Below are positions 1 to 64,000 of a stretch of 64,000 nt of DNA, piece after piece; the first letter of the stretch is position 1; each line of letters opens with the position of its first letter. The position numbers and the translations under genes are program-made. The stretch is taken from assembly GCA_020846535.1 (NCBI GenBank), contig JADLDR010000040.1, positions 17,613 to 81,612 of the forward strand. Reading direction: 5' to 3'. Origin of the DNA: Armatimonadota bacterium. Lineage in GTDB: Bacteria; Armatimonadota; JADLDR01. The notes beneath the pieces were generated by a model, which was not told the DNA's origin, ran no database searches, and saw only the letters and a list, made by a program, of their open reading frames with translations.

Positions 1-173
1 CCACTGACGGCGTTAAATTCACGCAGATTGCTACGGTGAGCGCCAATGCGACCAGGTATTCCAGCACCGGACTGACTCCCAACACGACCTACTATTACCG
101 GGTGCAGGCATATAACACCGGCAACAATTCCGCTTTCACCAACATTGCAAGCGTCAAAACGTGGGCACAGTGA
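1..173 (+). CDS. Fibronectin type III domain protein, C-terminal end (partial)
   Basis: The reading frame is open from the left window edge (first full codon at base 3) to TGA at 171-173, giving 57 residues. The text contains the typical end of a fibronectin III module: a G-L-T-P-N-T-T-Y-Y-Y-R-V-Q-A-Y-N core followed by S-A-F-T-N-I-A-S-V-K-T, which is the classic F and G strand pattern of extracellular FN3 repeats. The rest of the protein lies outside the window, so its main function cannot be told; FN3 tails are common on secreted carbohydrate-active enzymes and surface proteins. The stop overlaps the start of the next gene (TGATG), suggesting translational coupling. Confidence 0.75.
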   Translation, partial: TDGVKFTQIATVSANATRYSSTGLTPNTTYYYRVQAYNTGNNSAFTNIASVKTWAQ

Positions 174-1165
174 TGAAAAGGCGGAGAGGCCGGGCCATAG
201 CGGGCTTGCTGCTCTTAGCGGCAGGCGCAGTCGAAGCGCAAAGCGATATTTCGCCACCGAGCAAAGCCCTGCCGGAGCCAGCCGGGAACGCCTCCATTCG
301 CCTGACGCGCTATCGGAAGAGCGGAGAAATCGGGCTGAAGGCCGTTCGCGCCCCCATGAAGGATATCGCCTCGACGCTCGAACGCGCCACAGGGTGTGCC
401 ATTGAAATGGATAAGGAACTTCAGGAAGGCAGGCACACCCTCGATATCTCCCCTCGCCCGGCGGAGAAACTCTTCCATGCCCTGGCCCGGAGAGTCGCCG
501 CCCGGATCGTCGTTACCTACCGGCTGAAGCACCTGCTCGCCGGCGAAACCGCCCCTCCGGGGAACCCGCTATTCGCCGGCCGGCAGGTTTCGGTCAACCA
601 AAAAAGACCGGAGGAACCGGAAATCCTCTGGCAGCAGCTGGGAATTACAGTGGAGATGGAAGAGGATATCGTCGGGAAAGTCGTCCTTACCGCCCGCAAG
701 GAGCCGCTGGCCCGGGCGCTGGATCGGGCCGCCGCTCAGTTGCAGGCGCGGTGGGAAACCGTCCTGCGCCTGGAGCCGCGCTTCCGTTCGGGAGAATCCG
801 CAGACCCGGAAGAAGAGATGAGGGATCATTTCACCGACCTGGCGAAAATGACCTCAAAGGAACGCCAGGAGGAAATCCGGGCCGATATCAGCGCCATCGA
901 GTCTCTGCCTGAAGACCGGCAGGAGGCGGGCGTCCTCTGGATGGCAGGCAACGTAACCGGCCTGGCAAGCCTGCTGAAGAGCGTTCCCGGCGAACACCGG
1001 GAGCGGGTCGCCTTAAAAGTGGCCGCCGTCGCCCAGGACTACTGGAACGTGATGGACCGCCTGCCCCCATCCTCCCGCGCCCGCTTCGATCCGGTCTGCC
1101 AGGCTCTTTTGCAGCTTCAAAAGGACTACGCGGACATCGGAAACGAGGAGAGCGGGGAGGAGTAA
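173..1165 (+). CDS. Secreted protein with two STN/secretin-N-like segments
   Basis: I do not recognise a named family. The ATG at 173 overlaps the upstream TGA and is preferred over an in-frame GTG at 161, because it starts directly with a signal peptide (K-R-R-R, then a hydrophobic stretch ending V-E-A-Q). The mature part of about 305 residues holds two segments, near residues 50-105 and 145-190. Both look like the short secretin/TonB N-terminal (STN) fold: a 'V-x-A-P-M-x-D-I-A-S-T-L-E-R-A-T-G' helix, then a short strand and an amphipathic helix. The C-terminal third is charged and helical. It probably acts outside the cytoplasmic membrane. The STN assignment is inference from pattern only; a profile search would decide. 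Confidence 0.6.
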   Translation: MKRRRGRAIAGLLLLAAGAVEAQSDISPPSKALPEPAGNASIRLTRYRKSGEIGLKAVRAPMKDIASTLERATGCAIEMDKELQEGRHTLDISPRPAEKLFHALARRVAARIVVTYRLKHLLAGETAPPGNPLFAGRQVSVNQKRPEEPEILWQQLGITVEMEEDIVGKVVLTARKEPLARALDRAAAQLQARWETVLRLEPRFRSGESADPEEEMRDHFTDLAKMTSKERQEEIRADISAIESLPEDRQEAGVLWMAGNVTGLASLLKSVPGEHRERVALKVAAVAQDYWNVMDRLPPSSRARFDPVCQALLQLQKDYADIGNEESGEE

Positions 1166-1228
1166 GAGCGCACCGCCGCACACCCAACAGCCTGCCCGGG
1201 GCATTCCGGCAAGCGAAGGTCTGAGATA

Positions 1229-2752
1229 TTACCGCCCTTGCTCCTCCACCCTTTTGAGCATGCTTCTCAGGCGGGGGATGCGGGGCTGGTTACCCAGGGC
1301 GCGGCGGTAGGCGGCGGCGGCCCGGGTGGGGTTGCCGAGTCGTTCATGCAGTTGACCCAGGGTGATCCAGCTTTCGGTGCGGCCCGGGGAGACGGCCACG
1401 ATGCGTTCCGTGAGGGCGAGGGCCTGCGAGAGATTGCCCTGGAAGCGGTAGAGGCCGCTCAGGGCCAGCAGCGCGGGGAGGTTGTTGGGATTTCGCTTAA
1501 CCGCCCGCTCGTAGTCGGAGACGAAGCGTGGCAGGAGGCCTTTTTGCCGGAGAAGGCGGGCTGTGGCGAAATCGTCCCCTTCCGGGTCGGCTTCCAGGCT
1601 GCCGCGCCAGCAGGCGGCAGCCTGGCTTTCCCGCCCCTGCCGTTCGGTGATCTTGCCGGCCTCCCGGAGGTAGGTGGCAGTGTGGGCGCGGTCCAGAAAG
1701 GCGGCCTTTTCGAGCGTTTTCAAGGCTTCGGAGGGTTGCCCTTTGGCTTCATAGGCGACGGCGAGGCCCACATAGCTCATCACCAGGACGGCGCGGGACC
1801 GCTCCACATCGGCTCCCTGAAGGGCCATCGAATACTGTTGGATAGCTTCGTCGAGCTTGCCCTGGGCGGCGTAAGCTTCGGCAAGGCCCGCCCGGTTATA
1901 GGGGTCTCTGGGAGCTTGCTGGGTGGCCCTGGTAAAAGCCTGTTCCGCCTCCCGGTACCGGCGGGATTCCAGGTAGACCTTGCCGACCCGCTGGGAAACC
2001 TCCGGCATATCGGGGGCGCGCTCGCCCACCTGCCCGTAGGCGCTCAGGGCTTTGTCGCGCATATTGGAATAGCTGTAGGCGTCCCCCAGCCAGAGGTTGG
2101 CCTTCAGGTTTCCCGGATCGAGCTGTAAAACGGTCTGGAACGCTTCTATCGCCCGCCCGTTGTCCCGGCCCAGGCAGGCCATCCCCAGGTTGAAATGAGG
2201 CTTTACCCAGCGAGGGGCCAGAGCCGCCGCCCGATGGTAGTGCGTTATCGCCTCTTCCATCATCTCCTGAAGCTGGCATGCGTCTCCCACGAGGTTTTCC
2301 GCTATGGCGTCCTCCGGGTAGCGTTCCACCAGGCGCTTCAGAGAGTTGATATCGCGTTCCGAGTGGAAGACAATGCCATCGACCTTGCTAAAGAGGCGCT
2401 TGGCCGATTGATAGGCCGCTTGCGCCTCCGAGCGCATCCCCTTTTCCGCATAAGCGCCTTCGAGCAGGAAATAGGCGAGAACATTTTCCGGATTCAGCGA
2501 AATGGCTCGCCGGAACTCCTGAACGGCCTCATCATAACGGCGCAGGTTGGCATAGGTCACTCCCAGATGAACGGCCAGGATATCGCTTTTCGGCTCCATA
2601 CGGGCCGCCTGGCGAAAGGAGTTGATCGCCTGGCCGTACCGGGCGCGGTTGAAGTCCCTCAAGCCCTGCATGAAGGCGCTCTCGGCCTTGTCCACCGCCA
2701 GCGCCGCGGATGCGGCGCAGGCAACGGCCCATACTATTATCATCAAGCGCAT
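1229..2752 (-). CDS. Tetratricopeptide repeat protein, exported
   Basis: A 507-residue protein starting at ATG 2752, after an AAGAGGTG ribosome site. It opens with an uncleaved or cleavable signal segment (M-R-L-M-I-I-V-W-A-V-A-C-A-A-S-A-A-L-A). Nearly all of the rest is TPR units of about 34 residues with the usual W/L-G-Y-A-F-A-P spacing (for example A-V-H-L-G-V-T-Y-A, A-H-F-N-L-G, A-N-L-W-L-G-D-A-Y). A longer frame reaches 2875 but runs into the anti-sigma gene and lacks a ribosome site. It is the last gene of an operon with an ECF sigma and its anti-sigma, ten bases after the anti-sigma stop. It likely serves as a periplasmic scaffold whose expression is tied to that sigma factor. Confidence 0.85.
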   Translation of the reverse strand: MRLMIIVWAVACAASAALAVDKAESAFMQGLRDFNRARYGQAINSFRQAARMEPKSDILAVHLGVTYANLRRYDEAVQEFRRAISLNPENVLAYFLLEGAYAEKGMRSEAQAAYQSAKRLFSKVDGIVFHSERDINSLKRLVERYPEDAIAENLVGDACQLQEMMEEAITHYHRAAALAPRWVKPHFNLGMACLGRDNGRAIEAFQTVLQLDPGNLKANLWLGDAYSYSNMRDKALSAYGQVGERAPDMPEVSQRVGKVYLESRRYREAEQAFTRATQQAPRDPYNRAGLAEAYAAQGKLDEAIQQYSMALQGADVERSRAVLVMSYVGLAVAYEAKGQPSEALKTLEKAAFLDRAHTATYLREAGKITERQGRESQAAACWRGSLEADPEGDDFATARLLRQKGLLPRFVSDYERAVKRNPNNLPALLALSGLYRFQGNLSQALALTERIVAVSPGRTESWITLGQLHERLGNPTRAAAAYRRALGNQPRIPRLRSMLKRVEEQGR

Positions 2753-2762
2753 CGAACACCTC

Positions 2763-3821
2763 TTAGGGATACCGGAACAGAGCCTGGCGGCCCTCCGCCC
2801 TGAACCTCTCCCGGAACATCGCTTCCTGAGGGCTGGCAGTGGCGGCGGGGCCGGATTGTCCTTCCATACCTGCACTCCGGTTTTTTGTCATGCGGGGGCT
2901 GTCCGGGCCTGCTCCTCCGCCAGCGCCCAGGCTCATCCTTTCGCCGGGACCGGCTGGATTCTGCGGGGCGGAGGGCGAGTGAGTTTCCGGGTCAATCGCC
3001 CCTCCGAAGCCACCTCCCATCATCCCTGGACCGGATGAAAGCGGTTCCGCTTTCATTGCCATAGTGGCCGGATTGCTGCCTGCCACATTCGGCTGATCCG
3101 ATGCCTCGGCTTGAGACGGGTTGCGGGCGATTGCCATATTATCCTGCTTCAGGACATATGCCTCTTTGCCGGGCAGTCTCATCGCCAAGGCCGCGCTGTC
3201 CGGCTGCCGGGTGTCGGGCAGCGTCAGCGGTTTCTCCGGCTTGTTGTTTTCTCGCACCGCAGAGGGCTTGGGCTGTGGGGCAGCCCGGTCAGCCTGTTGC
3301 TGCCGGGCCTTTACAGGCTGCGGCTTTGCCTGTTGATCGGATGTTGCGGGAAGCGGCTTAGGGGTAGAGGCCTTTCGGTGTCCGCTCCCTTTTTTCATAG
3401 TTATAGATTCCATCGCCGAGGGATGATCCCGAAGCGGCGCAGCTAATCTCAGGTTCGGCGATTCCGGCGCTTTTGCCATCATTGCGGTGGGCGGCTGCGT
3501 GGGGCGGCCTGTGCTGAGCAAAACCGCCAGCGCCAGGGATGCGGCCAGGGCGGGCACAGCCAATGCCAGCCGGTAGCGTTGACAGAAGGGCATGGAGGAC
3601 TTCTCGATTTGCCGGCGAACAGCCTCCCAGAGATGCGGGGACGACTCCACGACCGGCAGGCGGGTGGCTTTCAGAAGCGAGACGGTACGGCTTAAGGAGG
3701 CGATATCCTCGCCGCAGGCGGCACACTCCTCCAGGTGGCGGCCTATCCGCTCCTGTTCCTCGGCGGAAAACGCCCCCTCCAGGTAGGGAAGCAGCAGGTT
3801 TTCGTATTGACGACACTTCAT
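2763..3821 (-). CDS. Anti-sigma factor with N-terminal zinc finger and one transmembrane helix
   Basis: A 352-residue protein. Residues about 1-45 form a zinc-binding anti-sigma domain (H-L-E-E-C-A-A-C: the HxxxCxxC signature, after an earlier C-R-Q-Y-E-N-L-L). It should hold the ECF sigma factor in the cytoplasm. A single membrane helix follows near residues 85-108 (L-A-L-A-V-P-A-L-A-A-S-L-A-L-A-V-L-L). The remaining 240 residues are a low-complexity Pro/Ala/Gln/Ser-rich extracytoplasmic part without a recognised domain. The start at 3821 overlaps the sigma stop by four bases (ATGA), with GAGGGAGG upstream, so the two are translationally coupled. The long disordered sensor half is larger than usual for this family. 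Confidence 0.85.
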   Translation of the reverse strand: MKCRQYENLLLPYLEGAFSAEEQERIGRHLEECAACGEDIASLSRTVSLLKATRLPVVESSPHLWEAVRRQIEKSSMPFCQRYRLALAVPALAASLALAVLLSTGRPTQPPTAMMAKAPESPNLRLAAPLRDHPSAMESITMKKGSGHRKASTPKPLPATSDQQAKPQPVKARQQQADRAAPQPKPSAVRENNKPEKPLTLPDTRQPDSAALAMRLPGKEAYVLKQDNMAIARNPSQAEASDQPNVAGSNPATMAMKAEPLSSGPGMMGGGFGGAIDPETHSPSAPQNPAGPGERMSLGAGGGAGPDSPRMTKNRSAGMEGQSGPAATASPQEAMFRERFRAEGRQALFRYP

Positions 3822-4486
3822 CGGCCTCCCTCCTCCAGCCATGCCAGTTCTCCTTTCAGCTTCTTACAGGCGTAGTGCAGGCGGGACCAGACCGTGCCCA
3901 CCGAGCAGTCCAGAATGCGGGCGATCTCCTCGCAGGAGCGTTCCTCGAAATAGTGCAGCACGATCACCAGGCGGTGCTTCTCCGAGAGGCGATCTATAGC
4001 TTCCCTCACCGCCCGGTTCTGCTGGGCGAGGACGGCCTTCTCCTGCGGGTCATCGGATTCCTCTGAAATCATCCTCTCTCCGAGGTTGGCCTCCGGGTCG
4101 TCCAGGGAGAGGTGGTTCTGGTGGCTCATCCGTTTGAGGCGTTTGCGGGTCATATTGACCGCCACCCGGTAGAGCCACGTTCCGAATGCGGCGTCCCCCC
4201 GGAATCCCGGCAGAGCGCGGTACGCCTGCACGAAAATATCCTGCACCAGATCATCGACCTCATCCCGCAAATAGACCATCCGGGAGACAAGCGCATAGAT
4301 CGCCCGCTGATGGCGGGCCACCAGCTGCTCGAAGGCTTGCATATTGCCGGCGCGGGCCAGGCGAACCAGGTCGGCATCGGGGTCCAACGGACGCCGGTGC
4401 GACGGGTCGTTTTCGGACGTCCGGCTCCGGGATTCACGGGCCGCCGGTTCGTTTTTCCCGCCTGCGATTTTGGCAAAGAAGGTCAT
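3818..4486 (-). CDS. RNA polymerase sigma factor, ECF (sigma-70 family, RpoE-like)
   Basis: A 222-residue ECF sigma. Region 2 is clear: A-F-E-Q-L-V-A-R-H-Q-R-A-I-Y-A-L-V-S-R-M, then D-E-V-D-D-L-V-Q-D-I-F-V-Q-A-Y-R and F-R-G-D-A-A-F-G-T-W-L-Y-R-V-A-V-N. Region 4 reads L-S-E-K-H-R-L-V-I-V-L-H-Y-F-E, then S-C-E-E-I-A-R-I-L-D-C-S-V-G-T-V-W-S-R-L-H-Y-A, the helix-turn-helix that reads the -35 element. About 35 charged residues precede region 2, so translation may begin somewhat downstream. It heads the sigma/anti-sigma/TPR operon and is expected to be released by the zinc-finger anti-sigma factor encoded next to it. Confidence 0.93.
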   Translation of the reverse strand: MTFFAKIAGGKNEPAARESRSRTSENDPSHRRPLDPDADLVRLARAGNMQAFEQLVARHQRAIYALVSRMVYLRDEVDDLVQDIFVQAYRALPGFRGDAAFGTWLYRVAVNMTRKRLKRMSHQNHLSLDDPEANLGERMISEESDDPQEKAVLAQQNRAVREAIDRLSEKHRLVIVLHYFEERSCEEIARILDCSVGTVWSRLHYACKKLKGELAWLEEGGR

Positions 4487-4573
4487 TCGTCACCGTCTGT
4501 TGTGTTCAGCCCGCCCGATGCAACGATCCATCCTTTTCTTCCAGGAGCGCGTCCCCTGTTTTTCGTGCGGCAT

Positions 4574-5003
4574 TTATATCTTTAGAGACCGGAGGCGGCG
4601 CATTCCTTCAAACCGTTCTATCTTTTCGGAAAGAAGGTCAATAAATCTTTGGCGAAAAGCTCGTGCGCCGCGGTCGTCGGGATGATTGCTGCCGCTGTAG
4701 AGGAGGGTGGTGCAGGGCAGGCCCCCGGTCTCCAGGTATTCCCAGCGTCGCGAGGTATCGGCCACCGCCACGCCCTATCCGGCGGCGAACTCCCGCAGAA
4801 AGGCGACCGCCGGGCGGGTCTCAGCGCCGCGCGGGCGCGGATGGTTCATCCACTGTGGCGCGGCATATCCCGGGTCGAACGGTCACCCGGTTCCTCTCAA
4901 CGGCGATCTCCAGCCCCTCGATAACCGCCGGGTTTACCCGGACGGTCTGCGCCGGCGACGCGGCGACGCTCAGGCCCAGCAGGGCAGGCAATAACGGATA
5001 CAT
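4574..5003 (-). pseudogene. Decayed SGNH/GDSL-type hydrolase remnant
   Basis: Two minus-strand fragments look like the two ends of one secreted esterase. The first (5003 to 4821) begins M-Y-P-L-L-P-A-L-L-G-L-S-V-A-A-S, a signal peptide, then R-V-N-P-A-V-I-E-G-L-E-I-A-V. The second ends with V-A-V-A-D-T-S-R-R-W...N-H-P-D-D-R-G-A-R-A-F, which carries the D-x-x-H-P-type block near the C-terminus of SGNH hydrolases. The frames do not join: there is an in-frame TAG at about 4777 just before the second fragment, a frame change, and far too little sequence between the ends for the catalytic middle. The family assignment is inference from the C-terminal block and is moderate. Confidence 0.5.
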
Positions 5004-5138
5004 GATGTTCCTCCTGGTCAGGATAACGGAATCGTCTAATCCTCTCTTCTCATCAGGGAGGATTCTTCCTTTCTCCCGACAGAATAGGGATGATGGAATC
5101 CATCAATCGGATGGGAAGCGTCCGGACGGGAGGTTGCA

Positions 5139-5906
5139 ATGGCGGTTCATGTAACAGGCAGGGATATCGCAGAAGGGCTGTCTGCCCTGGGGCTGTGCCG
5201 GGGGGATGCGGTGCTGACGCATTCCTCCTTGTCCTCCTTCGGGCATGTGGAGGGAGGCGCGAACGCGGTCATCGATGCCATTCTGGACATCATCGGCCCG
5301 GAGGGAACCGCGCTCTTTCCCACCCTGACCGGCAGCGAGAATCTCTCCCCTCGAAATCCGCCGGTTTTCAATCCGGCGGAGGCGGCCTGCTGGACGGGCA
5401 TCATCCCGGAGACCGCCCGGAAGCGCCCGGAGGCGGTCCGCAGTCGCCATCCGACCCACTCGGTGGCCGCCATCGGCAGGCTGGCCCGGTGGATCACCGC
5501 CGGACACGAATACTGCCCTTCCCCTTGCTGGTACGGCTCTCCCTATGACAAAGTGCGCGAGATCGACGGCTATATCCTGTTGATCGGCTGCGCCCATGCT
5601 TCCAACACCACCTTTCACCATATCGAAGAAACCGCCCCGGTCGATTACGTCTGCCAGAAAGAGCCTACCACCGGCCTGGTCGTCGAACCGAACGGCAGCC
5701 GCACGGAAGTCACCTTTTACCTTCACTCCTACGAAGGCCCCTCCCGCGACTATCCCCGCATGGAACCGTTATTCATCGAGTCGGGTATCCAGGCGACTTT
5801 ACAGGTGGGAAACGCCACCCTGCGCCTGATCCGCTCCCAGCCGATGTGCGAGATGGTTCTGGAGCGCGTCCGGCGCGACCCAATGTGCATCACGGAAGCG
5901 GAATAG
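5139..5906 (+). CDS. AAC(3)-family N-acetyltransferase (Antibiotic_NAT fold)
   Basis: A 255-residue protein. The N-terminal half carries the family core: L-G-L-C-R-G-D-A-V-L-T-H-S-S-L-S-S-F-G, then G-G-A-N-A-V-I-D-A-I-L, G-P-E-G-T-A-L-F-P-T-L-T and, later, the R-S-x-H-P-T-H-S-V-A-A-I-G motif seen in acetyl-CoA dependent aminoglycoside 3-N-acetyltransferases. The I-L-L-I-G-C-A-H-A-S-N-T-T-F-H-H-I-E-E block follows, containing the conserved glutamate. Start at ATG 5139 has GGGAGGT seven bases upstream. Many chromosomal members act on other amines (YokD-like), so antibiotic resistance should not be assumed. It stands alone, with a pseudogene on one side and a remnant on the other. Confidence 0.88.
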   Translation: MAVHVTGRDIAEGLSALGLCRGDAVLTHSSLSSFGHVEGGANAVIDAILDIIGPEGTALFPTLTGSENLSPRNPPVFNPAEAACWTGIIPETARKRPEAVRSRHPTHSVAAIGRLARWITAGHEYCPSPCWYGSPYDKVREIDGYILLIGCAHASNTTFHHIEETAPVDYVCQKEPTTGLVVEPNGSRTEVTFYLHSYEGPSRDYPRMEPLFIESGIQATLQVGNATLRLIRSQPMCEMVLERVRRDPMCITEAE

Positions 5907-5937
5907 ATGACGCAATAGCTCCCCCGAACGCTTGAGA

Positions 5938-6230
5938 AACGCCGAAATAAGGAAAAGGTTCCTCAGGCGCTTGACACCCTGATTCCCTACACCAAAACCC
6001 ACTTCAGCGCGAAAGGGCGGTTGATGGCTATGCACAAATACCCTTACTTCACGGTTCACAAAAACCAGCGCGACCAGATAGTGGAAAAGGTTCTCAAACT
6101 CCAGGAAACCGTGCGGCCCGGCCAGGCGGCCATGACCGCCGACCTGATGCTCTTTCTGGAGAACGGGCTGGGGGATCATATCATGGAAGCGGATAAGCAG
6201 TACGCTTCTTATCTGAAAGCGAAAGCGTAA
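5938..6230 (+). pseudogene. Bacteriohemerythrin C-terminal remnant, iron ligands lost
   Basis: The frame from about 5938 to the TAA at 6230 reads A-L-D-T-L-I-P-Y-T-K-T-H-F-S-A-K-G-R-L-M, then Y-P-Y-F-T-V-H-K-N-Q-R-D-Q-I-V and L-E-N-G-L-G-D-H-I-M-E-A-D-K-Q-Y. This matches the second half of bacteriohemerythrin (HFxxEExxM, HxxxH, HIxxxD). The glutamate that normally follows HF is replaced (S-A-K-G), and the second histidine of the HxxxH pair is an arginine. The first ligand-bearing helix and any start codon are missing, with a TAG just upstream. A short protein from TTG 6021 or ATG 6024 could still be made but should not bind a di-iron centre. Confidence 0.6.
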
Positions 6231-6284
6231 ACCCAGCCGATACCGAAGGATTTTTCTGGCTGTAATCGTAATAAAAGATATTCA

Positions 6285-6334
6285 GCCATCCGCGAGTGGC
6301 GGACAAAAGCCTGTCGTTCGCGGATGGCCTTTTC
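6285..6334 (+). terminator. Perfect 11-bp hairpin with short T run just before a ribosome site
   Basis: GCCATCCGCGA at 6285-6295 pairs exactly with TCGCGGATGGC at 6318-6328, with a 22-base loop, and is followed by CTTTTCC. The Shine-Dalgarno of the PhyH gene (GGAGGAGG, about 6334-6341) begins directly after. It can be an intrinsic terminator of the decayed upstream gene or a leader hairpin that controls the oxygenase gene. Confidence 0.5.
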
Positions 6335-6345
6335 CGGAGGAGGTT

Positions 6346-7161
6346 ATGGCTCTGACATCCGACCAACGACAGCATTTTCTGGAATACGGCTATGTGGCCG
6401 TGCCGTCGTTTTTCGACAGGCGCGAAACGGAGGCGATGCAGACGGAGGTGGCGCGGCTTCACCGGGAAGGTTTATTACGAAATGTGGCGACCGATGGCGA
6501 CGGCAAAACCTCATCCACGACGCAGCGCAATCTACAGATCTGCCCTATGTACCGGCAGAGCGGTCTCTTCCGGGCGCTCCCGTTCGTCCCGAAGGTGATG
6601 GAGGCGGTCTCCGGGCTGATCGGCGACCCGGTCGTGCTGCATCTGGATCAGGCCTTCCTGAAGCCTGGGGGGGATGGCATGGGAACCCACTGGCACCAGG
6701 ACAACGCCTACTTCAAGATCGAAGACCCGCTCAAGGGAACGGCCATGTGGATCGCCGTTCACGACGCAACGGCAGCCAACGGCACGCTGTCCGTCGTGCC
6801 TGACAGCTTCCGAGAGGTCTACGAACACAGCCGGGACCCTTACAGCGACCACCACATCCGCTGCTACCCGCCCGAAGACCGGGCGATTCCGGTGGAACTG
6901 GCCGCCGGGGGCGCTGTCTTTTTCTGCTACGGGACCTGCCACGCCACCGGGGAGAACCGGACAGAGCGCGAGCGGGCAGGGGCAGCCTTCCATTTCGTCC
7001 GCGCCGACTACGCCCCTGCGGAAATCCTCGCCCCGAGCCGCAACTACAATCCCTATCTGACCGGTGAGAAGGCCACAGGCGGCCTTGAGGAATACGGCGT
7101 CCCGGTGGCCGGAACGTGGGAGAAGGAAGTGGAGAAAGCGATGGGAACAGGACACCTGTAG
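6346..7161 (+). CDS. Phytanoyl-CoA dioxygenase (PhyH) family Fe(II)/2-oxoglutarate oxygenase
   Basis: A 271-residue cupin-fold oxygenase. The iron-binding H-x-D is in G-T-H-W-H-Q-D-N-A-Y-F (near residue 115-120), and the distal histidine is in G-T-C-H-A-T-G-E-N-R-T near residue 205, the region that also supplies the 2-oxoglutarate-binding arginine. Between them are the family blocks A-M-W-I-A-V-H-D-A-T and G-T-L-S-V-V-P-D-S. The length is normal for the family. The start at 6346 follows GGAGGAGG by four bases. Substrate is unknown; families with many PhyH paralogs often act on small hydrophobic or secondary metabolites. A hairpin sits immediately upstream, and the next gene is convergent. Confidence 0.9.
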   Translation: MALTSDQRQHFLEYGYVAVPSFFDRRETEAMQTEVARLHREGLLRNVATDGDGKTSSTTQRNLQICPMYRQSGLFRALPFVPKVMEAVSGLIGDPVVLHLDQAFLKPGGDGMGTHWHQDNAYFKIEDPLKGTAMWIAVHDATAANGTLSVVPDSFREVYEHSRDPYSDHHIRCYPPEDRAIPVELAAGGAVFFCYGTCHATGENRTERERAGAAFHFVRADYAPAEILAPSRNYNPYLTGEKATGGLEEYGVPVAGTWEKEVEKAMGTGHL

Positions 7162-7275
7162 CTTGAAGGTCGCCAACGCAGCCAGCCTGAGGGTAAACCG
7201 CAGCCCCCTGGCAACCGTTTTGCTACCCTTCGCTGGATACCTATAGGGGCAGGGCCGAACCCCGCCCCCAAGAGC

Positions 7276-10200
7276 CTACTCCCATCCCTTCAGCCGGTTC
7301 GCCAGTTCCTCTACGGTCAGGCGGGTAACGCTGTCGTAGAGGGGATGGGTGGATTCGGACGCCTCGGAATTGAGGTAATCGCGCAGGTCGCGGGCGATGC
7401 TGCCGATGGCCTCCCGGTTGAGGCGTTCGAGAACGTCTTTACGGGCGGCGTAGCGTTCGATGATTTTACAGGCGTCGGAGAAGACCTGACGGGCCTCATA
7501 GGGCGATTGCAGGTAGCGGTACTGGAGCAGTTGCCCGAAGACGGTGGCCGAATCGAGAGACACTTCGGCGGCCTCCGGCTCCTCCGGCGCGGCCTCGGTT
7601 TCCTCCCCGAGACCGGTTTCCTCGTAGATGATGTCGTCCAGGCCCGTTTCGGTGAAGGCCCGGAAAGCCAGTTCCAGAAGCGGGAACCAGGGCAGCACTT
7701 TGGCGGCCCGGCGAGCCTCGCGCTCCTCGGAAGTGATCGGCTCGATGGGGAACTGGGAAAGGAATCTCTCGATATCCTCCATCCGCCTGGGGCCGAGGAA
7801 GGGAAGTTGCACCACATCGCTCAGGTTCTTCCGCATCGCGCTGTCCGCATGATCCGACTGGAACAGTTGAATGAAGAGATCGGATTCAATGAAGGAGGCG
7901 GCATAGGGCAGGACCCGGTCCGCCGTCTCCTTCCATTTCCGGAGGTCGTCGAGGAGGATGTGCTGCACCACCCGGGCCAGCAGGCCGTGCTCGATGAGGT
8001 ACATCAGCAGTCCGTAGGAATCGGTGGGGAATTCCGTTCCTTCCGTCTTCCGGCGGCCCAGCCAGGCGGACGATTCGGATGCGAAGGAATCCTTCATTAC
8101 CTGATAGAAGGGGACGTTCCGGCTGACCCCGAAGGCGTGAACCACTTCCCGGAACTTGCCCATCCGCTCCCGCCGCCAGGCTTTGCTGAAAGCGACCTCG
8201 ATAGGAACCGGCCCCAGCTTTTCGAGCAGAGCCGCGGCGTCGCGCTCAATGGCGAGGGTGTCGCGCAGGAAGAGAGAGCGCACCTGAGAGGAGGCCGCAT
8301 AGCGGAGGGCGGCGGCAATGGTTCTCGCCAGATTGTCCTCATCGCGGCTGGCCGTCTCCAGGAGGGAGGCCAGGCCCAGGGCGTTCCGGTTTGCCAGGTC
8401 GCAGGTGCGAAGGCAGTCCAGGAGGGCTATTTGCCTCTCGGCAGGCATCCGGGCGAACCGCTTGATGCTCCGCACCAACAGGGCGGTATGCTGCACCAGC
8501 CCGTCCAGATTTGTGTTCAACTGTGGCTGAACGCGGTCGAACTCGAAGGGCAGGAGAAAATCGCGCAAGATGGTGGTGATGACGGCGTGGTCGGCGCTCT
8601 CGAACAGCTTTCCGGAGAGGCCGACCGAGCTTTCGCGGTAGAGGTAGTCCTGGTTAAAGGGGCAGGCATCCTCCTCCTCGTAGAGAATGAAGCGCATCTC
8701 GCTGGCCTTGATATGGCGCTTGCGCCAGAAATAGCTCTTGGCCTCTTCCAGCACCAGCCGATGGCCCACTCCGAAGCGTTCACCCACCTGCTCGATGAGG
8801 GTATCGAAGCGCATCCGCTCCCGGTTTCGGAAGCCCCGGGTGGCCGGGAGGGTGGCGCAAAAGGTGGTGCCATGGTTTTCGGCAGGCTCTCGGACGCTGG
8901 ACAGGTTGAGGGAGCCGTCGTGCATATTGAACACGAGCCAGCTTTCCGTTGTGCCGACACCCGTTCCCTTCTTTTTGGTGGCGCTGTCGTGTTCGCGGCG
9001 GGTGATCCCCAGATCGAAGATACAGGGCCGCCCGGGGATCACGCCCTCCTCCAGCAGTTCGGGGGTCACCCCTTTGCCGGTATCGCGCAGGATAATCTCC
9101 GCCGCCTGCTCCTTTTCGTGATAGAGAAGGGTCACATAGAGTTCTTTGGCATAGTGGAAGGCATTGCTGATGATATTGCTCAGAGCGCCCCGGATGCGCC
9201 GCTCGTTTCCGACCACGAAGAGGTCATAATGCTCCGGCGCATCGATCCCTAAAGTCTCCTCTCCCGGCGAGGGCAGCACCTGGGCGGGCAGAGAGCCGAT
9301 GATATGGGTGAGGTTGATCCGGTCCATCTCCATCCGGCCCCGGGCGAACTGGATGCGGTCGATGGCGATCTCTTTAGCCAGCCGGATCTTATTGAGCGGC
9401 TCCGTCAGAAGCTCGATAGCCAGATCGACATCGGCAAACTCCGCGGGGGCCTCGCTTGGCTCGGCAGGCGGAGGGTTTTCCACCGACTGCCGCGATGCCT
9501 CGAAGCCCTCGACGACCTCTTCCAGAGGAAAATAATTGGGATTGCCGGCCCGCTTTTCGGCATACTCCTCGCTGTTCACGCGCTGCCGGTAAGTCTCCTC
9601 CATGAAGCGGGCTGTCCGCGCTATCTGACGGAACAGGAAATCCCGCTCCCCAGCATCGGGAAGAAATCCATTGATCTTATCGATCAGCTCAGGCAGGTTA
9701 TCCCGCATGGAATACATCATGAAGACCGGGTTGAACTTGTCCTGGAGGCCTAGCATATTGTAACGGGCGCAGATCGCCCCCAGGCCGCCGAGCATCATCT
9801 CCGTGAGCGCCCGGGTTTGCTCGGCGTCGAGATCGCTGCCCATATCGGGCCGCAAAGAGGCCAGCATGCCGGTGATGCACTGCTCCTGGATGTCCAGGAA
9901 GGGCATCAGGTCCTGGAAAAGCGTCACGCCCTCCGAGAAATCGTCGGGGTCGCCCTGGGAATCGGTGGACAGGAAGATATAAGGGCGCTCGATAGCCAGG
10001 TGGAAGGCGTCGAAGAAGAGGTTGGCATAGCCGTAGAGTACCATCAGAACAGATTTGGTGCGCGGCGGCAGGTCGCTCATCAGCAGGGTATCGAGCGTGG
10101 GGGGCAGCACGGCCACCTGCGCCCTGAAGTCGTTGAAGGCGCGTCCCGGCTGCGCGTGCTCCATGCTCCGCATGGCGATCTTCGTCCGGTCGATGAGATA

Positions 10201-10692
10201 GAGTTCCTGGACCAGCGGATCGGGGAAGGCGAACTCCGGCCCGGTCCTCTGGATGGCCCCCAGCCCCTGCGCCTGCTCGACCAGGCGGGAGGAATTCAGG
10301 AGGGGAAGGACGGCCATGAAGTCGGGAAAGCCCTCCCGGGCCAGGGCCAGGGGATCGGCGCTGCGGAGCCGCTCCTCCAGAAGCTCATGGAGCCGGTCGC
10401 CGAGCGACCTCGAAAAATGGCCCTGACCGATGGCTTCCAGGTGAGTCCACATCTCTCCCTTCAAACGGGAGCCGTTCTGGTCGTATAATTTATCGAACAA
10501 TTCCGGGTTGGAGATGACCAGGCTTACCGTCCGGTTCATCTCGGTGTGGACGGATTTATAATGCCGTCTGAACAGGACGCCCTGTAAGGGCAGGCCGCCT
10601 CTGGCGGGGGTCTCCACAGACACGGGTTCCTCTAACAGATCGGCAGAATGCACAGGCCCGCCCTGTTCTGCCATTAGCTCTTCTCTGCTCAA
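7276..10692 (-). CDS. Large (1138 aa) GHKL-ATPase protein, histidine-kinase-like, novel architecture
   Basis: Only one domain is recognisable: a GHKL ATPase at about residues 495-617. It has an N box (R-G-A-L-S-N-I-I-S-N-A-F-H-Y-A, Asn506/Asn510), a G1 box (D-T-G-K-G-V, 537-542) and a G2 box (K-K-K-G-T-G-V-G, 573-580). About 490 residues precede it and 520 follow. Both are helical and charged, with no membrane helix, no receiver domain and no obvious HisKA H-box; residues 420-470 may form a dimerising helix pair. It could be a cytoplasmic kinase with internal sensor, or an MORC/Hsp90-like GHKL machine. A possible promoter on the minus strand is TTGCTT (10840-10835) with TAGAAT (10816-10811), 18 bases apart. 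It is a single-gene unit, convergent with PhyH and divergent from the URO-D gene. Confidence 0.85.
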   Translation of the reverse strand: MSREELMAEQGGPVHSADLLEEPVSVETPARGGLPLQGVLFRRHYKSVHTEMNRTVSLVISNPELFDKLYDQNGSRLKGEMWTHLEAIGQGHFSRSLGDRLHELLEERLRSADPLALAREGFPDFMAVLPLLNSSRLVEQAQGLGAIQRTGPEFAFPDPLVQELYLIDRTKIAMRSMEHAQPGRAFNDFRAQVAVLPPTLDTLLMSDLPPRTKSVLMVLYGYANLFFDAFHLAIERPYIFLSTDSQGDPDDFSEGVTLFQDLMPFLDIQEQCITGMLASLRPDMGSDLDAEQTRALTEMMLGGLGAICARYNMLGLQDKFNPVFMMYSMRDNLPELIDKINGFLPDAGERDFLFRQIARTARFMEETYRQRVNSEEYAEKRAGNPNYFPLEEVVEGFEASRQSVENPPPAEPSEAPAEFADVDLAIELLTEPLNKIRLAKEIAIDRIQFARGRMEMDRINLTHIIGSLPAQVLPSPGEETLGIDAPEHYDLFVVGNERRIRGALSNIISNAFHYAKELYVTLLYHEKEQAAEIILRDTGKGVTPELLEEGVIPGRPCIFDLGITRREHDSATKKKGTGVGTTESWLVFNMHDGSLNLSSVREPAENHGTTFCATLPATRGFRNRERMRFDTLIEQVGERFGVGHRLVLEEAKSYFWRKRHIKASEMRFILYEEEDACPFNQDYLYRESSVGLSGKLFESADHAVITTILRDFLLPFEFDRVQPQLNTNLDGLVQHTALLVRSIKRFARMPAERQIALLDCLRTCDLANRNALGLASLLETASRDEDNLARTIAAALRYAASSQVRSLFLRDTLAIERDAAALLEKLGPVPIEVAFSKAWRRERMGKFREVVHAFGVSRNVPFYQVMKDSFASESSAWLGRRKTEGTEFPTDSYGLLMYLIEHGLLARVVQHILLDDLRKWKETADRVLPYAASFIESDLFIQLFQSDHADSAMRKNLSDVVQLPFLGPRRMEDIERFLSQFPIEPITSEEREARRAAKVLPWFPLLELAFRAFTETGLDDIIYEETGLGEETEAAPEEPEAAEVSLDSATVFGQLLQYRYLQSPYEARQVFSDACKIIERYAARKDVLERLNREAIGSIARDLRDYLNSEASESTHPLYDSVTRLTVEELANRLKGWE

Positions 10693-10999
10693 TACGATTC
10701 TCCTGACAGCACCGATAGCGTACGCCGCCCTCCCCTCGAACCGGGCGGCAAACGGGCCGATTCCCGATCAAAAGCCCGGGCTATCGAGCGGCTAATCTCC
10801 ATTCCATATAATTCTACCATGTTTTTAACCCTCAAAGCAATGGGGAGGGGCTGTCCGGAACTCGGAGGGAACATGAAAAAAGGAAAGTGGGGAAAGACGG
10901 CGTAACCTCTCTATAAGACGATGCAGGGAAAGGCCGTGTTCCTGAATCCGGCGGATTACCGCCTTCCGGGGCGCGGCAGCCCTTACCCAAGGAGAAACC

Positions 11000-12118
11000 A
11001 TGACCCATCGAGAAGCGGCGCTTGCCATCCTCAATTATCAGCCGTACGACCGCCTGCCTGTAGTGCATTTCGGCTTCTGGCATGAAACCCTGGTGAAGTG
11101 GCGCGACGAAGGCCACCTGTCCGACGAGGAGCTTGCGGCCTACCGGGGCGATTCCTCCCCCGGGGAGATCGCCATCGCCCGGAAGCTGGGCTTCGATTTC
11201 AACTGGCAGTCGATGTTTTATCCCAGCACCGGTCTCAGCCCCGGCTTCGAGAGCAAGGTGGTGGAAGTCCACCCGGACGGCTCGAAAAGCTTCCTCAACG
11301 GGGAGGGAATGATCATCCTCCAGAAAGAGGGCGCAGGCTCGATCCCGGCGGAGATCGACCACCTCCTGAAAGACCGGGCCGCCTGGGAGGAACTCTACCT
11401 GCCCAAGCTGCGCTTCTTCGAGGAGCGGGCGAACCGGGAGGCCCTGGCCGCCCTGAAGGACGACGCCGGGCGCGATTTCCCCATCGGCCTCCACTGCGGC
11501 AGCCTTTACGGTGCGATCCGCAACTGGCTGGGAGTGCAGGGGTCGGCCTTCCTCTACGCCGATGACGAAGACCTCTTCACCGAGATCATCGATACGGTGG
11601 GCGATCTCTGCTACCGGTGCGCCGAGAGCGCCCTGGCCTCGGGCGCGAAGTTCGATTTCGCCCACTTCTGGGAGGATATCTGCTTCAAGAACGGGCCGCT
11701 GATCTCCCCGAGGGTCTTCCGCCAGAAGGTCGGCCCGCACTACAGGCGGATCACCGATCTGGTCAACAGGGCGGGCCTGAATACAGTCTCCCTGGATTGC
11801 GACGGCAATATCGATGCCCTGGTTCCCATCTGGCTCGAAAACGGGGTCAACACCATGTTTCCCATTGAGGTCGGCACCTGGAACGCCAGCATCGCCCCCT
11901 GGCGCGAGCGGTACGGCAAAGAGGTCCGGGGGGTGGGCGGGGCGGATAAGCGGGTCTTCGCCCGGGACTTCGCCGCCGTGGACGCCGAGATCGAGCGCCT
12001 CAAGCCCCTGGTCGCCCTGGGCGGCTACATCCCCTGCCCCGACCACCGCCTCCCGCCGGACAACGAGTGGGACAATGTGCGCTATTACTGCGACCGGATG
12101 CGAGAGGCGTGGGGGTAG
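11000..12118 (+). CDS. Uroporphyrinogen decarboxylase-like (URO-D superfamily) protein
   Basis: A 372-residue TIM-barrel protein. It opens M-T-H-R-E-A-A-L-A-I-L-N-Y-Q-P-Y-D-R-L-P-V, the usual N-terminus of catabolic URO-D-like proteins. Later blocks include D-D-E-D-L-F-T-E-I-I-D, H-F-W-E-D-I-C-F-K-N-G-P-L-I-S-P, a V-S-L-D-C-D-G-N segment, and the C-terminal G-G-Y-I-P-C-P-D-H-R-L-P-P-D, which is characteristic of the methyltransferase-like branch rather than heme-pathway HemE. No other heme genes lie nearby. The branch is often linked to corrinoid-dependent demethylation or sugar catabolism, but no corrinoid protein is seen here. The start at 11000 has AAGGAG (10989-10994), five bases upstream. 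Confidence 0.88.
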   Translation: MTHREAALAILNYQPYDRLPVVHFGFWHETLVKWRDEGHLSDEELAAYRGDSSPGEIAIARKLGFDFNWQSMFYPSTGLSPGFESKVVEVHPDGSKSFLNGEGMIILQKEGAGSIPAEIDHLLKDRAAWEELYLPKLRFFEERANREALAALKDDAGRDFPIGLHCGSLYGAIRNWLGVQGSAFLYADDEDLFTEIIDTVGDLCYRCAESALASGAKFDFAHFWEDICFKNGPLISPRVFRQKVGPHYRRITDLVNRAGLNTVSLDCDGNIDALVPIWLENGVNTMFPIEVGTWNASIAPWRERYGKEVRGVGGADKRVFARDFAAVDAEIERLKPLVALGGYIPCPDHRLPPDNEWDNVRYYCDRMREAWG

Positions 12119-12268
12119 GATGCTCCTGCCGAATGGATCGATTGCCCGGCATGTATCCTTTCGGGCGACGGAATGAATTCGAAGCTTTCGAGCCTGTGGC
12201 TGTGCGTCCCTTCGGGATATTCCGAATCGAGGAAAAGTCCGTTCCCGGAGGGACACAGGTCGGCAGGC

Positions 12269-12297
12269 TTGCGAAAAGGGGCAAGATCGCCTATAAT
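12269..12297 (+). promoter_or_regulatory. Sigma-70 type promoter
   Basis: TTGCGA at 12269-12274 and a perfect TATAAT at 12292-12297 are separated by 17 bases. It points to the antitoxin-like gene at 12360. Confidence 0.6.
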
Positions 12298-12359
12298 GGA
12301 TCCGGTTATGATACAAATAAGCCTGTCAGAATCCGAAAAAACGGAAAGGATCATCGTCA

Positions 12360-12560
12360 ATGGCTTCCAAGCCCAAGATGGAAAGCAGAAGACAGTTCGC
12401 CGATAAGCGGACCATCCGACAGATAGTAGCCGAGTTGAACGCGCGTTTAGGTTTTGTGCCCGATCCTGAAGCCACGCCCGAAAAAGTCCGTGAGATGATG
12501 CGCTCCGGCGGCGTCCGCCCTGAAGATAACCTTTTCTCCCGAGAAATCCTCCATATGTGA
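12360..12560 (+). CDS. Putative VapB-type antitoxin (66 aa)
   Basis: A small basic-then-acidic protein. The C-terminal half (P-D-P-E-A-T-P-E-K-V-R-E-M-M, then R-P-E-D-N-L-F-S-R-E-I-L) resembles the tails of proteins that precede PIN-domain toxins. No clear DNA-binding fold is visible in the N-terminus (R-R-Q-F-A-D-K-R-T-I-R-Q-I-V-A-E-L). The start ATG follows a GGAAAGGA run. A promoter with consensus -10 lies 60 bases upstream, and a decayed PIN toxin gene follows 15 bases downstream. Its function as an antitoxin is inferred from size and position. Confidence 0.6.
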   Translation: MASKPKMESRRQFADKRTIRQIVAELNARLGFVPDPEATPEKVREMMRSGGVRPEDNLFSREILHM

Positions 12561-12575
12561 TACGAGGAGTGAAAC

Positions 12576-13075
12576 GTGCCAATCCTGCTGTGGGATGCCA
12601 GCGCATTGACAAAACGGTATACGCTTGAAGTCGGTAGTGAGACGGTCGACGCTCTTTTCGAGGAGATTTCGATGTCTCAAATGGTTACAACCTTCTGGGG
12701 ATATGCCGAAACCTATGTGAGTCTTCTACGCAAGTAAAACTGTGGAAATATCTCAGCATCCACGTTTCGGTCGGCTGTGTCGCTCTTGCAAGCCGAAATT
12801 CTGGGCAACCCCGATTTCAGCCTTCTAACTATCGAAGACGCTGATGTGCTTCGTGGGATCGAGTATGTATGAAAATACAATTTGAACACCACCGATGCAG
12901 CTATATTACGGCATTTCTGACGTTTATCAAAGCCTCGGTTCGCCTTGATCCCAGAAATATCTTGATCTCTGCCGATCAGCGTCTTCTCCGAGCGGCCAAT
13001 GCTGAAGGCATATCGGCCCTCAATCCGGAAACTCTAGCTGTCGCCGACGTACCCCTGTTTCTGGCCGGTTTCTAA
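12576..13075 (+). pseudogene. VapC-like PIN-domain toxin, broken by stops and frameshift
   Basis: From GTG 12576 (GAGGAG upstream) the frame reads V-P-I-L-L-W-D-A-S-A-L-T-K-R-Y, with the first PIN aspartate. It ends at TAA after S-L-L-R-K near 12736. The same frame then continues as T-F-R-S-A-V-S-L-L-Q-A-E-I-L-G and, after another stop, N-T-T-D-A-A-I-L, the third PIN acidic block. The last block, I-L-I-S-A-D-Q-R-L-L-R-A-A-N-A-E-G, lies in a different frame that ends at 13075. Three separate lesions mean no active RNase can be made from one start. Confidence 0.75.
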
Positions 13076-13317
13076 CCCATCCCTATAAGGCAGCTCAAAT
13101 ATACCTTTGGAAATAGAGAAGGCTCACGCTGTAGGATAACTCCTCTTACAATATCCTGTTAGGGAACGCTGATATACGCTGCCCCCTCCAATAATCCCCA
13201 ACCCTTACGCCCCTCTCATCTCTCCCGTCCGGTCATACCCATCTTGCAAAGAGGACATCCCGCCCCTTTCAGCGAAGTGAAAGGCGGAATAGCTCAGCCA
13301 TGAAGGAGGACTCTCTC

Positions 13318-14601
13318 GTGAAGAGGATGATGTGGTGGGGCCTGCTGCTGCTGGCCGTGATGGCGGGGCTGGCCGGATGCAGCAAGCAGGAAGCTCAGAA
13401 TGCCGGGCAGCCGCCCTCTGCGCCTTCAGCGCCCAGGAACCGGCCCAAGGTCCGGTTCCTGGCGATGGAATATGACACCAACACGCGCCCCTATATGGAA
13501 AAGGTGAAGGCCGATTTCGCCAAAGCGCACCCGGAAATCGATCTGGATATCGAAATCGTCTCCTGGGATCAGGGGCACGAAAAGCTGGCGACCTATATCG
13601 CCGGGAAGCGCCCGCCCGACCTGGCGAATGTGGCGACCATCTGGCTGTCGGAATATGTGGGCATGGGCAAAGTGGAACCGCTGGACGCCTATATGAAAGA
13701 ATCCATGCGGAAGGAATTCTTTCCTTTCACCCTCGAACGGGCCTCCTATGACGGCAAGCTCTACGGCCTCCCCTTCGCGGTCTCGGCACGGGCGCTCTAT
13801 TACAATAAAGACCTGCTGGCAAAAGCCGGCGGCAGGCCGCCGAAAAACTGGGACGAGTTGGTTGCGGTTTCCAAAAAGATCACCGACCCGGCCCGGAAGG
13901 TCTACGGATTCGGCGTGCAGGGCGCGAAGGTGGAAACGGACACCTATTTCTACTACTTCCTCTGGGCCAACGGCGGGGACATTGTAAACGATCAGGGGGA
14001 ATGCATCCTCCACCGCCCCGAGGCGGTGGAGGCGCTTCAGTTCGAGGTCGATCTGGCGCACAAGCACAAGGCCACCCAGCCGGAGCCGACCGGATCCAAC
14101 CGCGAGGGCCTGCAGGACCTCTTCAAAACCGGGCGGCTGGGGATGATGATCACCGGCCCCTGGTTCTGGCAGATGCTCGACAAGGAGGCCCCCGACACTC
14201 ACTACGGCCTGGCCCCTGTCCCCAAAAACAAAGAGCAGATCACCATGCGGGTGACCGACAATGTGATGATGTTCAATACCTCCGAGAACAAAGAGGCCGC
14301 CTGGAAGTTCCTCGAATTCCTCTATGAGGACGCCCGCCGCCTGGAATTCGACAAAACGTTCGGGATGCTGCCCGAAAAGGAAACCGTCGCCAGAGACGCC
14401 TATATCCAGCAAAACCCCAACTGGAAATTCTTCATGGATCTCCTCCCCATCGGCAAATTCCAGCCCCGCCACAAGGACTGGGAGCGCATCTCCCAGGAGG
14501 TGATCAAAGCGGTGCAGGCCGCCCTCCTGAAGGAGAAGACCCCCAGACAGGCGCTGGATGAGGCCAAAACCAGGATTGACGGGATTTTGAAGAAGGGGTA
14601 A
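13318..14601 (+). CDS. ABC transporter sugar-binding lipoprotein (family 1 extracellular solute-binding)
   Basis: A substrate-binding protein with a lipoprotein signal: hydrophobic W-W-G-L-L-L-L-A-V-M-A-G-L-A-G-C, lipobox L-A-G-C. Mature parts show family-1 blocks: H-P-E-I-D-L-D-I-E-I-V-S-W-D, P-P-D-L-A-N-V-A-T-I-W, then Y-G-L-P-F-A-V-S-A-R-A-L-Y-Y-N-K-D-L-L and G-R-L-G-M-M-I-T-G-P-W-F-W. It is anchored outside the membrane and presents a sugar or polyol to an inner-membrane permease. The GTG at 13318 is preferred over ATG 13300, because AAGGAGG at 13303-13309 lies inside that extension at proper spacing. No permease or ATPase gene is adjacent, so it is an orphan receptor in this window. Confidence 0.88.
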   Translation: MKRMMWWGLLLLAVMAGLAGCSKQEAQNAGQPPSAPSAPRNRPKVRFLAMEYDTNTRPYMEKVKADFAKAHPEIDLDIEIVSWDQGHEKLATYIAGKRPPDLANVATIWLSEYVGMGKVEPLDAYMKESMRKEFFPFTLERASYDGKLYGLPFAVSARALYYNKDLLAKAGGRPPKNWDELVAVSKKITDPARKVYGFGVQGAKVETDTYFYYFLWANGGDIVNDQGECILHRPEAVEALQFEVDLAHKHKATQPEPTGSNREGLQDLFKTGRLGMMITGPWFWQMLDKEAPDTHYGLAPVPKNKEQITMRVTDNVMMFNTSENKEAAWKFLEFLYEDARRLEFDKTFGMLPEKETVARDAYIQQNPNWKFFMDLLPIGKFQPRHKDWERISQEVIKAVQAALLKEKTPRQALDEAKTRIDGILKKG

Positions 14602-14759
14602 TTGGCTTCCCAAAGCAGGACACCGAGTTGGAAAAGCATTTTAGAACGACAGATGAAAATCTCGGCACCCGGAGGCTTCGGTTTTCAGTCCGTCGTATAG
14701 AACGGAATATGGCTGCTATAGGTTGAAATATATGATATAATTTATTAGGAGGAATGTTT

Positions 14760-15257
14760 ATGAGGCTCAAAGGTTTATGTCCTATCGTGGACGAGAATTC
14801 TGAACTATTGATCTTGGGCACTTTTCCTAGCTGTCAATCTCTTCTATATCAAGAATATTATGCTAACCCTAAAAATAAATTTTGGGAAATAATGGGGAAA
14901 GTATACGAATTCGACCATACTTTGCCCTATGATAGAAGAATTGAATTTTTAAAAGCAAAGAAAATGGCATTGTGGGATGTTATCGAAAGTTGTTGCAGAT
15001 CGGGGAGTAGCGATTCAAACATTACATGTCCGTCGACTAATGATTTTGAGTCCTTCTACAGAGATCATCCAAGCATTAAATACATTCTCTTTAATGGCAA
15101 AAATGCAAGGAATGATTATGAAAAATTGGTCGGCTCTAATGAACAAAGAATAAAAGGTTATTTGCCTTCAAGTAGTCCAGCAAATACACATTGTACTACA
15201 GATAAAAAGGTGAGTTTATGGAAGAAAATCATTGACAATATCGCTGTCGCTGATTAA
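14760..15257 (+). CDS. DNA-deoxyinosine (hypoxanthine) glycosylase, UDG superfamily
   Basis: A uracil-DNA glycosylase superfamily protein of 165 residues. Motif 1 is I-L-G-T-F-P-S-C-Q-S-L, with the Asn position used by family-6 hypoxanthine glycosylases just after (Y-A-N-P-K-N-K-F-W). Further blocks are I-L-F-N-G-K-N-A and motif 2-like L-P-S-S-S-P-A-N. It should remove deaminated adenine from DNA. The start at 14760 has AGGAGG at seven bases; an ATG at 14754 is too close to it. Base composition is clearly AT-rich compared with neighbours (many AAA, ATT, TTA codons), pointing to recent acquisition. It stands alone, with a TATAAT at 14736-14741 upstream but no good -35. Confidence 0.82.
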   Translation: MRLKGLCPIVDENSELLILGTFPSCQSLLYQEYYANPKNKFWEIMGKVYEFDHTLPYDRRIEFLKAKKMALWDVIESCCRSGSSDSNITCPSTNDFESFYRDHPSIKYILFNGKNARNDYEKLVGSNEQRIKGYLPSSSPANTHCTTDKKVSLWKKIIDNIAVAD

Positions 15258-15320
15258 TAACTTCAGGACTGCTTGAACGGGCGACCTAGCATGTCGTCCC
15301 TACGGTACGAAAGCCGCCTT

Positions 15321-15346
15321 GTAGGGGCGACCCGGCGGGTCGCCCT
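15321..15346. repeat. Short GGGGCGACC palindromic repeat
   Basis: GTAGGGGCGACCCGGCGGGT is followed by CGCCC. The GGGCGACCC and GGGTCGCCC arms form a hairpin. The same unit recurs at about 46085-46112. It lies in the 168-base gap between the glycosylase and rlmH, which holds no gene. Confidence 0.6.
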
Positions 15347-15425
15347 CCGATGGGCCGCTCTTTAGTATAACCTTGATGGCAAATTAGGCGAAAGCCTTAA
15401 ACTTGTGTAGAGATCGCCTTCCTAC

Positions 15426-15908
15426 TCACTTGTGATACCTCTCCCCGTTCAAAATCGTCAGCCCGCGGTAAATTTGCTCCAATAAGACCAGACGGGCCAG
15501 CTCATGGGGAAGTGTCAGGGAGGAGAGAGAGAATCGGAAGTCGGCGGCCTGAAGCGCCGCGTCATCCAAGCCGAAGGCTCCGCCGATGAGGAAGACGGGA
15601 AGGGAAAAGGATTCGAAGCGTTCCTGAAGCAGAGAGGCCAGCTTTTCCGAGGAAAGGGAAACGCCCTGGACGGCCAGCGCCGCAATCCAGGGCGTTTCGC
15701 GTCCTGCGGCGGCTTTGAGGAGGCGATCTCCCTCCCGCTGCCGGGCCGCGGAGGCTGCGGCGGGCGTTTCGCGCAGCACCCTCTCGGGTCGCACCTCGGC
15801 GATATCGAGCGGGACATAGCGCCGGATGCGGGCGGCGTAATCGGCGCAGCCTTCGGCCATATAGCGTTCCCGCACTTTATCCACGGCGACCAGGCGGATG
15901 GCTTTCAC
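15426..15908 (-). CDS. rlmH: 23S rRNA (pseudouridine1915-N3)-methyltransferase RlmH
   Basis: A SPOUT methyltransferase of 160 residues. It methylates pseudouridine 1915 in helix 69 of 23S rRNA using S-adenosylmethionine. The C-terminal trefoil knot is diagnostic: F-L-I-G-G-A-F-G-L-D, then F-S-L-S-S-L-T-L-P-H-E-L-A-R-L-V-L-L-E-Q-I-Y-R and the terminal G-E-R-Y-H-K. The GTG start at 15908 (V-K-A-I-R-L-V-A-V) fits the family N-terminus and has GGGAG upstream; a TTG-started form reaches 15923. It lies just downstream of tRNA-Pro on the same strand. Confidence 0.95.
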   Translation of the reverse strand: MKAIRLVAVDKVRERYMAEGCADYAARIRRYVPLDIAEVRPERVLRETPAAASAARQREGDRLLKAAAGRETPWIAALAVQGVSLSSEKLASLLQERFESFSLPVFLIGGAFGLDDAALQAADFRFSLSSLTLPHELARLVLLEQIYRGLTILNGERYHK

Positions 15909-15960
15909 TGTCGGCTCCCGCAAAAACGAAAAATCCTGGCTCGTTCGCCAGGATTTTCAA

Positions 15961-16037
15961 TGGTCGGGGCGACAGGACTCGAACCTGCGACCTTCTGCAC
16001 CCCATACAGACGCGCTACCAACCTGCGCCACGCCCCG
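15961..16037 (-). tRNA. tRNA-Pro (anticodon GGG)
   Basis: The reverse strand folds as a cloverleaf. The acceptor CGGGGCG pairs with CGCCCCG, and the D arm contains GCGC...AGCGC. The anticodon stem TCTGT/GCAGA holds the seven-base loop ATGGGGT (anticodon GGG after U33). The T arm is GCAGG-TTCGAGT-CCTGT. Discriminator A and CCA are encoded (TGGT at 15961-15964 on the plus strand). This reads CCC proline codons. Confidence 0.95.
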
Positions 16038-16088
16038 TGAAACCTACCTGTCTATTATAGCAGTATCGGGCCGCTCCTGTCAAGCGTT

Positions 16089-16862
16089 TCAGACCGACAG
16101 ATTCAGGAAGGCTTCGGCTGAGGCAAGATCGGAAACATAACGCTCCCGGAGGGTGCGCCTGTCCTCTTTGGACAGGCCGAGATACGCTTCGACGGAGGCG
16201 TCGAAGGGCGTGTCGCGCCACTCCTCCTCATCCGCTTCCGGGTTGCAGAGGATGCCGGCGGCGTGAACGGCGGCAGCGGGGAAATAATCGTCATCGGGAT
16301 CGGGGCGGTGGTGCTGCTCGATGGCGGCGTCGAAGACGGGCGGCAGGTTCCAGTGGAGGGCGATCCACTGACCGACGAGGGTATGCGGAGCGCCCAGGAT
16401 CACCTGCTCGGCCTCATAGTCGGGAATCGACTGCTGGCGCTGCACGGAACGAACCTCCTGCATCGGGCCGGAGAAAAAGAAGATCAGGAAAAGCTCCCCG
16501 ATATTGTGCAGCAGCCCGGCCATGAAGGCTTCCTCCTCGGCCTGATCGCCCGCCGCGCCGTCGCCGGGCGATCAGGCGGGAGCCGATAGCCGCGCTGACC
16601 GAATGCTTCCAGACCTGCTGCCGTTCCGGGCCAGGATGCCTGCCGCTCAAAAGCTGGGCCATCGAGATTTCCAGAACCGGGTTGGCGACTGCGAACAGCC
16701 CCAGAATCACGATCCCCTGCCGGATGACGATTACCGGCTGAGGCAGCCCGTAATAGGCCGAATTGACCAGCCTCAGCACCTGGGACGAAAGCCCTTCATC
16801 CAGGCAGATCAGGTCATTGGCCTGCTTGACCGAGGTTTTGGGATCATCACGGACAGTATATT
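16089..16862 (-). pseudogene. HDOD domain protein, N-terminally truncated and frameshifted
   Basis: The upstream part reads T-S-V-K-Q-A-N-D-L-I-C-L-D-E-G-L-S-S-Q-V-L-R-L-V-N-S-A-Y-Y-G-L-P, a typical HDOD start, but without the preceding 'LP-x-LP' segment or an ATG. It goes out of frame near 16550-16565, within a GC-rich C-G-G-C-G run. The other frame continues with A-G-D-Q-A-E-E-E-A-F-M-A-G-L-L-H-N-I-G-E-L-F and runs to 16089. HDOD proteins act in signalling, often next to chemotaxis genes; this one lies directly downstream of cheA. A single-base sequencing error could explain the frame change but not the missing N-terminus. Confidence 0.7.
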
Positions 16863-16888
16863 GACGACATACATCGAAGTAGCCCTGT

Positions 16889-18937
16889 TTACGCCGCGCT
16901 CTGTTCGGGCCGGGCGCGGCCCTGCCGCATGGAGGCTTCCCGCACCAGAGCGCCCACGTCCATGATCAGGGCGACGCTGCCGTCCCCCAGAATCGTGGCT
17001 CCCGATATGCCCCGGATTTCGCCCAGGTATCGCCCCAGAGACTTGATCACGACCTCCTGCTCGCCCAGCAGGGAATCGACGATCAGGCCGATCTGCTTTT
17101 CGGCCAGCCCGACCAGCACCACGTAGGCGGATTCCTGCGCCCCTGCGGAGACCTGCCCCGATTCCATCAGGCCGAAGACTTCCTTCACATGGAGGAGGGG
17201 CAGCGTTTTCTGGCGGTGAATAATGACGCCGCATCCGCTGATCAGGTGTACCCTGTCCTGCTCCAGCTTGATGGCCTCCAGCACCGATGTGAGCGGGATG
17301 GCGAACACCCCTCCGGCCACCGAGACGAGCAGGCCCCGAATGATCGCCAGCGTCAGCGGGAGCTTGACGGTGAAGAGCGTTCCCTCCCCGGCTGCGCTCT
17401 GGATATCGATCAGTCCGTTCAGCTTCTGGATATTGCTTTTGACGATATCCATCCCGACGCCCCGGCCCGATACTTCGCTGACCTGTCGGGCCGTGCTGAA
17501 GCCGGGCGCGAAGATCAAATTGACGACATCCTGCTCGGTCAGGCGAGAGGCCGTTTCTGCGGAGACCACGCCTTTGCGGATGGCGCTGGCCCGGATGACC
17601 GCAGGGTCTATGCCTTTGCCGTCGTCCTGGACATCGATGACGATATAATTTTCCTCATGCCGGGCGGAGAGGCGAATCTGCCCGGCCTTGTCTTTCCCGT
17701 CGCGAACCCTTTCCTCCGAGGTCTCGATGCCGTGATCGATGGCGTTTCGCAGCAGGTGGATCAAGGGGTCGCCGATCACCTCGATGACGGAACGGTCCAG
17801 TTCCGTTTCCTTGCCCTCGACGATGAAATGAACCTCCTTGCCCGCCTTCTGGGCCAGATCGCGCACCATGCGCGGGAAGCGGTTGAAGACTTGCTCGATG
17901 GGGAGCATCCGGGCCTTCATGATCTCTTCCTGAAGCTCGTCCGTCACCCGTCCGATATGGCTCGCCGTCTCGACCAGGCTGGAGTGGAGTTCGTCATTGT
18001 TATGTCTCGCGCCGAAGGCCATCCCCAACTGCACCATCCGCGTCCGGTCGATGACCAGTTCTCCCACCAGGTTCAGGAGATTATCGAGCCGTTCCACATC
18101 CACCCGGATCGTCTGGGAAGTTTTACGCCCGGCTTGCCCTTTCGTCTCCGGCTCGGACACGAGAGGCCGGGATTCGGAGGCCGTAGGAAGAGGCGCATGA
18201 ATTTCCGGAGGCGGCGCGGTTTCGGCCATGCCATAGATCGCCACCGATTGCACCTCCGCGATATGGGCGAGGGCTTTCCGGACGTCTTCCGCAGGCAGGG
18301 CCGTTTCCAGGAAGACATCGAAGCTGTCTCCGAATTTCTCGTCATCCAGGTCGTCCCGGGAAGGGCTGGATTTGACGACGCTTCCCATGCTTTCCAGGGT
18401 CTGGAAGGCCATATAGACCCTGACCGATTTCATGACCGTATCGGGGGCGAGGGCGATGGTGATCCCCATCGGCTCGGGCCCCTCGGGTTCCGCATCGGCT
18501 GCGGGAGCTTCGGCGGCCGGCTGCGGAGCGGCTTCCGGGGGGGACTGAGCCGTATCCCACGCTTCGAGCCTCTTCAGGAGAGAAGAGCCGTCGAAAGTGG
18601 CCTGACGGCCTTCTACGATGGCCCCTTTCAGTTGCTTCAGGGCGTCCAGGCATTCGAACAAAATATCCACAACGGGAGTGGAGACCGCCATCTCCTCCTT
18701 GCGGAGCCGGTCCAGGATATTCTCCATCCGGTGGGTCAGGTCGCCCATCTCCATGAAGCCCATCGCCCGGGCCGAACCCTTCAGGGTGTGGGCCGCCCGG
18801 AATATCTCCTGAAGGGTGGGCAAGGAATCCCCGCCCTCCTCCAGCCGCAGGATCCCCTGCTCCATCAAATCGATCTGTTCCTCGGCCTCGTCCAGAAAGA
18901 CTCCCAGATACTGCGACATATCCATTTCTTGAGACAT
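16889..18937 (-). CDS. cheA: Chemotaxis histidine kinase CheA
   Basis: A 682-residue kinase with normal CheA order. The HPt domain has phospho-acceptor His50 in R-A-A-H-T-L-K-G-S-A. A linker and second helical segment follow. A dimerisation domain begins near S-Q-T-I-R-V-D-V-E-R-L-D-N-L-L-N-L-V-G-E. The ATPase domain has H-L-L-R-N-A-I-D-H-G-I-E (N box), D-D-G-K-G-I-D and G-R-G-V-G-M-D-I-V. A CheW-like regulatory domain ends the protein. It would pass phosphate to a CheY response regulator, which is not encoded here, nor are cheW or receptors. The start at 18937 follows GGAGG. A broken HDOD gene follows 20 bases downstream. Confidence 0.94.
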   Translation of the reverse strand: MSQEMDMSQYLGVFLDEAEEQIDLMEQGILRLEEGGDSLPTLQEIFRAAHTLKGSARAMGFMEMGDLTHRMENILDRLRKEEMAVSTPVVDILFECLDALKQLKGAIVEGRQATFDGSSLLKRLEAWDTAQSPPEAAPQPAAEAPAADAEPEGPEPMGITIALAPDTVMKSVRVYMAFQTLESMGSVVKSSPSRDDLDDEKFGDSFDVFLETALPAEDVRKALAHIAEVQSVAIYGMAETAPPPEIHAPLPTASESRPLVSEPETKGQAGRKTSQTIRVDVERLDNLLNLVGELVIDRTRMVQLGMAFGARHNNDELHSSLVETASHIGRVTDELQEEIMKARMLPIEQVFNRFPRMVRDLAQKAGKEVHFIVEGKETELDRSVIEVIGDPLIHLLRNAIDHGIETSEERVRDGKDKAGQIRLSARHEENYIVIDVQDDGKGIDPAVIRASAIRKGVVSAETASRLTEQDVVNLIFAPGFSTARQVSEVSGRGVGMDIVKSNIQKLNGLIDIQSAAGEGTLFTVKLPLTLAIIRGLLVSVAGGVFAIPLTSVLEAIKLEQDRVHLISGCGVIIHRQKTLPLLHVKEVFGLMESGQVSAGAQESAYVVLVGLAEKQIGLIVDSLLGEQEVVIKSLGRYLGEIRGISGATILGDGSVALIMDVGALVREASMRQGRARPEQSAA

Positions 18938-19082
18938 CGCAACCGCCTCCGATAGCTTCCACGCAATAAGCGCATCCCGATTATCGGCAGCGGAGGCAAA
19001 AACTGGAGGCGGAAGAGGCTGCCCCTATGATGCCTGCGGCAGCCTGTGGCTAAAAATAATCCAAGTTGCTGCCCATGAACCG

Positions 19083-19142
19083 GTAGGGGCGCGATTCACC
19101 GCGCCCAATGGCCTTGGAGGGCGCGATGAATCGCGCCCCTAC
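19083..19142. repeat. GGGGCGCGAT palindromic repeat pair
   Basis: GTAGGGGCGCGATTC at 19083 and its inverse GAATCGCGCCCCTAC at the 19142 end enclose a second inner pair (CGCGCCC...GGGCGCG), making a 60-base imperfect palindrome. It occupies the gap between cheA and the next PhyH gene (18938-19232), which otherwise holds no gene. The left flank CCAAGTTGC (about 19051) is shared with other copies. Confidence 0.75.
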
Positions 19143-19232
19143 CGTGTCAACAGCGGCCAGCCCGGGCAGGTGACAGATCGGGTTCATCATAGCAGACTGC
19201 CGCAGGCATGGAGCGCGTGGAGCCGCAAGGGA

Positions 19233-19994
19233 TTACAGCGCCCGGTTGTCCGCGCTGTAGTAGCGGTTGCCTCCCTCCTCGTGCGGGCGGATGGTGAAAT
19301 CGTGGATATAGACCCCGCGAAAGAGGGTACGCCGCTTGGGTGGCATGGACTCGACGATCTCGGGGGATAGGTTCAGGCGGTGATACTGGGCGGAATAGTG
19401 GTTGTAGGCCGAGAAGATGGAGATGCGCTCCCGTTCCGCACTCTTCCAGGCGGTGGCGGCGTGCAGCAACGACTCGGTGAAAATCAGAAGCGATCCCGCC
19501 GGGCAGTCGTAGCTTTCCAGGTGCGGATTGTCCGGCTGCAAGACTTCATCGGGGAAGGGAAAGGCGGTCTTGTGCGACCCGGACAGGAACAGGGTTCCTC
19601 CGTCGCCTTTTCGGACAGGATTCAGCTCCCAGACGACCCGGGTGAGGCCGGAATAGAGGCTTTTGCCGTCGGTGGCATAGCTCTGCGGGCCGACGCCCGG
19701 CCCGCCGTGGGGCCGCTCCGTCCCGCCCGGCGTCCAGCCCTGCTGCCGGATAGTCACAAAGGCGTTCTCGCAGCGGAACAGATAGTAGTCCTCCGGGCAG
19801 GAGCCGCTGCCCAGGATGAAGCTAAGGAGAGACACCACCTGCGGGTGGTCAAGAAGCTCCTGGGCCGGGCCGGTAAAGGGGCTGCCCCCGGCCCGGAGGT
19901 GGTCGCGCACGGCGGCGCATTCCTGCTCGGACAGCACGGCAGGCAGCAGAAGCCAGCCCTGCAAATCGAAGAAAAACTTCTGGAATTCGGTCAT
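19233..19994 (-). CDS. Phytanoyl-CoA dioxygenase (PhyH) family protein
   Basis: A 253-residue Fe(II)/2-oxoglutarate oxygenase-like protein. It starts M-T-E-F-Q-K-F-F-F-D-L-Q-G-W-L-L-L-P, with the family's early 'F-x-x-x-G' turn. Middle blocks are R-P-H-G-G-P-G, G-T-L-F-L-S-G-S-H-K and P-A-G-S-L-L-I-F-T-E-S-L-L-H-A-A, which supplies the distal histidine. The first iron ligand would be the His of R-P-H-G-G-P; the usual H-x-D aspartate is not obvious there, so the metal site may be altered. It follows cysA in the same direction after 138 bases, so it may be read from the sulfur operon. Confidence 0.85.
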   Translation of the reverse strand: MTEFQKFFFDLQGWLLLPAVLSEQECAAVRDHLRAGGSPFTGPAQELLDHPQVVSLLSFILGSGSCPEDYYLFRCENAFVTIRQQGWTPGGTERPHGGPGVGPQSYATDGKSLYSGLTRVVWELNPVRKGDGGTLFLSGSHKTAFPFPDEVLQPDNPHLESYDCPAGSLLIFTESLLHAATAWKSAERERISIFSAYNHYSAQYHRLNLSPEIVESMPPKRRTLFRGVYIHDFTIRPHEEGGNRYYSADNRAL

Positions 19995-20132
19995 GGACGT
20001 CTCCTTGCCGGGCCGATGGGCGCGAGGCCTCTGTCGGTCGCGTTCGAGGTCCCCGCGGTCAATCTTCGTCCAGCAAGCGTCTATTCGACCTCCCTACGTT
20101 TCCTTCCTCGTGATGTGTCAGGGGATATCGAC

Positions 20133-21203
20133 CTAAATGGAGTAATCCTCCACAAAGACTCTCAGATTTTTCGGGCTGACGAACACATGCTCTCCGGCGG
20201 TAAGGCCCAGTTCGTTGAAGCGATCTTTGCTCATCTCCACCTCTATCGGTTCGTGGGTGTGGCGGCCCTTGAGCTCCAGGCGGACGACCGGGCCGATGGC
20301 GTGGATGTGGCAGACCAGGGCCTCGATGGCCTCCGCCCCATCCCGGTGGCGCTCGATTTCCATATCGTGAGGCCGGACATAGCCTACCACCAGCGAATCG
20401 TGGGTCGCCAGATGGTCGAGGGCCTCGAACTCGCCGTCCCCCAAGCTCATCTTGCCCTGGTGTACCCGCCCGTGGAAGATGTTGACATTGCCCAGAAAGC
20501 GGTAAACAAAGGGGGTGGCCGGGTGGTCGTAAACCTCCTCGGGAACGCCCATCTGCTCTATTCGCCCCTCGTTCATCACCACCACCCGGTCCGCTACCTC
20601 CAGGGCTTCCTCCTGGTCGTGGGTGACGAACACGCTGGTGATCTGCAATTCGTCGTGCAGGCGGCGGAGCCACCGGCGCAATTCCTGGCGGATGTTGGCG
20701 TCCAGCGCCCCGAACGGCTCGTCCAGGAGGAGAATCTTCGGCTCGATGGCGAGGGCGCGGGCCAGGGCCACCCGCTGTCGCTGGCCTCCGGAAAGCTGTG
20801 AGGGGTAGCGGTTCGCCAGCCAATCGATCTGCACCAGCTTCAGCAGTTCCCCCACCCGCTCCCGGACCTCCCGCTCCTGCGGCCTGAGCCGCTTGGGGCG
20901 CACCCGCAGCCCGAAGGCTACATTCTCGAAAACGGTCATATGGCGGAAGAGGGCGTAGTGCTGAAAAACGAACCCTACCTGCCTCTCCCGCACGTTCCGA
21001 TGGGTAGCGTCTTCCCCGTGGAAGAGGATGGCCCCTCTGTCCGCCGCCTCCAGCCCTGCGATGATCCTGAGCAGGGTTGTCTTCCCCGATCCTGAAGGCC
21101 CCAGAAGGGCCACCAGCTCCCCGGAGGCGATTTCCAGATCGATGTCCCGGAGCGCCCTGTAGCTGCCGAAGGTTTTGCTGACACCGCAAATTTCTATGCT
21201 CAT
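20133..21203 (-). CDS. cysA: Sulfate/thiosulfate ABC transporter ATPase CysA
   Basis: A 356-residue ATPase. Walker A is G-P-S-G-S-G-K-T-T near residue 35, then a Q-loop ([12 protein letters not shown]), the signature [15 protein letters not shown] and Walker [13 protein letters not shown]. The C-terminal 120 residues form the MOP-like regulatory domain of CysA. It hydrolyses ATP to drive sulfate uptake through CysT and CysW. The ATG at 21203 overlaps the cysW stop (ATGA); a longer frame to 21254 lies within cysW. It is the last transporter gene of the operon. Confidence 0.95.
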
Positions 21204-22096
21204 GGAATTTCCACATCCCTCTGCGCGGCGGCAAGCTGCTGCTGGGCCTTCCATTCGACCACCGTTTTGGCGGTCAGGGTGACCAGGGCCAGCATCGCCA
21301 GCAGGGAAGCCACTGCGAAGGCGGCGACGAAGTTGTATTCGTTATAGAGGATCTCGACATGAAGGGGCATGGTGTTGGTCATCCCGCGGATATGGCCGGA
21401 AACGACCGAGACGGCCCCGAACTCGCCCATGGCGCGGGCGTTGCAGAGGATGACCCCGTAGAGAAGGCCCCATTTGACGTTGGGCAGGGTGACGCGGGAG
21501 AAGGTCTGCCAACCGGTCGCGCCCAGCCCCAGGGCCGCTTCCTCCTCCTCCGTCCCGGTGGCCTGCATGATGGGAATGAGTTCCCTTGCCACGAAGGGAA
21601 AGGTCACGAATACAGTCGCCAGCACAATCCCCGGAACGGCGAAGATGATCTTGAGGTTGTGATCCGCCAGCCAGGGGCCGAAAAGCCCCTGCAAGCCGAA
21701 CAGCAGCACAAAGATCAGGCCGGACACCACCGGCGAGACGGCGAAGGGCAAATCGATCAGAGTGATGAGCAGGTTCTTGCCGAAGAACTCGTATTTCGCA
21801 ATCGCCCACGATGCGGTCAGGCCGAAGAGCAGGTTCAGGGGAACCGCTATCGCGGCGGCCAGCAGAGTCAACCGGACGGCTGAAAGCGCCTCCGGCTCCC
21901 GGATGGCGGCCAGGTACGCCTGGGGACCCTTCTCCAGAGCCTGCGCGAAGATCGCGACCAGGGGGACGATCAAAAACAGGCCCAGGAAGAAGACGGCGAT
22001 CAGGATCAGCGCCCAGCGCACCGGCGCAGGCTCGGTGACGGCCCTGTGACGGGCGGCGGACGGGGAGGATGTATTCAGATGGACGCTACCGGGCAT
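21200..22096 (-). CDS. cysW: Sulfate ABC transporter permease CysW
   Basis: A 298-residue inner-membrane permease with about six helices, beginning with [19 protein letters not shown]. The EAA loop that touches the ATPase reads [16 protein letters not shown], with a preceding [20 protein letters not shown] block near the end. The first 25 residues are hydrophilic. The start at 22096 is the first ATG after the cysT stop; the open frame continues upstream through cysT but is out of context. It pairs with CysT. Confidence 0.93.
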
Positions 22097-22107
22097 GAAG
22101 GAACTCC

Positions 22108-22938
22108 TCAGCGCGCCCCGTGGCGGCGACGGCTCCACCACTGGAGCAGGTTGATCACGGACAGCATGACAAAAGACCCGACCAGCATCACCACGGCGAT
22201 AGCGGTCGCCCCGCTGTAATCGTATTGTTCCAGCTTGGTGATGATCAAAAGCGGGGTGATCTCCGTTTTGAGCGGCATATTGCCGGAGATGAAGACCACT
22301 GACCCGTATTCCCCCAGGGCGCGCGCAAAGGCGAGAGCGAACCCGGTCAGCCAGGCGGGCCAGAGGGTTGGCAGGATGACCCGGGCGAAGGTCTGCCACC
22401 TGCCCGCCCCCAGGCTGGCCGCGGCCTCTTCGTATTCCTTGTCCATATCCTGAAGGACGGGCTGGATCGTCCTGACCACGAAGGGCAGTCCGATAAAGGT
22501 CAGGGCGATCACCACGCCCAGCGGGGAAAAGGCGGCCTGGATGCCCAGCGGGGAAAGATACCGCCCGACCCACCCGTTCGGCGAATAGAGGGTGGTGAGC
22601 GCGATCCCCGATACGGCGGTCGGCATGGCGAAGGGTAGATCGACCAGGGCGTCCATCAGTCGCCTTCCGGGGAAGCTGTAGCGTACCAGCACCCAGGCCA
22701 CCAGCAGGCCGAAAAAAGCGTTCGCCAGAGCGCCCAGCAACGATGCCCCGAAGCTGAGCCGGTAGGAGGCCAGCACCCGCGGGGACGTGACGGTCTCCCA
22801 GAAATGCACCCAGGACATATGAGAGGTTTTCATGAAGAGGGCGGACAGCGGGATCAGGACGATCAGGCAGAGATAGAGTACCGTGAACCCGTATGCCAGC
22901 CCGAATCCCGGAAGAATGCTGCGCTGTTTCAAAACCAT
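22108..22938 (-). CDS. cysT: Sulfate ABC transporter permease CysT
   Basis: A permease of 276 residues, also called CysU. Helices start at [14 protein letters not shown]. The middle holds [20 protein letters not shown], typical of CysT, and the EAA loop [16 protein letters not shown]. The C-terminal [13 protein letters not shown] is another family block. The start M-V-L-K-Q-R at 22938 has CAAGGA upstream and is preferred to the longer frame from 22983. CysT lies 11 bases before cysW and 241 bases after cysP. Confidence 0.93.
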
Positions 22939-22996
22939 GTGGCTTGGTTCCTTGAAGCTTTCGCCAATGCCTTGAAGAGCCAACCGCCCCCTCGGT

Positions 22997-23019
22997 CCCC
23001 CGCCGGGCTTCGGCGGGGG
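22997..23019. repeat. GC hairpin between cysP and cysT
   Basis: CCCCCGCCG and CGGCGGGGG pair around a five-base loop. A second GC-rich fold (CCCCCCGAAGCCGGGGGGG) lies at about 23075-23092. Together they fill the 241-base space inside the operon and may set relative expression of the receptor and the permeases, or stabilise the cysP 3' end. No gene is seen in this gap. Confidence 0.5.
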
Positions 23020-23179
23020 GAGTGGGCTTGGGGTGCTTTGTTCAATCTCCCAAAAGACCGCACCATCTCAGCCCCCCGAAGCCGGGGGGGTTGGGGGGTG
23101 CTTTTCAGAGGTTGAGGGGCGCTTTCTCTCACTATCCCCTATCACCCGATGGATGTCATGGCGATGCCTGATGATTTCC

Positions 23180-24190
23180 TTATCTCTCGTAAATCCGGTC
23201 GAAGATGCCACCGTCGGCGAAGTGGATTTTTTGCGCCTTCTGCCAGCCTCCGAAGATCTGATTGATGGTGAACAATTTCACTTTCGGGAACTTGAAGGGG
23301 AGGCGGGAGGCGGCGGCCAGCCGGGGACGGTAGTAATGCCGGGCCGCGATCTGCTGACCGGCGGGCGAGTAGAGATATTTCAGGTAGGCCACGGCGACCG
23401 CCCGGGTGCGGTGGCGCTCCGTCACCTTATCCACCCAGGCCACGGATGGCTCGGCCAGGATGCTGATGGAGGGAACGACCATCTGGAAGCGGTTTCTGCC
23501 CAGCTCGTTCAGGGCCAGGAACGCCTCATTCTCCCAGGCGATCAGGACATCCCCCAGGCCGCGTTGCACGAAGGTGGTGGTGGAGCCTCTGGCCCCGGAA
23601 TCGAGAACGGGAACGTTCTGGTAGAGCCGGGTGACGAACTCCCGGGCCTTGGCGGCATTGCCGTCTTTCTGCCGGAGGGCGTAGGTCCAGGCGGCCAAGT
23701 AGTTCCAGCGAGCGCCGCCGGAGGTCTTGGGGTTGGGGGTAATGACCGAAACGCCGGGCCGGAGGAGATCGTTCCAGTCGCGGATGCGCTTGGGGTTGCC
23801 TTTGCGGACCAGAAAGACGATGGTGGAGGTGTAGGGCGCGCTGTTACTGGGCAACCGCTTCTGCCAGCCGGGGGGCATCAGGCGGCCCCGCGCGGCGATC
23901 TCGTCGATATCGTAGGCGAGGGCGAGGGTGACGACATCGGCGTCGAGGCCATCGATGACGGCGCGGGCCTGCTTGCCGGAGCCGCCGTGAGACTGGCGGA
24001 CCGTGACACTCTGGCCGGTCTTTTGCTTCCAGTAGGCGGCGAAGGCGCGGTTGAAATCCTGGTAAAGCTCCCGGGTAGGATCGTAGGAGACGTTCAGCAG
24101 AGTGACGCTTTGCTGGGCGGAGCTGGAAAGGAGCGCCCCCAGGAGGAGCCAGAGTGCCAGGAGAAGCGTTATCTTTCGATGGATCGGCAT
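23180..24190 (-). CDS. cysP: Sulfate-binding protein (CysP/Sbp)
   Basis: A 336-residue periplasmic receptor with a signal peptide ([21 protein letters not shown]). The mature protein begins [15 protein letters not shown], the sulfate-binding protein signature. Further blocks are [13 protein letters not shown], then [13 protein letters not shown] and [16 protein letters not shown]. They line the anion pocket. The start at 24190 is chosen because the signal peptide begins there; a longer frame to 24241 is possible. It is the second gene of the sulfur operon, after sulfite reductase. Confidence 0.93.
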
Positions 24191-24264
24191 TGTCGGGAAC
24201 CCTCGCGTTTTCGGTTGTTTATCCATGCCAATATAGCACAACTTCGCCTTCGGCGCATATCCTC

Positions 24265-25923
24265 TTACACAGCCGCCCCTGACTCGGGGCGGCTGGCCAC
24301 AAGGGTGATCAGCCGGGCCTCATGCTCCGGGTCTTCTTCGGTGGGGGTGGCTCCGGCCAGGCGGGACATCTCCTCATCGGAGAGGCGGCGGCTGAAGTGC
24401 TGGAAGGTTTCGCCCGGCTCCCTCCGGCTCTCGAAGCCTTCCAGGATGCGGCGGATCACCTCATGGATTTCCGTTGCCGGGACGCGGCGCAGGACTTTCC
24501 GCCCGAACGCCTGCTCCCGGCCCAGGCCCCCGCCCAGGCTGACATCGAACGCCTCCACCTTTTCCCCGTTCAGCCGGGCCAAGCAGCCCTGGAGGCCGAT
24601 GTCAGCGATGTGGAACTGGGCGCAGGAGTTGGGGCAGCCGTTGACATTGATGCGGATGTGCTGGCTGATAGGCACGTTCTTTTCCAGGTATTCCAGGATA
24701 GACGCCCCGCGAGCTTTGGTCTCCACCACGGAGAGGTTGCAGAACTGGATACCGGTGCAGGCGATCAGGCCGCGCCGGTACTGGCTGGCCCGTGCGTGGT
24801 GTAGCCCGGCGTCATCGAGCGCCCGGCAGAGGGGCGGCAGGTTCCCTTCCGGCACGTTCAGGATGAGCATGTTCTGCATGTTGGTGTTGCGGATGGAGCC
24901 ATCTCCATAGCGTCTCGTAAGGCTTGCGACAGTCTCCAGGTCATCCGCATGGATGCGCCCGACCGGAACGGCGATACCGACCCAGTACAGCCCTTCCTGC
25001 TTCTGGCGGTGTACCCCGATATGGTCGCGATAGGGGTCCAGCGGCTCCTCCTGCCGATCCCGCGGCTCCAGCGAGAACCCGATACGGCGGATCAGCTCCT
25101 CCCGGAACTTCTCCGGCCCCCAGTCGGCCACCAGGAATTTCAGGCGGGCATGCTTGCGGCTGGCCCGGTAGCCGCAGTCCCGGAAAATCTCCGTGATGCC
25201 GACCACCACAGGGAGGGCCTGTTCGGGCAGGACAAACATATCGAGCCATTCGGAAAGATAAGGTTCTGCCGCCAGACCACCCCCGACCCGCACATGAAAG
25301 CCCACCTCACCATTCGAACCGCGCCGGGCGGCGATCAAGCCGATATCGTTGATCTCCGGCTGGTTGCAGCGCACCGGGCAGCCGGAGATGGAGATCTTGA
25401 ACTTGCGCGGCAGGTCCGCATAATCCCGGTTGCCCAGCAGGAAATTCGACACCTCCATCACTTTGCCGGAAGCGTCGCAGATTTCGCCCGGGTCCACCCC
25501 GGCCACCGGACAGCCCACCACATTGCGGGTCACATCCCCGCAGGCCCCGGTGGTGGTGATCCCAGCCTCCTCCAGGCGGCAGAAGATCTCGGGCATATCC
25601 TCGATACGGATCCAGTGAAGCTGGAAATCCTGCCGGGTGGTGATATCCGCAAAGCCCCGGGCGTACTCCCGAGCCAGATCGGCCACCGCCTGCGCCTGCC
25701 CCGCAGTCACCGCCCCATTCGGTATCTTGAGGCGAAGCATGAAATGGCCGTCATTCGGCCTCTGCCGGTACATCCCGTACCACCGCATCCGGGCAAAATC
25801 GTCCTCCGTGATGCTCTCATAGCCCTCGCTGGCGTAGCGCAGGATATCGTCCCAAACATCCAACGGATGCTTGGCTCTCTTCAGCTTTTCGACGGCGTTC
25901 AGCTTTGGTTCAGGGGTACTCAT
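24265..25923 (-). CDS. Ferredoxin-dependent sulfite (or nitrite) reductase, siroheme type
   Basis: A 552-residue protein with two ferredoxin-like/siroheme repeats. The [4Fe-4S]-siroheme ligands are Cys389 and Cys395 (A-C-T-G-I-Q-F-C) and Cys430 and Cys434 (G-C-P-N-S-C-A-Q). Siroheme-contacting basic residues appear in [10 protein letters not shown] and C-P-V-R-C-N-Q-P-E. It transfers six electrons from ferredoxin to reduce sulfite to sulfide, or nitrite to ammonia in close homologs. Position at the head of a sulfate uptake operon favours sulfite. No adenylylsulfate or PAPS reductase gene is in the window. The start at 25923 follows GGAGAAAGCG. The promoter and operator-like repeats lie just upstream. 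Confidence 0.9.
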
Positions 25924-25949
25924 CGCTTTCTCCGGATCAATCTTTATAA

Positions 25950-25972
25950 AATCGGTCGGTTTAATCGGTTTA
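25950..25972 (-). promoter_or_regulatory. Direct repeats at the sulfur operon start, candidate operator
   Basis: On the plus strand ATCGGTCGGTTTA is followed at once by ATCGGTTTA. The repeats lie immediately downstream of the -10 element, where a bound repressor would block transcription. Which regulator binds is unknown; CCGAC-type half-sites occur for some Rrf2-family sulfur and iron-sulfur regulators, so that is one idea. Confidence 0.4.
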
Positions 25973-25976
25973 GCTT

Positions 25977-26005
25977 ATGATACTACAACCCGGGTGATTT
26001 GTCAA
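25977..26005 (-). promoter_or_regulatory. Promoter of the sulfur assimilation operon
   Basis: On the minus strand a consensus TTGACA (26005-26000) and TATCAT (25982-25977) are separated by 17 bases, 54 bases before the reductase start codon. Confidence 0.65.
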
Positions 26006-26130
26006 GGAGTGTTTTGGGAAAAGCGCCTCGCCCCTGCTCCCTCGGGCTGGAGGGCAGGGTATAGAGGTTAGGGTGTAGGGTACGGGATGGCAGCAGGCAG
26101 GGTGTTGGCTTTGAATCGGGGGTTTCCTGC

Positions 26131-26232
26131 TGTGAAAGTGAAGACAAGTGAAGCTGGTTTAGTATGTTAGCCTGTATTTTGTACAGTGTATGGCGGGCCG
26201 TGCGAGTGAAGGAAGTGAAGCCAGTGAAGTGA
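26131..26232. repeat. Cluster of AGTGAAG heptamers
   Basis: The heptamer AGTGAAG occurs at least five times in two groups (about 26137-26153 and 26200-26230), separated by a 45-base spacer that contains TGTATTTTGTACA. It lies between the sulfur operon promoter and a transposase remnant. A single TAGGG-type repeat arm (26058-26090) precedes it. Confidence 0.6.
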
Positions 26233-26309
26233 GGGTACATTCTTTTGTTTGTGTATGGGGTGTTTTTTTATTATACTGATGTTTAGCGTTTTTGCGTTAA
26301 AGGAGACGG

Positions 26310-26708
26310 GTGGCTGGGGTTCGTATCGACAGAGTACTTCTCGTCACAGGAGCCTCTGTCATGAATCTCTTGCAACCGTCTCCCGATGGGGAGGTTCTGC
26401 TTGCGCCGTTCCAATCCTTGTTGTCAAAGGCGGGTTTCCGTTACTTTCGGGCGTTCGTGGTGATCTTTGCCCATCTGGACGGCCGGCTGTGAGTAGCCCA
26501 GGTGATTCTGTCGCACCTGTTGGGCCGCCACTTCACGAACTTCTATCGGTTCCTGGAAAGCAACGCCTGGGCGACCGAAGCCCCTGCCCGTCAGGTGTGG
26601 CGACTGTGTGTGCCCTACAGTCTCCAGGGAGGAGGCCGTCTCTTCGTAGCCCTGGACGACACGGTGGCCCAGAAGACCGGGAAACACTTTGGACTTGCCC
26701 CGATTTGA
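26310..26708 (+). pseudogene. Transposase N-terminal remnant (DDE type), internal stop
   Basis: From GTG 26310 (AAAGGAGA upstream) the frame reads N-L-L-Q-P-S-P-D-G-E-V-L-L-A-P-F-Q-S-L-L. It meets TGA at 26490, then continues in frame with Q-V-I-L-S-H-L-L-G-R-H-F-T-N-F-Y-R-F-L-E and R-L-F-V-A-L-D-D-T-V-A-Q-K-T-G-K-H. The last block resembles the first catalytic aspartate region of IS701/IS4-like DDE transposases (compare L-G-L-D-D-T-L-E-R-H in the element at 51260). The C-terminal two thirds are missing. Confidence 0.65.
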
Positions 26709-26752
26709 TGGACACCGGTATCATAGCGGTATCATAGTGTTTGAAGGTGTCC

Positions 26753-26851
26753 ATGCCGAAATCTCATGCACCCTATCCACAGGCATTCAAAGACGAGGTG
26801 GTCCGCCTGGTTCTCTTCGGCCAGAGCCGCTTCGTCAAGGTTAAGAAATAA
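26753..26851 (+). pseudogene. IS3-type OrfA N-terminal fragment
   Basis: M-P-K-S-H-A-P-Y-P-Q-A-F-K-D-E-V-V-R-L-V-L resembles the start of IS3/IS911 OrfA, where the helix-turn-helix begins. It stops after 32 residues. TGGACACC at about 26709 and GGTGTCCA at about 26746-26753 form an inverted pair just upstream. Confidence 0.45.
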
Positions 26852-26877
26852 CCTCCTGTCAGGAACGGCGACCCACC

Positions 26878-26963
26878 CGTCATTACGCGGCGAAGCCGAA
26901 GCCATCTCATGGCGGGAGGGGGCCAGGGGATGGCTTCGTCGCTGTCGCTCCTTGCAAGGACGA
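26878..26963. repeat. Palindromic CGTCATT...GACG-type intergenic element
   Basis: CGTCATTACGCGGCGAAGCC and an inverse ending in GCTCCTTGCAAGGACG pair imperfectly, with inner GAAGCCATC/GATGGCTTC arms. This is the common 'CGTCATTGCGAGG' style repeat. A related element is at 43669-43801. Around 26965-27070 no gene is seen. Confidence 0.6.
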
Positions 26964-27073
26964 GGCGTTCATCGGGAAGTTGTTTTTTAATGGTTACTAA
27001 TATCCTCCGAAACCAACGACCTTGATCGGTGCAGCGACTCAGCATACAGGTCGGCTCTCCTGAGCGCATGGCC

Positions 27074-27110
27074 CCAAACGCAAAAGGGCTGAGCGACTTT
27101 CTCAGCCCTT
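27074..27110 (-). terminator. Intrinsic terminator downstream of rsmE
   Basis: A 10-bp perfect stem AAGGGCTGAG/CTCAGCCCTT with a seven-base loop. On the minus strand it is followed by TTGCGTTTG, a modest T run. It lies about 100 bases after the rsmE stop. Confidence 0.55.
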
Positions 27111-27212
27111 GCCAGGAACGCCACGCTTTCCGCCCCTACTGGCCGGTGGGCTTCTTGCCGCCCGCCAGGGGAGCGGATTATAGGGAACCGTCCATCGAAG
27201 AAGCAATCCACT

Positions 27213-27947
27213 TTATCCGTAGGCCAGCAGCGCCAGCCCTGCAATCGCCGCCGTTTCCGTTCGCAAGACCCGTTCGCCCAGACGGATGAGGCGGCCTCCG
27301 CCCATACGCCATATATCTTCTTCTTCCTCCGTCCATCCTCCTTCCGGCCCCACGGCCAGGGCCGCGCTGCCCCGGCAATCGCCTGGTCGAATAGAGACAT
27401 CCTCTCCGGTTTCGCTCAGAACCCATCCGGCCCCGGCCTCTTGCCAGCAAGAGAGGCGGAGCGCGTTCGGCAGAGGGAGGGGCGGGAGGATTTCGGGCAC
27501 GACGGCGCGACGGCACTGGCGGACGGCGCGAACCGCCGCGGGGAGCCAGCGGTGGATCTTTTCGCGCGACAATTCCTCCTTGGTGTTCAGGGAGCGGGCC
27601 GTCAGCAGGGGGACGATCCGGACGGCTCCCAGTTCGACGGCTTTCTGAACGATCCAGAGCATCCGCTCGCGGGCGGGAACGGCCTGGAAGAGCGTAACGG
27701 TGACCTCCGGCTCCGGCGGCTGGGAGAAGGCTTCAAAGACGGTGGCTTCCGCGTTACCTGCTTCGCAGGAGATTAGCCGGGCGCGGAAATATCGGCCTGC
27801 GGCATCGGCCAGGGTGAACGATTCTCCGCCCCGCACCTCACGAAAGCGCAGGCGGGCAAGATTGACGCCGTCCATCGAAACGCTCAGCCCGATATCAAGC
27901 GGGGATGAGATGCTGATGGGGAGGTGCAGGTCGGGCAAGGCAGCCAT
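27213..27947 (-). CDS. rsmE: 16S rRNA (uracil1498-N3)-methyltransferase RsmE
   Basis: A 244-residue SPOUT methyltransferase that modifies U1498 in the decoding region of 16S rRNA. The PUA-like N-terminal part is followed by V-T-L-F-Q-A-V-P-A-R-E-R-M and the diagnostic A-V-G-P-E-G-G-W-T-E-E-E-E. The knot ends with R-L-G-E-R-V-L-R-T-E-T-A-A. The motif that usually reads K-G-x-x-x-E is V-Q-K-A-V-E-L-G-A. The start at 27947 has GGAAGTGAT some 11 bases upstream. It is divergent from the BlaI gene. Confidence 0.94.
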   Translation of the reverse strand: MAALPDLHLPISISSPLDIGLSVSMDGVNLARLRFREVRGGESFTLADAAGRYFRARLISCEAGNAEATVFEAFSQPPEPEVTVTLFQAVPARERMLWIVQKAVELGAVRIVPLLTARSLNTKEELSREKIHRWLPAAVRAVRQCRRAVVPEILPPLPLPNALRLSCWQEAGAGWVLSETGEDVSIRPGDCRGSAALAVGPEGGWTEEEEDIWRMGGGRLIRLGERVLRTETAAIAGLALLAYG

Positions 27948-28039
27948 GTCGGAAACATATCACTTCCATTAGGCAGGGCATATCAATTACCCCTACTCTG
28001 ATTGCAAGTCTTAGATTCTTTTCATAGGAGGGTTGACAA

Positions 28040-28067
28040 TTGATATTTTTTTGCGTATGATTATAAT
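28040..28067 (+). promoter_or_regulatory. Promoter of the BlaI-family gene with overlapping palindrome
   Basis: TTGATA (28040-28045) and TATAAT (28062-28067) are 16 bases apart; TTGACA also occurs at 28033-28038 but is too far from the -10. TGATTATAATATATCA around the -10 is a near palindrome and could be an autoregulatory operator. Confidence 0.5.
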
Positions 28068-28122
28068 ATATCAGACATGACGCGGCATACGAGTCCGACT
28101 TGTTCGGATGGAGGAGCGAATT

Positions 28123-28578
28123 ATGGCAGGCGAAAAAGGCGTCCGGGATTATATCGGCATCCGCAAGGGGCTGGAAGGCTATTCGTTGGGCGAGCTGGAG
28201 GCCCAACTGCTGGATGTGATCTGGGAACTGGATAAACCGGTCACGACTTCCGAGATTTTCAAGATCATGTATCCACGGCGCGAATTGTCCTATTCGACCA
28301 TCATGTTGACGATGGCGAAGCTGGCCCGCAAAGGCATTCTATTGCAGGAGCGCACCGGGGAAAAGAAGAAAGATCCCTTTATCTATACCCCTAATATCAG
28401 CCGCTGGGATATGGGCTATCTTCTGCTCGACGATATCTCGCGCAAAATCCTGCGCGTCCCCCTGACCGAGATATTCACCAAGTTCTCCGGCGACGCCCCT
28501 CACGATATGGAAGCCGAACTGGAGCGCACTAAGGCCCTCATCAATGCCCACAAAAAGGGGAGGGAAGAGGAGGGATAG
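28123..28578 (+). CDS. BlaI/MecI-family transcriptional repressor
   Basis: A 151-residue regulator. The winged helix spans about residues 22-95: L-G-E-L-E-A-Q-L-L-D-V-I-W-E-L-D-K-P-V-T-T-S-E-I, then S-Y-S-T-I-M-L-T-M-A-K-L-A-R-K-G, the recognition helix of BlaI/MecI. A C-terminal dimerisation helix follows. The start at 28123 is seven bases after GGAGGA; an ATG at 28108 overlaps this site. BlaI proteins are normally paired with a membrane peptidase BlaR1, which is not seen here, so what inactivates this repressor is unknown. The near-palindrome on its own promoter suggests autoregulation. Confidence 0.9.
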   Translation: MAGEKGVRDYIGIRKGLEGYSLGELEAQLLDVIWELDKPVTTSEIFKIMYPRRELSYSTIMLTMAKLARKGILLQERTGEKKKDPFIYTPNISRWDMGYLLLDDISRKILRVPLTEIFTKFSGDAPHDMEAELERTKALINAHKKGREEEG

Positions 28579-28680
28579 AGGGGATAGGGGTTAGGGTATA
28601 GGGTGTAGAAAACGGATTGTGGGGTTTGGCGGCAGCCTTCGCCTCAGCACCCTATACCCTACACCCTAATCCCTACCCCC
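28577..28680. repeat. TAGGG-type inverted repeat pair, copy 1
   Basis: The left arm (28579-28607) reads GGGGTTAGGGTATAGGGTGT in its core. The right arm (about 28647-28680) is its inverse, ACCCTATACCCTACACCCTA. About 40 unrelated bases lie between. The element fills the space between two convergent genes. Other copies are at 38960-39035 and 47684-47796, and a single arm is at 26058-26090. Confidence 0.8.
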
Positions 28681-28923
28681 TCACTCCCCCGGGTCGATGA
28701 GGGCGATCAGTGCCCCCTGGGTGATCTCGTCGCCTTCGCCGATGAGGATGCGGGCGAGGGTGCCGGTGACAGGGGCCTCGATGGTAAAGGCCGCCTTGTC
28801 GGTCTCGAATTCGGCCAGTTCCTCCCCCTGTTTGACCGCCTCTCCCTCGTCTTTATACCAGAAGGACAGCTTGGTGCTGCATTTAGCCTCCCCGTAATCT
28901 GGGATCCTCACTTCTACGGACAT
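28681..28923 (-). CDS. Free-standing lipoyl/biotinyl-carrier domain protein
   Basis: An 80-residue protein that is only one swinging-arm domain. It reads M-S-V-E-V-R-I-P-D-Y-G-E-A, with the modified lysine in F-E-T-D-K-A-A-F and the closing I-L-I-G-E-G-D-E-I. The E-T-D-K-A motif is that of E2 lipoyl domains of 2-oxo acid dehydrogenases. No catalytic E2 core, E1 or E3 gene is next to it. The ATG at 28923 has AAGGAGGT at eight bases. It is the third gene of an operon with an HTH regulator and a methyltransferase, so the lipoyl group may act as a dithiol redox partner there; that role is inference. Confidence 0.85.
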   Translation of the reverse strand: MSVEVRIPDYGEAKCSTKLSFWYKDEGEAVKQGEELAEFETDKAAFTIEAPVTGTLARILIGEGDEITQGALIALIDPGE

Positions 28924-28972
28924 GCGTTCATACCTCCTTGTGCGGGCATTCGCCCGGCTGTCGAGTCTCAAG

Positions 28973-30163
28973 TTATGGCTGCGGCATTCCAACCTGAAGA
29001 GGGACGATATCGCAGGACGGGGCCTGCTGGCGGGCGCGATAGGGCCAGGCGTGGCGGTCGAAGGGGTGGAATTGGCCGCCCTTGTTGTTGCCGGTCACAT
29101 CGACCTCGGTGTAGCGGATATCGGCTGCGTCCAGGCAGGCTTTCGAACTGGCGCAGGAGGGGCAGCCCTGCTTGGTATAGATCGTGATGGGCAGGATCGC
29201 GTTTGGGTTTCCCTTCGTTTCGCGAGGGTCGCGGGCCACGTCATGAGAGCAGTCGAACGGCCCGGCAAGGCCCAGGGGAACATCGTAGGCGGATGGCAGG
29301 AACACTAGATCGTCCTTATAGGGCGCTTTGGCATAAAGATCGTAGGTTTTATTGCAGACGGCGATCCGCTCGCCGCGGGGGAGGATGTGGCCGTCATCGT
29401 CGCTGACGCTTTTCCACGGCCCCTTGTAGATGACCGCCTGGTAACGCTCCAGGCAAGGGCCTTCCTTGCCCTTATAGCCTGCGGCCGCGACGCGCCTCAG
29501 TTCGGCCCCGTTTTCCGCCTTGGAGGAGGCTTCCGCGGGAAAATCGATGAGGTGGATGCCGTAGAACCGGGCCTGCTCCAGAGCGCGCATCATCTTCAGT
29601 TCTTGCCAGGGGGCAATCTCCTGACCGGCGGGCAGCGGTTCGTCGGAAACCGTTTCATAGAGCAGAATGCGCCCGCCGCGCTTGAGGCGGTGATAGAGGT
29701 CGGCGAGAAGGGAGGCTCGCTGCTCCTCACCCAGGCCGGAGAAAACTCCGTCGGCGATGATGGCGCTGAGATGTCTGCCATGGAGAGGCGACTGTCGGCG
29801 CAGATCCTCCTGGAAGGCGGCAAAACGCTGTAAGTCCGCCGCGGAGCGGATGGGGTGGGAGGCAAGGTAGCGGTTCACCTGCTCCAGGTCGGCTTCCAGG
29901 TCCAGATAGTCGCTGAGGCTCGAATGAACCGGGGCCTCGCACCGCTCCGCCTGGCGGGCTGTTTGCGCCAGCCGGTCCGGGGCTGATTCCAGGGCGAAAA
30001 TCTCCCCCTTCGGCCCGATCCTGCGGGCGATTTCCGACAAATCGCTCCCTTCACCGCAGGCGAGACATAAAACCGCATCGCCGGGATGCAGGTAATCGAG
30101 AAACAGGGCGGCCCCACGGCCCGAGCCGCTATCCGCTTCCAACGCGGGCGTCAATATATCCAC
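28973..30163 (-). CDS. ArsM-like SAM methyltransferase with truncated glutaredoxin-like tail
   Basis: A 396-residue fusion. Residues about 25-200 are a class I methyltransferase: V-L-C-L-A-C-G-E-G-S-D-L, then I-F-A-L-E-S-A-P, and I-I-A-D-G-V-F-S-G-L and G-G-R-I-L-L-Y-E-T. Residues about 240-290 (Y-K-G-P-W-K-S-V-S-D-D-D-G-H, then R-G-E-R-I-A-V-C-N-K-T-Y) resemble the C-terminal domain of arsenite methyltransferases. Residues about 325-355 are glutaredoxin-like with C-P-S-C (I-T-I-Y-T-K-Q-G-C-P-S-C), but the fold's second half is replaced by an unrelated Pro/Gln-rich end. The GTG at 30163 has AAGGAGG upstream. Arsenic as substrate is not proven; typical ArsM cysteines are partly absent. Confidence 0.65.
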   Translation of the reverse strand: MDILTPALEADSGSGRGAALFLDYLHPGDAVLCLACGEGSDLSEIARRIGPKGEIFALESAPDRLAQTARQAERCEAPVHSSLSDYLDLEADLEQVNRYLASHPIRSAADLQRFAAFQEDLRRQSPLHGRHLSAIIADGVFSGLGEEQRASLLADLYHRLKRGGRILLYETVSDEPLPAGQEIAPWQELKMMRALEQARFYGIHLIDFPAEASSKAENGAELRRVAAAGYKGKEGPCLERYQAVIYKGPWKSVSDDDGHILPRGERIAVCNKTYDLYAKAPYKDDLVFLPSAYDVPLGLAGPFDCSHDVARDPRETKGNPNAILPITIYTKQGCPSCASSKACLDAADIRYTEVDVTGNNKGGQFHPFDRHAWPYRARQQAPSCDIVPLQVGMPQP

Positions 30164-30194
30164 TCTATCCCTCCTTTACGGCGCTGCCGGTTAT

Positions 30195-30572
30195 TTACAG
30201 GTCGGATTCGTCTCCTTTGCCTTTGAGAAGGCAGTAGCCCTTCAGTTTCTTGCATTCGTGGCTCACTTCGTCCATCCGGCGCTCCACCATTTCCATGATC
30301 TCGGCCTTGAGCCGCTCGTTGTAGCGGCGGCAGATCTCGTCCATCGTGGAGACGATATCCAGGGCGTCGTCCAGTTTGATGTCGTTCAGCGGGGTGGAGG
30401 TGAACTCTTTGAGCATGGCCTCCACATCGGGGCGGCGGATGCGGTGCTGGCCTCCGGGCGTCTTCAGGGTGCGGAGTTTCCCCTGGTAAATGTACCGCTT
30501 GACGGTCATTATGCTCACCTGAAGATATTCGGCCACCTGTTTCAAAGTCATCAGGTCTTCATTCGGTAACAA
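30195..30572 (-). CDS. Helix-turn-helix regulator, excisionase/MerR-like
   Basis: A 125-residue DNA-binding protein. Residues about 9-52 form an excisionase-type winged helix: L-K-Q-V-A-E-Y-L-Q-V-S-I-M-T-V-K-R-Y-I-Y, then L-K-T-P-G-G-Q-H-R-I. The middle is acidic, and the C-terminal part is a basic coiled coil with two cysteines (H-E-C-K-K-L-K-G-Y-C). The start is TTG 30572 after GAGGTGAAG; an internal ATG at 30551 is less well supported. It heads the operon with the methyltransferase 31 bases on, and faces a divergent Cys-rich gene across a mirrored promoter region, so it probably regulates both. Confidence 0.8.
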   Translation of the reverse strand: MLPNEDLMTLKQVAEYLQVSIMTVKRYIYQGKLRTLKTPGGQHRIRRPDVEAMLKEFTSTPLNDIKLDDALDIVSTMDEICRRYNERLKAEIMEMVERRMDEVSHECKKLKGYCLLKGKGDESDL

Positions 30573-30610
30573 TATGCTTCACCTCTGTTAAAATCGTTCT
30601 GCCAGGCACA

Positions 30611-30640
30611 ATTATACCACTGGTGATAGCAAAAAATCAA
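30611..30640 (-). promoter_or_regulatory. Promoter of the HTH/methyltransferase operon
   Basis: On the minus strand TTGATT (30640-30635) and TATAAT (30616-30611) are separated by 18 bases, about 40 bases before the TTG start. The -35 lies in the inverted repeat CGTTGATTTTT shared with the divergent promoter. Confidence 0.6.
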
Positions 30641-30685
30641 CGGGCAAAATCTCCCGCTAGGCGGACTTTTACGGAGGGCAGGCCG

Positions 30686-30715
30686 TTGATTTTTCGCGTA
30701 CGGTCTGGTTATAAT
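30686..30715 (+). promoter_or_regulatory. Promoter of the Cys-rich protein and YdcF genes
   Basis: TTGATT (30686-30691) and TATAAT (30710-30715) are separated by 18 bases, 30 bases before ATG 30745. The -35 and spacing mirror the divergent promoter at 30611-30640. Confidence 0.65.
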
Positions 30716-30744
30716 GTTGGTGTCGCTTCCGGAAAGGGGATGAC

Positions 30745-31017
30745 ATGGATACCTGCGCCCGCTGCCAGGCGGCGATCTGTTTTCGCGAGCAGCTTTTGAA
30801 TGCGATGCTGGGAATTATGGAACCGGCGGAATACCGCTGTCTGGTCTGTCTCGCCGCCGGGTTCGGGCGCTCCGAGCGAGAAGTCTACGACCATCTCGGC
30901 AAATACCTGACGCACCGTCCTTGTTTTCTAGAAAAGTGGGTGGAAATATCCCCTTGCGCGGGCTGCGAACAGGCGGGCCGCCGCTTCTGTCCTCCTCCTG
31001 AGAAGCCATGTTCCTGA
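30745..31017 (+). CDS. Small cysteine-rich protein (90 aa), unknown
   Basis: I do not recognise a family. The protein has ten cysteines in 90 residues, at 4, 7, 12, 32, 35, 60, 71, 74, 82 and 89. They form C-x2-C pairs in C-A-R-C, C-L-V-C and C-A-G-C, and His50 and His57 lie between. This suggests one or two zinc or iron-sulfur sites. There is no signal peptide or membrane helix. The start has GGAAAGGGG upstream, and a strong promoter ends 30 bases before it. The last ten bases overlap the YdcF-like gene. Divergent placement from an HTH regulator and a methyltransferase with thiol domains hints at a metal or redox stress role. Confidence 0.75.
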   Translation: MDTCARCQAAICFREQLLNAMLGIMEPAEYRCLVCLAAGFGRSEREVYDHLGKYLTHRPCFLEKWVEISPCAGCEQAGRRFCPPPEKPCS

Positions 31018-31619
31018 GAAACCGGAGACCTATCCTCAAGCTCCTTTTGCTGGCGCTGCTGATCCTGACGGCAGGCGCATTGATTTTTCATCGCCCGCTG
31101 CTGACCTATGCGGCCCGCTCCCTGATCGTCACCCACCCGCTGGAGAAGGCGGATATCATCATAGCCCTGAGCGGGGAATCCAGCGGGGAACGGGAGGCCC
31201 ATGCCGCCGATATCTGGAAGGCGGGTTATGCGCCCCGGATTCTGGTCGCAGGCTGCCGGATCGCCTGGAAAACCAACGAGGCGGAGTGCATGAAGCGCCA
31301 CCTGCTGGAACTGGGCATTCCGGAATCGGCCATCCTGATGGAAAAAGAGGGCGAAAACACCGTCCAACAGGCGACCAATATCCAAAAGAGGATCGAGCCG
31401 CTCGGGGCCGAATCGCTGATTCTGGTCACCTCCCCTTACCACACGCGCCGCGCCCTCAGGCTGTTCCGTGATGTTTTCGGGCCGGAATACCGGATCATCT
31501 CCTCCCCGGTCCAGGCCAGCCGCTTCCGCATCGAAGAATGGTGGACCCGCAGCTACGACACACGAATGGTGATGAGCGAATTTATCAAATGGGTGAAAGC
31601 CTGGCTCAGGTTGCCGTGA
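31008..31619 (+). CDS. YdcF/DUF218-family membrane-anchored protein
   Basis: A 203-residue protein with an N-terminal membrane anchor (L-K-L-L-L-L-A-L-L-I-L-T-A-G-A-L-I-F). The DUF218 core follows: A-D-I-I-I-A-L-S-G-E-S-S-G-E-R, then I-L-V-A-G-C, M-K-R-H-L-L-E-L-G-I-P and E-N-T-V-Q-Q-A-T-N-I. It ends with I-L-V-T-S-P-Y-H-T-R-R-A, the conserved S-x-Y-H-x-x-R block. Family members (ElyC, SanA, YdcF) act at the cell envelope. The start overlaps the upstream gene by ten bases, indicating co-translation. Confidence 0.88.
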   Translation: MFLRNRRPILKLLLLALLILTAGALIFHRPLLTYAARSLIVTHPLEKADIIIALSGESSGEREAHAADIWKAGYAPRILVAGCRIAWKTNEAECMKRHLLELGIPESAILMEKEGENTVQQATNIQKRIEPLGAESLILVTSPYHTRRALRLFRDVFGPEYRIISSPVQASRFRIEEWWTRSYDTRMVMSEFIKWVKAWLRLP

Positions 31620-31625
31620 GACGGG

Positions 31626-31805
31626 CTATAGGCGCTTGATATGCCGAAAGATCGAATAAACCGCCGCCGCAGCCAGCAGGTAGAGGAGAAGGTCCAGTTT
31701 CAGCCGCTGCCAGGCGGCTTGTTTTTTGCGGCGGTCTTTGTGCAGGAAAAAGATCGCCGCATCGAGCAGCCAGAGGAAGATCAGGATGATGGCGATGAGT
31801 TTCAT
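31626..31805 (-). CDS. Small membrane protein (59 aa)
   Basis: A short gene. It reads M-K-L-I-A-I-I-L-I-F-L-W-L-L-D-A-A-I-F-F (first helix), a basic loop (H-K-D-R-R-K-K-Q), then L-D-L-L-L-Y-L-L-A-A-A-A-V-Y (second helix), and ends at TAG 31626. The ATG overlaps the TGA of the acyltransferase gene (ATGA), so it is very likely translated by coupling with it. Function is unknown; two short helices with a positive loop suggest an accessory membrane peptide. Confidence 0.65.
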   Translation of the reverse strand: MKLIAIILIFLWLLDAAIFFLHKDRRKKQAAWQRLKLDLLLYLLAAAAVYSIFRHIKRL

Positions 31806-32428
31806 GGGGCCGGACGGTAGGGCGGGTCCAATAAGCGGGCGATGCTATCCCGGATGGCGGAGACCACCTGCTCGCGGGCGTCCGGGGTGTCCTTTCGACC
31901 ATAGAATTCGGGAAAGGCGAGGGGCGGGCCGAAGCGGATGAGCAGGCGGGCCGGGCGGGGGAATTTGGCATGGGGGGCAAGCAGCTTTTCCGTCCCCTGG
32001 ATGGCGACCGGAACGACGGGCGCTTTCGACTTGAGCGCGATATAGGCGATGCCCTGCTCCAGCTTCTGGAGCCGCCCGTCAGGGCTGCGCGTGCCTTCGG
32101 GAAAGAGGCCGACCACTTCTCCAGCCTCCAGCCAGGCCAGGCACTGGCGGAGCGCGCTTCGGTCGGCGGCACCGCGTCTGACCGGAAAAGTGCCGAGGGC
32201 GCGGACCAGGCTGCCCAGAAGGGGAACGCGGAAAAGCTCCTCTTTTGCCATGAAGCGGACGGGCCGCCGCACCATCCCGCCCAGGAAAGGCGGGTCGGCC
32301 ATGCTGAGGTGGTTGGAGACCAGGATCACCGGGCCGGTGGCCGGGATACGCTCATGCCCTTCTACGCGAGGCCGCCCCATCAGCCCGTAGACGACCTTGA
32401 CCAGACACCAGACGAAGCGATATAACAC
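31802..32428 (-). CDS. plsC: 1-acyl-sn-glycerol-3-phosphate acyltransferase (PlsC family)
   Basis: A 208-residue acyltransferase with the four family motifs in order. Motif I is S-N-H-L-S-M-A-D near residue 38 (catalytic NHxxxxD, here in H-L-S-M-A-D form). Motif II is the F-P-V-R-R-G block, motif III is L-F-P-E-G-T-R-S, and motif IV is V-P-V-A-I-Q-G-T. It adds the second acyl chain to lysophosphatidic acid in membrane lipid synthesis. The GTG start at 32428 has GAGAGGAG upstream. It follows cmk by three bases, a pairing often seen in bacterial genomes (cmk-plsC). Confidence 0.92.
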   Translation of the reverse strand: MLYRFVWCLVKVVYGLMGRPRVEGHERIPATGPVILVSNHLSMADPPFLGGMVRRPVRFMAKEELFRVPLLGSLVRALGTFPVRRGAADRSALRQCLAWLEAGEVVGLFPEGTRSPDGRLQKLEQGIAYIALKSKAPVVPVAIQGTEKLLAPHAKFPRPARLLIRFGPPLAFPEFYGRKDTPDAREQVVSAIRDSIARLLDPPYRPAP

Positions 32429-32431
32429 GCG

Positions 32432-33112
32432 CTAGGCTCCTCTCGACCGGCAGAGATCCAGGATGCGCTCCGCCACCTGGCCGGCGGTCAAACCGTCGGT
32501 ATCGAGGGGCACGGCGTCAGGGGCCGGTTTGAGGGGACTCATCGCCCTGGTGCTGTCCCGCAGGTCCCGTTCCTCCATCTCCGCCCGGATCCGCTCCAGG
32601 TCGGCCTCTGTTCCTTTGCCCTTCAATTCCTCGTAGCGCCTCCGGGCGCGTTCGCCGGAGGAGGCGGTGAGGAATATCTTGACTTCCGCCCCCGGGAAGA
32701 CGACGGTTCCGATATCGCGCCCCTCCATCACCACACCGCCGCCCCGGCCCATCGCCTGCTGCGCGGCCACCATCGCATGGCGCACCCCGGGAATGGCGGA
32801 GGCGACGCTGGCAAGGTGAGAAACCTCCTGGGAGCGGATCATGCGTGTGATATCCAGGCCGTCGGCAATGACCCTCTGGTCGCCCCTCTCGCGGCGGAAA
32901 TCGATCTCGATAGATTCGGCAATCTCCACAACGGCGTTCTCTTCGTCCGGCGGGATGCCTTCGGCAAGCGATTTCCAGGCGACAGCTCGATACATCGCCC
33001 CGGAATCGATGTAGGTATAACCGAGGGCATCGGCGACCTTGCGGGCGACCGTACTCTTCCCGGCCCCGGCAGGCCCGTCGATGGCGACGGTCAGGTGGCT
33101 TTGTTCCGGCAC
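32432..33112 (-). CDS. cmk: Cytidylate kinase
   Basis: A 226-residue nucleotide kinase that converts CMP and dCMP to the diphosphates. The P-loop G-P-A-G-A-G-K-S-T is at residues 13-21, then Y-I-D-S-G-A-M-Y-R-A-V-A, the CMP-binding block. Further blocks are V-V-M-E-G-R-D-I-G-T-V-V-F-P and the lid region R-A-R-R-R-Y-E-E-L. It ends normally. The GTG start at 33112 directly follows the creatininase stop (TAA-GTG), and plsC follows after three bases, so the three are one operon. Confidence 0.96.
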   Translation of the reverse strand: MPEQSHLTVAIDGPAGAGKSTVARKVADALGYTYIDSGAMYRAVAWKSLAEGIPPDEENAVVEIAESIEIDFRRERGDQRVIADGLDITRMIRSQEVSHLASVASAIPGVRHAMVAAQQAMGRGGGVVMEGRDIGTVVFPGAEVKIFLTASSGERARRRYEELKGKGTEADLERIRAEMEERDLRDSTRAMSPLKPAPDAVPLDTDGLTAGQVAERILDLCRSRGA

Positions 33113-33832
33113 TTAGCTCAGTTCCTCCAGCCATGCGGCCAGCATGGCCTCGAAATAGCGCCGCCCGGCCTCGGGAGAGGCGTTGCGGCTCTCCCGGCCC
33201 GGCTGCTCGCAATACCAGAGGCTTCCGTCCCGGAGGCGTTCCAGCTCCACCATCTCCGGGTGCAGGTGCATCAGCACGGAGGTCTCGAATTCGCCCGCAT
33301 GGTCTCCGGGGCAGGCAGGGGCGGCTTTGGGCAGGATCGTGGGAGCGACCCGGATCCGGCCCCAGGGCGAGATATCCTCCGGCCCGGACGCGGACCTGCC
33401 CCACCAGCCGGTTCCTCTCTCCTCCAGCATCATCTCGAAGGGCAGTTCCGAGGCCGCCTTGCGAAAGGCGATGCCTTCCGGCCCCTCCGTTCCCTGGTGG
33501 TGAATCATCACAATGATCTTCGCGAACCCGGTCCGCCACAGGCCGCGCAAAACTTCCTTCACATAAGGGGCGAAGGCGTCCCCAGGCATATCCATCGTGC
33601 CCATCTCCGGCCCGCTGACCGCATAGCCGGTCGGCCCGTAGTCTATGGTCGGGGCGACCGCCGCCGGGATGCGGGCGGCAATCGCCTCGCAGAGGGCTTC
33701 CGCCACTAGGGTGTCGTTTCCCAGCCCCATGTGGTGGCCGTGGCATTCCACGCAGCCTGCCGGGACCAGAACCGGCCACTTTGCCGCAACGGCAAGGCGC
33801 AACCGATAAGGTAGCATCGCTTTCAGGTGCAT
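33113..33832 (-). CDS. Creatininase family protein
   Basis: A 239-residue creatininase-like metal amidohydrolase. Typical metal-binding and core blocks are V-P-A-G-C-V-E-C-H-G-H-H-M, with an unusual V-E-C-H-G-H in place of the common E-x-H-G-x-H-L. They are followed by G-L-G-N-D-T-L-V-A and, later, I-V-M-I-H-H-Q-G-T-E and H-A-G-E-F-E-T-S. Members act on creatinine or on formamide-type substrates such as FAPy in riboflavin and mycofactocin pathways. The start at 33832 follows AAGGAATC; the longer frame to 34021 has no ribosome site. It leads the cmk-plsC operon. Confidence 0.87.
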   Translation of the reverse strand: MHLKAMLPYRLRLAVAAKWPVLVPAGCVECHGHHMGLGNDTLVAEALCEAIAARIPAAVAPTIDYGPTGYAVSGPEMGTMDMPGDAFAPYVKEVLRGLWRTGFAKIIVMIHHQGTEGPEGIAFRKAASELPFEMMLEERGTGWWGRSASGPEDISPWGRIRVAPTILPKAAPACPGDHAGEFETSVLMHLHPEMVELERLRDGSLWYCEQPGRESRNASPEAGRRYFEAMLAAWLEELS

Positions 33833-34039
33833 CGAAGATTCCTTTTGGATTTTCCCGATCAGCCTCCGCGCGTTGCCGCAGAGGGCTTGGCGCTCAATAT
33901 CGAGAGGCGGGCGTAGCGCCTCGATTTTCTCCAGTCGTCGGAGTCTTCCGGCTCGCTCCCCATGTAGGCGTGAAAGCCTATGATCATTGGATACTCCCGT
34001 ACACACAGCGGATATGTTCATGTTCCATCAACAGCCACA

Positions 34040-34975
34040 TCACCACGGTCTTTCGTCGCGCCTCAGTGTCAGCCAGTCCATTTCGGCTTCGGACAGATTG
34101 ATATGGGTGGCGCGGACGCACGATTCGACTTCGGAGACGTTTTCGGGGCCGACCAGGGCGATGGTGGGAGCGGGGACATTCAGGACGTAGGCCAGTGCAA
34201 TCTGGGTGACCGTAACGTTCTTGCGCCGAGCCATTTCGCGGGCGCGGGCAAGGCGCTCGAAGTTCTCCTCGTTGTGGTAGACGCGCACCAGGTCAGGGTT
34301 GGAAGCGTTCTCCGGGCCGGATTCCTCGCGGAAGAAGCCTCTGCCCTGGGACGACCAGGCGATGAGGGGAACGCCCGTTTCGCGGTGCCAGGCGATATCC
34401 TCCTGGGTGGCGTGGGTGCAGCCTGCCCAGAACGGCTCTTTCGGGATCGCCAGGCAGAGGTTGGGGCTGGAGAAATCCATTCCCCGCAGGCCGTGCCGGG
34501 CGGCGTATTCGTTGGTAGCCTTCAGGCGGGCCAGGGAGAAATTGGAGCCGCCGTAGGAGCGGATACGCCCGTTGGCTATTTCCTCGTTACAGGTGTCGAC
34601 AATGCTTTCGATGGGGGCGTCCAGGTCATCGCGGTGCATCATCCAGATATCGATGTAGTCTGTTCCCATTTTTTCGAGATGGGCGCTGACGGCCTGACGA
34701 ATGGTTTCCGGGGTGATGCGGACAGGGGGATGGCAGCCTTTATCGAGCAGGATCACATCGTCCCGCCTGCCGCGGTGGGCCAGCCACATGCCGATAGCGG
34801 CCTCCGAGCCGCCGTAAACCTGCGCGCTGTCGATCAGGTTGCCTCCCAGAGCCAAGAAGGCGGCCAGCAACTCGCAAACCAGTTCGGGCCGGGCCGGGGA
34901 AAAGATCATCGTTCCCATTCCGAGGCGGGAAACTTCCCGGTTCAGAGCGGGCGAAAAGAGCGAGGTAACGGTCAT
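34040..34975 (-). CDS. Aldo/keto reductase
   Basis: A 311-residue (alpha/beta)8 reductase. The catalytic tetrad is visible: Asp in N-L-I-D-S-A-Q-V-Y-G, Tyr in the same V-Y-G, Lys in I-L-L-D-K-G-C-H and His in I-W-M-M-H-R-D-D. C-terminal blocks S-N-F-S-L-A-R-L and V-T-V-T-Q-I-A-L-A-Y-V-L bind the NADPH. It likely works on a sugar or aldehyde. It follows the Gfo/Idh/MocA gene by nine bases in the same direction, so they form a two-gene sugar-oxidoreductase unit. Confidence 0.92.
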   Translation of the reverse strand: MTVTSLFSPALNREVSRLGMGTMIFSPARPELVCELLAAFLALGGNLIDSAQVYGGSEAAIGMWLAHRGRRDDVILLDKGCHPPVRITPETIRQAVSAHLEKMGTDYIDIWMMHRDDLDAPIESIVDTCNEEIANGRIRSYGGSNFSLARLKATNEYAARHGLRGMDFSSPNLCLAIPKEPFWAGCTHATQEDIAWHRETGVPLIAWSSQGRGFFREESGPENASNPDLVRVYHNEENFERLARAREMARRKNVTVTQIALAYVLNVPAPTIALVGPENVSEVESCVRATHINLSEAEMDWLTLRRDERPW

Positions 34976-34984
34976 TCGGTTCTC

Positions 34985-35977
34985 CTATTTTTCCTCCACA
35001 TCGAAAACCAGCCCCATGTCGGCGCGGAGGGCGTCGAGGGTTCGCATCTGGCCCAGGCTGTCCTCCCAGCTCATGGCGGGAGTCTGGCGCTCGTCCAGGT
35101 GCGCGGCGACGGTGAGGGCTTCGTTGGCGTAAAGGTCGCGCCCGTATCGGATGTCATAGGTTTCGGTTTTGCCGTCGGCGTGGACGGTGAGAACGGCGTT
35201 GTCATCGGAGGGGAACCAGGGATTCGAGACGGTGATGCTTCCCTTGCTGCCGTAAATATTTGCCATCGAGGGCACGCCGCACCGGGTGGCGCAGGTGAAG
35301 AAGGCCACAGCGCCGGAGGGAAATTTGAGAACTCCGGTGGCCTGTTCGTCCACGCGGCTCTCCGGACCGATATAGCCGACCGCGCGGCACTCCACCGGTT
35401 CGGCGCGGGCGGCCATCCGGCAGAAGGAGACGCAGTAGCATCCCACATCCATCAGACCGCCGCCTGCCGCCGGGTTGGACATGCGGATGTTCTCCAGGTT
35501 CATGCCCATATTGTAGGCGAACGCGCTCTCCAGGATGCGGACTTCTCCGATGGTTCCCGCGTCGATGATTTCGCGCATCTTCTGCCACTGAGGGTGGCAG
35601 CGGTACATGAACGCCTCCATAAAGAAGACATCCTCTTCCTTCACGACTGCCAGCACCTTTTCCAGTTCTCCCGCATTGACGGTGACCGGCTTTTCGCAGA
35701 GGATATGCTTTTCCGCCCGGGCGCACCGGATCGACCATTCCATGTGCATATCGTTGGGCAGGGCGATGTAAACCGCATCCACATCGTTGTCGGCCAGCAT
35801 TTCCTCATAGGAACCGTAGGCCCTTTCGAGGCCGTGTTCCACGGCGAACCTGTTCCCTTTCTCCAGGCTCCTGGAGCCGACCGCCAGGGCGGTCGCCTGG
35901 TCGGTCGAGGCCAGCCCCTGCGCGAACCGGGCCGCGATCATGCCGGTTCCCAAAATGCCCCACTTCAAATGTTTCAT
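34985..35977 (-). CDS. Gfo/Idh/MocA-family oxidoreductase
   Basis: A 330-residue NAD(P)-dependent dehydrogenase. The Rossmann motif is W-G-I-L-G-T-G-M-I-A. The conserved E-K-P block is H-I-L-C-E-K-P-V-T-V-N-A, and the substrate domain has G-G-G-L-M-D-V-G-C-Y-C, with the family's D-x-G. The start at 35977 (M-K-H-L-K-W) is preferred; the longer frame to 36055 adds a hydrophobic stretch without a ribosome site. It is transcribed with the aldo/keto reductase that follows. The exact sugar substrate cannot be told. Confidence 0.92.
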   Translation of the reverse strand: MKHLKWGILGTGMIAARFAQGLASTDQATALAVGSRSLEKGNRFAVEHGLERAYGSYEEMLADNDVDAVYIALPNDMHMEWSIRCARAEKHILCEKPVTVNAGELEKVLAVVKEEDVFFMEAFMYRCHPQWQKMREIIDAGTIGEVRILESAFAYNMGMNLENIRMSNPAAGGGLMDVGCYCVSFCRMAARAEPVECRAVGYIGPESRVDEQATGVLKFPSGAVAFFTCATRCGVPSMANIYGSKGSITVSNPWFPSDDNAVLTVHADGKTETYDIRYGRDLYANEALTVAAHLDERQTPAMSWEDSLGQMRTLDALRADMGLVFDVEEK

Positions 35978-36146
35978 CGAATGAACCCTCCCCTGTGGAA
36001 TCGCTGGCTCTATTATATACGACAGGAAGAGGTGTGTCAATAGGAAAGAGAGCATCCTGCTCTAAAGTTCGTCCTGTATTGTGACATAATAGGAGATGAA
36101 GCAAGCCAATACCAAAGCTGAGAATACTCAAAGGAGGCTTCATCAG

Positions 36147-37790
36147 ATGCGTTTCATATTATGGGCGGTGTGCCTTGCCGTACTGGCCGGGTTGGTCGGA
36201 TGCGGGGGCGGGGGTGGCGGCGATGGAAGCGATATGGCGGTGCTGGCGACCTCTGCGGACAGGAGTATCTCGATCCTGGGCGCAAGCGATGCGGTCCCGC
36301 CCGGTTTTACCCTGACGGTTGCGAGCGTGGCCCAGGCCGGAGCGCCTGCCCTGCCCGCCGGCGCGTCCTTTGTGGCGGCGGCAGACTGCGGGCCGGACGG
36401 AACAGTTCTCAACAAACCCGTCGTCCTTTCTTTTACCCTGCCGACCGCGATGGCCGCAGGGAGCAAGCTGCCCCTCTACCTGCTCAAAAACAACGCCTGG
36501 GAAGATACAGGTATTCAGGCCGAAGTGTCCCCGGGCGGGCGCACGGCTACCGCTCAGGTCAGCCATTTCTCCGTTTACGCCCTCGCGAGCGCGAAGGAAA
36601 CCACAGTTCACGCCAACAAGGGTTTTTTCTTCTCGACGGGCCTGGAAACCGCTTCCGCGCCGAACGACCTCTACTACGCGGTCAGAGGAACCGGGGTGGT
36701 CACCTTCAACCACGGTGCGGCCAAAGCCGCCTCGTCCGGCTATGACGCCATCACCCAGGCGACCGCGGGCGGCTACACTCCCGGCAATGTCGATGTGCAG
36801 GCAGGCACGGTGCTGCTGGTGCAGGACATGATCGGAAAGTATTATAAGATGAAGGTGAACGCCGTGAGCGCAGATGCCGTCACCTTCATCTTCCAGGCTA
36901 TCGCGAACCCGCCTGCGGGCACGGCCCGCGTGGATATGGAAACCGTTTTCTACGGCCCCACGGTTCTGGTCGCCACCCGCAAGCCGGACTGGTCGCCGGA
37001 CGGCAGCCGGATCGTTTTCGAGGACGGCGTCCGGAGCGATGTCTGGCGGGTGGACGCCACAGCCGGAGCCGCGCCGGTGAAGGTGACCGAATACTCCGAT
37101 CAGAAATGGGATGACGGGGGAGCCGTCCCCGGCTGGATCAACGGCAATCAAATGACCTATTACCTGGGCTGGATCGGCGATAACGATAAGGATATGCACA
37201 TCATGCTGGCCGGTTACAACCAGGCGCAAAACGCTCCGCCCCCCACCATCCTGCATCGCTTCAACGCCTCCGACCTGGGCGGAACGGCCAACTCCGCCGG
37301 AACGCCGGAAATCCTATCAGTTTCTTCGGACGGCCAGAAGGTCTTCGCGATCTGGGGCAACGGGGATATCAACAACTTCGCGGGAGCCTATACCCTGAAC
37401 TGGGCCGGGGCGACCCTGGCGGTCACCAAACTCACCGCCGGAATCGCTGACGGGATGGTCTCCCGGGACGGCAACGAGATCGTCTACCAGAAGGGCACCG
37501 GCCCTGCCGGACAGATCGTCTGGAAACCCTTCTCTGGCGGAACCGAAACCGCGGTCGGCACCGGGATGTATCCGACTTGGGGTGGGGACAGCAAAACTAT
37601 CGGCTACCTGAACAGCGATGGAACCGGCTATGTGGTTTACAGCACCCAGACCGGAGCCTCCAAAACCTATGCGCTTCCTCAGGGCACTGCCATCCAGCAC
37701 CCGGCCCTCTCCTGGGGCGGCAAGAAAATCGCCTTCCGCGCCTTCGGCGGAGCCAACACGGGGATAAAAATAGGAACGCTGGTGGACTGA
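36147..37790 (+). CDS. Lipoprotein with ZU5-like domain and TolB-like beta-propeller
   Basis: A 547-residue exported lipoprotein. Its signal ends in L-A-G-L-V-G-C, followed by a six-glycine run. Residues about 35-145 form a beta-sandwich with F-T-L-T-V-A-S-V-A-Q-A-G and A-E-V-S-P-G-G-R-T-A-T-A-Q-V-S-H-F-S-V-Y-A, the ZU5-like ending. The second half contains repeated WD40/TolB-like blades: P-D-W-S-P-D-G-S-R-I-V-F, I-L-S-V-S-S-D-G-Q-K-V-F-A and H-P-A-L-S-W-G-G-K-K-I-A-F. It probably binds a protein or glycan at the surface. The start at 36147 follows AAAGGAGG. A strong terminator follows. Confidence 0.8.
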   Translation: MRFILWAVCLAVLAGLVGCGGGGGGDGSDMAVLATSADRSISILGASDAVPPGFTLTVASVAQAGAPALPAGASFVAAADCGPDGTVLNKPVVLSFTLPTAMAAGSKLPLYLLKNNAWEDTGIQAEVSPGGRTATAQVSHFSVYALASAKETTVHANKGFFFSTGLETASAPNDLYYAVRGTGVVTFNHGAAKAASSGYDAITQATAGGYTPGNVDVQAGTVLLVQDMIGKYYKMKVNAVSADAVTFIFQAIANPPAGTARVDMETVFYGPTVLVATRKPDWSPDGSRIVFEDGVRSDVWRVDATAGAAPVKVTEYSDQKWDDGGAVPGWINGNQMTYYLGWIGDNDKDMHIMLAGYNQAQNAPPPTILHRFNASDLGGTANSAGTPEILSVSSDGQKVFAIWGNGDINNFAGAYTLNWAGATLAVTKLTAGIADGMVSRDGNEIVYQKGTGPAGQIVWKPFSGGTETAVGTGMYPTWGGDSKTIGYLNSDGTGYVVYSTQTGASKTYALPQGTAIQHPALSWGGKKIAFRAFGGANTGIKIGTLVD

Positions 37791-37840
37791 AGAAGGCGAG
37801 CGTGTGGGTTTGTTCTTTTGAGACAGCCATATTGGACAAG

Positions 37841-37876
37841 AGAGGGGCAGACACGCTATCTGCCCCCCTCTTTTTC
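37841..37876 (+). terminator. Intrinsic terminator
   Basis: GAGGGGCAGA and TCTGCCCCCCTC pair with one bulge around a seven-base loop and are followed by TTTTTCG. It ends the lipoprotein gene and abuts the convergent DUF1080 gene. Confidence 0.8.
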
Positions 37877-37878
37877 GC

Positions 37879-38940
37879 TTAAGGCTGGCTCTCTCGCACC
37901 GCTTCCTGGAAGGCATCCGCGGCCCGCTGACCCGGTATGCGCTGGAGAGTCTGCAACGCCGCGCTGGAGACAGCCCCCCCTTCGGCGAAGGCTTTCTTCA
38001 ATATTTCGATGGTGCGGCTGTCTCCCTGCCCGACCCAGCCGAGAAGCCGGGCGGCAAGGACGCGTGCATGGTCGTCGGGGCTGCCTTTGCGGGCCAGACG
38101 GGCCAGCAGCGCCTTCCGGACGGCGGCAGCCTGGCCGCCATTGCCGGGGGCGGTCGCGCTGGCGGTGATGCGGTAGAAGGCCATCTCCGCCGTATGGACG
38201 GCTTCCGGGCCGCCGCCGGAGGCCGCATCGAGCAGGCGGGGAACCATTGCAGGACCGAGCCGGAGAGCAGCCTCATAAGCAGACCGGCGGATGGCCGGAT
38301 CGGCGGAGGTCAGACCCTTTGCGACAAACTCCGGATCCCGATCCAGGTTCTTGATCTTGATGTTTTTGAATTTCACCCACTCGCCCGGGCCGGTGTGGGA
38401 GTCCTGCATGCCGATAAAGCCGGTCAGGGGCACATTCTTCAACCCCTCCACCCGGTCGTAATCGGCCTCAGTGCAGACCTGCCCGTCGACCGCCACGGTA
38501 ATCTGTTTGTAGGCGCAGGTGATCTCGATAGCGCGCCAGCGAAGGGTCGTTTCATCGGGCCGGTTCTTAACCGGAACATATCCGTAGAGCGATCCTGTGC
38601 AGTGGAGATCATCCCGGTAGGGAGTCCAGGGAGCCAGAAGCTGCACCTCCAGCCCGTTGCGGATAAAAACGCCGCTGTTGCCCGTTTTGGAAAGCATCCA
38701 GTCCATCCGCAGGATGAAGTTGGAAAAAGGCTCCTGATAGTGAATGCTGTTGCCGCCCTTCCCTCCATCGCTTACCAGACAGCCCTTCTCCACCCGAAAT
38801 CCTTCCGCATTCCCCGCCACCCTCCAGCCTTCCAGCGACTTCCCATCAAAAAGCGATACGAACCCATCCCCCCGTCCCGCCCCCAGCGCACTCCCCGCCG
38901 TCAGCAGAACGAGCAGGCCAATCAGGATATATTTTCGCAC
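37879..38940 (-). CDS. Secreted DUF1080 (3-keto-disaccharide hydrolase-like) protein with HEAT repeats
   Basis: A 353-residue exported protein. The signal peptide is K-Y-I-L-I-G-L-L-V-L-L-T-A-G-S-A-L-G-A. The DUF1080 lectin-like fold (about 30-200) starts F-V-S-L-F-D-G-K-S-L-E-G-W and has G-N-S-G-V-F-I-R-N-G-L-E-V-Q, R-W-R-A-I-E-I-T-C and T-G-F-I-G-M-Q-D-S-H. Then come about four helical HEAT-like repeats (A-I-R-R-S-A-Y-E-A-A-L-R-L-G). Members cleave 3-keto-glycosides or bind sugars outside the cell. The GTG at 38940 has GGAGG five bases upstream, while the ATG at 38952 has none. Neighbours are other sugar genes. Confidence 0.87.
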   Translation of the reverse strand: MRKYILIGLLVLLTAGSALGAGRGDGFVSLFDGKSLEGWRVAGNAEGFRVEKGCLVSDGGKGGNSIHYQEPFSNFILRMDWMLSKTGNSGVFIRNGLEVQLLAPWTPYRDDLHCTGSLYGYVPVKNRPDETTLRWRAIEITCAYKQITVAVDGQVCTEADYDRVEGLKNVPLTGFIGMQDSHTGPGEWVKFKNIKIKNLDRDPEFVAKGLTSADPAIRRSAYEAALRLGPAMVPRLLDAASGGGPEAVHTAEMAFYRITASATAPGNGGQAAAVRKALLARLARKGSPDDHARVLAARLLGWVGQGDSRTIEILKKAFAEGGAVSSAALQTLQRIPGQRAADAFQEAVRESQP

Positions 38941-38959
38941 TGAAACCTCCATGAGAAGG

Positions 38960-39035
38960 AGGGAAGGGTATAGGGTATAAAAAACGCGCCGTTGCTTGCC
39001 CTACACCTATACTCTATCCCCTATCCCCTTCTCCC
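38960..39035. repeat. TAGGG-type inverted repeat pair, copy 2
   Basis: The left arm is GGGAAGGGTATAGGGTATA. The right arm is CCCTACACCTATACTCTATC and more, ending CCCCTTCTCC. They form an imperfect palindrome with a short spacer between two minus-strand genes. The right arm abuts the next gene's stop. Confidence 0.75.
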
Positions 39036-40327
39036 TAAATTTTCGGCAGAGACCACGGGGATCGGTAGGCGGGGCGACGCATGCGGTTGGCGGCCTCGTC
39101 GCCGACGAACTCCTCCTTGACGGCATCCCAGGTCAGCTTGCGGCCCAGGCGATAGGAGATAAAGGCCATGTGCATCGGGAGGGTCATCCGGGTGACATAA
39201 TCGATGTTGCTTTCCGGCTGGCCGCCCGATTTCACGCAGTCCAGGAAGTTTCTCTGGTGGCCCGGAGAGCGCGGGAGCGTTTGCGGCACTTCGGGGATGT
39301 CGCTCGACTGCTTGCCGTCCAGGAAGATGAGCCTGTCCCCGTAGTCGGCCACGATCTCGCCCTTGTCGCCGACGAACTGGATACCCAGCCCGCGCCCGTT
39401 GGCTCCCGGAAGGTCTGGAGTGCGGCTGTGCCAGTAGAGCTTCAGGCCGGGGAACTCGAACTCCGCGTTCATGAAGGGAGGCGTGGTGCTGAGGTCGTCC
39501 AACTGCTCCTCTCCGGTGGCGATCACCGTTTTCGGAGCGCCCAGGTCGAGCGCCCAGCAGGCCAGGTCGGCCACATGACACCAGAAATCAGCGAAGACCC
39601 CGCCCGAATAGTCCCAGTAATAGCGGAACCGGAAGGGATGGATGGCCGGGTTGTATTTGCGCCAGGGAGCCGGGCCGAGCCACATATCCCAGTTCAGGGT
39701 TGCAGGCGGCTCCTCATCCTTCGGGAAGCCCAGGACAGGGTTGCCGCCCACTTTCCAGAGCCTTACGGTATGCACTTTCCCGATCACGCCCGCCCTCACC
39801 AGTTCCACCACCCGGTGATAGTTGTCCCCGGCGTGAATCTGGGTTCCGAGCTGGAAGATCCGCTTGTTCTGGTGGCAGATCTTCTGCATGGCCTTCGCTT
39901 CGGCAATCGTGTTGCAGAGCGGCTTTTCGCCGTAGACGTGCTTGCCCGCCTGGAACGCCAGGATCGCATTCAGGGCATGCCAGTGGTCGGGGGTGGCGTA
40001 AGTGATGACATCGATATCCTTGCGGTCGAGCAGGCGGCGGAAATCCGAAACTGCGACCGCCTTGCTCTCCGGGCGGAGTTCTTTCAGCCGGGCGAGGGCC
40101 GCGTCGGCGCGGGTAGAATCCACATCGCAGACGGCCATCGTTTCCACATCCGGGAAGCCCGCGAACCATTCCAGATGCGCGTTTCCCATACCGCCCACCC
40201 CGATATGCGCCACCCTGATCGTCTCATCGGAAGGAGCCGCCTCGGATCGCTCGGGCGCGACGGCTATTCCCAGCCCCGCCCCAGCCAGCCCGGCCATGGT
40301 GGAAGTCAAAAATAAACGACGTGTCAT
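39035..40327 (-). CDS. Gfo/Idh/MocA-family oxidoreductase with Tat-type signal
   Basis: A 430-residue dehydrogenase with a twin-arginine export signal (T-R-R-L-F-L-T-S-T-M-A-G-L-A-G-A-G-L). The Rossmann motif is H-I-G-V-G-G-M-G-N-A-H. Conserved blocks are T-P-D-H-W-H-A-L-N-A, H-V-Y-G-E-K-P-L-C-N-T-I and G-G-V-F-A-D-F-W-C-H-V-A-D-L. These fit the NAD-dependent glycosidase/GFO type that works on secreted sugars and carries its cofactor through Tat. ATG 40327 has AGAGG at six bases; ATG 40333 directly abuts it. It is downstream of the fucosidase gene, same direction. Confidence 0.91.
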   Translation of the reverse strand: MTRRLFLTSTMAGLAGAGLGIAVAPERSEAAPSDETIRVAHIGVGGMGNAHLEWFAGFPDVETMAVCDVDSTRADAALARLKELRPESKAVAVSDFRRLLDRKDIDVITYATPDHWHALNAILAFQAGKHVYGEKPLCNTIAEAKAMQKICHQNKRIFQLGTQIHAGDNYHRVVELVRAGVIGKVHTVRLWKVGGNPVLGFPKDEEPPATLNWDMWLGPAPWRKYNPAIHPFRFRYYWDYSGGVFADFWCHVADLACWALDLGAPKTVIATGEEQLDDLSTTPPFMNAEFEFPGLKLYWHSRTPDLPGANGRGLGIQFVGDKGEIVADYGDRLIFLDGKQSSDIPEVPQTLPRSPGHQRNFLDCVKSGGQPESNIDYVTRMTLPMHMAFISYRLGRKLTWDAVKEEFVGDEAANRMRRPAYRSPWSLPKI

Positions 40328-40389
40328 TCTCATCCTCTTTGTTTCCTGTTCTTGCGTAATGCGAATCGGTATGCGAAGGATCACCGGCT

Positions 40390-41646
40390 TTACTTGTCCG
40401 TCTTCGCCCAGGGATCGTTTTCGATGATGACATGCCCTGCCCCGAGTACCTGGCGGGGCGTGTCCTCCACCTTGAGTTCGATGACGGTCGCGAGAGGATC
40501 GGGAGCCTGTGAGGGGAGGCCCATCAGCACCAGCCGATCTTTGACCTGCTTGAACTCGATGGGTTTCCCGCCCATGAAGCGGGCGCTGACGACCTTGTTG
40601 ACCAGGCCGCCGATAGCCATCTCCTCGCCGGGCCAGCGGTTGCAGTGGAAGTAGGCCGTATCGCCCTTCGCGGTGAAGGCCCCGGTAATGAACCATTCCT
40701 GCTGCATGGGGTCGGTGGCCTCATAGATTGCAGGGCCGTATTGGGACATCCATTCTCCGACCTCTTCCAGGGCGGTGGAACACTCCACCGGCACGCCGCC
40801 CTCCGGGGTGGGGCCGATGTTCAGGAGGAGATTGCCGCCGCCTGCCGCCACCTGCCGGAGCATCCCGACCACATTCCACGCGCTTTTGTAGTTGGTATCG
40901 ATGGGGGTGTAGCCCCAGCTTTCGTTGAAGGTCATACAGGCTTCCCAGGCGCGGCCTCCCGATGCCGGGGTGATGTGCTGCTCTGGGGTGCCGAAGTCTT
41001 CGGGAAGCTGGGAGCGGTCGTTGATAATGATATCGGGCTGAAGCTGGCGCACCATCGCATTCATCTTCGCCGATTCCCATCCTTCAGCGTCGAGGGGCCA
41101 GGAGACATCGTACCACATGATGTCCAGCTTGCCGTAGTTGGTGCAAAGCTCTCTCACCTGGCCGTGGATGTAGCCCACGAAGCGCCTGCGGGCCTGTTCG
41201 TCGTGCTTGCACCTGGCCCCGTCCGGGTGATGCCAGTCCATCATCGAATAATAGAAACCGACGCGCAGGCCCTCGGCGCGGGCCGCCTCCACATATTCGG
41301 CCACCAGGTCGCGGCCCGGGCCGCGCTTTTTGGCGTTGTAGTCCGTCAGGGCGGAATCGAAGAGGCAGAAGCCCTCATGGTGCTTGGTGGTCATCACCAT
41401 ATAACGCATCCCGGCCTTTTTCGCCAGTTTGGCCCAGGTGCGGGCGGGCCACTCGCCCGGCTTCCAGGTGTCGGCCAGCTTTTCATACTCCTCCACCGGG
41501 ATGCGCTCCCGGTTCATCACCCACTCGTGGCGGCCCAACCGGGCGTAAAGGCCCCAGTGAATGAACATCCCGAACCGGGCCTCCCGGAACCATTTCAATC
41601 GGCGCGCCCGGTCTTTCTCGACCTCTTCCGGCGTCATCTGCGACAT
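40390..41646 (-). CDS. Alpha-L-fucosidase (GH29)
   Basis: A 418-residue glycoside hydrolase. The family opening is W-F-R-E-A-R-F-G-M-F-I-H-W-G-L-Y, then A-K-L-A-K-K-A-G-M-R-Y-M-V-M-T-T-K-H-H-E-G-F-C and G-F-Y-Y-S-M-M-D-W-H. The nucleophile region is L-D-I-M-W-Y-D-V-S-W, with the Asp in the expected place. A C-terminal beta domain begins with G-G-G-N-L-L-L-N-I-G-P. No signal peptide is seen, so it may act inside the cell on imported fuco-oligosaccharides. The start at 41646 follows AGGAGAC. The Tat-type oxidoreductase lies 62 bases downstream. Confidence 0.92.
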   Translation of the reverse strand: MSQMTPEEVEKDRARRLKWFREARFGMFIHWGLYARLGRHEWVMNRERIPVEEYEKLADTWKPGEWPARTWAKLAKKAGMRYMVMTTKHHEGFCLFDSALTDYNAKKRGPGRDLVAEYVEAARAEGLRVGFYYSMMDWHHPDGARCKHDEQARRRFVGYIHGQVRELCTNYGKLDIMWYDVSWPLDAEGWESAKMNAMVRQLQPDIIINDRSQLPEDFGTPEQHITPASGGRAWEACMTFNESWGYTPIDTNYKSAWNVVGMLRQVAAGGGNLLLNIGPTPEGGVPVECSTALEEVGEWMSQYGPAIYEATDPMQQEWFITGAFTAKGDTAYFHCNRWPGEEMAIGGLVNKVVSARFMGGKPIEFKQVKDRLVLMGLPSQAPDPLATVIELKVEDTPRQVLGAGHVIIENDPWAKTDK

Positions 41647-42087
41647 GGTGACTCGTCTCCTTTCAAGACGTTTGGTACTCCCTGCACTTCGCGGAGGGCA
41701 GAAGAGTTCCTTCCTGTATCCAGCCCAGGCTGGAGATAATAATGTCGATTGAGGCTGCGCTCCTCGCAGACTGCATCGATACGGCTGCTGCTTGTCTATG
41801 TGACGCTGGCGATTGGCGTGTCGCTGTGCTGCTCACAAGGTCATCGACAGGATTTAAAAGAAAAAACCTTCAATAATTTTCTGCCTCCCGGATATACTGA
41901 AGGAAAGCCGAGCGCCCTTCAAGAAAGATGGAGTAACACCTGAGCCAAAGCCCCGAGGCGCAGGATGATCTCCTTCGGGAGAGCGACATCGGCCCGTGTT
42001 CTGTCTGGGGGGGCCTCGGCGCTTCGGCGCAGAGTCAGGCAGAGCCGGGCCGGCCTTTATTTGGGGGCGATTTCGCCCGCTCCTCCC
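41647..42087. other. Intergenic region without a supported gene
   Basis: This 441-base stretch holds a fragment like the ends of the 43669 repeat (near 41741-41780, GTCGATTGAGGCTGCGCTCC), an AT-rich patch near 41850-41890 and GC-rich folds at 41955-42080. One short open frame (41749-41943) has no ribosome site or coding pattern. I see no promoter or RNA gene that I can support. Confidence 0.5.
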
Positions 42088-43140
42088 TTACCCCGGAAAC
42101 CTGCCTCCCAGAAAGTCTGTCAGGGAATTCTGCGCTTCTTCCATCGATTTCAGCCTCTTGACCCGCTTGATGCTCATCCCCAGCGCGGACGCTATCGGCT
42201 TCAGGAGGGCGTGCAGGTCTTCGCGCCTGACCTCGATTCTGGGGAGTACCTTGATTTCCCGGAGCAGGGCCATGAATTTATCGGAAACGATTTTGTGGAA
42301 GTCGTGCGAGGGGAGTATTTCGCTGCCCAGGACGTACCCCGACTGTTTTTCCACCGCCAGGAACATGACGGGGTAATAAGGCCGGCCCCCGCCCTCTCCC
42401 ATCACGGTGGTGGGCAGAGAGAAGCAGTCGATCTCCAGGGTATTGTGAACCGGCGAGGCCGTCTGCTTAATCTCGTTCAGCGCGTGTTCGTCGATGATGA
42501 GGACGACCGGCTGCCGGGCTTCCGCTTCGGGGAGGTCGGGGGATCGCCACTCATCACGCCATTCCAGCCGGTCCCCGGATCGTTCCGAAACCCGCACCAG
42601 GAAGTGGCCCTGGGACGGCGGCATCAGGAGGTCGGGATCTTCCCGCAGGCGGTCCGCCGTTTCCGCCGCCTGCTCCAGAGACAGGGTGAGGAATCGCGTT
42701 TCGGGGCCGGTGAGATACCAGGGGTGATATCCCGGGAGATAGCTGCGGAAAAGAGGCCAGGCCCCGCGCCCCCGGAATTTCAGCCCCAGATCGCGGATCA
42801 GGTCGCGGTCCGGCTTGGGCACGATCTCCCGATCCTCGAAGGAGGCCATCAGGCACTTCTGGTAGGCCAGCGATTCCGCAGGATTTGCGGGCAGGCGCTG
42901 GGTTTTCATATAGATGAGCCCGGCCAGCCCTTCCGTTCCGAGGTAGACCGCCAGGCCGTAGAACTCGCCCATCTGGCCCAGAACGCAGCAGTAGCCGGTC
43001 TCCCCGGTTTCAGGGTTCATGATCCCGAACAGATGGTCTTCAGTCACCCAGTTCCAGCAACCCATATTGCGGAAGCAGGTGGCCGCTTCGTAAAGCGTCC
43101 TCTGCTCGTCGGGCGTCGCCGCTGGCTCCTGCGGGTTCAT
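42088..43140 (-). CDS. Conserved hypothetical protein, DUF6930/DUF7309-like
   Basis: A 350-residue soluble protein without signal or membrane segments. The N-terminal half has the pattern L-F-G-I-M-N-P-E-T-G-E-T-G-Y-C-C-V-L-G, then F-Y-G-L-A-V-Y-L-G and F-R-S-Y-L-P-G-Y-H-P-W. The C-terminal half has Y-Y-P-V-M-F-L-A-V-E-K-Q-S-G-Y-V and P-R-I-E-V-R-R-E-D-L. This resembles proteins annotated with DUF7309 and DUF6930; that is a memory-based match. No catalytic motif stands out. The start M-N-P-Q-E-P at 43140 has AAAGGAGA upstream. YjbQ ends ten bases upstream, so they may be co-transcribed. Confidence 0.6.
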   Translation of the reverse strand: MNPQEPAATPDEQRTLYEAATCFRNMGCWNWVTEDHLFGIMNPETGETGYCCVLGQMGEFYGLAVYLGTEGLAGLIYMKTQRLPANPAESLAYQKCLMASFEDREIVPKPDRDLIRDLGLKFRGRGAWPLFRSYLPGYHPWYLTGPETRFLTLSLEQAAETADRLREDPDLLMPPSQGHFLVRVSERSGDRLEWRDEWRSPDLPEAEARQPVVLIIDEHALNEIKQTASPVHNTLEIDCFSLPTTVMGEGGGRPYYPVMFLAVEKQSGYVLGSEILPSHDFHKIVSDKFMALLREIKVLPRIEVRREDLHALLKPIASALGMSIKRVKRLKSMEEAQNSLTDFLGGRFPG

Positions 43141-43150
43141 AATCTCTCCT

Positions 43151-43564
43151 TTACTCCCCGATGGCTTTGACCACCAGGCGTTTTCGCCTCTGACCGTCGA
43201 ACTCGGCATAGTAGATTTGCTGCCAGGTTCCCAGGTCGAGTTGACCTGCCGTGATCGGGACGATCACCTCATGGTGGATGAGAAGCGATTTGAGGTGGGA
43301 ATCGCCGTTGTCCTCGCCGGTGCGGTGGTGACGGTAATCGCGCCGGTAAGGGGCCAGCTTTTCGAGCCATTCATCGATATCCTCGATCAGCCCGCTTTCA
43401 GCGTCATTGACATAGACCCCTGCCGTGATGTGCATGGCCGATACCAGTACGAACCCCTCCTGTATCCCGCTGGCCCGTACGATCTCCTCCACCTCGCCGG
43501 TGATGTTGATATACTCGCGCTTTCGGGCTGTATCGAACCACAGGTATTCAGTTTTGGATTTCAT
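43151..43564 (-). CDS. YjbQ family protein (secondary thiamine-phosphate synthase-like)
   Basis: A 137-residue UPF0047 protein. Family blocks are [28 protein letters not shown], and [11 protein letters not shown], followed by [18 protein letters not shown]. The conserved His and Asp residues bind a metal. A low thiamine-phosphate synthase activity is reported for the family, but the main role is unsettled. The start at 43564 (M-K-S-K-T-E-Y-L-W) has AAGGA upstream; the longer frame to 43723 falls in a repeat. Confidence 0.9.
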
Positions 43565-43668
43565 GGGCAAGTCCTTATGGACACGGTGGCGTATTGTCTC
43601 TGCCAGACAAACGGTTGCGCTCCTGGCAGGCCGCAGCGATGGCGACTCATCCGGGCACAGTGAGACCC

Positions 43669-43801
43669 TGTCGATTAGGTCTGCGAGGGCGAAGCCCGAA
43701 GCAATCTCCAGACTCTCGCCCACGAGTAGCGCCTTCTCGTTTATTTGTCAGGCTGGAGATTGCCGCGTCGCTATCGCTCCTCGCAGACCTAATCGACTAT
43801 G
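43669..43801. repeat. 133-bp inverted repeat element, MITE-like
   Basis: GTCGATTAGGTCTGCGAGG begins the left arm, and CCTCGCAGACCTAATCGAC ends the right arm, an exact 19-bp inverse. Inner arms GAAGCAATCTCCAG and CTGGAGATTGC continue the fold. It lies between yjbQ and the aminotransferase gene and belongs to the same broad type as 26878-26963. Confidence 0.75.
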
Positions 43802-43836
43802 CAGCACTCGCCTCAGGCTGCGTCGATGTTGGATCT

Positions 43837-45117
43837 TCAGAACAATTCCCTGACCTGCCCTATCACCTTTTCGATGGCCTGAACGTAGAGTTCCATCAGG
43901 TCTTCGCCGTTGGGCGGATAGATGCCCAGGAGATAAATGTTGCGGTCCACGAAGCGGTTGGTCATCGGGTAGTCTTCGGTGCGGTACTCGATGCCGGGAC
44001 GGCTGTAGGGGCACGACCACGGGCAGCCCTTGCCGTAGCCGTCTTTGGCCTGGAAGACTTCCTGGGAAGGAACGGCCATCCGCTGCCACTGGGTGTTGGG
44101 AACCCCTTCGGCGGCAAGGGCTTCCATCAGCCGGTCGCGGAAGGCGCGGGTCGGGATATCCAGCTTCAACTGTTCCGGATAGAATTCCAGGGTGTAGACA
44201 TAGTAGATGTGGTGCGAACCCTCCGGCTCGTAAGGGGTGCTGAGGCCGGGCGTCCCTTGCAGGCGTTCGGTGAGGTAAGCGCAGTTCTTACGCCGCCAGT
44301 CGTTGTTGGCGTCGAGCCGCTTGAGCTGGCTGCGGACGAACGCCTGGCCGAATACATCGGGGCGGTAGACCCAGCCCAGGCCGTGCGCGTTGTAATCCTG
44401 CGTTTCCCGCTCGCGGCCCGGAACGACCAGTTCGCCCAGGTATTGGGTGAGGGCCGCCCGCTTGTGAACGAGTTCGTCATTGGTGGTAAAAAGACCGCCC
44501 TCGCTGCCGGTGGTCAGCACCTTGGACGCCTGGGTGCTGAAGCCCGCTGCATCGCCCATCGTGCCGCAGAGCTTTCCCTTGTAGCGCGCCCCGTGTGATT
44601 GAGCGCAGTCCTCGATGACGGCAAGGCTATGCTTGCGGGCGATCTCCAGGATGGGATCCATATCGGCGGAAAGGCCGTGGATATGAACCGGCATGATGGC
44701 CCGGGTGCGGTCGCTGATCCTGGCCTCGATTTTGGTGGGGTCTATGGTGTAGGTGTGGGGATCGATATCCACGAAGATGGGGATGGCGTTGTGGTGCAGC
44801 ACGGCGGCGGCGCTGGCCCAGTAGGTGAAGGCCGGGACGATCACCTCGTCCCCCGGCTCGATGCCCAGCCCGGCGACGGCCATATGCAGGGCAGAAGTGC
44901 CGCTGTTGGTGGGGATGCAGTATCTGACCCCCAGATATTCGGCCCACTCGCGGGTGAGCGATTCGTTTTGCAGGGTGCGCTGGGGCAGGATGTTACCGTC
45001 GGCAAGCACCTCCATCACCGCCTGCCGGTCTTCATCGGTGATATGCGGCCAGGGTTTGACCATTCCTTTCGGCACAACGGCCTGCCCGCCGTGAATCGCC
45101 AGCTTTCCGGAAGACAT
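43837..45117 (-). CDS. DegT/DnrJ/EryC1/StrS-family aminotransferase
   Basis: A 426-residue PLP enzyme. The family blocks are I-P-T-N-S-G-T-S-A-L-H-M-A-V-A-G-L-G, then G-D-E-V-I-V-P-A-F-T-Y-W-A-S-A-A-A-V and A-V-I-E-D-C-A-Q-S-H-G-A. The PLP lysine is in F-S-T-Q-A-S-K-V-L-T-T-G-S-E-G-G. It would aminate a keto-sugar, or act as dehydratase, in amino-sugar or cell-surface glycan synthesis. No sugar nucleotide genes lie next to it. The start at 45117 follows GGAGTC. The FMN reductase gene lies upstream in the same direction after 52 bases. Confidence 0.92.
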   Translation of the reverse strand: MSSGKLAIHGGQAVVPKGMVKPWPHITDEDRQAVMEVLADGNILPQRTLQNESLTREWAEYLGVRYCIPTNSGTSALHMAVAGLGIEPGDEVIVPAFTYWASAAAVLHHNAIPIFVDIDPHTYTIDPTKIEARISDRTRAIMPVHIHGLSADMDPILEIARKHSLAVIEDCAQSHGARYKGKLCGTMGDAAGFSTQASKVLTTGSEGGLFTTNDELVHKRAALTQYLGELVVPGRERETQDYNAHGLGWVYRPDVFGQAFVRSQLKRLDANNDWRRKNCAYLTERLQGTPGLSTPYEPEGSHHIYYVYTLEFYPEQLKLDIPTRAFRDRLMEALAAEGVPNTQWQRMAVPSQEVFQAKDGYGKGCPWSCPYSRPGIEYRTEDYPMTNRFVDRNIYLLGIYPPNGEDLMELYVQAIEKVIGQVRELF

Positions 45118-45169
45118 TATCGAGACTCCTTTCGGGAATGAGGATTTGCTGATACAGCAAGGTTCGTGA

Positions 45170-45727
45170 TTATTCGGAATCGGCGAAACGCGCCAGGGCT
45201 GCGCCGGCGGCGCGGGCGGCTTCGAGTTGATATTCCTTGCTGCGCTGGGTGACGGTCAGCAGGTCGAAGATGCGGCAGCGCAGGTGGTAGAAATAGGTTT
45301 CGATGCCGTGAAGCGCGGGGACGGCCCCGCCGCCAGAGCCGCCTGCCGCCGTAACGCCCAGGGCGGGCTTGCCGGAGAAGAGCGATTCCTCGCCCAGACC
45401 CCACTCGCAGCGGCGGAGCCTGTCCAGAAAGCATTTGGTGATCTCGCTGACCTCGCCGAAGTAGACGGGTGAGCTGAGAACAAAGGCGTCGGCGCTGGCT
45501 AACTTCTGGCGCACCATCTCGAAATCGTCGTCCTGGTTGCAGCGCCCCTCTTTGCCGCACGGCCCCCAGCCCGATTCGCAGGCTAGGCAGAGTCCGATAT
45601 TGAGGGAACGCAGGTGAATCATTTCGGTCTGCGCCCCGGCCTGCTCCGCGCCTTCCAGGGCGGCTTTCGCCATCCGCGCTGTTAGCCCATCCTCGTTCGG
45701 GCTGGTTTGAACGGCTATGATGGTCAT
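45170..45727 (-). CDS. NADPH-dependent FMN reductase/flavodoxin-fold protein
   Basis: A 185-residue flavodoxin-fold protein. The start A-V-Q-T-S-P-N-E-D-G-L-T-A is the FMN phosphate loop, and V-L-S-S-P-V-Y-F-G-E-V-S contacts the ring. A cysteine cluster C-L-A-C-E-S-G-W-G-P-C-G-K-E-G-R-C in residues 47-65 resembles that of iron-sulfur flavoproteins, so it may carry an Fe-S site as well as FMN. ATG 45727 follows AAAGGAGA by eight bases. Its electron partner is unknown. Confidence 0.88.
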   Translation of the reverse strand: MTIIAVQTSPNEDGLTARMAKAALEGAEQAGAQTEMIHLRSLNIGLCLACESGWGPCGKEGRCNQDDDFEMVRQKLASADAFVLSSPVYFGEVSEITKCFLDRLRRCEWGLGEESLFSGKPALGVTAAGGSGGGAVPALHGIETYFYHLRCRIFDLLTVTQRSKEYQLEAARAAGAALARFADSE

Positions 45728-45744
45728 CAACAATTCTCCTTTCG

Positions 45745-45984
45745 TCAGGAGCCGGACTGCCGCAGGGCGGCCTGAACGGCCCGCTCGGCCTCCCCGGAAT
45801 CTCCCGCCTTCAGACTCTCGATATCCTTATCGCTCAGCACGAGCCTGATTTCATCATCTCCCCGGTAAAGCCAGAAGACGAACTGCTTTTGCTTCGAATC
45901 GTAGCGCAGGCCCCCGATCTCGACACGCTCTGCCATACCGCGCAGTATGCTCGCGAGCGCCTCTCTTGCCTCACTTTTCGTCAA
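45745..45984 (-). CDS. Small hypothetical protein (79 aa)
   Basis: A short soluble protein, M-T-K-S-E-A-R-E-A-L-A-S-I-L, then V-E-I-G-G-L-R-Y-D-S-K-Q-K-Q-F-V-F-W-L and L-V-L-S-D-K-D-I-E-S-L. The strand-turn-strand pattern and regular codon use support a real gene. The start is TTG 45984 without a strong ribosome site, so the beginning is uncertain. It precedes the FMN reductase by 17 bases and is probably co-transcribed. I do not recognise a family. Confidence 0.55.
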   Translation of the reverse strand: MTKSEAREALASILRGMAERVEIGGLRYDSKQKQFVFWLYRGDDEIRLVLSDKDIESLKAGDSGEAERAVQAALRQSGS

Positions 45985-46084
45985 TGTGCAGCCCCCCTTA
46001 TGGCCGATGGCGTATTCCCGAGGAATATGATTCGCAGCCTCCCGAAAATCTCCTTCTGCCGGAATGGGAACTTGGCCGGTTCTT

Positions 46085-46112
46085 GCAGGGGCGACCCGTC
46101 AGGTCGCCCTGT
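46085..46112. repeat. GGGGCGACCCGTCAGGTCGCCC palindrome
   Basis: The GGGCGACC/GGTCGCCC arms match those of the repeat at 15321. They lie in the 266-base gap before glcD, which holds no gene. Confidence 0.6.
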
Positions 46113-46250
46113 CATACGTCTCCTAATCCGTACGTGCTAGCGTTCTATATCGCCTGACGCCCCCGGATAGGCGGGCAGGAATCGGACCGGGAGGTGTGGA
46201 AATAGGATGCAAAGTCGTTGGAAGCCTTTGAACCGCTAAAAGGATGCCGC

Positions 46251-47678
46251 ATGATCGGACAGAAACTGATCGATTCCCTGAAGCAGATCGTCGGGCCGGG
46301 CGGGGTGGTTCACGTCCCTGCCGATCTCCTTGTCTACGAGTGCGACGGTTACACCATCGAAAAGGCCGTTCCGGAAGCCGTGGTGCTGCCCGCCTCCGCC
46401 GAGGAGACGGCGCAGGTGGTGCGTCTCCTCGTCCGTGAGAGGGTTCCCTACATTCCCCGGGGGGCTGGAACGAGCCTGAGTGGGGGGACGCTGGCGGTGG
46501 AGGGGAGCGTCGTGATCGGGCTGACACGGATGAACCGCGTTCTGGATGTGGATATCCGGAACCGGCGGGCGACCGTGGAGTCCGGGCTGGTGAACCTCTG
46601 GCTGAGCAATGAGGTCAGCCCACAGGGCTACTTTTTCGCCCCCGACCCGTCCAGCCAGATGGCCTGCACCATCGGCGGGAATGTGGCCGAAAACTCCGGC
46701 GGGCCGCATACCCTGAAATACGGCGTGACCACTAACCACGTCCTGGCGGTCGAGGTGGTTCTGCCGGACGGAGAGAAGGTATGGCTGGGCGGCAGCGCGG
46801 AGGATCACCCGGGCTACGACCTGACGGGCCTTTTCGTCGGTTCCGAGGGGACGCTGGGGATCGCCACCAAAGCGGTTGTCCGCCTGGTGCGAAAGCCGCA
46901 GGCATTCAAAACCTTTCTGGCCGTCTTCGAGACGGTGGACGACGCCACAAGCGCCGTTTCCGGCATCATCGCGGCAGGCATCGTTCCGGCGGCCCTGGAA
47001 ATGATGGACCAGAAGATCATCCGGGCGGTGGAGGCCGCCTTTCATTTCGGCTTCCCGCAAGACGCCGGGGCCGTGCTGATCATCGAACTGGACGGCCTGG
47101 CGGCAGGGATGGAGGAGGACAGCCAGCGCGTTCTGGAGGTGTGCCGGTCCTGCCGCGCCCGGGAAACCCGGGTCGCCCGGGACGACGCGGAGCGCACGGC
47201 GCTCTGGGCCAGCCGGAAGAAGGCGTTCGGGGCCATAGGCCGCCTCAGCCCGAGCTACTGCACCCAGGACGGCGTGGTTCCCCGCACGAAATTGCCCGAT
47301 ATCCTGAGAAAAACCCGGGCTATCGGGGAAAAATATAATATCGAGATCGCCAATGTCTTCCATGCGGGCGACGGCAACATCCATCCGATCCTTCTCTTCG
47401 ACGAGCGGGACCGGGAACAGATGCGCCGGGTACTCCAGGCCAGCGCGGAGATCCTGGAAGCCTGTGTCGAGATGGGAGGGACGATCACAGGGGAGCACGG
47501 CATCGGCATCGAAAAGATCAACCAGATGTCTCTCATCTTCTCTCCCGAAGACCTGAAGCTGATGGAGAGCCTGCGTGATGTCTTCAACCCGGACGGCCTG
47601 TGCAACCCGCTCAAAATCTTCCCCACCTCCCGCACCTGCGCGGTAGACGGGGTGCTGCGAAGACACGCGGCGACGTAA
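46251..47678 (+). CDS. glcD: Glycolate oxidase subunit GlcD (FAD-linked)
   Basis: A 475-residue FAD enzyme of the vanillyl-alcohol oxidase type. The FAD-binding domain has Y-I-P-R-G-A-G-T-S-L-S-G-G, I-G-G-N-V-A-E-N-S-G-G-P-H-T-L-K-Y-G and G-L-F-V-G-S-E-G-T-L-G. The C-terminal substrate domain has N-V-F-H-A-G-D-G-N-I-H-P and G-G-T-I-T-G-E-H-G-I-G. It oxidises glycolate or D-lactate to the keto acid. The start at 46251 has AAAAGGA at six bases. With glcE and glcF downstream it forms the three-subunit membrane-linked dehydrogenase that feeds electrons to quinone. Confidence 0.93.
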   Translation: MIGQKLIDSLKQIVGPGGVVHVPADLLVYECDGYTIEKAVPEAVVLPASAEETAQVVRLLVRERVPYIPRGAGTSLSGGTLAVEGSVVIGLTRMNRVLDVDIRNRRATVESGLVNLWLSNEVSPQGYFFAPDPSSQMACTIGGNVAENSGGPHTLKYGVTTNHVLAVEVVLPDGEKVWLGGSAEDHPGYDLTGLFVGSEGTLGIATKAVVRLVRKPQAFKTFLAVFETVDDATSAVSGIIAAGIVPAALEMMDQKIIRAVEAAFHFGFPQDAGAVLIIELDGLAAGMEEDSQRVLEVCRSCRARETRVARDDAERTALWASRKKAFGAIGRLSPSYCTQDGVVPRTKLPDILRKTRAIGEKYNIEIANVFHAGDGNIHPILLFDERDREQMRRVLQASAEILEACVEMGGTITGEHGIGIEKINQMSLIFSPEDLKLMESLRDVFNPDGLCNPLKIFPTSRTCAVDGVLRRHAAT

Positions 47679-47683
47679 AAGCA

Positions 47684-47796
47684 GGGGATAGGGATCAGGG
47701 GATAGGGTATAGGTTGCCTGTCGGGGAGAATGATCATCTCCCGCGAAGGCATGTTCTCCCCTATACCCTACACCCTGATCCCTATCCCCTATCCTG
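47684..47796. repeat. TAGGG-type inverted repeat pair, copy 3
   Basis: The left arm (47684-47712) reads GGGGATAGGGATCAGGGG, then ATAGGGTATAGG. The right arm (47759-47795) is the inverse, CCTATACCCTACACCCTGAT and on. The middle contains an inner GAGAATGATCATCTC palindrome. It lies between glcD and glcE, inside an operon, and could fold into a long RNA hairpin. Confidence 0.8.
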
Positions 47797-47808
47797 GAGG
47801 GTATTTCC

Positions 47809-49128
47809 GTGAATGTGCATAGTGCGCCAAAGGAGGCGTTGGCCGGCATTTTGGGGCCGGAGGCTGTGATCGATGGGGCGGCGGGCCGGTGGGCGGTAGA
47901 AGGATTGACGCCTGCGGCGGTGGTTTGCCCGCGCTCGATGGAAGAGGCGGCCTGCGTTTTGCGCTGGGCCTGTGAAGAAAATATCGGAGTTGTGCCCCAG
48001 GGCGGGGGCACTCTGATCCATGCGGGCTATGCGCCCGACCGCGACTTTATCGTAATTTCCCTGGGCCTTATGAACCGGCTGGTGAATTATCAGCCTGCCG
48101 ATATGACGATCACTCTGGAGGCCGGGATGACGCTTGCGGCGCTGCAATCGATCCTGGCGGAGAAGGGGCAGTTTCTGCCGGTGGATCCGCCCTGCCCACG
48201 TCAGGCCACTCTCGGAGGGCTGATCGCTACCGCCTCCAGCGGCCCCAGCCGCTATGGATACGGGACGCTGCGCGATATGCTTCTGGGCATCCGGACAGCC
48301 ATGCCGGACGGCTCCATCGTGAAGGGCGGGGGACGGGTGGTCAAAAATGTGGCCGGTTACGACACCCCCAAACTCTTTACCGGTTCCTGGGGCACGCTCG
48401 GGGTGATCGGGGAGATCACCTTCAAGGTCAGGCCCCTTCCTTCCGCCACCGCGACGGCCCTCTGGGGCTTCGAGCATCCCGACCAGGCGGAACCTCTGGT
48501 GGCCGCCCTGATCGACTCCGACCTGCTGCCCGCCTTTCTGGAACTGACCAGCGCCTCTCTGCTTCAAGACGCTCTGCCCGATAGCCTCTCGAATGCGCCT
48601 TTCATTCTTTCCGCAGGCTTCGACGGAAACCGGGAGGCGGTCGCCTGGCAGTTGGAGCATGCGGGAGGCATCGTGCAGGGGAAGGGCATGGCCGCTCCGG
48701 TCGTACTCCGGGGCGAGGCCGAAAAAGGCTGCCGGGCCGCGCTCTCCGAAAGCATCGCGGTGGGAGGTGCGGCCCTTTTCTGCAAGGCGAGCCTGCTCAG
48801 CTCCCAGGTGACGGCCTTCTGCGAGCGGGCTGGGAAAGCCGCACGGGAATTGTCCCTGCCGGTGGCGGTGGCCTGCCACGCGGGCAGCGGGATCGTCCAC
48901 CTGCGTCTGGCGGACGGCCCGGACAATGTGGCGATTGCCTGGCTGGAGCGGATAGGCGAAGCGGCCCAGGCCGCCGGGGGCAACCTGGTCGTCCTGAAAG
49001 GGTCGCCGGCGGTGAAGCGGGCCGTACCGGTCTGGGGCCGCCCCACCGGAGATCGGGATCTGATGAAGCGCGTCAAGGCCAAACTCGACCCGAAAGGGAT
49101 TCTGAATCCGGGCAGGTATGTCGGATAG
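47809..49128 (+). CDS. glcE: Glycolate oxidase FAD-binding subunit GlcE
   Basis: A 439-residue FAD-domain protein. Blocks are V-V-P-Q-G-G-G-T-L-I-H-A-G, then T-L-G-G-L-I-A-T-A-S-S-G-P-S-R-Y-G-Y-G and V-V-K-N-V-A-G-Y-D-T-P-K-L-F-T-G-S-W-G-T-L-G, characteristic of GlcE. The C-terminal part ends L-D-P-K-G-I-L-N-P-G-R-Y. It is longer than Escherichia coli GlcE but standard for many bacteria. The GTG start at 47809 has GGAGGG seven bases upstream. glcF follows after nine bases. Confidence 0.92.
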   Translation: MNVHSAPKEALAGILGPEAVIDGAAGRWAVEGLTPAAVVCPRSMEEAACVLRWACEENIGVVPQGGGTLIHAGYAPDRDFIVISLGLMNRLVNYQPADMTITLEAGMTLAALQSILAEKGQFLPVDPPCPRQATLGGLIATASSGPSRYGYGTLRDMLLGIRTAMPDGSIVKGGGRVVKNVAGYDTPKLFTGSWGTLGVIGEITFKVRPLPSATATALWGFEHPDQAEPLVAALIDSDLLPAFLELTSASLLQDALPDSLSNAPFILSAGFDGNREAVAWQLEHAGGIVQGKGMAAPVVLRGEAEKGCRAALSESIAVGGAALFCKASLLSSQVTAFCERAGKAARELSLPVAVACHAGSGIVHLRLADGPDNVAIAWLERIGEAAQAAGGNLVVLKGSPAVKRAVPVWGRPTGDRDLMKRVKAKLDPKGILNPGRYVG

Positions 49129-49137
49129 AGGCGTTTT

Positions 49138-50400
49138 ATGGTAGACTACGACCGTTTTCTGGATTGCGTACACTGCGGGCTGTGCCTCTCCCAGTGCCCT
49201 ACCTATGTGGAACTCGGCACGGAGATGGATTCTCCCCGGGGCCGCATCTACCTGATGCGCGCCCTGGCCGATGGGCGGGTGGAGGCAGGGGCGAGCCTGG
49301 TCTCCCATCTCGACCTCTGCCTGGGATGCCGGGCCTGCGAGACGGCCTGCCCTTCCGGGGTGCGCTACGGTTCGCTCATCGAAGCCACCCGCGCCGAACT
49401 GGAGATCCGCTACAGTCGCCCGCCAGCCGACAGGTGGTTCCGCCGGTTCGTCATTGAGCGGATCCTGCCCTATCCCCCCCGGATGGCGGCGGCGCTGGCC
49501 CCGGCCCGGCTGGGCAAGAAACTGGGTATCTTCCGGCTGGCGGAGGCGGTGGGGCTGGGGCATCTGTTCAAGGGCCTGGCCGAACTGCTGCCGGAGGAGC
49601 CTGTCCGCATCGGCCCTTTGCCGGAACGCACCCTGGCCAGAGGCGAAAAGAAGCTGACGGTCGCCCTCCTCTCCGGCTGCGTGATGAGCGTGATGTTCCA
49701 GGAGACGAACCGGGCCACGATCCGGGTGCTTGTCGCAAACGGCTGCGAGGCGCTGGTCCCGAAAGGGCAGGGATGCTGCGGGGCGCTTTCCCTGCATAAC
49801 GGTTTCCCCGAAGACGCCCGGCGGTTCGCCAAGAAGAATATCGAGGTTTTCGAGGCCGCCGGGGTGGACCGGATCGTTACCAATGCGGCGGGCTGCGGGG
49901 CGGCCATGAAGGAATACGACCACCTTCTGGCCGGAGAGCCGGGCTGGGCGGAACGGGCCTCCCGCTTCGCCGCCAAAGTCAGGGATGTATCGGAAGTGCT
50001 GGCGGAAGTAGGCATCGAGGGGCCGCTGAAGGAGATCAGGGCGAAGGTGACCTACCACGACGCCTGCCACCTGGCCCACGGGCAAAAGGTGCGCCAGCAG
50101 CCGAGGGCCATCCTGAAAGCCATCCCCGGCCTGGAGTTCGTGGAACTCAAGGAATCGGACTGGTGCTGCGGCAGCGCGGGAACCTACAACCTGACCGAGC
50201 CGCAGATGGCCGAACGCATCCTGAAGCGCAAGCTGGACAACATCCTGGCAACCGGAGCCAGCATCGTCGTCACCGGCAACCCCGGCTGCCTGGTGCAAAT
50301 CCGAAACGGCCTCCGGAAAATCGGGGCCGATATCGAAGTCCTGCATCCCGTGGAACTGCTGGACAGGGCTTACGGGAACGGCGGCGAAAGAAGGTCATGA
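49138..50400 (+). CDS. glcF: Glycolate oxidase iron-sulfur subunit GlcF
   Basis: A 420-residue protein. Two [4Fe-4S] clusters are near residues 10-21 (C-V-H-C-G-L-C-L-S-Q-C-P) and 61-72 (C-L-G-C-R-A-C-E-T-A-C-P). Two CCG domains follow: K-G-Q-G-C-C-G-A-L-S-L-H and, toward the end, S-D-W-C-C-G-S-A-G-T-Y. They bind further cluster or heterodisulfide-type centres. It passes electrons from GlcDE to the membrane. Its TGA overlaps the next gene's ATG, so the antitoxin-like gene may be translated with the operon. Confidence 0.94.
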   Translation: MVDYDRFLDCVHCGLCLSQCPTYVELGTEMDSPRGRIYLMRALADGRVEAGASLVSHLDLCLGCRACETACPSGVRYGSLIEATRAELEIRYSRPPADRWFRRFVIERILPYPPRMAAALAPARLGKKLGIFRLAEAVGLGHLFKGLAELLPEEPVRIGPLPERTLARGEKKLTVALLSGCVMSVMFQETNRATIRVLVANGCEALVPKGQGCCGALSLHNGFPEDARRFAKKNIEVFEAAGVDRIVTNAAGCGAAMKEYDHLLAGEPGWAERASRFAAKVRDVSEVLAEVGIEGPLKEIRAKVTYHDACHLAHGQKVRQQPRAILKAIPGLEFVELKESDWCCGSAGTYNLTEPQMAERILKRKLDNILATGASIVVTGNPGCLVQIRNGLRKIGADIEVLHPVELLDRAYGNGGERRS

Positions 50401-50681
50401 TGACACTGGTAATCAATCTGACACCTGAAGAGGAAATTCGTCTGGAGGCAGTCGCCCGGGAGGAAGGCATGCCTGTCAGTGAATACGCCCGCCGTTTGCT
50501 CATCGAAAATCTACCGGTACTCAATGAGGCGGGGCAGGCGGATGCGGACGCCATCGAGAGATCCCTACAAGAATATGTCGGCAGCTTGAATTTTGAGCCG
50601 GTTGATGTTGGATCGAACACAGAAAAGTATTTTGGAGAGATTGCCATTGCAAAGCATAGAAGCAGAGGCGTTCAGGAATGA
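50397..50681 (+). CDS. Putative antitoxin (94 aa) of a PIN toxin pair
   Basis: A small protein that reads M-M-T-L-V-I-N-L-T-P-E-E-E-I-R-L-E-A-V-A-R-E-E-G, the start of a ribbon-helix-helix-like DNA-binding segment. An A-R-R-L-L-I-E helix follows, then an acidic tail that could wrap the toxin. It starts inside the glcF stop (ATGATG), with GAAGG upstream, and its own stop overlaps the next start (ATGA, 50678-50681). This arrangement is typical of VapBC-type pairs. Confidence 0.75.
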   Translation: MMTLVINLTPEEEIRLEAVAREEGMPVSEYARRLLIENLPVLNEAGQADADAIERSLQEYVGSLNFEPVDVGSNTEKYFGEIAIAKHRSRGVQE

Positions 50682-50998
50682 TACTGTGCGATACCGGGCC
50701 TATGGTTGCACTGGCTAATAGCCGTGATCAAGATCATAGAAGATGCGCTGAGGTGCTTAACAGATTATCGAAGCCGTTTGTGGCCACGTGGCCCTGCCTT
50801 ACAGAAGCGATGTATCTGCTCAAACAATTCGCAGGCATGCAAGGGCAAGACAAACTTTGGGAATTGCTCGATTCAGGAGCCATTCTCATACACGAAACCA
50901 ATTTTCAAGAGTTGAATCTCACGGTTCGCTTATTTTCAAGGCAGTTTTTGAAATGGGACCCTTGGATCCCTCGGGAAGGGGGTGGTGAGTCGGTTTGA
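50678..50998 (+). pseudogene. PIN-domain toxin (VapC-like), C-terminally truncated
   Basis: M-I-L-C-D-T-G-P-M-V-A-L-A-N, with the first PIN Asp, and W-P-C-L-T-E-A-M-Y-L-L, with the second acidic residue, are normal. After N-L-T-V-R-L at about residue 83 the sequence changes to F-S-R-Q-F-L-K-W-D-P-W-I-P-R-E-G, which does not match a PIN end (the M-D-L-A-D-A-S block is missing). The new sequence is the start of a repeat-rich stretch. Two of the four acidic catalytic residues are lost, so RNase activity is unlikely. Confidence 0.65.
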
Positions 50999-51111
50999 AG
51001 GCCTTTCCTCGGCCCGTCAAGGCCAGCGGTGCCCTTGGGTCATCACGGGATAGGTCTCGTCTACGAAGACTCGAATCGCTATAGCGTGATGGGAGACGGG
51101 AATGCCACGCT

Positions 51112-51217
51112 ATAACCCAAGGTGACCCCTCGCCGGGGCTGGCCCCGTTTGCTGCTGTAGGGGGCGCGATTCATCGCGCCCAACGGCCTGGCAGGGCGCG
51201 ATGAATCGCGCCCCTAC
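51112..51217. repeat. Extended GGGGCGCGAT palindromic repeat, long copy
   Basis: TAACCCAAGGTGACCCCTCG at about 51112 and a GGGGCTGGCCCCGTTT block lead into a 61-base palindrome (51157-51217, GTAGGGGGCGCGATTCATCG and its inverse). The same flank and palindrome occur inverted at 63855-63940, so the repeat unit is larger than the palindrome. Between 50999 and 51111 there is a weak hairpin (CGCTATAGCGTG/CACGCTATA) and no gene. Confidence 0.7.
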
Positions 51218-51259
51218 CCCTTATCGGTCGCAATTCGGGTGGGGGCAACTTAGGCTAAG

Positions 51260-52815
51260 CTAGACTTTATCCAAATCAGAAGTCAAGGGTGTCCGTCCTG
51301 GAGGCAGAAGAATCTCTTCTCCTACCATCATGTGAAGGAGTGACCCACAAAACCGGCTTTCATCTGCGGTCCAAGCCCTCTCAGGCGGCATAACACAGCA
51401 GTTCTAAGCACCGGTCCCAGAAAAGGGCTTGCTGTTTTGGGATGTCCGGGGCTGGAGAGGAGGTCTCTAAACGGAAACGCCACCATTGGCGACGGACCCA
51501 GGCCAGAGCATCGGCGAAGGTAGCGTGTTCTTTGACATACCAGGCGGCTTGGCGGATCGGGGCCGATTGGTCCAGGCGACTCCGATGGGCCAGCACGGTG
51601 ACCAGGGAAAAGAGGCCCATCAGGGCCGGGGTGGTCCTCAGGATGGCTTGAGGATTCCACTGCCGCTGGGTCTCCACGCCCAGATGGGTGCGGACCTGCT
51701 GAAAGGTGACTTCCACCTGCCAGCGCTGCACAAACCAGCACAGGATCTGCAACGGCTCGATAGCCAGATCTGTACACGCAAGAGCCTGGGGCGCGAATTT
51801 GCCGTGCGGATCCCGGATGAGGACCCACCGGAGCGGCACGACGGGTTCGCTCTTATGATACCACACGGCGGTCCCGGAAGCGATCTCGAGGGTGCGCGCC
51901 CCTTGCCGATACCAGTGCGGGATGGTCACCCTCTCCCAGGGGGTCGCCGGATCGGTGAGGCGCTGGAGCAACGTGGGAAGCCGTTTCCCTTTACGGCGGG
52001 GGCGGCCCATCTGATGGGGCGTGTGCGGCGGGGCGGGGCGGGCTCATACAAGGCGGCATCCAACCGGAGCCGAGTGATCATCGTGATCGGGTGGGCCAGC
52101 CTGGCACAGGCATCGGGCAGAGCCAAGACCGTATAACTGCTGTCGGCCACCACGACCAAGGCCCGATCAGGCAGCCAGCGTCGCACTTGCAGCAGCATCT
52201 GACGCGCCCAGTCGGCCAGCGTCTTGTGGCGGAGTCCCCGCTCCTGATGATAGCGCTCCGAGGGTGCCAAGACCATGAAAAAGGGCAAGGCCCAGACCCC
52301 AGCCGCCCAGGGGATGGGCACTAACAGCATCAGACACAGCCAGCGCAGGCCACTGGCTTTGACAAAGAAGCTCTGACTGGAGCGCACCGGATCCCGGTAG
52401 ATCCCTTTGGCCGCAATCTTGGCCCCGCGGTGCCGTTCGAGGGTGTCGTCCAGACCCAACACGATGGGACCTCGGGGTACGAACGTCTCAATCAACAGGT
52501 GCAGCAGAATGCGGGCCGCCTCACGACTGGACCACTTCGCCCGATTGAGTACCCGATGATAGGTCTGAAAGTGCCTCTCCTGGGCCAAGCCCATCACCCG
52601 CAGGGCGGCGGCGACCGTGCGATCCCCGGAGGCCAGGAGCGTGTCCACCAGGAGTACCTGCACATGACGGAAGACCGGTTGGCTAAACAAAGGGGCAAAG
52701 GCCGCCATCGCGAATCCCATCTCAGGGGGTAAGGAAAGCATCTTGCACCTCGTAAATGGAAGATGCTTTATCTTACCCCATCTGTCCCGGATCGTCCAAA
52801 ATGGATAAAGTCTAG
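51260..52815 (-). mobile_element. IS701-type insertion sequence with CTAG target duplication
   Basis: ACTTTATCCA at 51264-51273 and its inverse TGGATAAAGT at 52802-52811 are terminal repeats. Both are bounded by CTAG (51260-51263 and 52812-52815), a four-base target duplication of the YTAR type known for IS701. The element of about 1.55 kb holds one transposase gene, which is frameshifted. Its right end abuts the IS5-type element. Confidence 0.85.
51381..52741 (-). pseudogene. IS701-type transposase, frameshifted
   Basis: From ATG 52741 the frame reads M-L-S-L-P-P-E-M-G-F, then V-L-G-L-D-D-T-L-E-R-H-R-G (first catalytic Asp) and A-L-V-V-V-A-D-S-S-Y-T-V (second Asp). It diverges near 52010-52025, in a run of CCCCGCC units. 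The other frame continues M-G-R-P-R-R-K-G-K-R-L-P, then W-F-V-Q-R-W-Q-V-E-V-T-F-Q-Q-V, with the third catalytic residue (Glu), and ends at 51381. Length and order are otherwise complete, so a one-base indel, real or a sequencing error, is the only lesion seen. Confidence 0.8.
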
Positions 52816-52817
52816 AA

Positions 52818-53723
52818 GAGCCTATCCCAAAAGGGAAAATCAACCGATAATCCTCCTGAGACATCTTGCGCCTCAGGAGGAAACACCCTGAGTGAGAACC
52901 CCGTCCGTCGGGATGGGCGGATGCCCGATGCACTCTGGGAGCAGATCGAACCGTTGTTACCGCCCGGCAAGCCCCATCCGTTGGGGTGTCACCGGTGCCG
53001 ACTGGACCACCGCAAGGCCATGGATGCCCTCTTCTTTGTGTTACGCACCGGCATGCCCTGGAACGCCCTGAAGGAGACGGGGATCTGCTCCAGCAGCAGT
53101 GCCCATCGGCGCTTTCAAGAATGGACCCAGGCCGGGGTCTTTGCCACCCTCTGGAAGCAGGGCCTGGAGACCTATGAGGCGCTGGTGGGCTTGGACTGGG
53201 CCTGGCAAGCGATGGATGGAGCGATGCCCCAAGCGCCGTTGGGTGGGGAACAACACCGGCCAGAACCCGACGGGTCGGGGCAAGACGGGCACGAAACGGA
53301 GTCTGCACACCGAAGGGGCCGGCATCCCGGTCGGGCTGGCGGTCGAAGGGGCCAACCGCAACGACTTCAAGAGGGTGCGCGAGACGCTGGAGAGCATCCC
53401 GGTGGAGCGCCCGACTCCGAGTGAGGCCGATCCCCAAGGGATGAGTATGGACAAAGGGTATGACTACCGCGAAGTGTATGACCGGGTCGGTGAGTTCGGG
53501 TATACGGCCCACATCCGAGCGCGGGGTGAAGAGGCCCAAGCGATCCAGCACGAAGCGGGTTACAAGGCGAGACGGTGGGGGGTGGAGCGGACACATAGTG
53601 GGATGAACCGCTTTCGGCGGATCTTGATCCGCTGGGAGAAGAAAGCGGACCATTATTTGGCGTTGTTGCATTGGGTTTGTGCCGACATGACTTACAGAAA
53701 AGCGGGCCTTTTGGGATAGGCTC
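52818..53723 (+). mobile_element. IS5-type insertion sequence
   Basis: GAGCCTATCCCAAAAGG at 52818-52834 and CCTTTTGGGATAGGCTC at 53707-53723 are perfect 17-bp terminal inverted repeats. The 906-bp length and two-frame transposase fit the small IS5 subgroups (IS427/ISL2/IS1031 type). The flanks (GAA left, TTA right) do not match, so one side has been changed since insertion. A 78-bp MITE with the same ends is at 62277-62360. Confidence 0.88.
52888..53719 (+). CDS. IS5-family transposase, two overlapping frames
   Basis: The first frame begins at about 52888 (a CTG after AGGAGG) or ATG 52921. It reads M-P-D-A-L-W-E-Q-I-E-P-L-L-P, then L-R-T-G-M-P-W-N-A-L, and has the first catalytic Asp in Q-A-M-D-G-A-M. 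The second frame holds T-G-Q-N-P-T-G-R-G-K-T-G-T-K, then M-S-M-D-K-G-Y-D-Y (second Asp) and W-G-V-E-R-T-H-S-G-M-N-R-F-R-R (Glu). The switch lies near 53230-53260 and needs +1 (or -2). IS5 subgroups of this size often use a programmed shift, commonly quoted as -1, so this one may be a variant or a disabling indel. Confidence 0.75.
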
Positions 53724-54549
53724 TTACGTATTCGTATTTTTTCAAAACACCGGTGCCAATGTACATGGGCCAGTCTGGTGTTGGATAGCTGTGGATACCG
53801 TCTTGGGTAAAGTTGTAGAGTATCTTGCTAGCTATTTTCCCATTCTTATTTCGACGGCACCGGGACTAACCGGAGAGCAGGCGATGACATCTGCGATGAA
53901 TGCTCTTCTGGATGTTCCTGGAGAACCGGGCACGGTGGAAGAGCTTTTTGTGGCCCAGCCGGATGCTCTAGGGTTAGAACGTCTCGTTTACCGATTGACC
54001 TTCACCGGAGTGGGAGTGGCGGATCACACGGACTCAAACACCTATGTCGCTATGGTGGATGCTTTCGATGGTTCTGTTTACTATTGGGATATACGAATGG
54101 GTTTGCCCACCAAAAGCAATGGTGCTTCGATTGCCGGGGCACATACTGTTCGTCCGATAAAAAAGTTTCTTCCTACCTCCAAATCACCGGTAGTAATATG
54201 GAATGGCCGCAAAGTATCACTGGGGTACCCTCCGATCTTAGCTGACGACCTCCCTTATATCTATATAGGCTATCTGTGCTATGGCGCGCCTGGTAGCAAA
54301 TTGGTATATCGCAACCGTAAGCAGGTCGTTATTGCAGGAGGCGGTCGTTATCTGGTATTCAGTCTCAACTCACGGTGGTATCAGATTAATAACCGGAAGC
54401 AGCGGATGCCTGCCAAGCCGGTCATCGTCAAAGGGCGCTGTTATGTCCCGTTGGAGGTGGCCCAAAAGGTCTTGCCGTTCCGGATTCGCTATGAGGCGAA
54501 GGGCAGGCAGGTATGTTTCGACTCTCTGCCACAGGCGGGCAAACTCTGA
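53724..54549 (+). CDS. Secreted PepSY-like and stalk-domain protein, 5' end cut by IS5
   Basis: The frame runs from the IS5 end to the stop at 54549, about 275 residues, and its own start is missing. Residues about 30-100 read L-T-G-E-Q-A-M-T-S-A-M-N-A-L-L, then L-V-Y-R-L-T-F-T-G and T-Y-V-A-M-V-D-A-F-D-G-S-V-Y-Y-W-D, like a PepSY/YPEB module. The C-terminal 120 residues resemble the copper amine oxidase N-terminal 'stalk' fold: S-P-V-V-I-W-N-G-R-K-V, then K-G-R-C-Y-V-P-L-E-V-A-Q-K-V-L. Both suggest an extracellular protein. It is followed by an intrinsic terminator. The upstream half is not found nearby. Confidence 0.65.
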
Positions 54550-54580
54550 ACGGTTCCTTCATGACGGAACCCGAATGTCC

Positions 54581-54618
54581 ACCCCTTCTTCAGCAACAGA
54601 AGCAGGGATATTTTTTTG
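54581..54618 (+). terminator. Degraded intrinsic terminator (duplicate of 58734)
   Basis: CCCCTTCTTC and AGAAGCAGGG pair imperfectly and are followed by ATATTTTTTTG. The sequence corresponds base for base, with changes, to the better terminator at 58734-58768. Confidence 0.7.
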
Positions 54619-54643
54619 TCTGACTGCCAGGCCAAGCAATGCC

Positions 54644-54928
54644 TCAGCCCCTCTCCTCCAGAAACACCCTTTCATACACGGCCCGCACCTGGCGGGCATG
54701 GTGGCGGTGGCGTTCGCGGAGGTGGTCGGCGGAGGCGAAGCCCAGGGCGCGGGCCAGGCGGAGCGATTCGGCGGGGGCGGAGGGCAGGCTATCTTGGGCC
54801 AGCCCGGAGCGGAGGAAGAGCCTGTTGCGCGCCCGGCTGAGGAAGCGGTAGGCGTCCTGAAGGGCGCGGGCTTCCTTTTGGGCGATCTGGGAGGCGGCGG
54901 CCATGGCGGGCAGGGCCTCGAAGGTGTT
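54644..54928 (-). pseudogene. Duplicate of the glnE 3' end
   Basis: The last 93 or so codons of glnE (from N-T-F-E-A-L-P-A-M-A-A-A-S to V-F-L-E-E-R) are repeated here with about ten amino-acid changes (for example Q-I-A-Q-K for L-I-A-Q-R). The open frame continues upstream into unrelated sequence. The 5' nine tenths of the gene, including both catalytic domains, are absent, so no function is expected. Confidence 0.88.
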
Positions 54929-54934
54929 CAGGCT

Positions 54935-55255
54935 ATCCCCAGCGCTATGCCCACGCGCCCTACATTGGCCCGGGTCCGGTGGAGAAGGCCCTGATCTGTT
55001 GGTGGCGCGACGGCTCAAGAACCAGGGGATGCACTGGCCGGAACAGAGGGTGATGCGGGGTGTGCGGGGCGGACCTGGCGCTTCAACCAGGAGTGGGATG
55101 CCTACTGGACGGGCCTTCACCCGCTTGGGGATCAGATCCAACAGGTATCGGCCAGGTGCGAGCGAGCGTGGATGCCTTGGGCAATCGCACGAGCTCTCTC
55201 TATGATGCAATAGGGCGTCACATCGGTATTCAGGATGCACGCGGCCACTGGCGAA
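54935..55255 (+). pseudogene. Mosaic of transposase and RHS-repeat fragments
   Basis: In shifting frames the text gives Y-A-H-A-P-Y-I-G-P-G-P-V-E-K-A-L, then L-L-V-A-R-R-L-K-N-Q-G-M-H-W (an ISKra4/UPF0236-like transposase C-terminus) and F-N-Q-E-W-D-A-Y-W. It is followed by V-D-A-L-G-N-R-T-S-S-L-Y-D-A-I-G-R-H, an RHS/YD repeat. The pieces are short and out of frame with each other. The transposase family is a guess; the YD repeat is clear. Confidence 0.5.
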
Positions 55256-55309
55256 CGATCCGCTTGATCCCATCGGTTTTGCAGGCTAAAAATATTTTCA
55301 CATCACCCC

Positions 55310-55337
55310 TTGACATTTTTTTCTATTGTGATAGAAT
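55310..55337 (+). promoter_or_regulatory. Strong promoter of the AT-rich secreted-protein block
   Basis: A perfect TTGACA (55310-55315) and TAGAAT (55332-55337) are 16 bases apart. It lies 150 bases before the first gene of the block. The space 55338-55490 is AT-rich and holds no gene. Confidence 0.65.
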
Positions 55338-55490
55338 CTTCAAAAGCACAAATCAGTTGGTTTCGGTTTGGAGCCGTGAGGATGATCTGCCCTGCTCATT
55401 CTAACCTCTGGGAAAAAACCTAGAATCAATTCCAAGGAAAATTATTCAAGCAATAAAATAATAATATATACTGTATAGGAGAAAAGTAAG

Positions 55491-55997
55491 ATGAAACAAG
55501 ATTTTATATATATAGTACTTATATTTACTCTGATAAGTAACCGTTGGGATCACTCGCCCGACTGTTGGCAAAGCTCTCAAGTGCAGATTATTCTGTATAA
55601 GCAAGGCCGGGAAATACCTTTAAAGTCTGATACTAACACTTTCACGAGCCTGCTAGCGACTGTAGAAGATGCTGTAGCTCACTCTTCAGGAATTCTGTCA
55701 TCTGCTTGGCCCGGGCTATTGGACCGTATGACCCAAAGGCAAACGGTACTCATGGTCACCTATCCCACTTGCCCCAAACAATTATCGTTAGCTCGTCGGA
55801 TACCCCAAAGCATACGATTTGATCGGATATGGATTCCGATCCCCTCTAGCCTTGACCCCTCAGAGCGATCACTGGTTATGTTCAGGGGATGCGGGACGCA
55901 GCATAGACTGCCGGCTATGAGGAGTCGAGGGCCATATCAAGCGAAAATTCGCATATTGCTTAAAGAAATGGGCTATGAAGTGCCTTTAAGCCCATAA
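55491..55997 (+). CDS. Hypothetical protein of the AT-rich block (168 aa)
   Basis: I do not recognise a family. The N-terminus is hydrophobic (I-Y-I-V-L-I-F-T-L-I), a possible short signal segment followed by N-R-W-D-H-S-P-D-C-W. The body is strand-rich, with V-Q-I-I-L-Y-K-Q-G-R-E-I-P-L and T-V-L-M-V-T-Y-P-T-C-P-K-Q, and ends K-I-R-I-L-L-K-E-M-G-Y-E-V-P. The start follows GGAGAAAAG. Codon use is AT-rich, like the two genes that follow and unlike the rest of the window. Its place at the head of the block suggests it works with the peptidase-like gene. Confidence 0.6.
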   Translation: MKQDFIYIVLIFTLISNRWDHSPDCWQSSQVQIILYKQGREIPLKSDTNTFTSLLATVEDAVAHSSGILSSAWPGLLDRMTQRQTVLMVTYPTCPKQLSLARRIPQSIRFDRIWIPIPSSLDPSERSLVMFRGCGTQHRLPAMRSRGPYQAKIRILLKEMGYEVPLSP

Positions 55998-56089
55998 TGA
56001 CTGTCTGACTCATAATTAAAAAGAAGTGATAATTATATTTATGAAACACGATATAACTTTACTTGAGTTATAAAAGGAGAAGAAATAAG

Positions 56090-57133
56090 ATGTATAGTAT
56101 AAGATGGCTTTTTCTACTCGTAAGTTCAATCCTGGGTACGATTGTGGTAAGCAGCTATCAGCCGGTTGGGGCAACCTGTACAGCAGGATTGATCGGTATG
56201 CCTCCTATGGGACCCAAAACATTTTCAGGTACTGCTTGCAGTATTTCTGCTTGGGTCATTACTGATATAGGTTACATTACAGAAGGGGCTATTTATATTG
56301 GAGGCGAGCGAACTAAATGGATATGTCCAGCGAATCAGTCATCACGCTTGGATTTTGGGGTGACTTTCGATTCGACTCACTTCAGCCATAATAGCTCAAT
56401 CTTGATTGAAGTGTGGGGAAAAAATAGTTTAGGCCAAGAGGGAAGAAGTCAACGTATCTTTTTAGATAAAATCTATAATAAGTATTCTGTTTTCTGCTAT
56501 AATGAGATTGAGCATAACGATAATCCTCCTCCGTTCGCATGGCCGACATTTACAGCTATTAAGAGCTATTTGGGGGAAATGCGTCATGGACAGACATATG
56601 CTTCACAGAGTGGCTGGAATAAAGCGAATGTACTGAATAGTGTTAAGCTAGATACGGCTATTCATATTGCAACGCATGGAATAAATGATCAGGGTGTTTA
56701 TATAATAATATCTGATATTTATAATGGAAATAATAATGAAGAACTAATATGGTCTGTTGACGTTGCAATAGCTAGACAATATCGAACAGCAATTGTACCG
56801 GTTAACTTGGTATACATTAATGCTTGTGAAACTTGGGATATAAATGCCCAGTTATGGGCGGACACATATGGTATATCAAGTAGTTCTCTGAACCGGGCAT
56901 ATGTAGGTTGGTATCATAGTCCCGAAATAGTTGCAGCCCAAAAAGCAGCCATTCAGTTCTGGGCACTCATTCGCTTGGGTAATATCGTATCTTATGCAAC
57001 GACTTCAGCTCAGGCTATGTATAATTATAATTATCCAGATCATGGAGATGAAGGTCTTGCCAGAACAGGTGACAGCGATACCAAATTACATGGGGTATAT
57101 CACGGAGAAAGCTGGGAACAATGGTGGCGATAA
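56090..57133 (+). CDS. Secreted clan CD (caspase/CHAT-like) peptidase, predicted
   Basis: A 347-residue protein with a signal peptide (W-L-F-L-L-V-S-S-I-L-G-T-I-V-V). The N-terminal third is a beta domain (Q-S-S-R-L-D-F-G-V-T-F). The second half carries T-A-I-H-I-A-T-H-G, with His196, and L-V-Y-I-N-A-C-E-T-W, with Cys246. This is the HG...AC dyad of clan CD peptidases (caspase, gingipain, CHAT), at the normal spacing of about 50 residues. I infer a secreted cysteine peptidase or a catalytically related sensor. ATG 56090 follows AAAGGAGAAG. Composition is AT-rich. The gene for a PepSY-like protein follows after 62 bases. Confidence 0.65.
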   Translation: MYSIRWLFLLVSSILGTIVVSSYQPVGATCTAGLIGMPPMGPKTFSGTACSISAWVITDIGYITEGAIYIGGERTKWICPANQSSRLDFGVTFDSTHFSHNSSILIEVWGKNSLGQEGRSQRIFLDKIYNKYSVFCYNEIEHNDNPPPFAWPTFTAIKSYLGEMRHGQTYASQSGWNKANVLNSVKLDTAIHIATHGINDQGVYIIISDIYNGNNNEELIWSVDVAIARQYRTAIVPVNLVYINACETWDINAQLWADTYGISSSSLNRAYVGWYHSPEIVAAQKAAIQFWALIRLGNIVSYATTSAQAMYNYNYPDHGDEGLARTGDSDTKLHGVYHGESWEQWWR

Positions 57134-57195
57134 ACACAAATTGGTACAGATGCATTTTAAACGTACCAGTAATCATATTATAACGGAGGATCAGA

Positions 57196-58515
57196 ATGAA
57201 ATATATTTTGTTCGTAAATCTTTTTTGGTGGGCCATTTCTGTGGCAACTGCTAACATTACCCAGCAAGATGCCAAGCAGAACGCCAAAGGCTTTTTGAGC
57301 GTTATAGGAATACAAGAGCAAGAATCCGATCTAAAGCTAGGTGTGACTCTGCAAGACCGAACTCCAGAAGGGTGCATCGTATGGGCTTTTACCTTCTCCA
57401 AAGGCAGAATTAATGTAGATACTGAGTCTGGAAAAGTCATTGAATTTGATAATATCCGTCTGTATGAGACTAACAAACAGCGACTAGCCAACGGAGAAAC
57501 CCCAGTTATCAAAACCACTGAGGAGGCTATCCGACGAGCACAGATGATTGCTCAAAAGCTGAACATGCTAACCAGCAACACAGTAATTGACCAAGCCCAT
57601 ATTATAACCTTTTCTGGTACTCATGGTAACGCTCGCGTTGTCTATGTTGATTCTCCGTCTGAAATACTCGACGAAGGCCATTGGGATATTATATTTCGAC
57701 GAGTCCATAACAGCTATCTAACCCCAGATTACATAGCCATAGGGATCGATTTATATGAAGGGGATATCATAAATTTACGCTATAGCTGGCGAACTCCGCT
57801 ATGCGATACAACAGTAAGCCTGAGCGAAGAACAAGCTGCCCGTCTGGCTTTAGAAGGGCTTGCCTCGCGAGGGATATCGGCTATAGCTATAAAACAAGAG
57901 AATAGTTCACATTATCCATTGTTACGGATAGTATTCCCAAATTATGGTTGGACAGAGTATAGTATTAAGGAGAATCAAGTTCCTTTTACTCGTCTGTCTT
58001 GGATAGTCAGGGTCGCTGATCCCTTAACATCGAAACGTATAGGGCACGTCTGGATTGACGCTGCCACTGGCGAATGGCTAGGGGGTGATCAAGTAATGGG
58101 CAAACGTAATCTAATCAAATCATTGACCCCTCAAGCCAACGCCAAAGCTTATCTAATTTCTCAATTTGTGGCTTCAAAGAAAGTTGATCTGCATCTCATC
58201 TCAATTGGTCGTGTAACCCTTCGACGAACAGATAGGACTAGGTGGTTGGCACTGGGATCGTTATTATCAACTCTTGTCATACAAGATAAAGACTCTGTAA
58301 GAGCAGGTAAAGAATGTCTGACCTTTATCCAGCAAGCATGTTCCCATCATCTAATGATGGGAACTAATGGATTAAGCTTGGAAGGGCCGGATGTACCAGG
58401 AGGGAGGCTGAACTTTGCAGCAGACGAAGCCTTCCTGCAAAAGCTAGCAGGGATTGCATCGCCATTGGCAAGCATCCAAAAAGAAATAAGCATTGAAAAT
58501 AATAATAAACACTAA
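57196..58515 (+). CDS. Secreted PepSY/YPEB-like protein
   Basis: A 439-residue protein with a signal peptide (F-V-N-L-F-W-W-A-I-S-V-A-T-A). It contains repeated PepSY-like patterns: I-T-Q-Q-D-A-K-Q-N-A-K-G-F-L, then G-R-I-N-V-D-T-E-S-G-K-V-I-E-F and, further on, L-S-E-E-Q-A-A-R-L-A-L-E-G-L and H-V-W-I-D-A-A-T-G-E-W-L-G-G. Such modules occur in peptidase propeptides and are thought to inhibit or guide peptidases. That makes it a candidate partner of the peptidase-like protein upstream; this pairing is inference. The last 100 residues are unique. The start follows ACGGAGG. Two terminators follow. Confidence 0.7.
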   Translation: MKYILFVNLFWWAISVATANITQQDAKQNAKGFLSVIGIQEQESDLKLGVTLQDRTPEGCIVWAFTFSKGRINVDTESGKVIEFDNIRLYETNKQRLANGETPVIKTTEEAIRRAQMIAQKLNMLTSNTVIDQAHIITFSGTHGNARVVYVDSPSEILDEGHWDIIFRRVHNSYLTPDYIAIGIDLYEGDIINLRYSWRTPLCDTTVSLSEEQAARLALEGLASRGISAIAIKQENSSHYPLLRIVFPNYGWTEYSIKENQVPFTRLSWIVRVADPLTSKRIGHVWIDAATGEWLGGDQVMGKRNLIKSLTPQANAKAYLISQFVASKKVDLHLISIGRVTLRRTDRTRWLALGSLLSTLVIQDKDSVRAGKECLTFIQQACSHHLMMGTNGLSLEGPDVPGGRLNFAADEAFLQKLAGIASPLASIQKEISIENNNKH

Positions 58516-58640
58516 AACGTATGAATTTGCTTCTGATATCACTATATCCTACCGTATGTTGTTTGAATTAGCGAAACAAAAACAGGCAGAGCCGCTGGTC
58601 CATCAAGGCTAAATACGGATAGCTATACCAAAGTAGACGG

Positions 58641-58677
58641 CAGGCCAGGGGTACTCCAAGAGTCGCCTGGCCTGTTT
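58641..58677 (+). terminator. Intrinsic terminator of the AT-rich block
   Basis: CAGGCCAGG (58641-58649) and CCTGGCCTG (58666-58674) form a nine-base perfect stem and are followed by TTTC. Confidence 0.6.
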
Positions 58678-58733
58678 CATAGAGCGAAAGAGTGGAGTTC
58701 AACTTCATCTCATCATGATATACGGAATGTCCA

Positions 58734-58768
58734 CCCCTGCTTCTGTTGCCGAAGCAGGGGTATTTTTT
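58734..58768 (+). terminator. Strong intrinsic terminator next to glnE
   Basis: CCCCTGCTTC and GAAGCAGGGG form a perfect ten-base stem with a seven-base loop, followed by TATTTTTT. It ends plus-strand transcription before the convergent glnE gene. Confidence 0.85.
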
Positions 58769-58794
58769 ACCTGACTGCCAGGCCCATCCCAGCC

Positions 58795-61700
58795 TCAGTC
58801 CCTCTCCTCCAGAAACACCCTGTCATAGACGGCCCGCACCTGGCGGGCGTGGTGGCGGTGGCGTTCGCGGAGGCGGTCGGCGGAGGCGAAGCCCAGGGCG
58901 CGGGCCAGGCGGAGCGATTCGGCGGGGCCGGAAGGCAGGCTGTCCTGGGCCAGGCCGGAGCGGAGGAAGAGCATGTTCCGCGCCCGGCTGAGGAAGCGGT
59001 AGGCGTCCTGAAGGGCGCGGGCTTCCCTTTGGGCGATCAGGGAGGCGGCGGCCATGGCGGGCAGGGCCTCGAAGGTGTTTTTACCCTGCAAGGCCGGGAA
59101 ACGGCCTCCATAGCGGAGCTGGCAGGACTGGACAAGGAACTCGATATCGGTCAGGCCGCCGTAGCCGAGTTTGAGGTCGCGCTCCCGTTCCTCCGGGCGA
59201 AGGCGCTCCCGCTCGATCCGCAGCTTCACGGCCCGTATCTCCTCCATCATCTCCTCCGGCAGCTCCGAAGGGTAGAGGACAGGCTGCAAGAGGGCGAGAA
59301 ACGCCTGACAGACCGCCGGATCGCCTGCGGCGGGCCGCGCCCGCAGGAGGGACTGCTTTTCCCAGGTCAGGGCGCGTCCGGCATAGTAGCTCCGGCAGGT
59401 CTCCAGGTGCGTTACCGGGGAGCCTTTCTTGCCCTCGGGCCGGAGCCGGAGGTCGATTTCGTAGAGCGAGCCTGCTGCGGTGAGCGCCTTGAAAGCCTGG
59501 TTTATCTCGGTGGAGAGGCGCAGCAGCCCGGAGTAGCGCCGGTAGGAAGCCTCGGGGTCGGGCGGCAGGCCCTTGGGGTTGTCGTAGAGGTAGATCAGAT
59601 CCAGGTCGGAGGCGTAGTGCATCTCGCGCCCCCCCAGCCGCCCGCAGGCGGCGATCCCGAAAGCCTCCGGCGCGTTCTCATCGGGATGATCGCGGCTCCA
59701 GAGCAGGCGAAGGGCCTCCCGGAGGCACAGGTCGGCGATCTCGGATAACTGCCGCTGGATGTCCACCACATCGGCGCTGTAAACGATATCCCGCACCGCC
59801 GTTTTGAGTAGGTTTTTCCGCTTGAAGCGGCGCAGGGCTTCCAGCCTGTCCTCGAAGCGGCGAAAATAGGCGCTGTAGTCCTCCCACTCCGCCTGCAAGT
59901 CCTCCGCGTCGGGCGGCCTTTCCAGGGAGGCGGTGTCGTAGAGGGCATCGATGAGTTCCGGGCTGCGCTCCAGGAGGCCGGTCAGGAAGCCGCTCGTGCC
60001 GGTCGCCTGGCAGAGAATGCGGAGGGCCTCCGGCTGGGCGGCCAGGGTGGTATAGAAGACGTTCCGGCTCAGCCCGAACCGGCCCAGCATTTCGATCCCG
60101 GCGAGGGAGGCGTCCGGGTGAGGGGTGGCGGCGGCGGCCTCCAGCAGCGGGTCGGCGATGGCGGCAAAGCCCCGGCGCACCTCCCAGGCGGTCGGGTTGT
60201 CCAGCGGCCCCCCGGCCAGGCGGGAGAGGATTTCGCAGGAGCGATCCGGCTCCTGAAAGCCCATGTCTGCCAGCCTGTCCTTCAATTTCTCCTGAAGGGC
60301 GGGCGCGTCGAGGCCGTAGAGCAGCATCCCCAACTGGCCGGGAGGCGGCTCCCCGCCGTCCACGGTCAGGTAAAAAAGCTCCACGAAAAGGGCGCGCACC
60401 CGTTCCGCCCGCTCCCGGTATTCCCGGTAGAACGCCGCCCCGCTTTTGCGCCCCATGCGCCAGGCCAGCCGGTCGAGTTCCTCAGTGTCGGCGGGCAGGG
60501 TGCGGACCGGCAGATCGGCGAGAAGCTGCAAGCGGTGTTCCACCGTGCGGAAGAAGCGGTAGTTCTGGGCCAGGATATCCTTTTCCCAGGGCTTGAGGAG
60601 TCCGGCGTCCTCCAGCCGATCCAGGGCTTTCAGGGTGTTGCCGGTGCGAAGTGCGGGGTTGCCGCCCCCGAAGAGCAGTTGAAGAAGCTGCACGGCGAAC
60701 TCGATGTCCCGGATAGCGCCCCGGCCCTCCTTGACATTGGTGTAGGTTTCCCCCGCCGAGGCGACCTTCAGTTCCACCGCCTCCTTGTTGGAGCGAATAT
60801 CGGCGATGAGGTCTGCGGAGATCAGCTTCGGGTAGGCGACCTCTGCCGCCATCGCCTCGAACCGCTCTCCCAGCGGGCGGTCTCCGGCGAGGAATCGGGC
60901 CTTGAGAAGGGCCTGCCTCTCCCAGAACTCCACCCACTGCGACCAGTATTCCCGGTAGGCCCCCAGGCTTCGCGCCAGGGAGCCGAACCGCCCTTCGGGC
61001 CGGAGCCGCATATCCACCCGGAAGGCAAACCCCTCGCCGGTCGGCTGCTGGAGCGCAGCCACTGTCCTCTCGGCCAGCTTATTGGCATAGGCGATATGCT
61101 CCGAACGGGCCGTATCGGGGCTGTCCCAGACGAAGACCAGGTCGATATCGGAGCTGTAATTGAGTTCCGCGCCCCCCAGCTTCCCCATCCCGACCACCGC
61201 AAAGGACACCGCACCCGCCGCCTCGGGATATCGCTCCCCGAGTTCCTCACGGCAGATTTCGAGGGCTTTTTGCGTCAGGACTTCCGCGAGAGCCGAAATT
61301 TTGGCGGCGGTGACCGGCATGGCGTCGAAGCCCATGATATCCAGCCAGGCGATGGCGAGAACCCCGCGGCGCTTCACCCGGCGCAGCGCGTCCCGGCGGG
61401 CGACAGGGTCGGGGAAGACGCGCAGGAGCCTGTCCAGTTCCCGGCCCAGGTATTGCCCGAAGCGCCCGGGGTCTGCCGGGGGAGGATCAAGCAGGAGGTC
61501 GTAATACTGGGGGTCCCGGATCAGGATGCCGGCCAGGTAGTCGCTCGTTCCGAAAAGGCGAAGCAGGCCCTCCAGGAAGCGGGCGTCCTGGAGCAGAAGG
61601 CTGTAGACTGTGGACGGATTGCTGGTATGGGACGCCCACCGCTCGAAATGGTTCAGGGCCATATCCGGGGCGGCGTGGGCGGTCAGAAGCGGAAGCGTCT

Positions 61701-61875
61701 GGGCGATCAGGTCGAGGCCGACCGGATGCCCTTCAGCCTGACGCCAGAGCGATTGAAGGCTCCGGGCCGCCTGCAAGGGATCCGCAAAGCGAACCGGCTT
61801 CAGGGCGGCGGCGGCCTCCCCGGAGGCGATCTCCGACCTGAAGAGGAATTCCAGGGAAAAGGCATCCGGATTCAT
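58795..61875 (-). CDS. glnE: Bifunctional glutamine synthetase adenylyltransferase/deadenylylase
   Basis: A full-length 1026-residue GlnE. The N-terminal (deadenylylating) nucleotidyltransferase domain has G-M-G-K-L-G-G-A-E-L-N-Y-S-S-D-I-D-L, with Asp243 and Asp245 as metal ligands. The C-terminal (adenylylating) domain has A-C-G-R-L-G-G-R-E-M-H-Y-A-S-D-L-D-L near residue 757. Between them are the helical PII-responsive regions. It adds or removes AMP on glutamine synthetase in response to nitrogen status. Neither glnA nor glnB is in the window. A small membrane protein gene lies 19 bases upstream. The last 93 codons are duplicated at 54644-54928. Confidence 0.95.
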   Translation of the reverse strand: MNPDAFSLEFLFRSEIASGEAAAALKPVRFADPLQAARSLQSLWRQAEGHPVGLDLIAQTLPLLTAHAAPDMALNHFERWASHTSNPSTVYSLLLQDARFLEGLLRLFGTSDYLAGILIRDPQYYDLLLDPPPADPGRFGQYLGRELDRLLRVFPDPVARRDALRRVKRRGVLAIAWLDIMGFDAMPVTAAKISALAEVLTQKALEICREELGERYPEAAGAVSFAVVGMGKLGGAELNYSSDIDLVFVWDSPDTARSEHIAYANKLAERTVAALQQPTGEGFAFRVDMRLRPEGRFGSLARSLGAYREYWSQWVEFWERQALLKARFLAGDRPLGERFEAMAAEVAYPKLISADLIADIRSNKEAVELKVASAGETYTNVKEGRGAIRDIEFAVQLLQLLFGGGNPALRTGNTLKALDRLEDAGLLKPWEKDILAQNYRFFRTVEHRLQLLADLPVRTLPADTEELDRLAWRMGRKSGAAFYREYRERAERVRALFVELFYLTVDGGEPPPGQLGMLLYGLDAPALQEKLKDRLADMGFQEPDRSCEILSRLAGGPLDNPTAWEVRRGFAAIADPLLEAAAATPHPDASLAGIEMLGRFGLSRNVFYTTLAAQPEALRILCQATGTSGFLTGLLERSPELIDALYDTASLERPPDAEDLQAEWEDYSAYFRRFEDRLEALRRFKRKNLLKTAVRDIVYSADVVDIQRQLSEIADLCLREALRLLWSRDHPDENAPEAFGIAACGRLGGREMHYASDLDLIYLYDNPKGLPPDPEASYRRYSGLLRLSTEINQAFKALTAAGSLYEIDLRLRPEGKKGSPVTHLETCRSYYAGRALTWEKQSLLRARPAAGDPAVCQAFLALLQPVLYPSELPEEMMEEIRAVKLRIERERLRPEERERDLKLGYGGLTDIEFLVQSCQLRYGGRFPALQGKNTFEALPAMAAASLIAQREARALQDAYRFLSRARNMLFLRSGLAQDSLPSGPAESLRLARALGFASADRLRERHRHHARQVRAVYDRVFLEERD

Positions 61876-61894
61876 GGAAAAACCCTGCCGGGTC

Positions 61895-62155
61895 TCATTG
61901 CGGGGATGGCTGCAAGGGCGTGCCCTTCGCCCCGCCCTCCAGAGGGGTGCCTTTGGATTCTGCAGGCATCTGGCCCTTCGCCTTGGCGGACATGGCTTTC
62001 TGGGTCGCCTGCATCTTCTGCTGCTCCGCCTGCTCCTGTTCGGGCGTCTTTTCCGGGGACTGACTGAAAATAAAGGCGAGAATCAAACCGATCACCACGA
62101 TGATGGCAATCGCGAGGGGCATGCTGACTTCACTCTGTTTTTCCTGTGGGTCCAT
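61895..62155 (-). CDS. Small membrane protein upstream of glnE (86 aa)
   Basis: M-D-P-Q-E-K-Q-S-E-V-S, then one membrane helix (L-A-I-A-I-I-V-V-I-G-L-I-L-A-F-I-F) and a long charged tail rich in Gln, Lys, Pro and Gly. It ends with two K-G-T-P-L repeats (about residues 68-72 and 77-81). The ATG has ACAGGTGATT upstream. It is 19 bases before glnE on the same strand. I do not recognise a family; it could anchor a partner, but nothing more can be said. Confidence 0.7.
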   Translation of the reverse strand: MDPQEKQSEVSMPLAIAIIVVIGLILAFIFSQSPEKTPEQEQAEQQKMQATQKAMSAKAKGQMPAESKGTPLEGGAKGTPLQPSPQ

Positions 62156-62276
62156 CCAAAATCACCTGTCCTTTGGAATCGTTCAAGCAATGATTCGGTT
62201 TATCTTTTCTTTAGCTCCCGGCCTCCTCTTTTCCTGCCCGCTGCCCGGAGTTTTCACGATTCGGCGAGCCGTCGGC

Positions 62277-62360
62277 TAAGAGCCTATCCCATTAGGGACA
62301 AAATCCGCAGCTTTCACGTTCAGAATTGTGCCCAAAACCGCCTATCGGGATAGGCTCTAA
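62277..62360. mobile_element. 78-bp MITE with IS5-type ends, TAA target duplication
   Basis: GAGCCTATCCC at 62280 and GGGATAGGCTC ending 62357 are the terminal repeats of the IS5-type element at 52818. They are flanked by TAA (62277-62279) and TAA (62358-62360). The 56-base interior encodes nothing. It lies exactly at the stop codon of the cysteine desulfurase gene. Confidence 0.85.
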
Positions 62361-63511
62361 GCCCGCTTCGAGCAGCGGCGGATTCGCCGGACGCATCGCT
62401 CGATGATGCGGATCGCCGAATCGATTTCCCGCAGGGTGTTCTGCCTGCCGGGAGTCAGGCGAACCGCATTCATCGCCTCCTCCGGCGGGAGGCCCATGGC
62501 TGTCAGGACGTGAGAGGGCAGCAGAGCGCCGGAGGCGCAGGCGGCCCCCGCCGATGCGGCGACGCCTTCGAGCGCCAGGCCGATGAGGAGCGTCTGCCCG
62601 CTGACCCCATCGAAGCGGATATTCAGGTGGCCGGGGAGCCGTTCCAGAGGATGCCCGTGCAGATGCGCCCCTGTAATTCGGTCGCGAATTCCGTTCCAGA
62701 GACGATCCCGGAGGCCGCGCATACAGGTTTCGGCCTCCGCCCGTGCGGCGGCGGATCGCTCCAGAGCCTTCGCCATCCCGACGATGGCGGGAACGTTTTC
62801 GGTCCCGGCCCGGTGGTTGCGCTCCTGCGGCCCGCCGCGCAGGAGAGGGTAAATCTCGATGCTTTTGCGGATATAGAGAAAGCCCGCGCCTTTCGGGCCG
62901 TGAAATTTATGGGCGGAAGCCGAGAGCATCCCGACGCCCATGCGGGCCGCATTCACCGGCAGGATGCCGATGCTCTGCACGGCATCGGTATGAAAGCAGA
63001 TGCCTCGCTCTTCGGCGATCCGGGCGATATCGGCAATCGGCTGGAGGGTTCCGGTTTCGTTGTTGGCATGGGCGATGGAGATCAGAACGGTTTTCTCGGT
63101 GACGGCATCCCGCACCGCATCCGGGGAGACCCGCCCGCAGGGATCCACCGGCAGGTAAGAAACCTCGAACCCGCGCCTTTCGAGATAGGCGCACACTTCC
63201 AAGACGGCGTGGTGCTCGGTCGGGAGGGTGACGATATGGTTCCCCCGGGGCTGCCGGGCCAGCGAAACGCCCAGAAGAGCGGTGTTGATCGATTCCGTCC
63301 CCCCGCTCGTGAAGACGATCTCGGAATAATCTGCCCCGATGTGGCGGGCAATCGTTTCCCTTGCCCGATCCAGCGCCTGCCGGGCGTCGCTTCCGAAGGG
63401 ATGAATGCTGGAAGGGTTGCCGAATTTCTGCCGAAAATAAGGCCGCATCGCCCGGAGAGCCTCAGAATCCAGGGGCGTGGTGGCGGCGTTGTCGAGATAG
63501 ATAGGCTTCAT
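62357..63511 (-). CDS. Cysteine desulfurase (NifS/IscS family)
   Basis: A 384-residue PLP enzyme that takes sulfur from cysteine for Fe-S clusters and thiolation. The N-terminus is I-Y-L-D-N-A-A-T-T-P-L. The PLP Lys202 is in S-A-S-A-H-K-F-H-G-P-K-G, and H-A-N-N-E-T-G lies at 148-154. The active Cys325 is in S-A-G-A-A-C-A-S-G-A-L-L-P-S-H-V-L. The start M-K-P-I-Y at 63511 is chosen because the extra 12 residues of the longer frame are not family-like. The TAG stop is formed at the edge of a MITE and would be the same without it. No IscU or SufB gene is next to it. Confidence 0.94.
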   Translation of the reverse strand: MKPIYLDNAATTPLDSEALRAMRPYFRQKFGNPSSIHPFGSDARQALDRARETIARHIGADYSEIVFTSGGTESINTALLGVSLARQPRGNHIVTLPTEHHAVLEVCAYLERRGFEVSYLPVDPCGRVSPDAVRDAVTEKTVLISIAHANNETGTLQPIADIARIAEERGICFHTDAVQSIGILPVNAARMGVGMLSASAHKFHGPKGAGFLYIRKSIEIYPLLRGGPQERNHRAGTENVPAIVGMAKALERSAAARAEAETCMRGLRDRLWNGIRDRITGAHLHGHPLERLPGHLNIRFDGVSGQTLLIGLALEGVAASAGAACASGALLPSHVLTAMGLPPEEAMNAVRLTPGRQNTLREIDSAIRIIERCVRRIRRCSKRA

Positions 63512-63585
63512 ATCCACCCCTTGCCCGAATGCAAGGCCGATTCGCAAGTTTTCTTTGGTTTAGCTCCCTACCCGAATTGAGGGGG

Positions 63586-63610
63586 GTAGGGGCGCGATTC
63601 CTCGCGCCCC
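63586..63610. repeat. GGGGCGCGAT short palindrome
   Basis: GTAGGGGCGCGATTCCTCGC followed by GCCCC is an imperfect copy of the dispersed palindrome. GC-rich sequence (63640-63830) with no gene follows; long C/G runs make short spurious frames. Confidence 0.65.
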
Positions 63611-63854
63611 ATAGCGATTCAGATAAGGGCAAGCATCCTCCGCTCCTGGGGGAGGGGTGACCGCTCTCCCCTGGCCCCTCTCCCCGAAACCCAAGAGATG
63701 CGCCGGAGCGCCTCCGGGGAGAGGGGGAGAGAGGGTGCGGTATTTGCCCCCCCATCTCCGCCCCCTGCCCGTTTCGGGCAGGGGGCGGGGGGGTTAGGGA
63801 ACGGTCTCTCAAAGGCCCGCCCCCCGCCCCGGCGGGACAGTCACCCTAATCGGG

Positions 63855-63940
63855 ATAGCTAGGGGCGCGATGCATCGCGCCCCTACAGTAGAAAACGGGA
63901 CTGGCCCCGGGCGAGGTGGCAACTTGGGTTAGTTTACTAT
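63855..63940. repeat. GGGGCGCGAT palindrome with extended flank, inverted copy
   Basis: TAGGGGCGCGATGCATCGCG and on (63860-63885) is a perfect 26-base palindrome. The right flank, up to about 63940 (GGGACTGGCCCCGGGCGAGG, then CAACTTGGGTT), is the inverse of the flank of the copy at 51112. Confidence 0.7.
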
Positions 63941-63952
63941 TGAACAAATAGA

Positions 63953-63986
63953 ATAAAAACCCTGCATCGGGCGGAGGTGATGCAGG
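63953..63986 (-). terminator. Intrinsic terminator of a gene to the right of the window
   Basis: CCTGCATC (63961-63968) and GATGCAGG (63979-63986) form a perfect eight-base stem. On the minus strand it is followed by GTTTTTATTC. It probably ends a minus-strand gene that lies beyond the window edge. Confidence 0.6.
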
Positions 63987-64000
63987 AGTCGGCTCCTTTG

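What the first reader, a model, noticed from the sequence alone, without database searches (positions are those of the whole stretch)
55310..58680. AT-rich operon pairing a secreted caspase/CHAT-like peptidase with a PepSY-like protein
Three AT-rich genes sit in a GC-rich genome under one strong promoter and end in terminators. The middle one is exported and has the HG (His196) and AC (Cys246) dyad of clan CD peptidases. The next is exported and has PepSY-like modules, which elsewhere inhibit or chaperone peptidases. The first is an unknown small protein. A peptidase, candidate inhibitor and unknown third partner that are all exported would be a self-contained extracellular system. I know of no named system with this gene order.
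Basis: partly seen in the sequence, partly recalled or inferred. Interest (0 to 1): 0.72.

Follow-up and report, generated by a model that had tools for sequence, protein, structure and literature searches.

The report
Exported caspase-like peptidase with PepSY partner
Two neighbouring genes encode a predicted exported caspase-fold enzyme and a PepSY-like protein that likely restrains or folds it, and the same gene pair recurs, sometimes in tandem, across genomes of a little-studied bacterial phylum.

The parts
55310..55337 (+). promoter-like site TTGACA-16-TAGAAT
   Evidence: 11 of 12 consensus matches, TG before the second hexamer; consensus match only
55491..55997 (+). first gene (168 aa), no known family, no convincing relatives; not part of the recurring unit
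   Evidence: ORF; no family; no relatives beyond E 0.005
56090..57133 (+). gene A (347 aa): predicted exported clan CD (caspase/CHAT/gingipain-fold) cysteine peptidase
   Evidence: model pLDDT 82.2, pTM 0.80; fold matches; family of relatives
56090..56173 (+). predicted signal peptide of A (residues 1-28)
   Evidence: read by eye; hydrophobic stretch ending before Ala28-Thr29, both invariant in the five own-genome copies
56675..56677 (+). codon of His196, predicted catalytic histidine
   Evidence: H in 50 of 50 rows that have a letter there; aligned with HG of 8tl0 and of legumain
56825..56827 (+). codon of Cys246, predicted catalytic cysteine
   Evidence: C in 54 of 54 rows that have a letter there; aligned with AC of 8tl0 and of legumain
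57196..58515 (+). gene B (439 aa): predicted exported PepSY-like protein, the recurring partner of A
   Evidence: family-level PepSY and DUF4901 matches; next to A in other loci
57196..57252 (+). predicted signal peptide of B (residues 1-19)
   Evidence: read by eye from the translation
57994..58074 (+). PepSY-like stretch of B (residues 267-293) that holds the motif DAATGEWLGG
   Evidence: weak Pfam match, 11.0 bits against a cut-off of 24; motif residues conserved among B proteins
58733..58761 (+). terminator-like stem with T-run, shared with the end of glnE on the other strand
   Evidence: 11-pair stem; second copy upstream at 54573

Best explanation
Genes 56090-57133 (A) and 57196-58515 (B) are a recurring two-gene unit: A carries a conserved His/Cys pair and is predicted to be an exported clan CD (caspase/CHAT/gingipain-fold) cysteine peptidase, and B, PepSY-like and also predicted to be exported, likely serves as A's dedicated pro-domain in trans, helping it fold and holding it inactive outside the cytoplasm until B is removed or degraded. 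Shown here: the dyad and its conservation, the gene pair, its recurrence, its tandem multiplication, and the co-divergence of A and B within genomes. Predicted: the fold of A and the export of both. Inferred: that A cuts proteins, that B binds A, and that binding inhibits. The split design would replace the pro-regions of the same chain that block the active site in other clan CD families, and if each A needs its own B, the pair has to duplicate as a unit, as it does.
For: Fold. Dyad: two residues after strands 190-194 and 240-244 in the model, where clan CD has it (PMC4357240, passages); 50 of 50 and 54 of 54; HG on HG and AC on AC against 8tl0 (E 7.9e-4) and legumain (E 0.13). PepSY nature of the B family: 10 of 13 members match PepSY at E up to 1, best 1.1e-4; 8 of 23 at E up to 0.1. 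Independent check: a whole-genome search with the PepSY profile gave one hit over the cut-off, on C249; that protein is a B, passes the DUF4901 cut-off, and the gene before it is A-like. Linkage: 27 of 28 A genes, 22 of 27 held out. Co-divergence: 10 of 5000 within-genome permutations reach the observed correlation. Lopsided loss: B without A in L149, L151, L153, intact B beside a truncated A in L150. PepSY described as an inhibitory pro-domain in M4 peptidases (PMC5078317, passages).
Against: Window B is below Pfam's PepSY cut-off and its fold prediction failed (pLDDT 29.6). No A-B fusion was found in the ORFs examined. In a third set, linkage was 4 of 10 loci, two of the six misses being clear A genes (L162, L164). 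The co-divergence signal is small in absolute terms: r 0.554 against a permuted mean of 0.518. Two loci have B before A, not after (L076, L080). A second A profile did not repeat the sequence match to CHAT and legumain. Nothing here tests activity, binding or inhibition.
Confidence: 0.5

Rival explanations
1. A is an active exported peptidase, but B is not its inhibitor: B presents substrates, anchors A to the envelope, or is itself A's substrate.
For: B is fused to fibronectin type III and carbohydrate-binding modules in L080, which would suit an adhesive or targeting role; some loci have two or three B genes after one A (L073, L132, L138; L163).
Against: Orphan B genes and the near-absence of A without a B-like neighbour in the first two sets fit a protective or folding role better; PepSY is described elsewhere as inhibitory (PMC5078317, passages).
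Confidence: 0.22
2. The pair is a competition weapon: A is a secreted peptidase that attacks neighbouring cells, and B is the private immunity protein.
For: Tandem arrays of diverged pairs (L133, L139); B without A; low identity among B proteins of one genome (9-23% in G192).
Against: No toxin-delivery module was seen; no PADLOC match (that library holds anti-phage defence only); no plasmid or viral-contig match.
Confidence: 0.12
3. A has the clan CD fold but does another reaction (peptide ligation, as some legumains do) or only binds.
For: Among its fold neighbours are plant asparaginyl ligases.
Against: The His/Cys dyad is kept in every aligned row that has a letter there, which argues against a mere binding role; ligation and hydrolysis share the dyad and are not told apart here.
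Confidence: 0.07
4. The three genes came in together as one foreign AT-rich cassette and form a self-contained three-gene system.
For: Low GC and low third-position GC, glnE 3' end on both sides, transposase remnant upstream.
Against: Four further A-B pairs and an A-like pair on C249 sit elsewhere in the same genome, and A genes are AT-rich there too (41-51% GC), so low GC goes at least partly with the family. The first gene has no copy beside any of them.
Confidence: 0.05

Closest known systems
CHAT peptidases (SAVED-CHAT, PDB 8tl0; Pfam PF12770)
   Different: No CHAT match over Pfam's cut-off in the A proteins scanned; A has a signal peptide and a beta-rich region in front; no SAVED domain was seen; PepSY-like partner
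Gingipain RgpB (family C25)
   Different: No Peptidase_C25 match in Pfam scans; the pro-domain of RgpB is part of the same chain, here the candidate is a separate gene; beta region before, not after, the catalytic domain (the gingipain order is recalled)
M4 metallopeptidases with PepSY pro-domain
   Same: PepSY-type module linked to an exported peptidase, described as inhibitory (PMC5078317, passages)
   Different: There the peptidase is a metallopeptidase and PepSY is in the same chain; here a clan CD cysteine peptidase and a separate gene
Staphopain-staphostatin type gene pairs (recalled, no call)
   Same: Exported cysteine peptidase with an inhibitor from the next gene
   Different: Papain-like peptidases and cytoplasmic inhibitors (recalled); here clan CD fold and a partner with a signal peptide

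Membership tests
Clan CD cysteine peptidases | His/Cys dyad in the order His then Cys, conserved | tested here: met
   H196 in 50 of 50 and C246 in 54 of 54 aligned rows with a letter, 59 rows in all
Clan CD cysteine peptidases | Caspase-like fold with the dyad at the C-terminal ends of strands 3 and 4 (PMC4357240, passages) | tested here: met
   On a predicted model only; His and Cys two residues after strands 190-194 and 240-244
Clan CD cysteine peptidases | Peptidase activity that depends on the cysteine | not testable with these tools
   needs purified protein
CHAT (PF12770) | Match over Pfam's curated cut-off | tested here: not met
   No CHAT match for window A at E up to 1 or in 20 relatives; 1 of 26 others at E 0.031, 14.2 bits of 24
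CHAT (PF12770) | Homology to solved CHAT domains | tested here: inconclusive
   E 7.9e-4 to 8tl0 with one profile, not repeated with another; top fold match
Gingipain family C25 (PF01364) | Match over Pfam's curated cut-off | tested here: not met
   No match. The genome search with PF01364 rang in none of its control genomes and shows nothing
PepSY / YcdB-YcdC repeat (PF03413, PF16244) | Window B over Pfam's curated cut-off | tested here: not met
   11.0 bits of 24
PepSY / YcdB-YcdC repeat (PF03413, PF16244) | B family related to PepSY/DUF4901 through its members | tested here: met
   10 of 13 members match PepSY at E up to 1, 8 of 23 at E up to 0.1; the C249 member passes the DUF4901 cut-off, 29.5 of 27 bits
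Peptidase with gene-neighbour inhibitor (staphostatin type, recalled) | Partner gene next to the peptidase gene | tested here: met
   27 of 28, 22 of 27 held out, 4 of 10 in a third set
Peptidase with gene-neighbour inhibitor (staphostatin type, recalled) | Partner inhibits the peptidase | not testable with these tools
   needs proteins

The most novel reading that the evidence does not exclude
Armatimonadota carry an undescribed, tandemly multiplied two-gene class of extracellular peptidase: a caspase/CHAT-fold enzyme whose pro-domain has been split off into its own exported PepSY-like gene and co-diversifies with it, giving a cell a panel of privately locked proteases.
Probability: 0.45. Interest if true: 0.75.

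Novelty: new variant of a known kind. Interest (0 to 1): 0.62.

Why it matters
PepSY is known as a pro-domain of metallopeptidases, and clan CD enzymes are kept silent mostly by parts of their own chain. A recurring pair that would put a PepSY-like protein in charge of a caspase-fold enzyme outside the cytoplasm, in up to four diverged tandem copies, makes two things directly testable: whether PepSY-like proteins control cysteine peptidases, and whether a clan CD pro-region can work in trans with private specificity. It would also suggest a function for many unannotated genes of this phylum.

Tried and rejected
Three-gene system: rejected. The first gene has no convincing relatives. Among neighbour ORFs of 100 aa or more in the fetched stretches no cluster exceeds 4 genomes, and those look generic by eye (prepilin-like, ABC ATPase, a cluster that includes a sigma factor-like ORF).

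Mobile carriage: no match in viral contigs or plasmid records. Named genome contigs: the first scan found no relative; the second gave two loci of one Armatimonadetes MAG.

Known systems: no NCBIfam or PADLOC match for the three proteins. The Peptidase_C25 search of the own genome rang nowhere, controls included, so it says nothing.

A-B fusion as proof of a pro-domain: no ORF matched both profiles in the first set or in the third.

B structure: unusable model, not searched further. Profile A11 against PDB sequences gave only a Cas2 chain at E 0.22, taken as chance, so the A5 result is supportive, not decisive. Profiles A1 and A2 against PDB sequences gave nothing of use.

A genes without a B hit: in the first two sets six of 55 (L086, L134 twice, L142, L145, L146). 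Their downstream ORFs have hhalign probabilities against the B profile of 3.5, 23.5, 0.1, 57.4, 7.1 and 22.2; of 150 control ORFs drawn from 287, one reaches 65.4 (the PepSY-like ORF 53671-54549 of this window) and all others are at 1.3 or below. In the third set six of 10 loci have no B hit: L156-L159 hold long proteins with weak A matches that look like other clan CD architectures; L162 and L164 hold clear A genes, with downstream probabilities of 5.6 and 0.3.

The 51 genomes with A at E 1e-5 or better include some of those weak matches (G066, G110, G118), and the search scored at most six candidates a genome, so the number is rough both ways.

Rows dropped: L130 and L136 were left out of the held-out test as the same contigs as L093 and L094. 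L089 was brought in by B, so of A-seeded first-set genes 26 of 27 have B. The co-divergence test used 41 of 49 linked pairs; left out were L081, L082, L083, L085, L087 and L091 and the short A genes of L129 and L133.

Papers: ten searches listed nothing that, by title and start of abstract, joins PepSY with a clan CD peptidase or describes this pair; only open-licence PMC text is covered. Passages seen: PMC5078317 and PMC4357240. All other papers: search listing only.

Full report
WHAT IS THERE. The stretch 55310-58761 holds three + strand genes of low GC (46, 40, 43%) in a window of 60% GC, behind a near-consensus promoter-like site at 55310-55337 and before a stem with T-run at 58733-58761. 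I call them P1 (55491-55997), A (56090-57133) and B (57196-58515). By eye A and B start with Sec-type signal peptides; P1 is doubtful. On both sides lies a copy of the 3' end of glnE with its terminator (54573-54911 and 58725-59062); the full glnE-like ORF is at 58795-61875 on the - strand (the name glnE is recalled, no family call was made). So the stretch sits at a rearranged site, but A and B are not strangers to this genome.

B IS PEPSY-LIKE. Window B is far below Pfam's cut-off (11 bits of 24). The family is clearer: 10 of 13 B proteins match PepSY at E up to 1 (best 1.1e-4) and 5 match the YcdB/YcdC repeat DUF4901; 8 of 23 match PepSY at E up to 0.1. A test from the other side: the PepSY profile run over the own genome gave two matches at E up to 0.1, one over the cut-off (24.1 bits), on contig C249. 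Its protein is a B (E 1e-11), is over the DUF4901 cut-off (29.5 of 27 bits; PepSY 19.7 when scanned alone), and the gene just upstream is A-like (E 1e-10) with a weak CHAT match. B's own structure prediction failed.

THE PAIR RECURS. In the own genome (6.14 Mb) the first search finds five A copies, each followed by B: the window, two in tandem on C8 (the second B interrupted by a TGA), one on C17, one on C114. To these comes the A-like pair on C249; a B lies at the edge of contig C38. The phylum is Armatimonadota: protein P0006, so labelled by NCBI, is 100% identical to the A protein of genome G002, listed as same phylum, and two named loci come from an uncultured Armatimonadetes bacterium. 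A-type matches at E 1e-5 or better occur in 51 of 291 genomes of the phylum, 41 of 194 good ones, the weakest of them probably other clan CD proteins. Iterating the own-genome profiles over 1908 ORFs of 29 sources gave 28 A genes, 27 with B next to them (25 after, 2 before), and 32 B ORFs, 30 of them in a run with A. With those profiles frozen, 18 held-out loci from 11 other genomes (1262 ORFs) gave 27 A genes, 22 with B directly downstream, and all 24 B hits in runs with A. Two loci of one genome hold four A-B pairs in a row (L133, one A there being a short frame, and L139). A third set of 10 loci, many chosen for long frames or weak matches, gave 4 of 10. P1 has no convincing relative, and no third gene is widely shared between the neighbourhoods.

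A AND B CHANGE TOGETHER. Over 41 pairs the distances of A and of B correlate (r 0.554). Most of that is kinship of the genomes: shuffling B among the pairs of each genome gives a mean of 0.518; but only 10 of 5000 shuffles reach the observed value, and within genomes alone r is 0.73 over 51 comparisons. The relation is lopsided: B occurs without A (L149, L151, L153) and intact beside a truncated A (L150), while five of the six A genes without a B hit in the first two sets are followed by an ORF that scores higher against the B profile than 149 of 150 controls. In the third set L162 would pass that test and L164 would not.

HOW IT LIKELY WORKS. A with so constant a dyad should be an active peptidase (inferred). 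A and B are predicted to be exported. [quoted passage not shown] The simplest reading is that B is such a pro-domain made as a separate protein: it meets A after export, helps it fold, and blocks it until removed. That explains duplication as a pair, co-divergence, and why A hardly exists without a B-like neighbour while B can outlive A. A substrate-presenting or anchoring role of B, and a weapon-and-immunity role of the pair, are not excluded.

NOVELTY. An exported peptidase with a partner inhibitor is a known kind; this combination of fold and partner, its spread in one phylum and its tandem arrays were not found in ten literature searches of open PMC text. I file it as a new variant of a known kind.

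Noticed in passing
window 53671-54549 +: ORF with a copper amine oxidase N-terminal domain (Pfam E 1.2e-11) behind a PepSY/B-like half (hhalign probability 65 against the B profile), directly after a transposase remnant.
   Followed up: partly
window 54573-54911 and 58725-59062: The 3' end of the glnE-like gene with its terminator occurs twice, on both sides of the AT-rich stretch; how the stretch got there is open.
   Followed up: partly
window 55060-55404 +: Fragment with a weak RHS-repeat match (E 0.016) just upstream of the promoter.
   Followed up: no
window 53099-53719 +: Transposase DDE-domain remnant (Pfam E 4e-13).
   Followed up: no
L151 4528-6054 +: An ECF-type sigma factor region (Sigma70_r4 E 4e-13) and a B-like protein lie in one open frame, without A nearby; whether one protein or two is open.
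   Followed up: no
L150 5909-7022 -: Intact B beside a 71-residue remnant of A in genome G043, which has another full pair (L075).
   Followed up: no
L080 8138-11332 - and L076 7105-10044 -: B lies before A and is carried on long proteins; in L080 with fibronectin type III and a carbohydrate-binding module.
   Followed up: partly
[not shown]
   Followed up: partly
own-genome A-B pairs (window, L019, L020, L021): In four of five pairs A has lower GC than its B, by up to 14 points; cause unknown.
   Followed up: no
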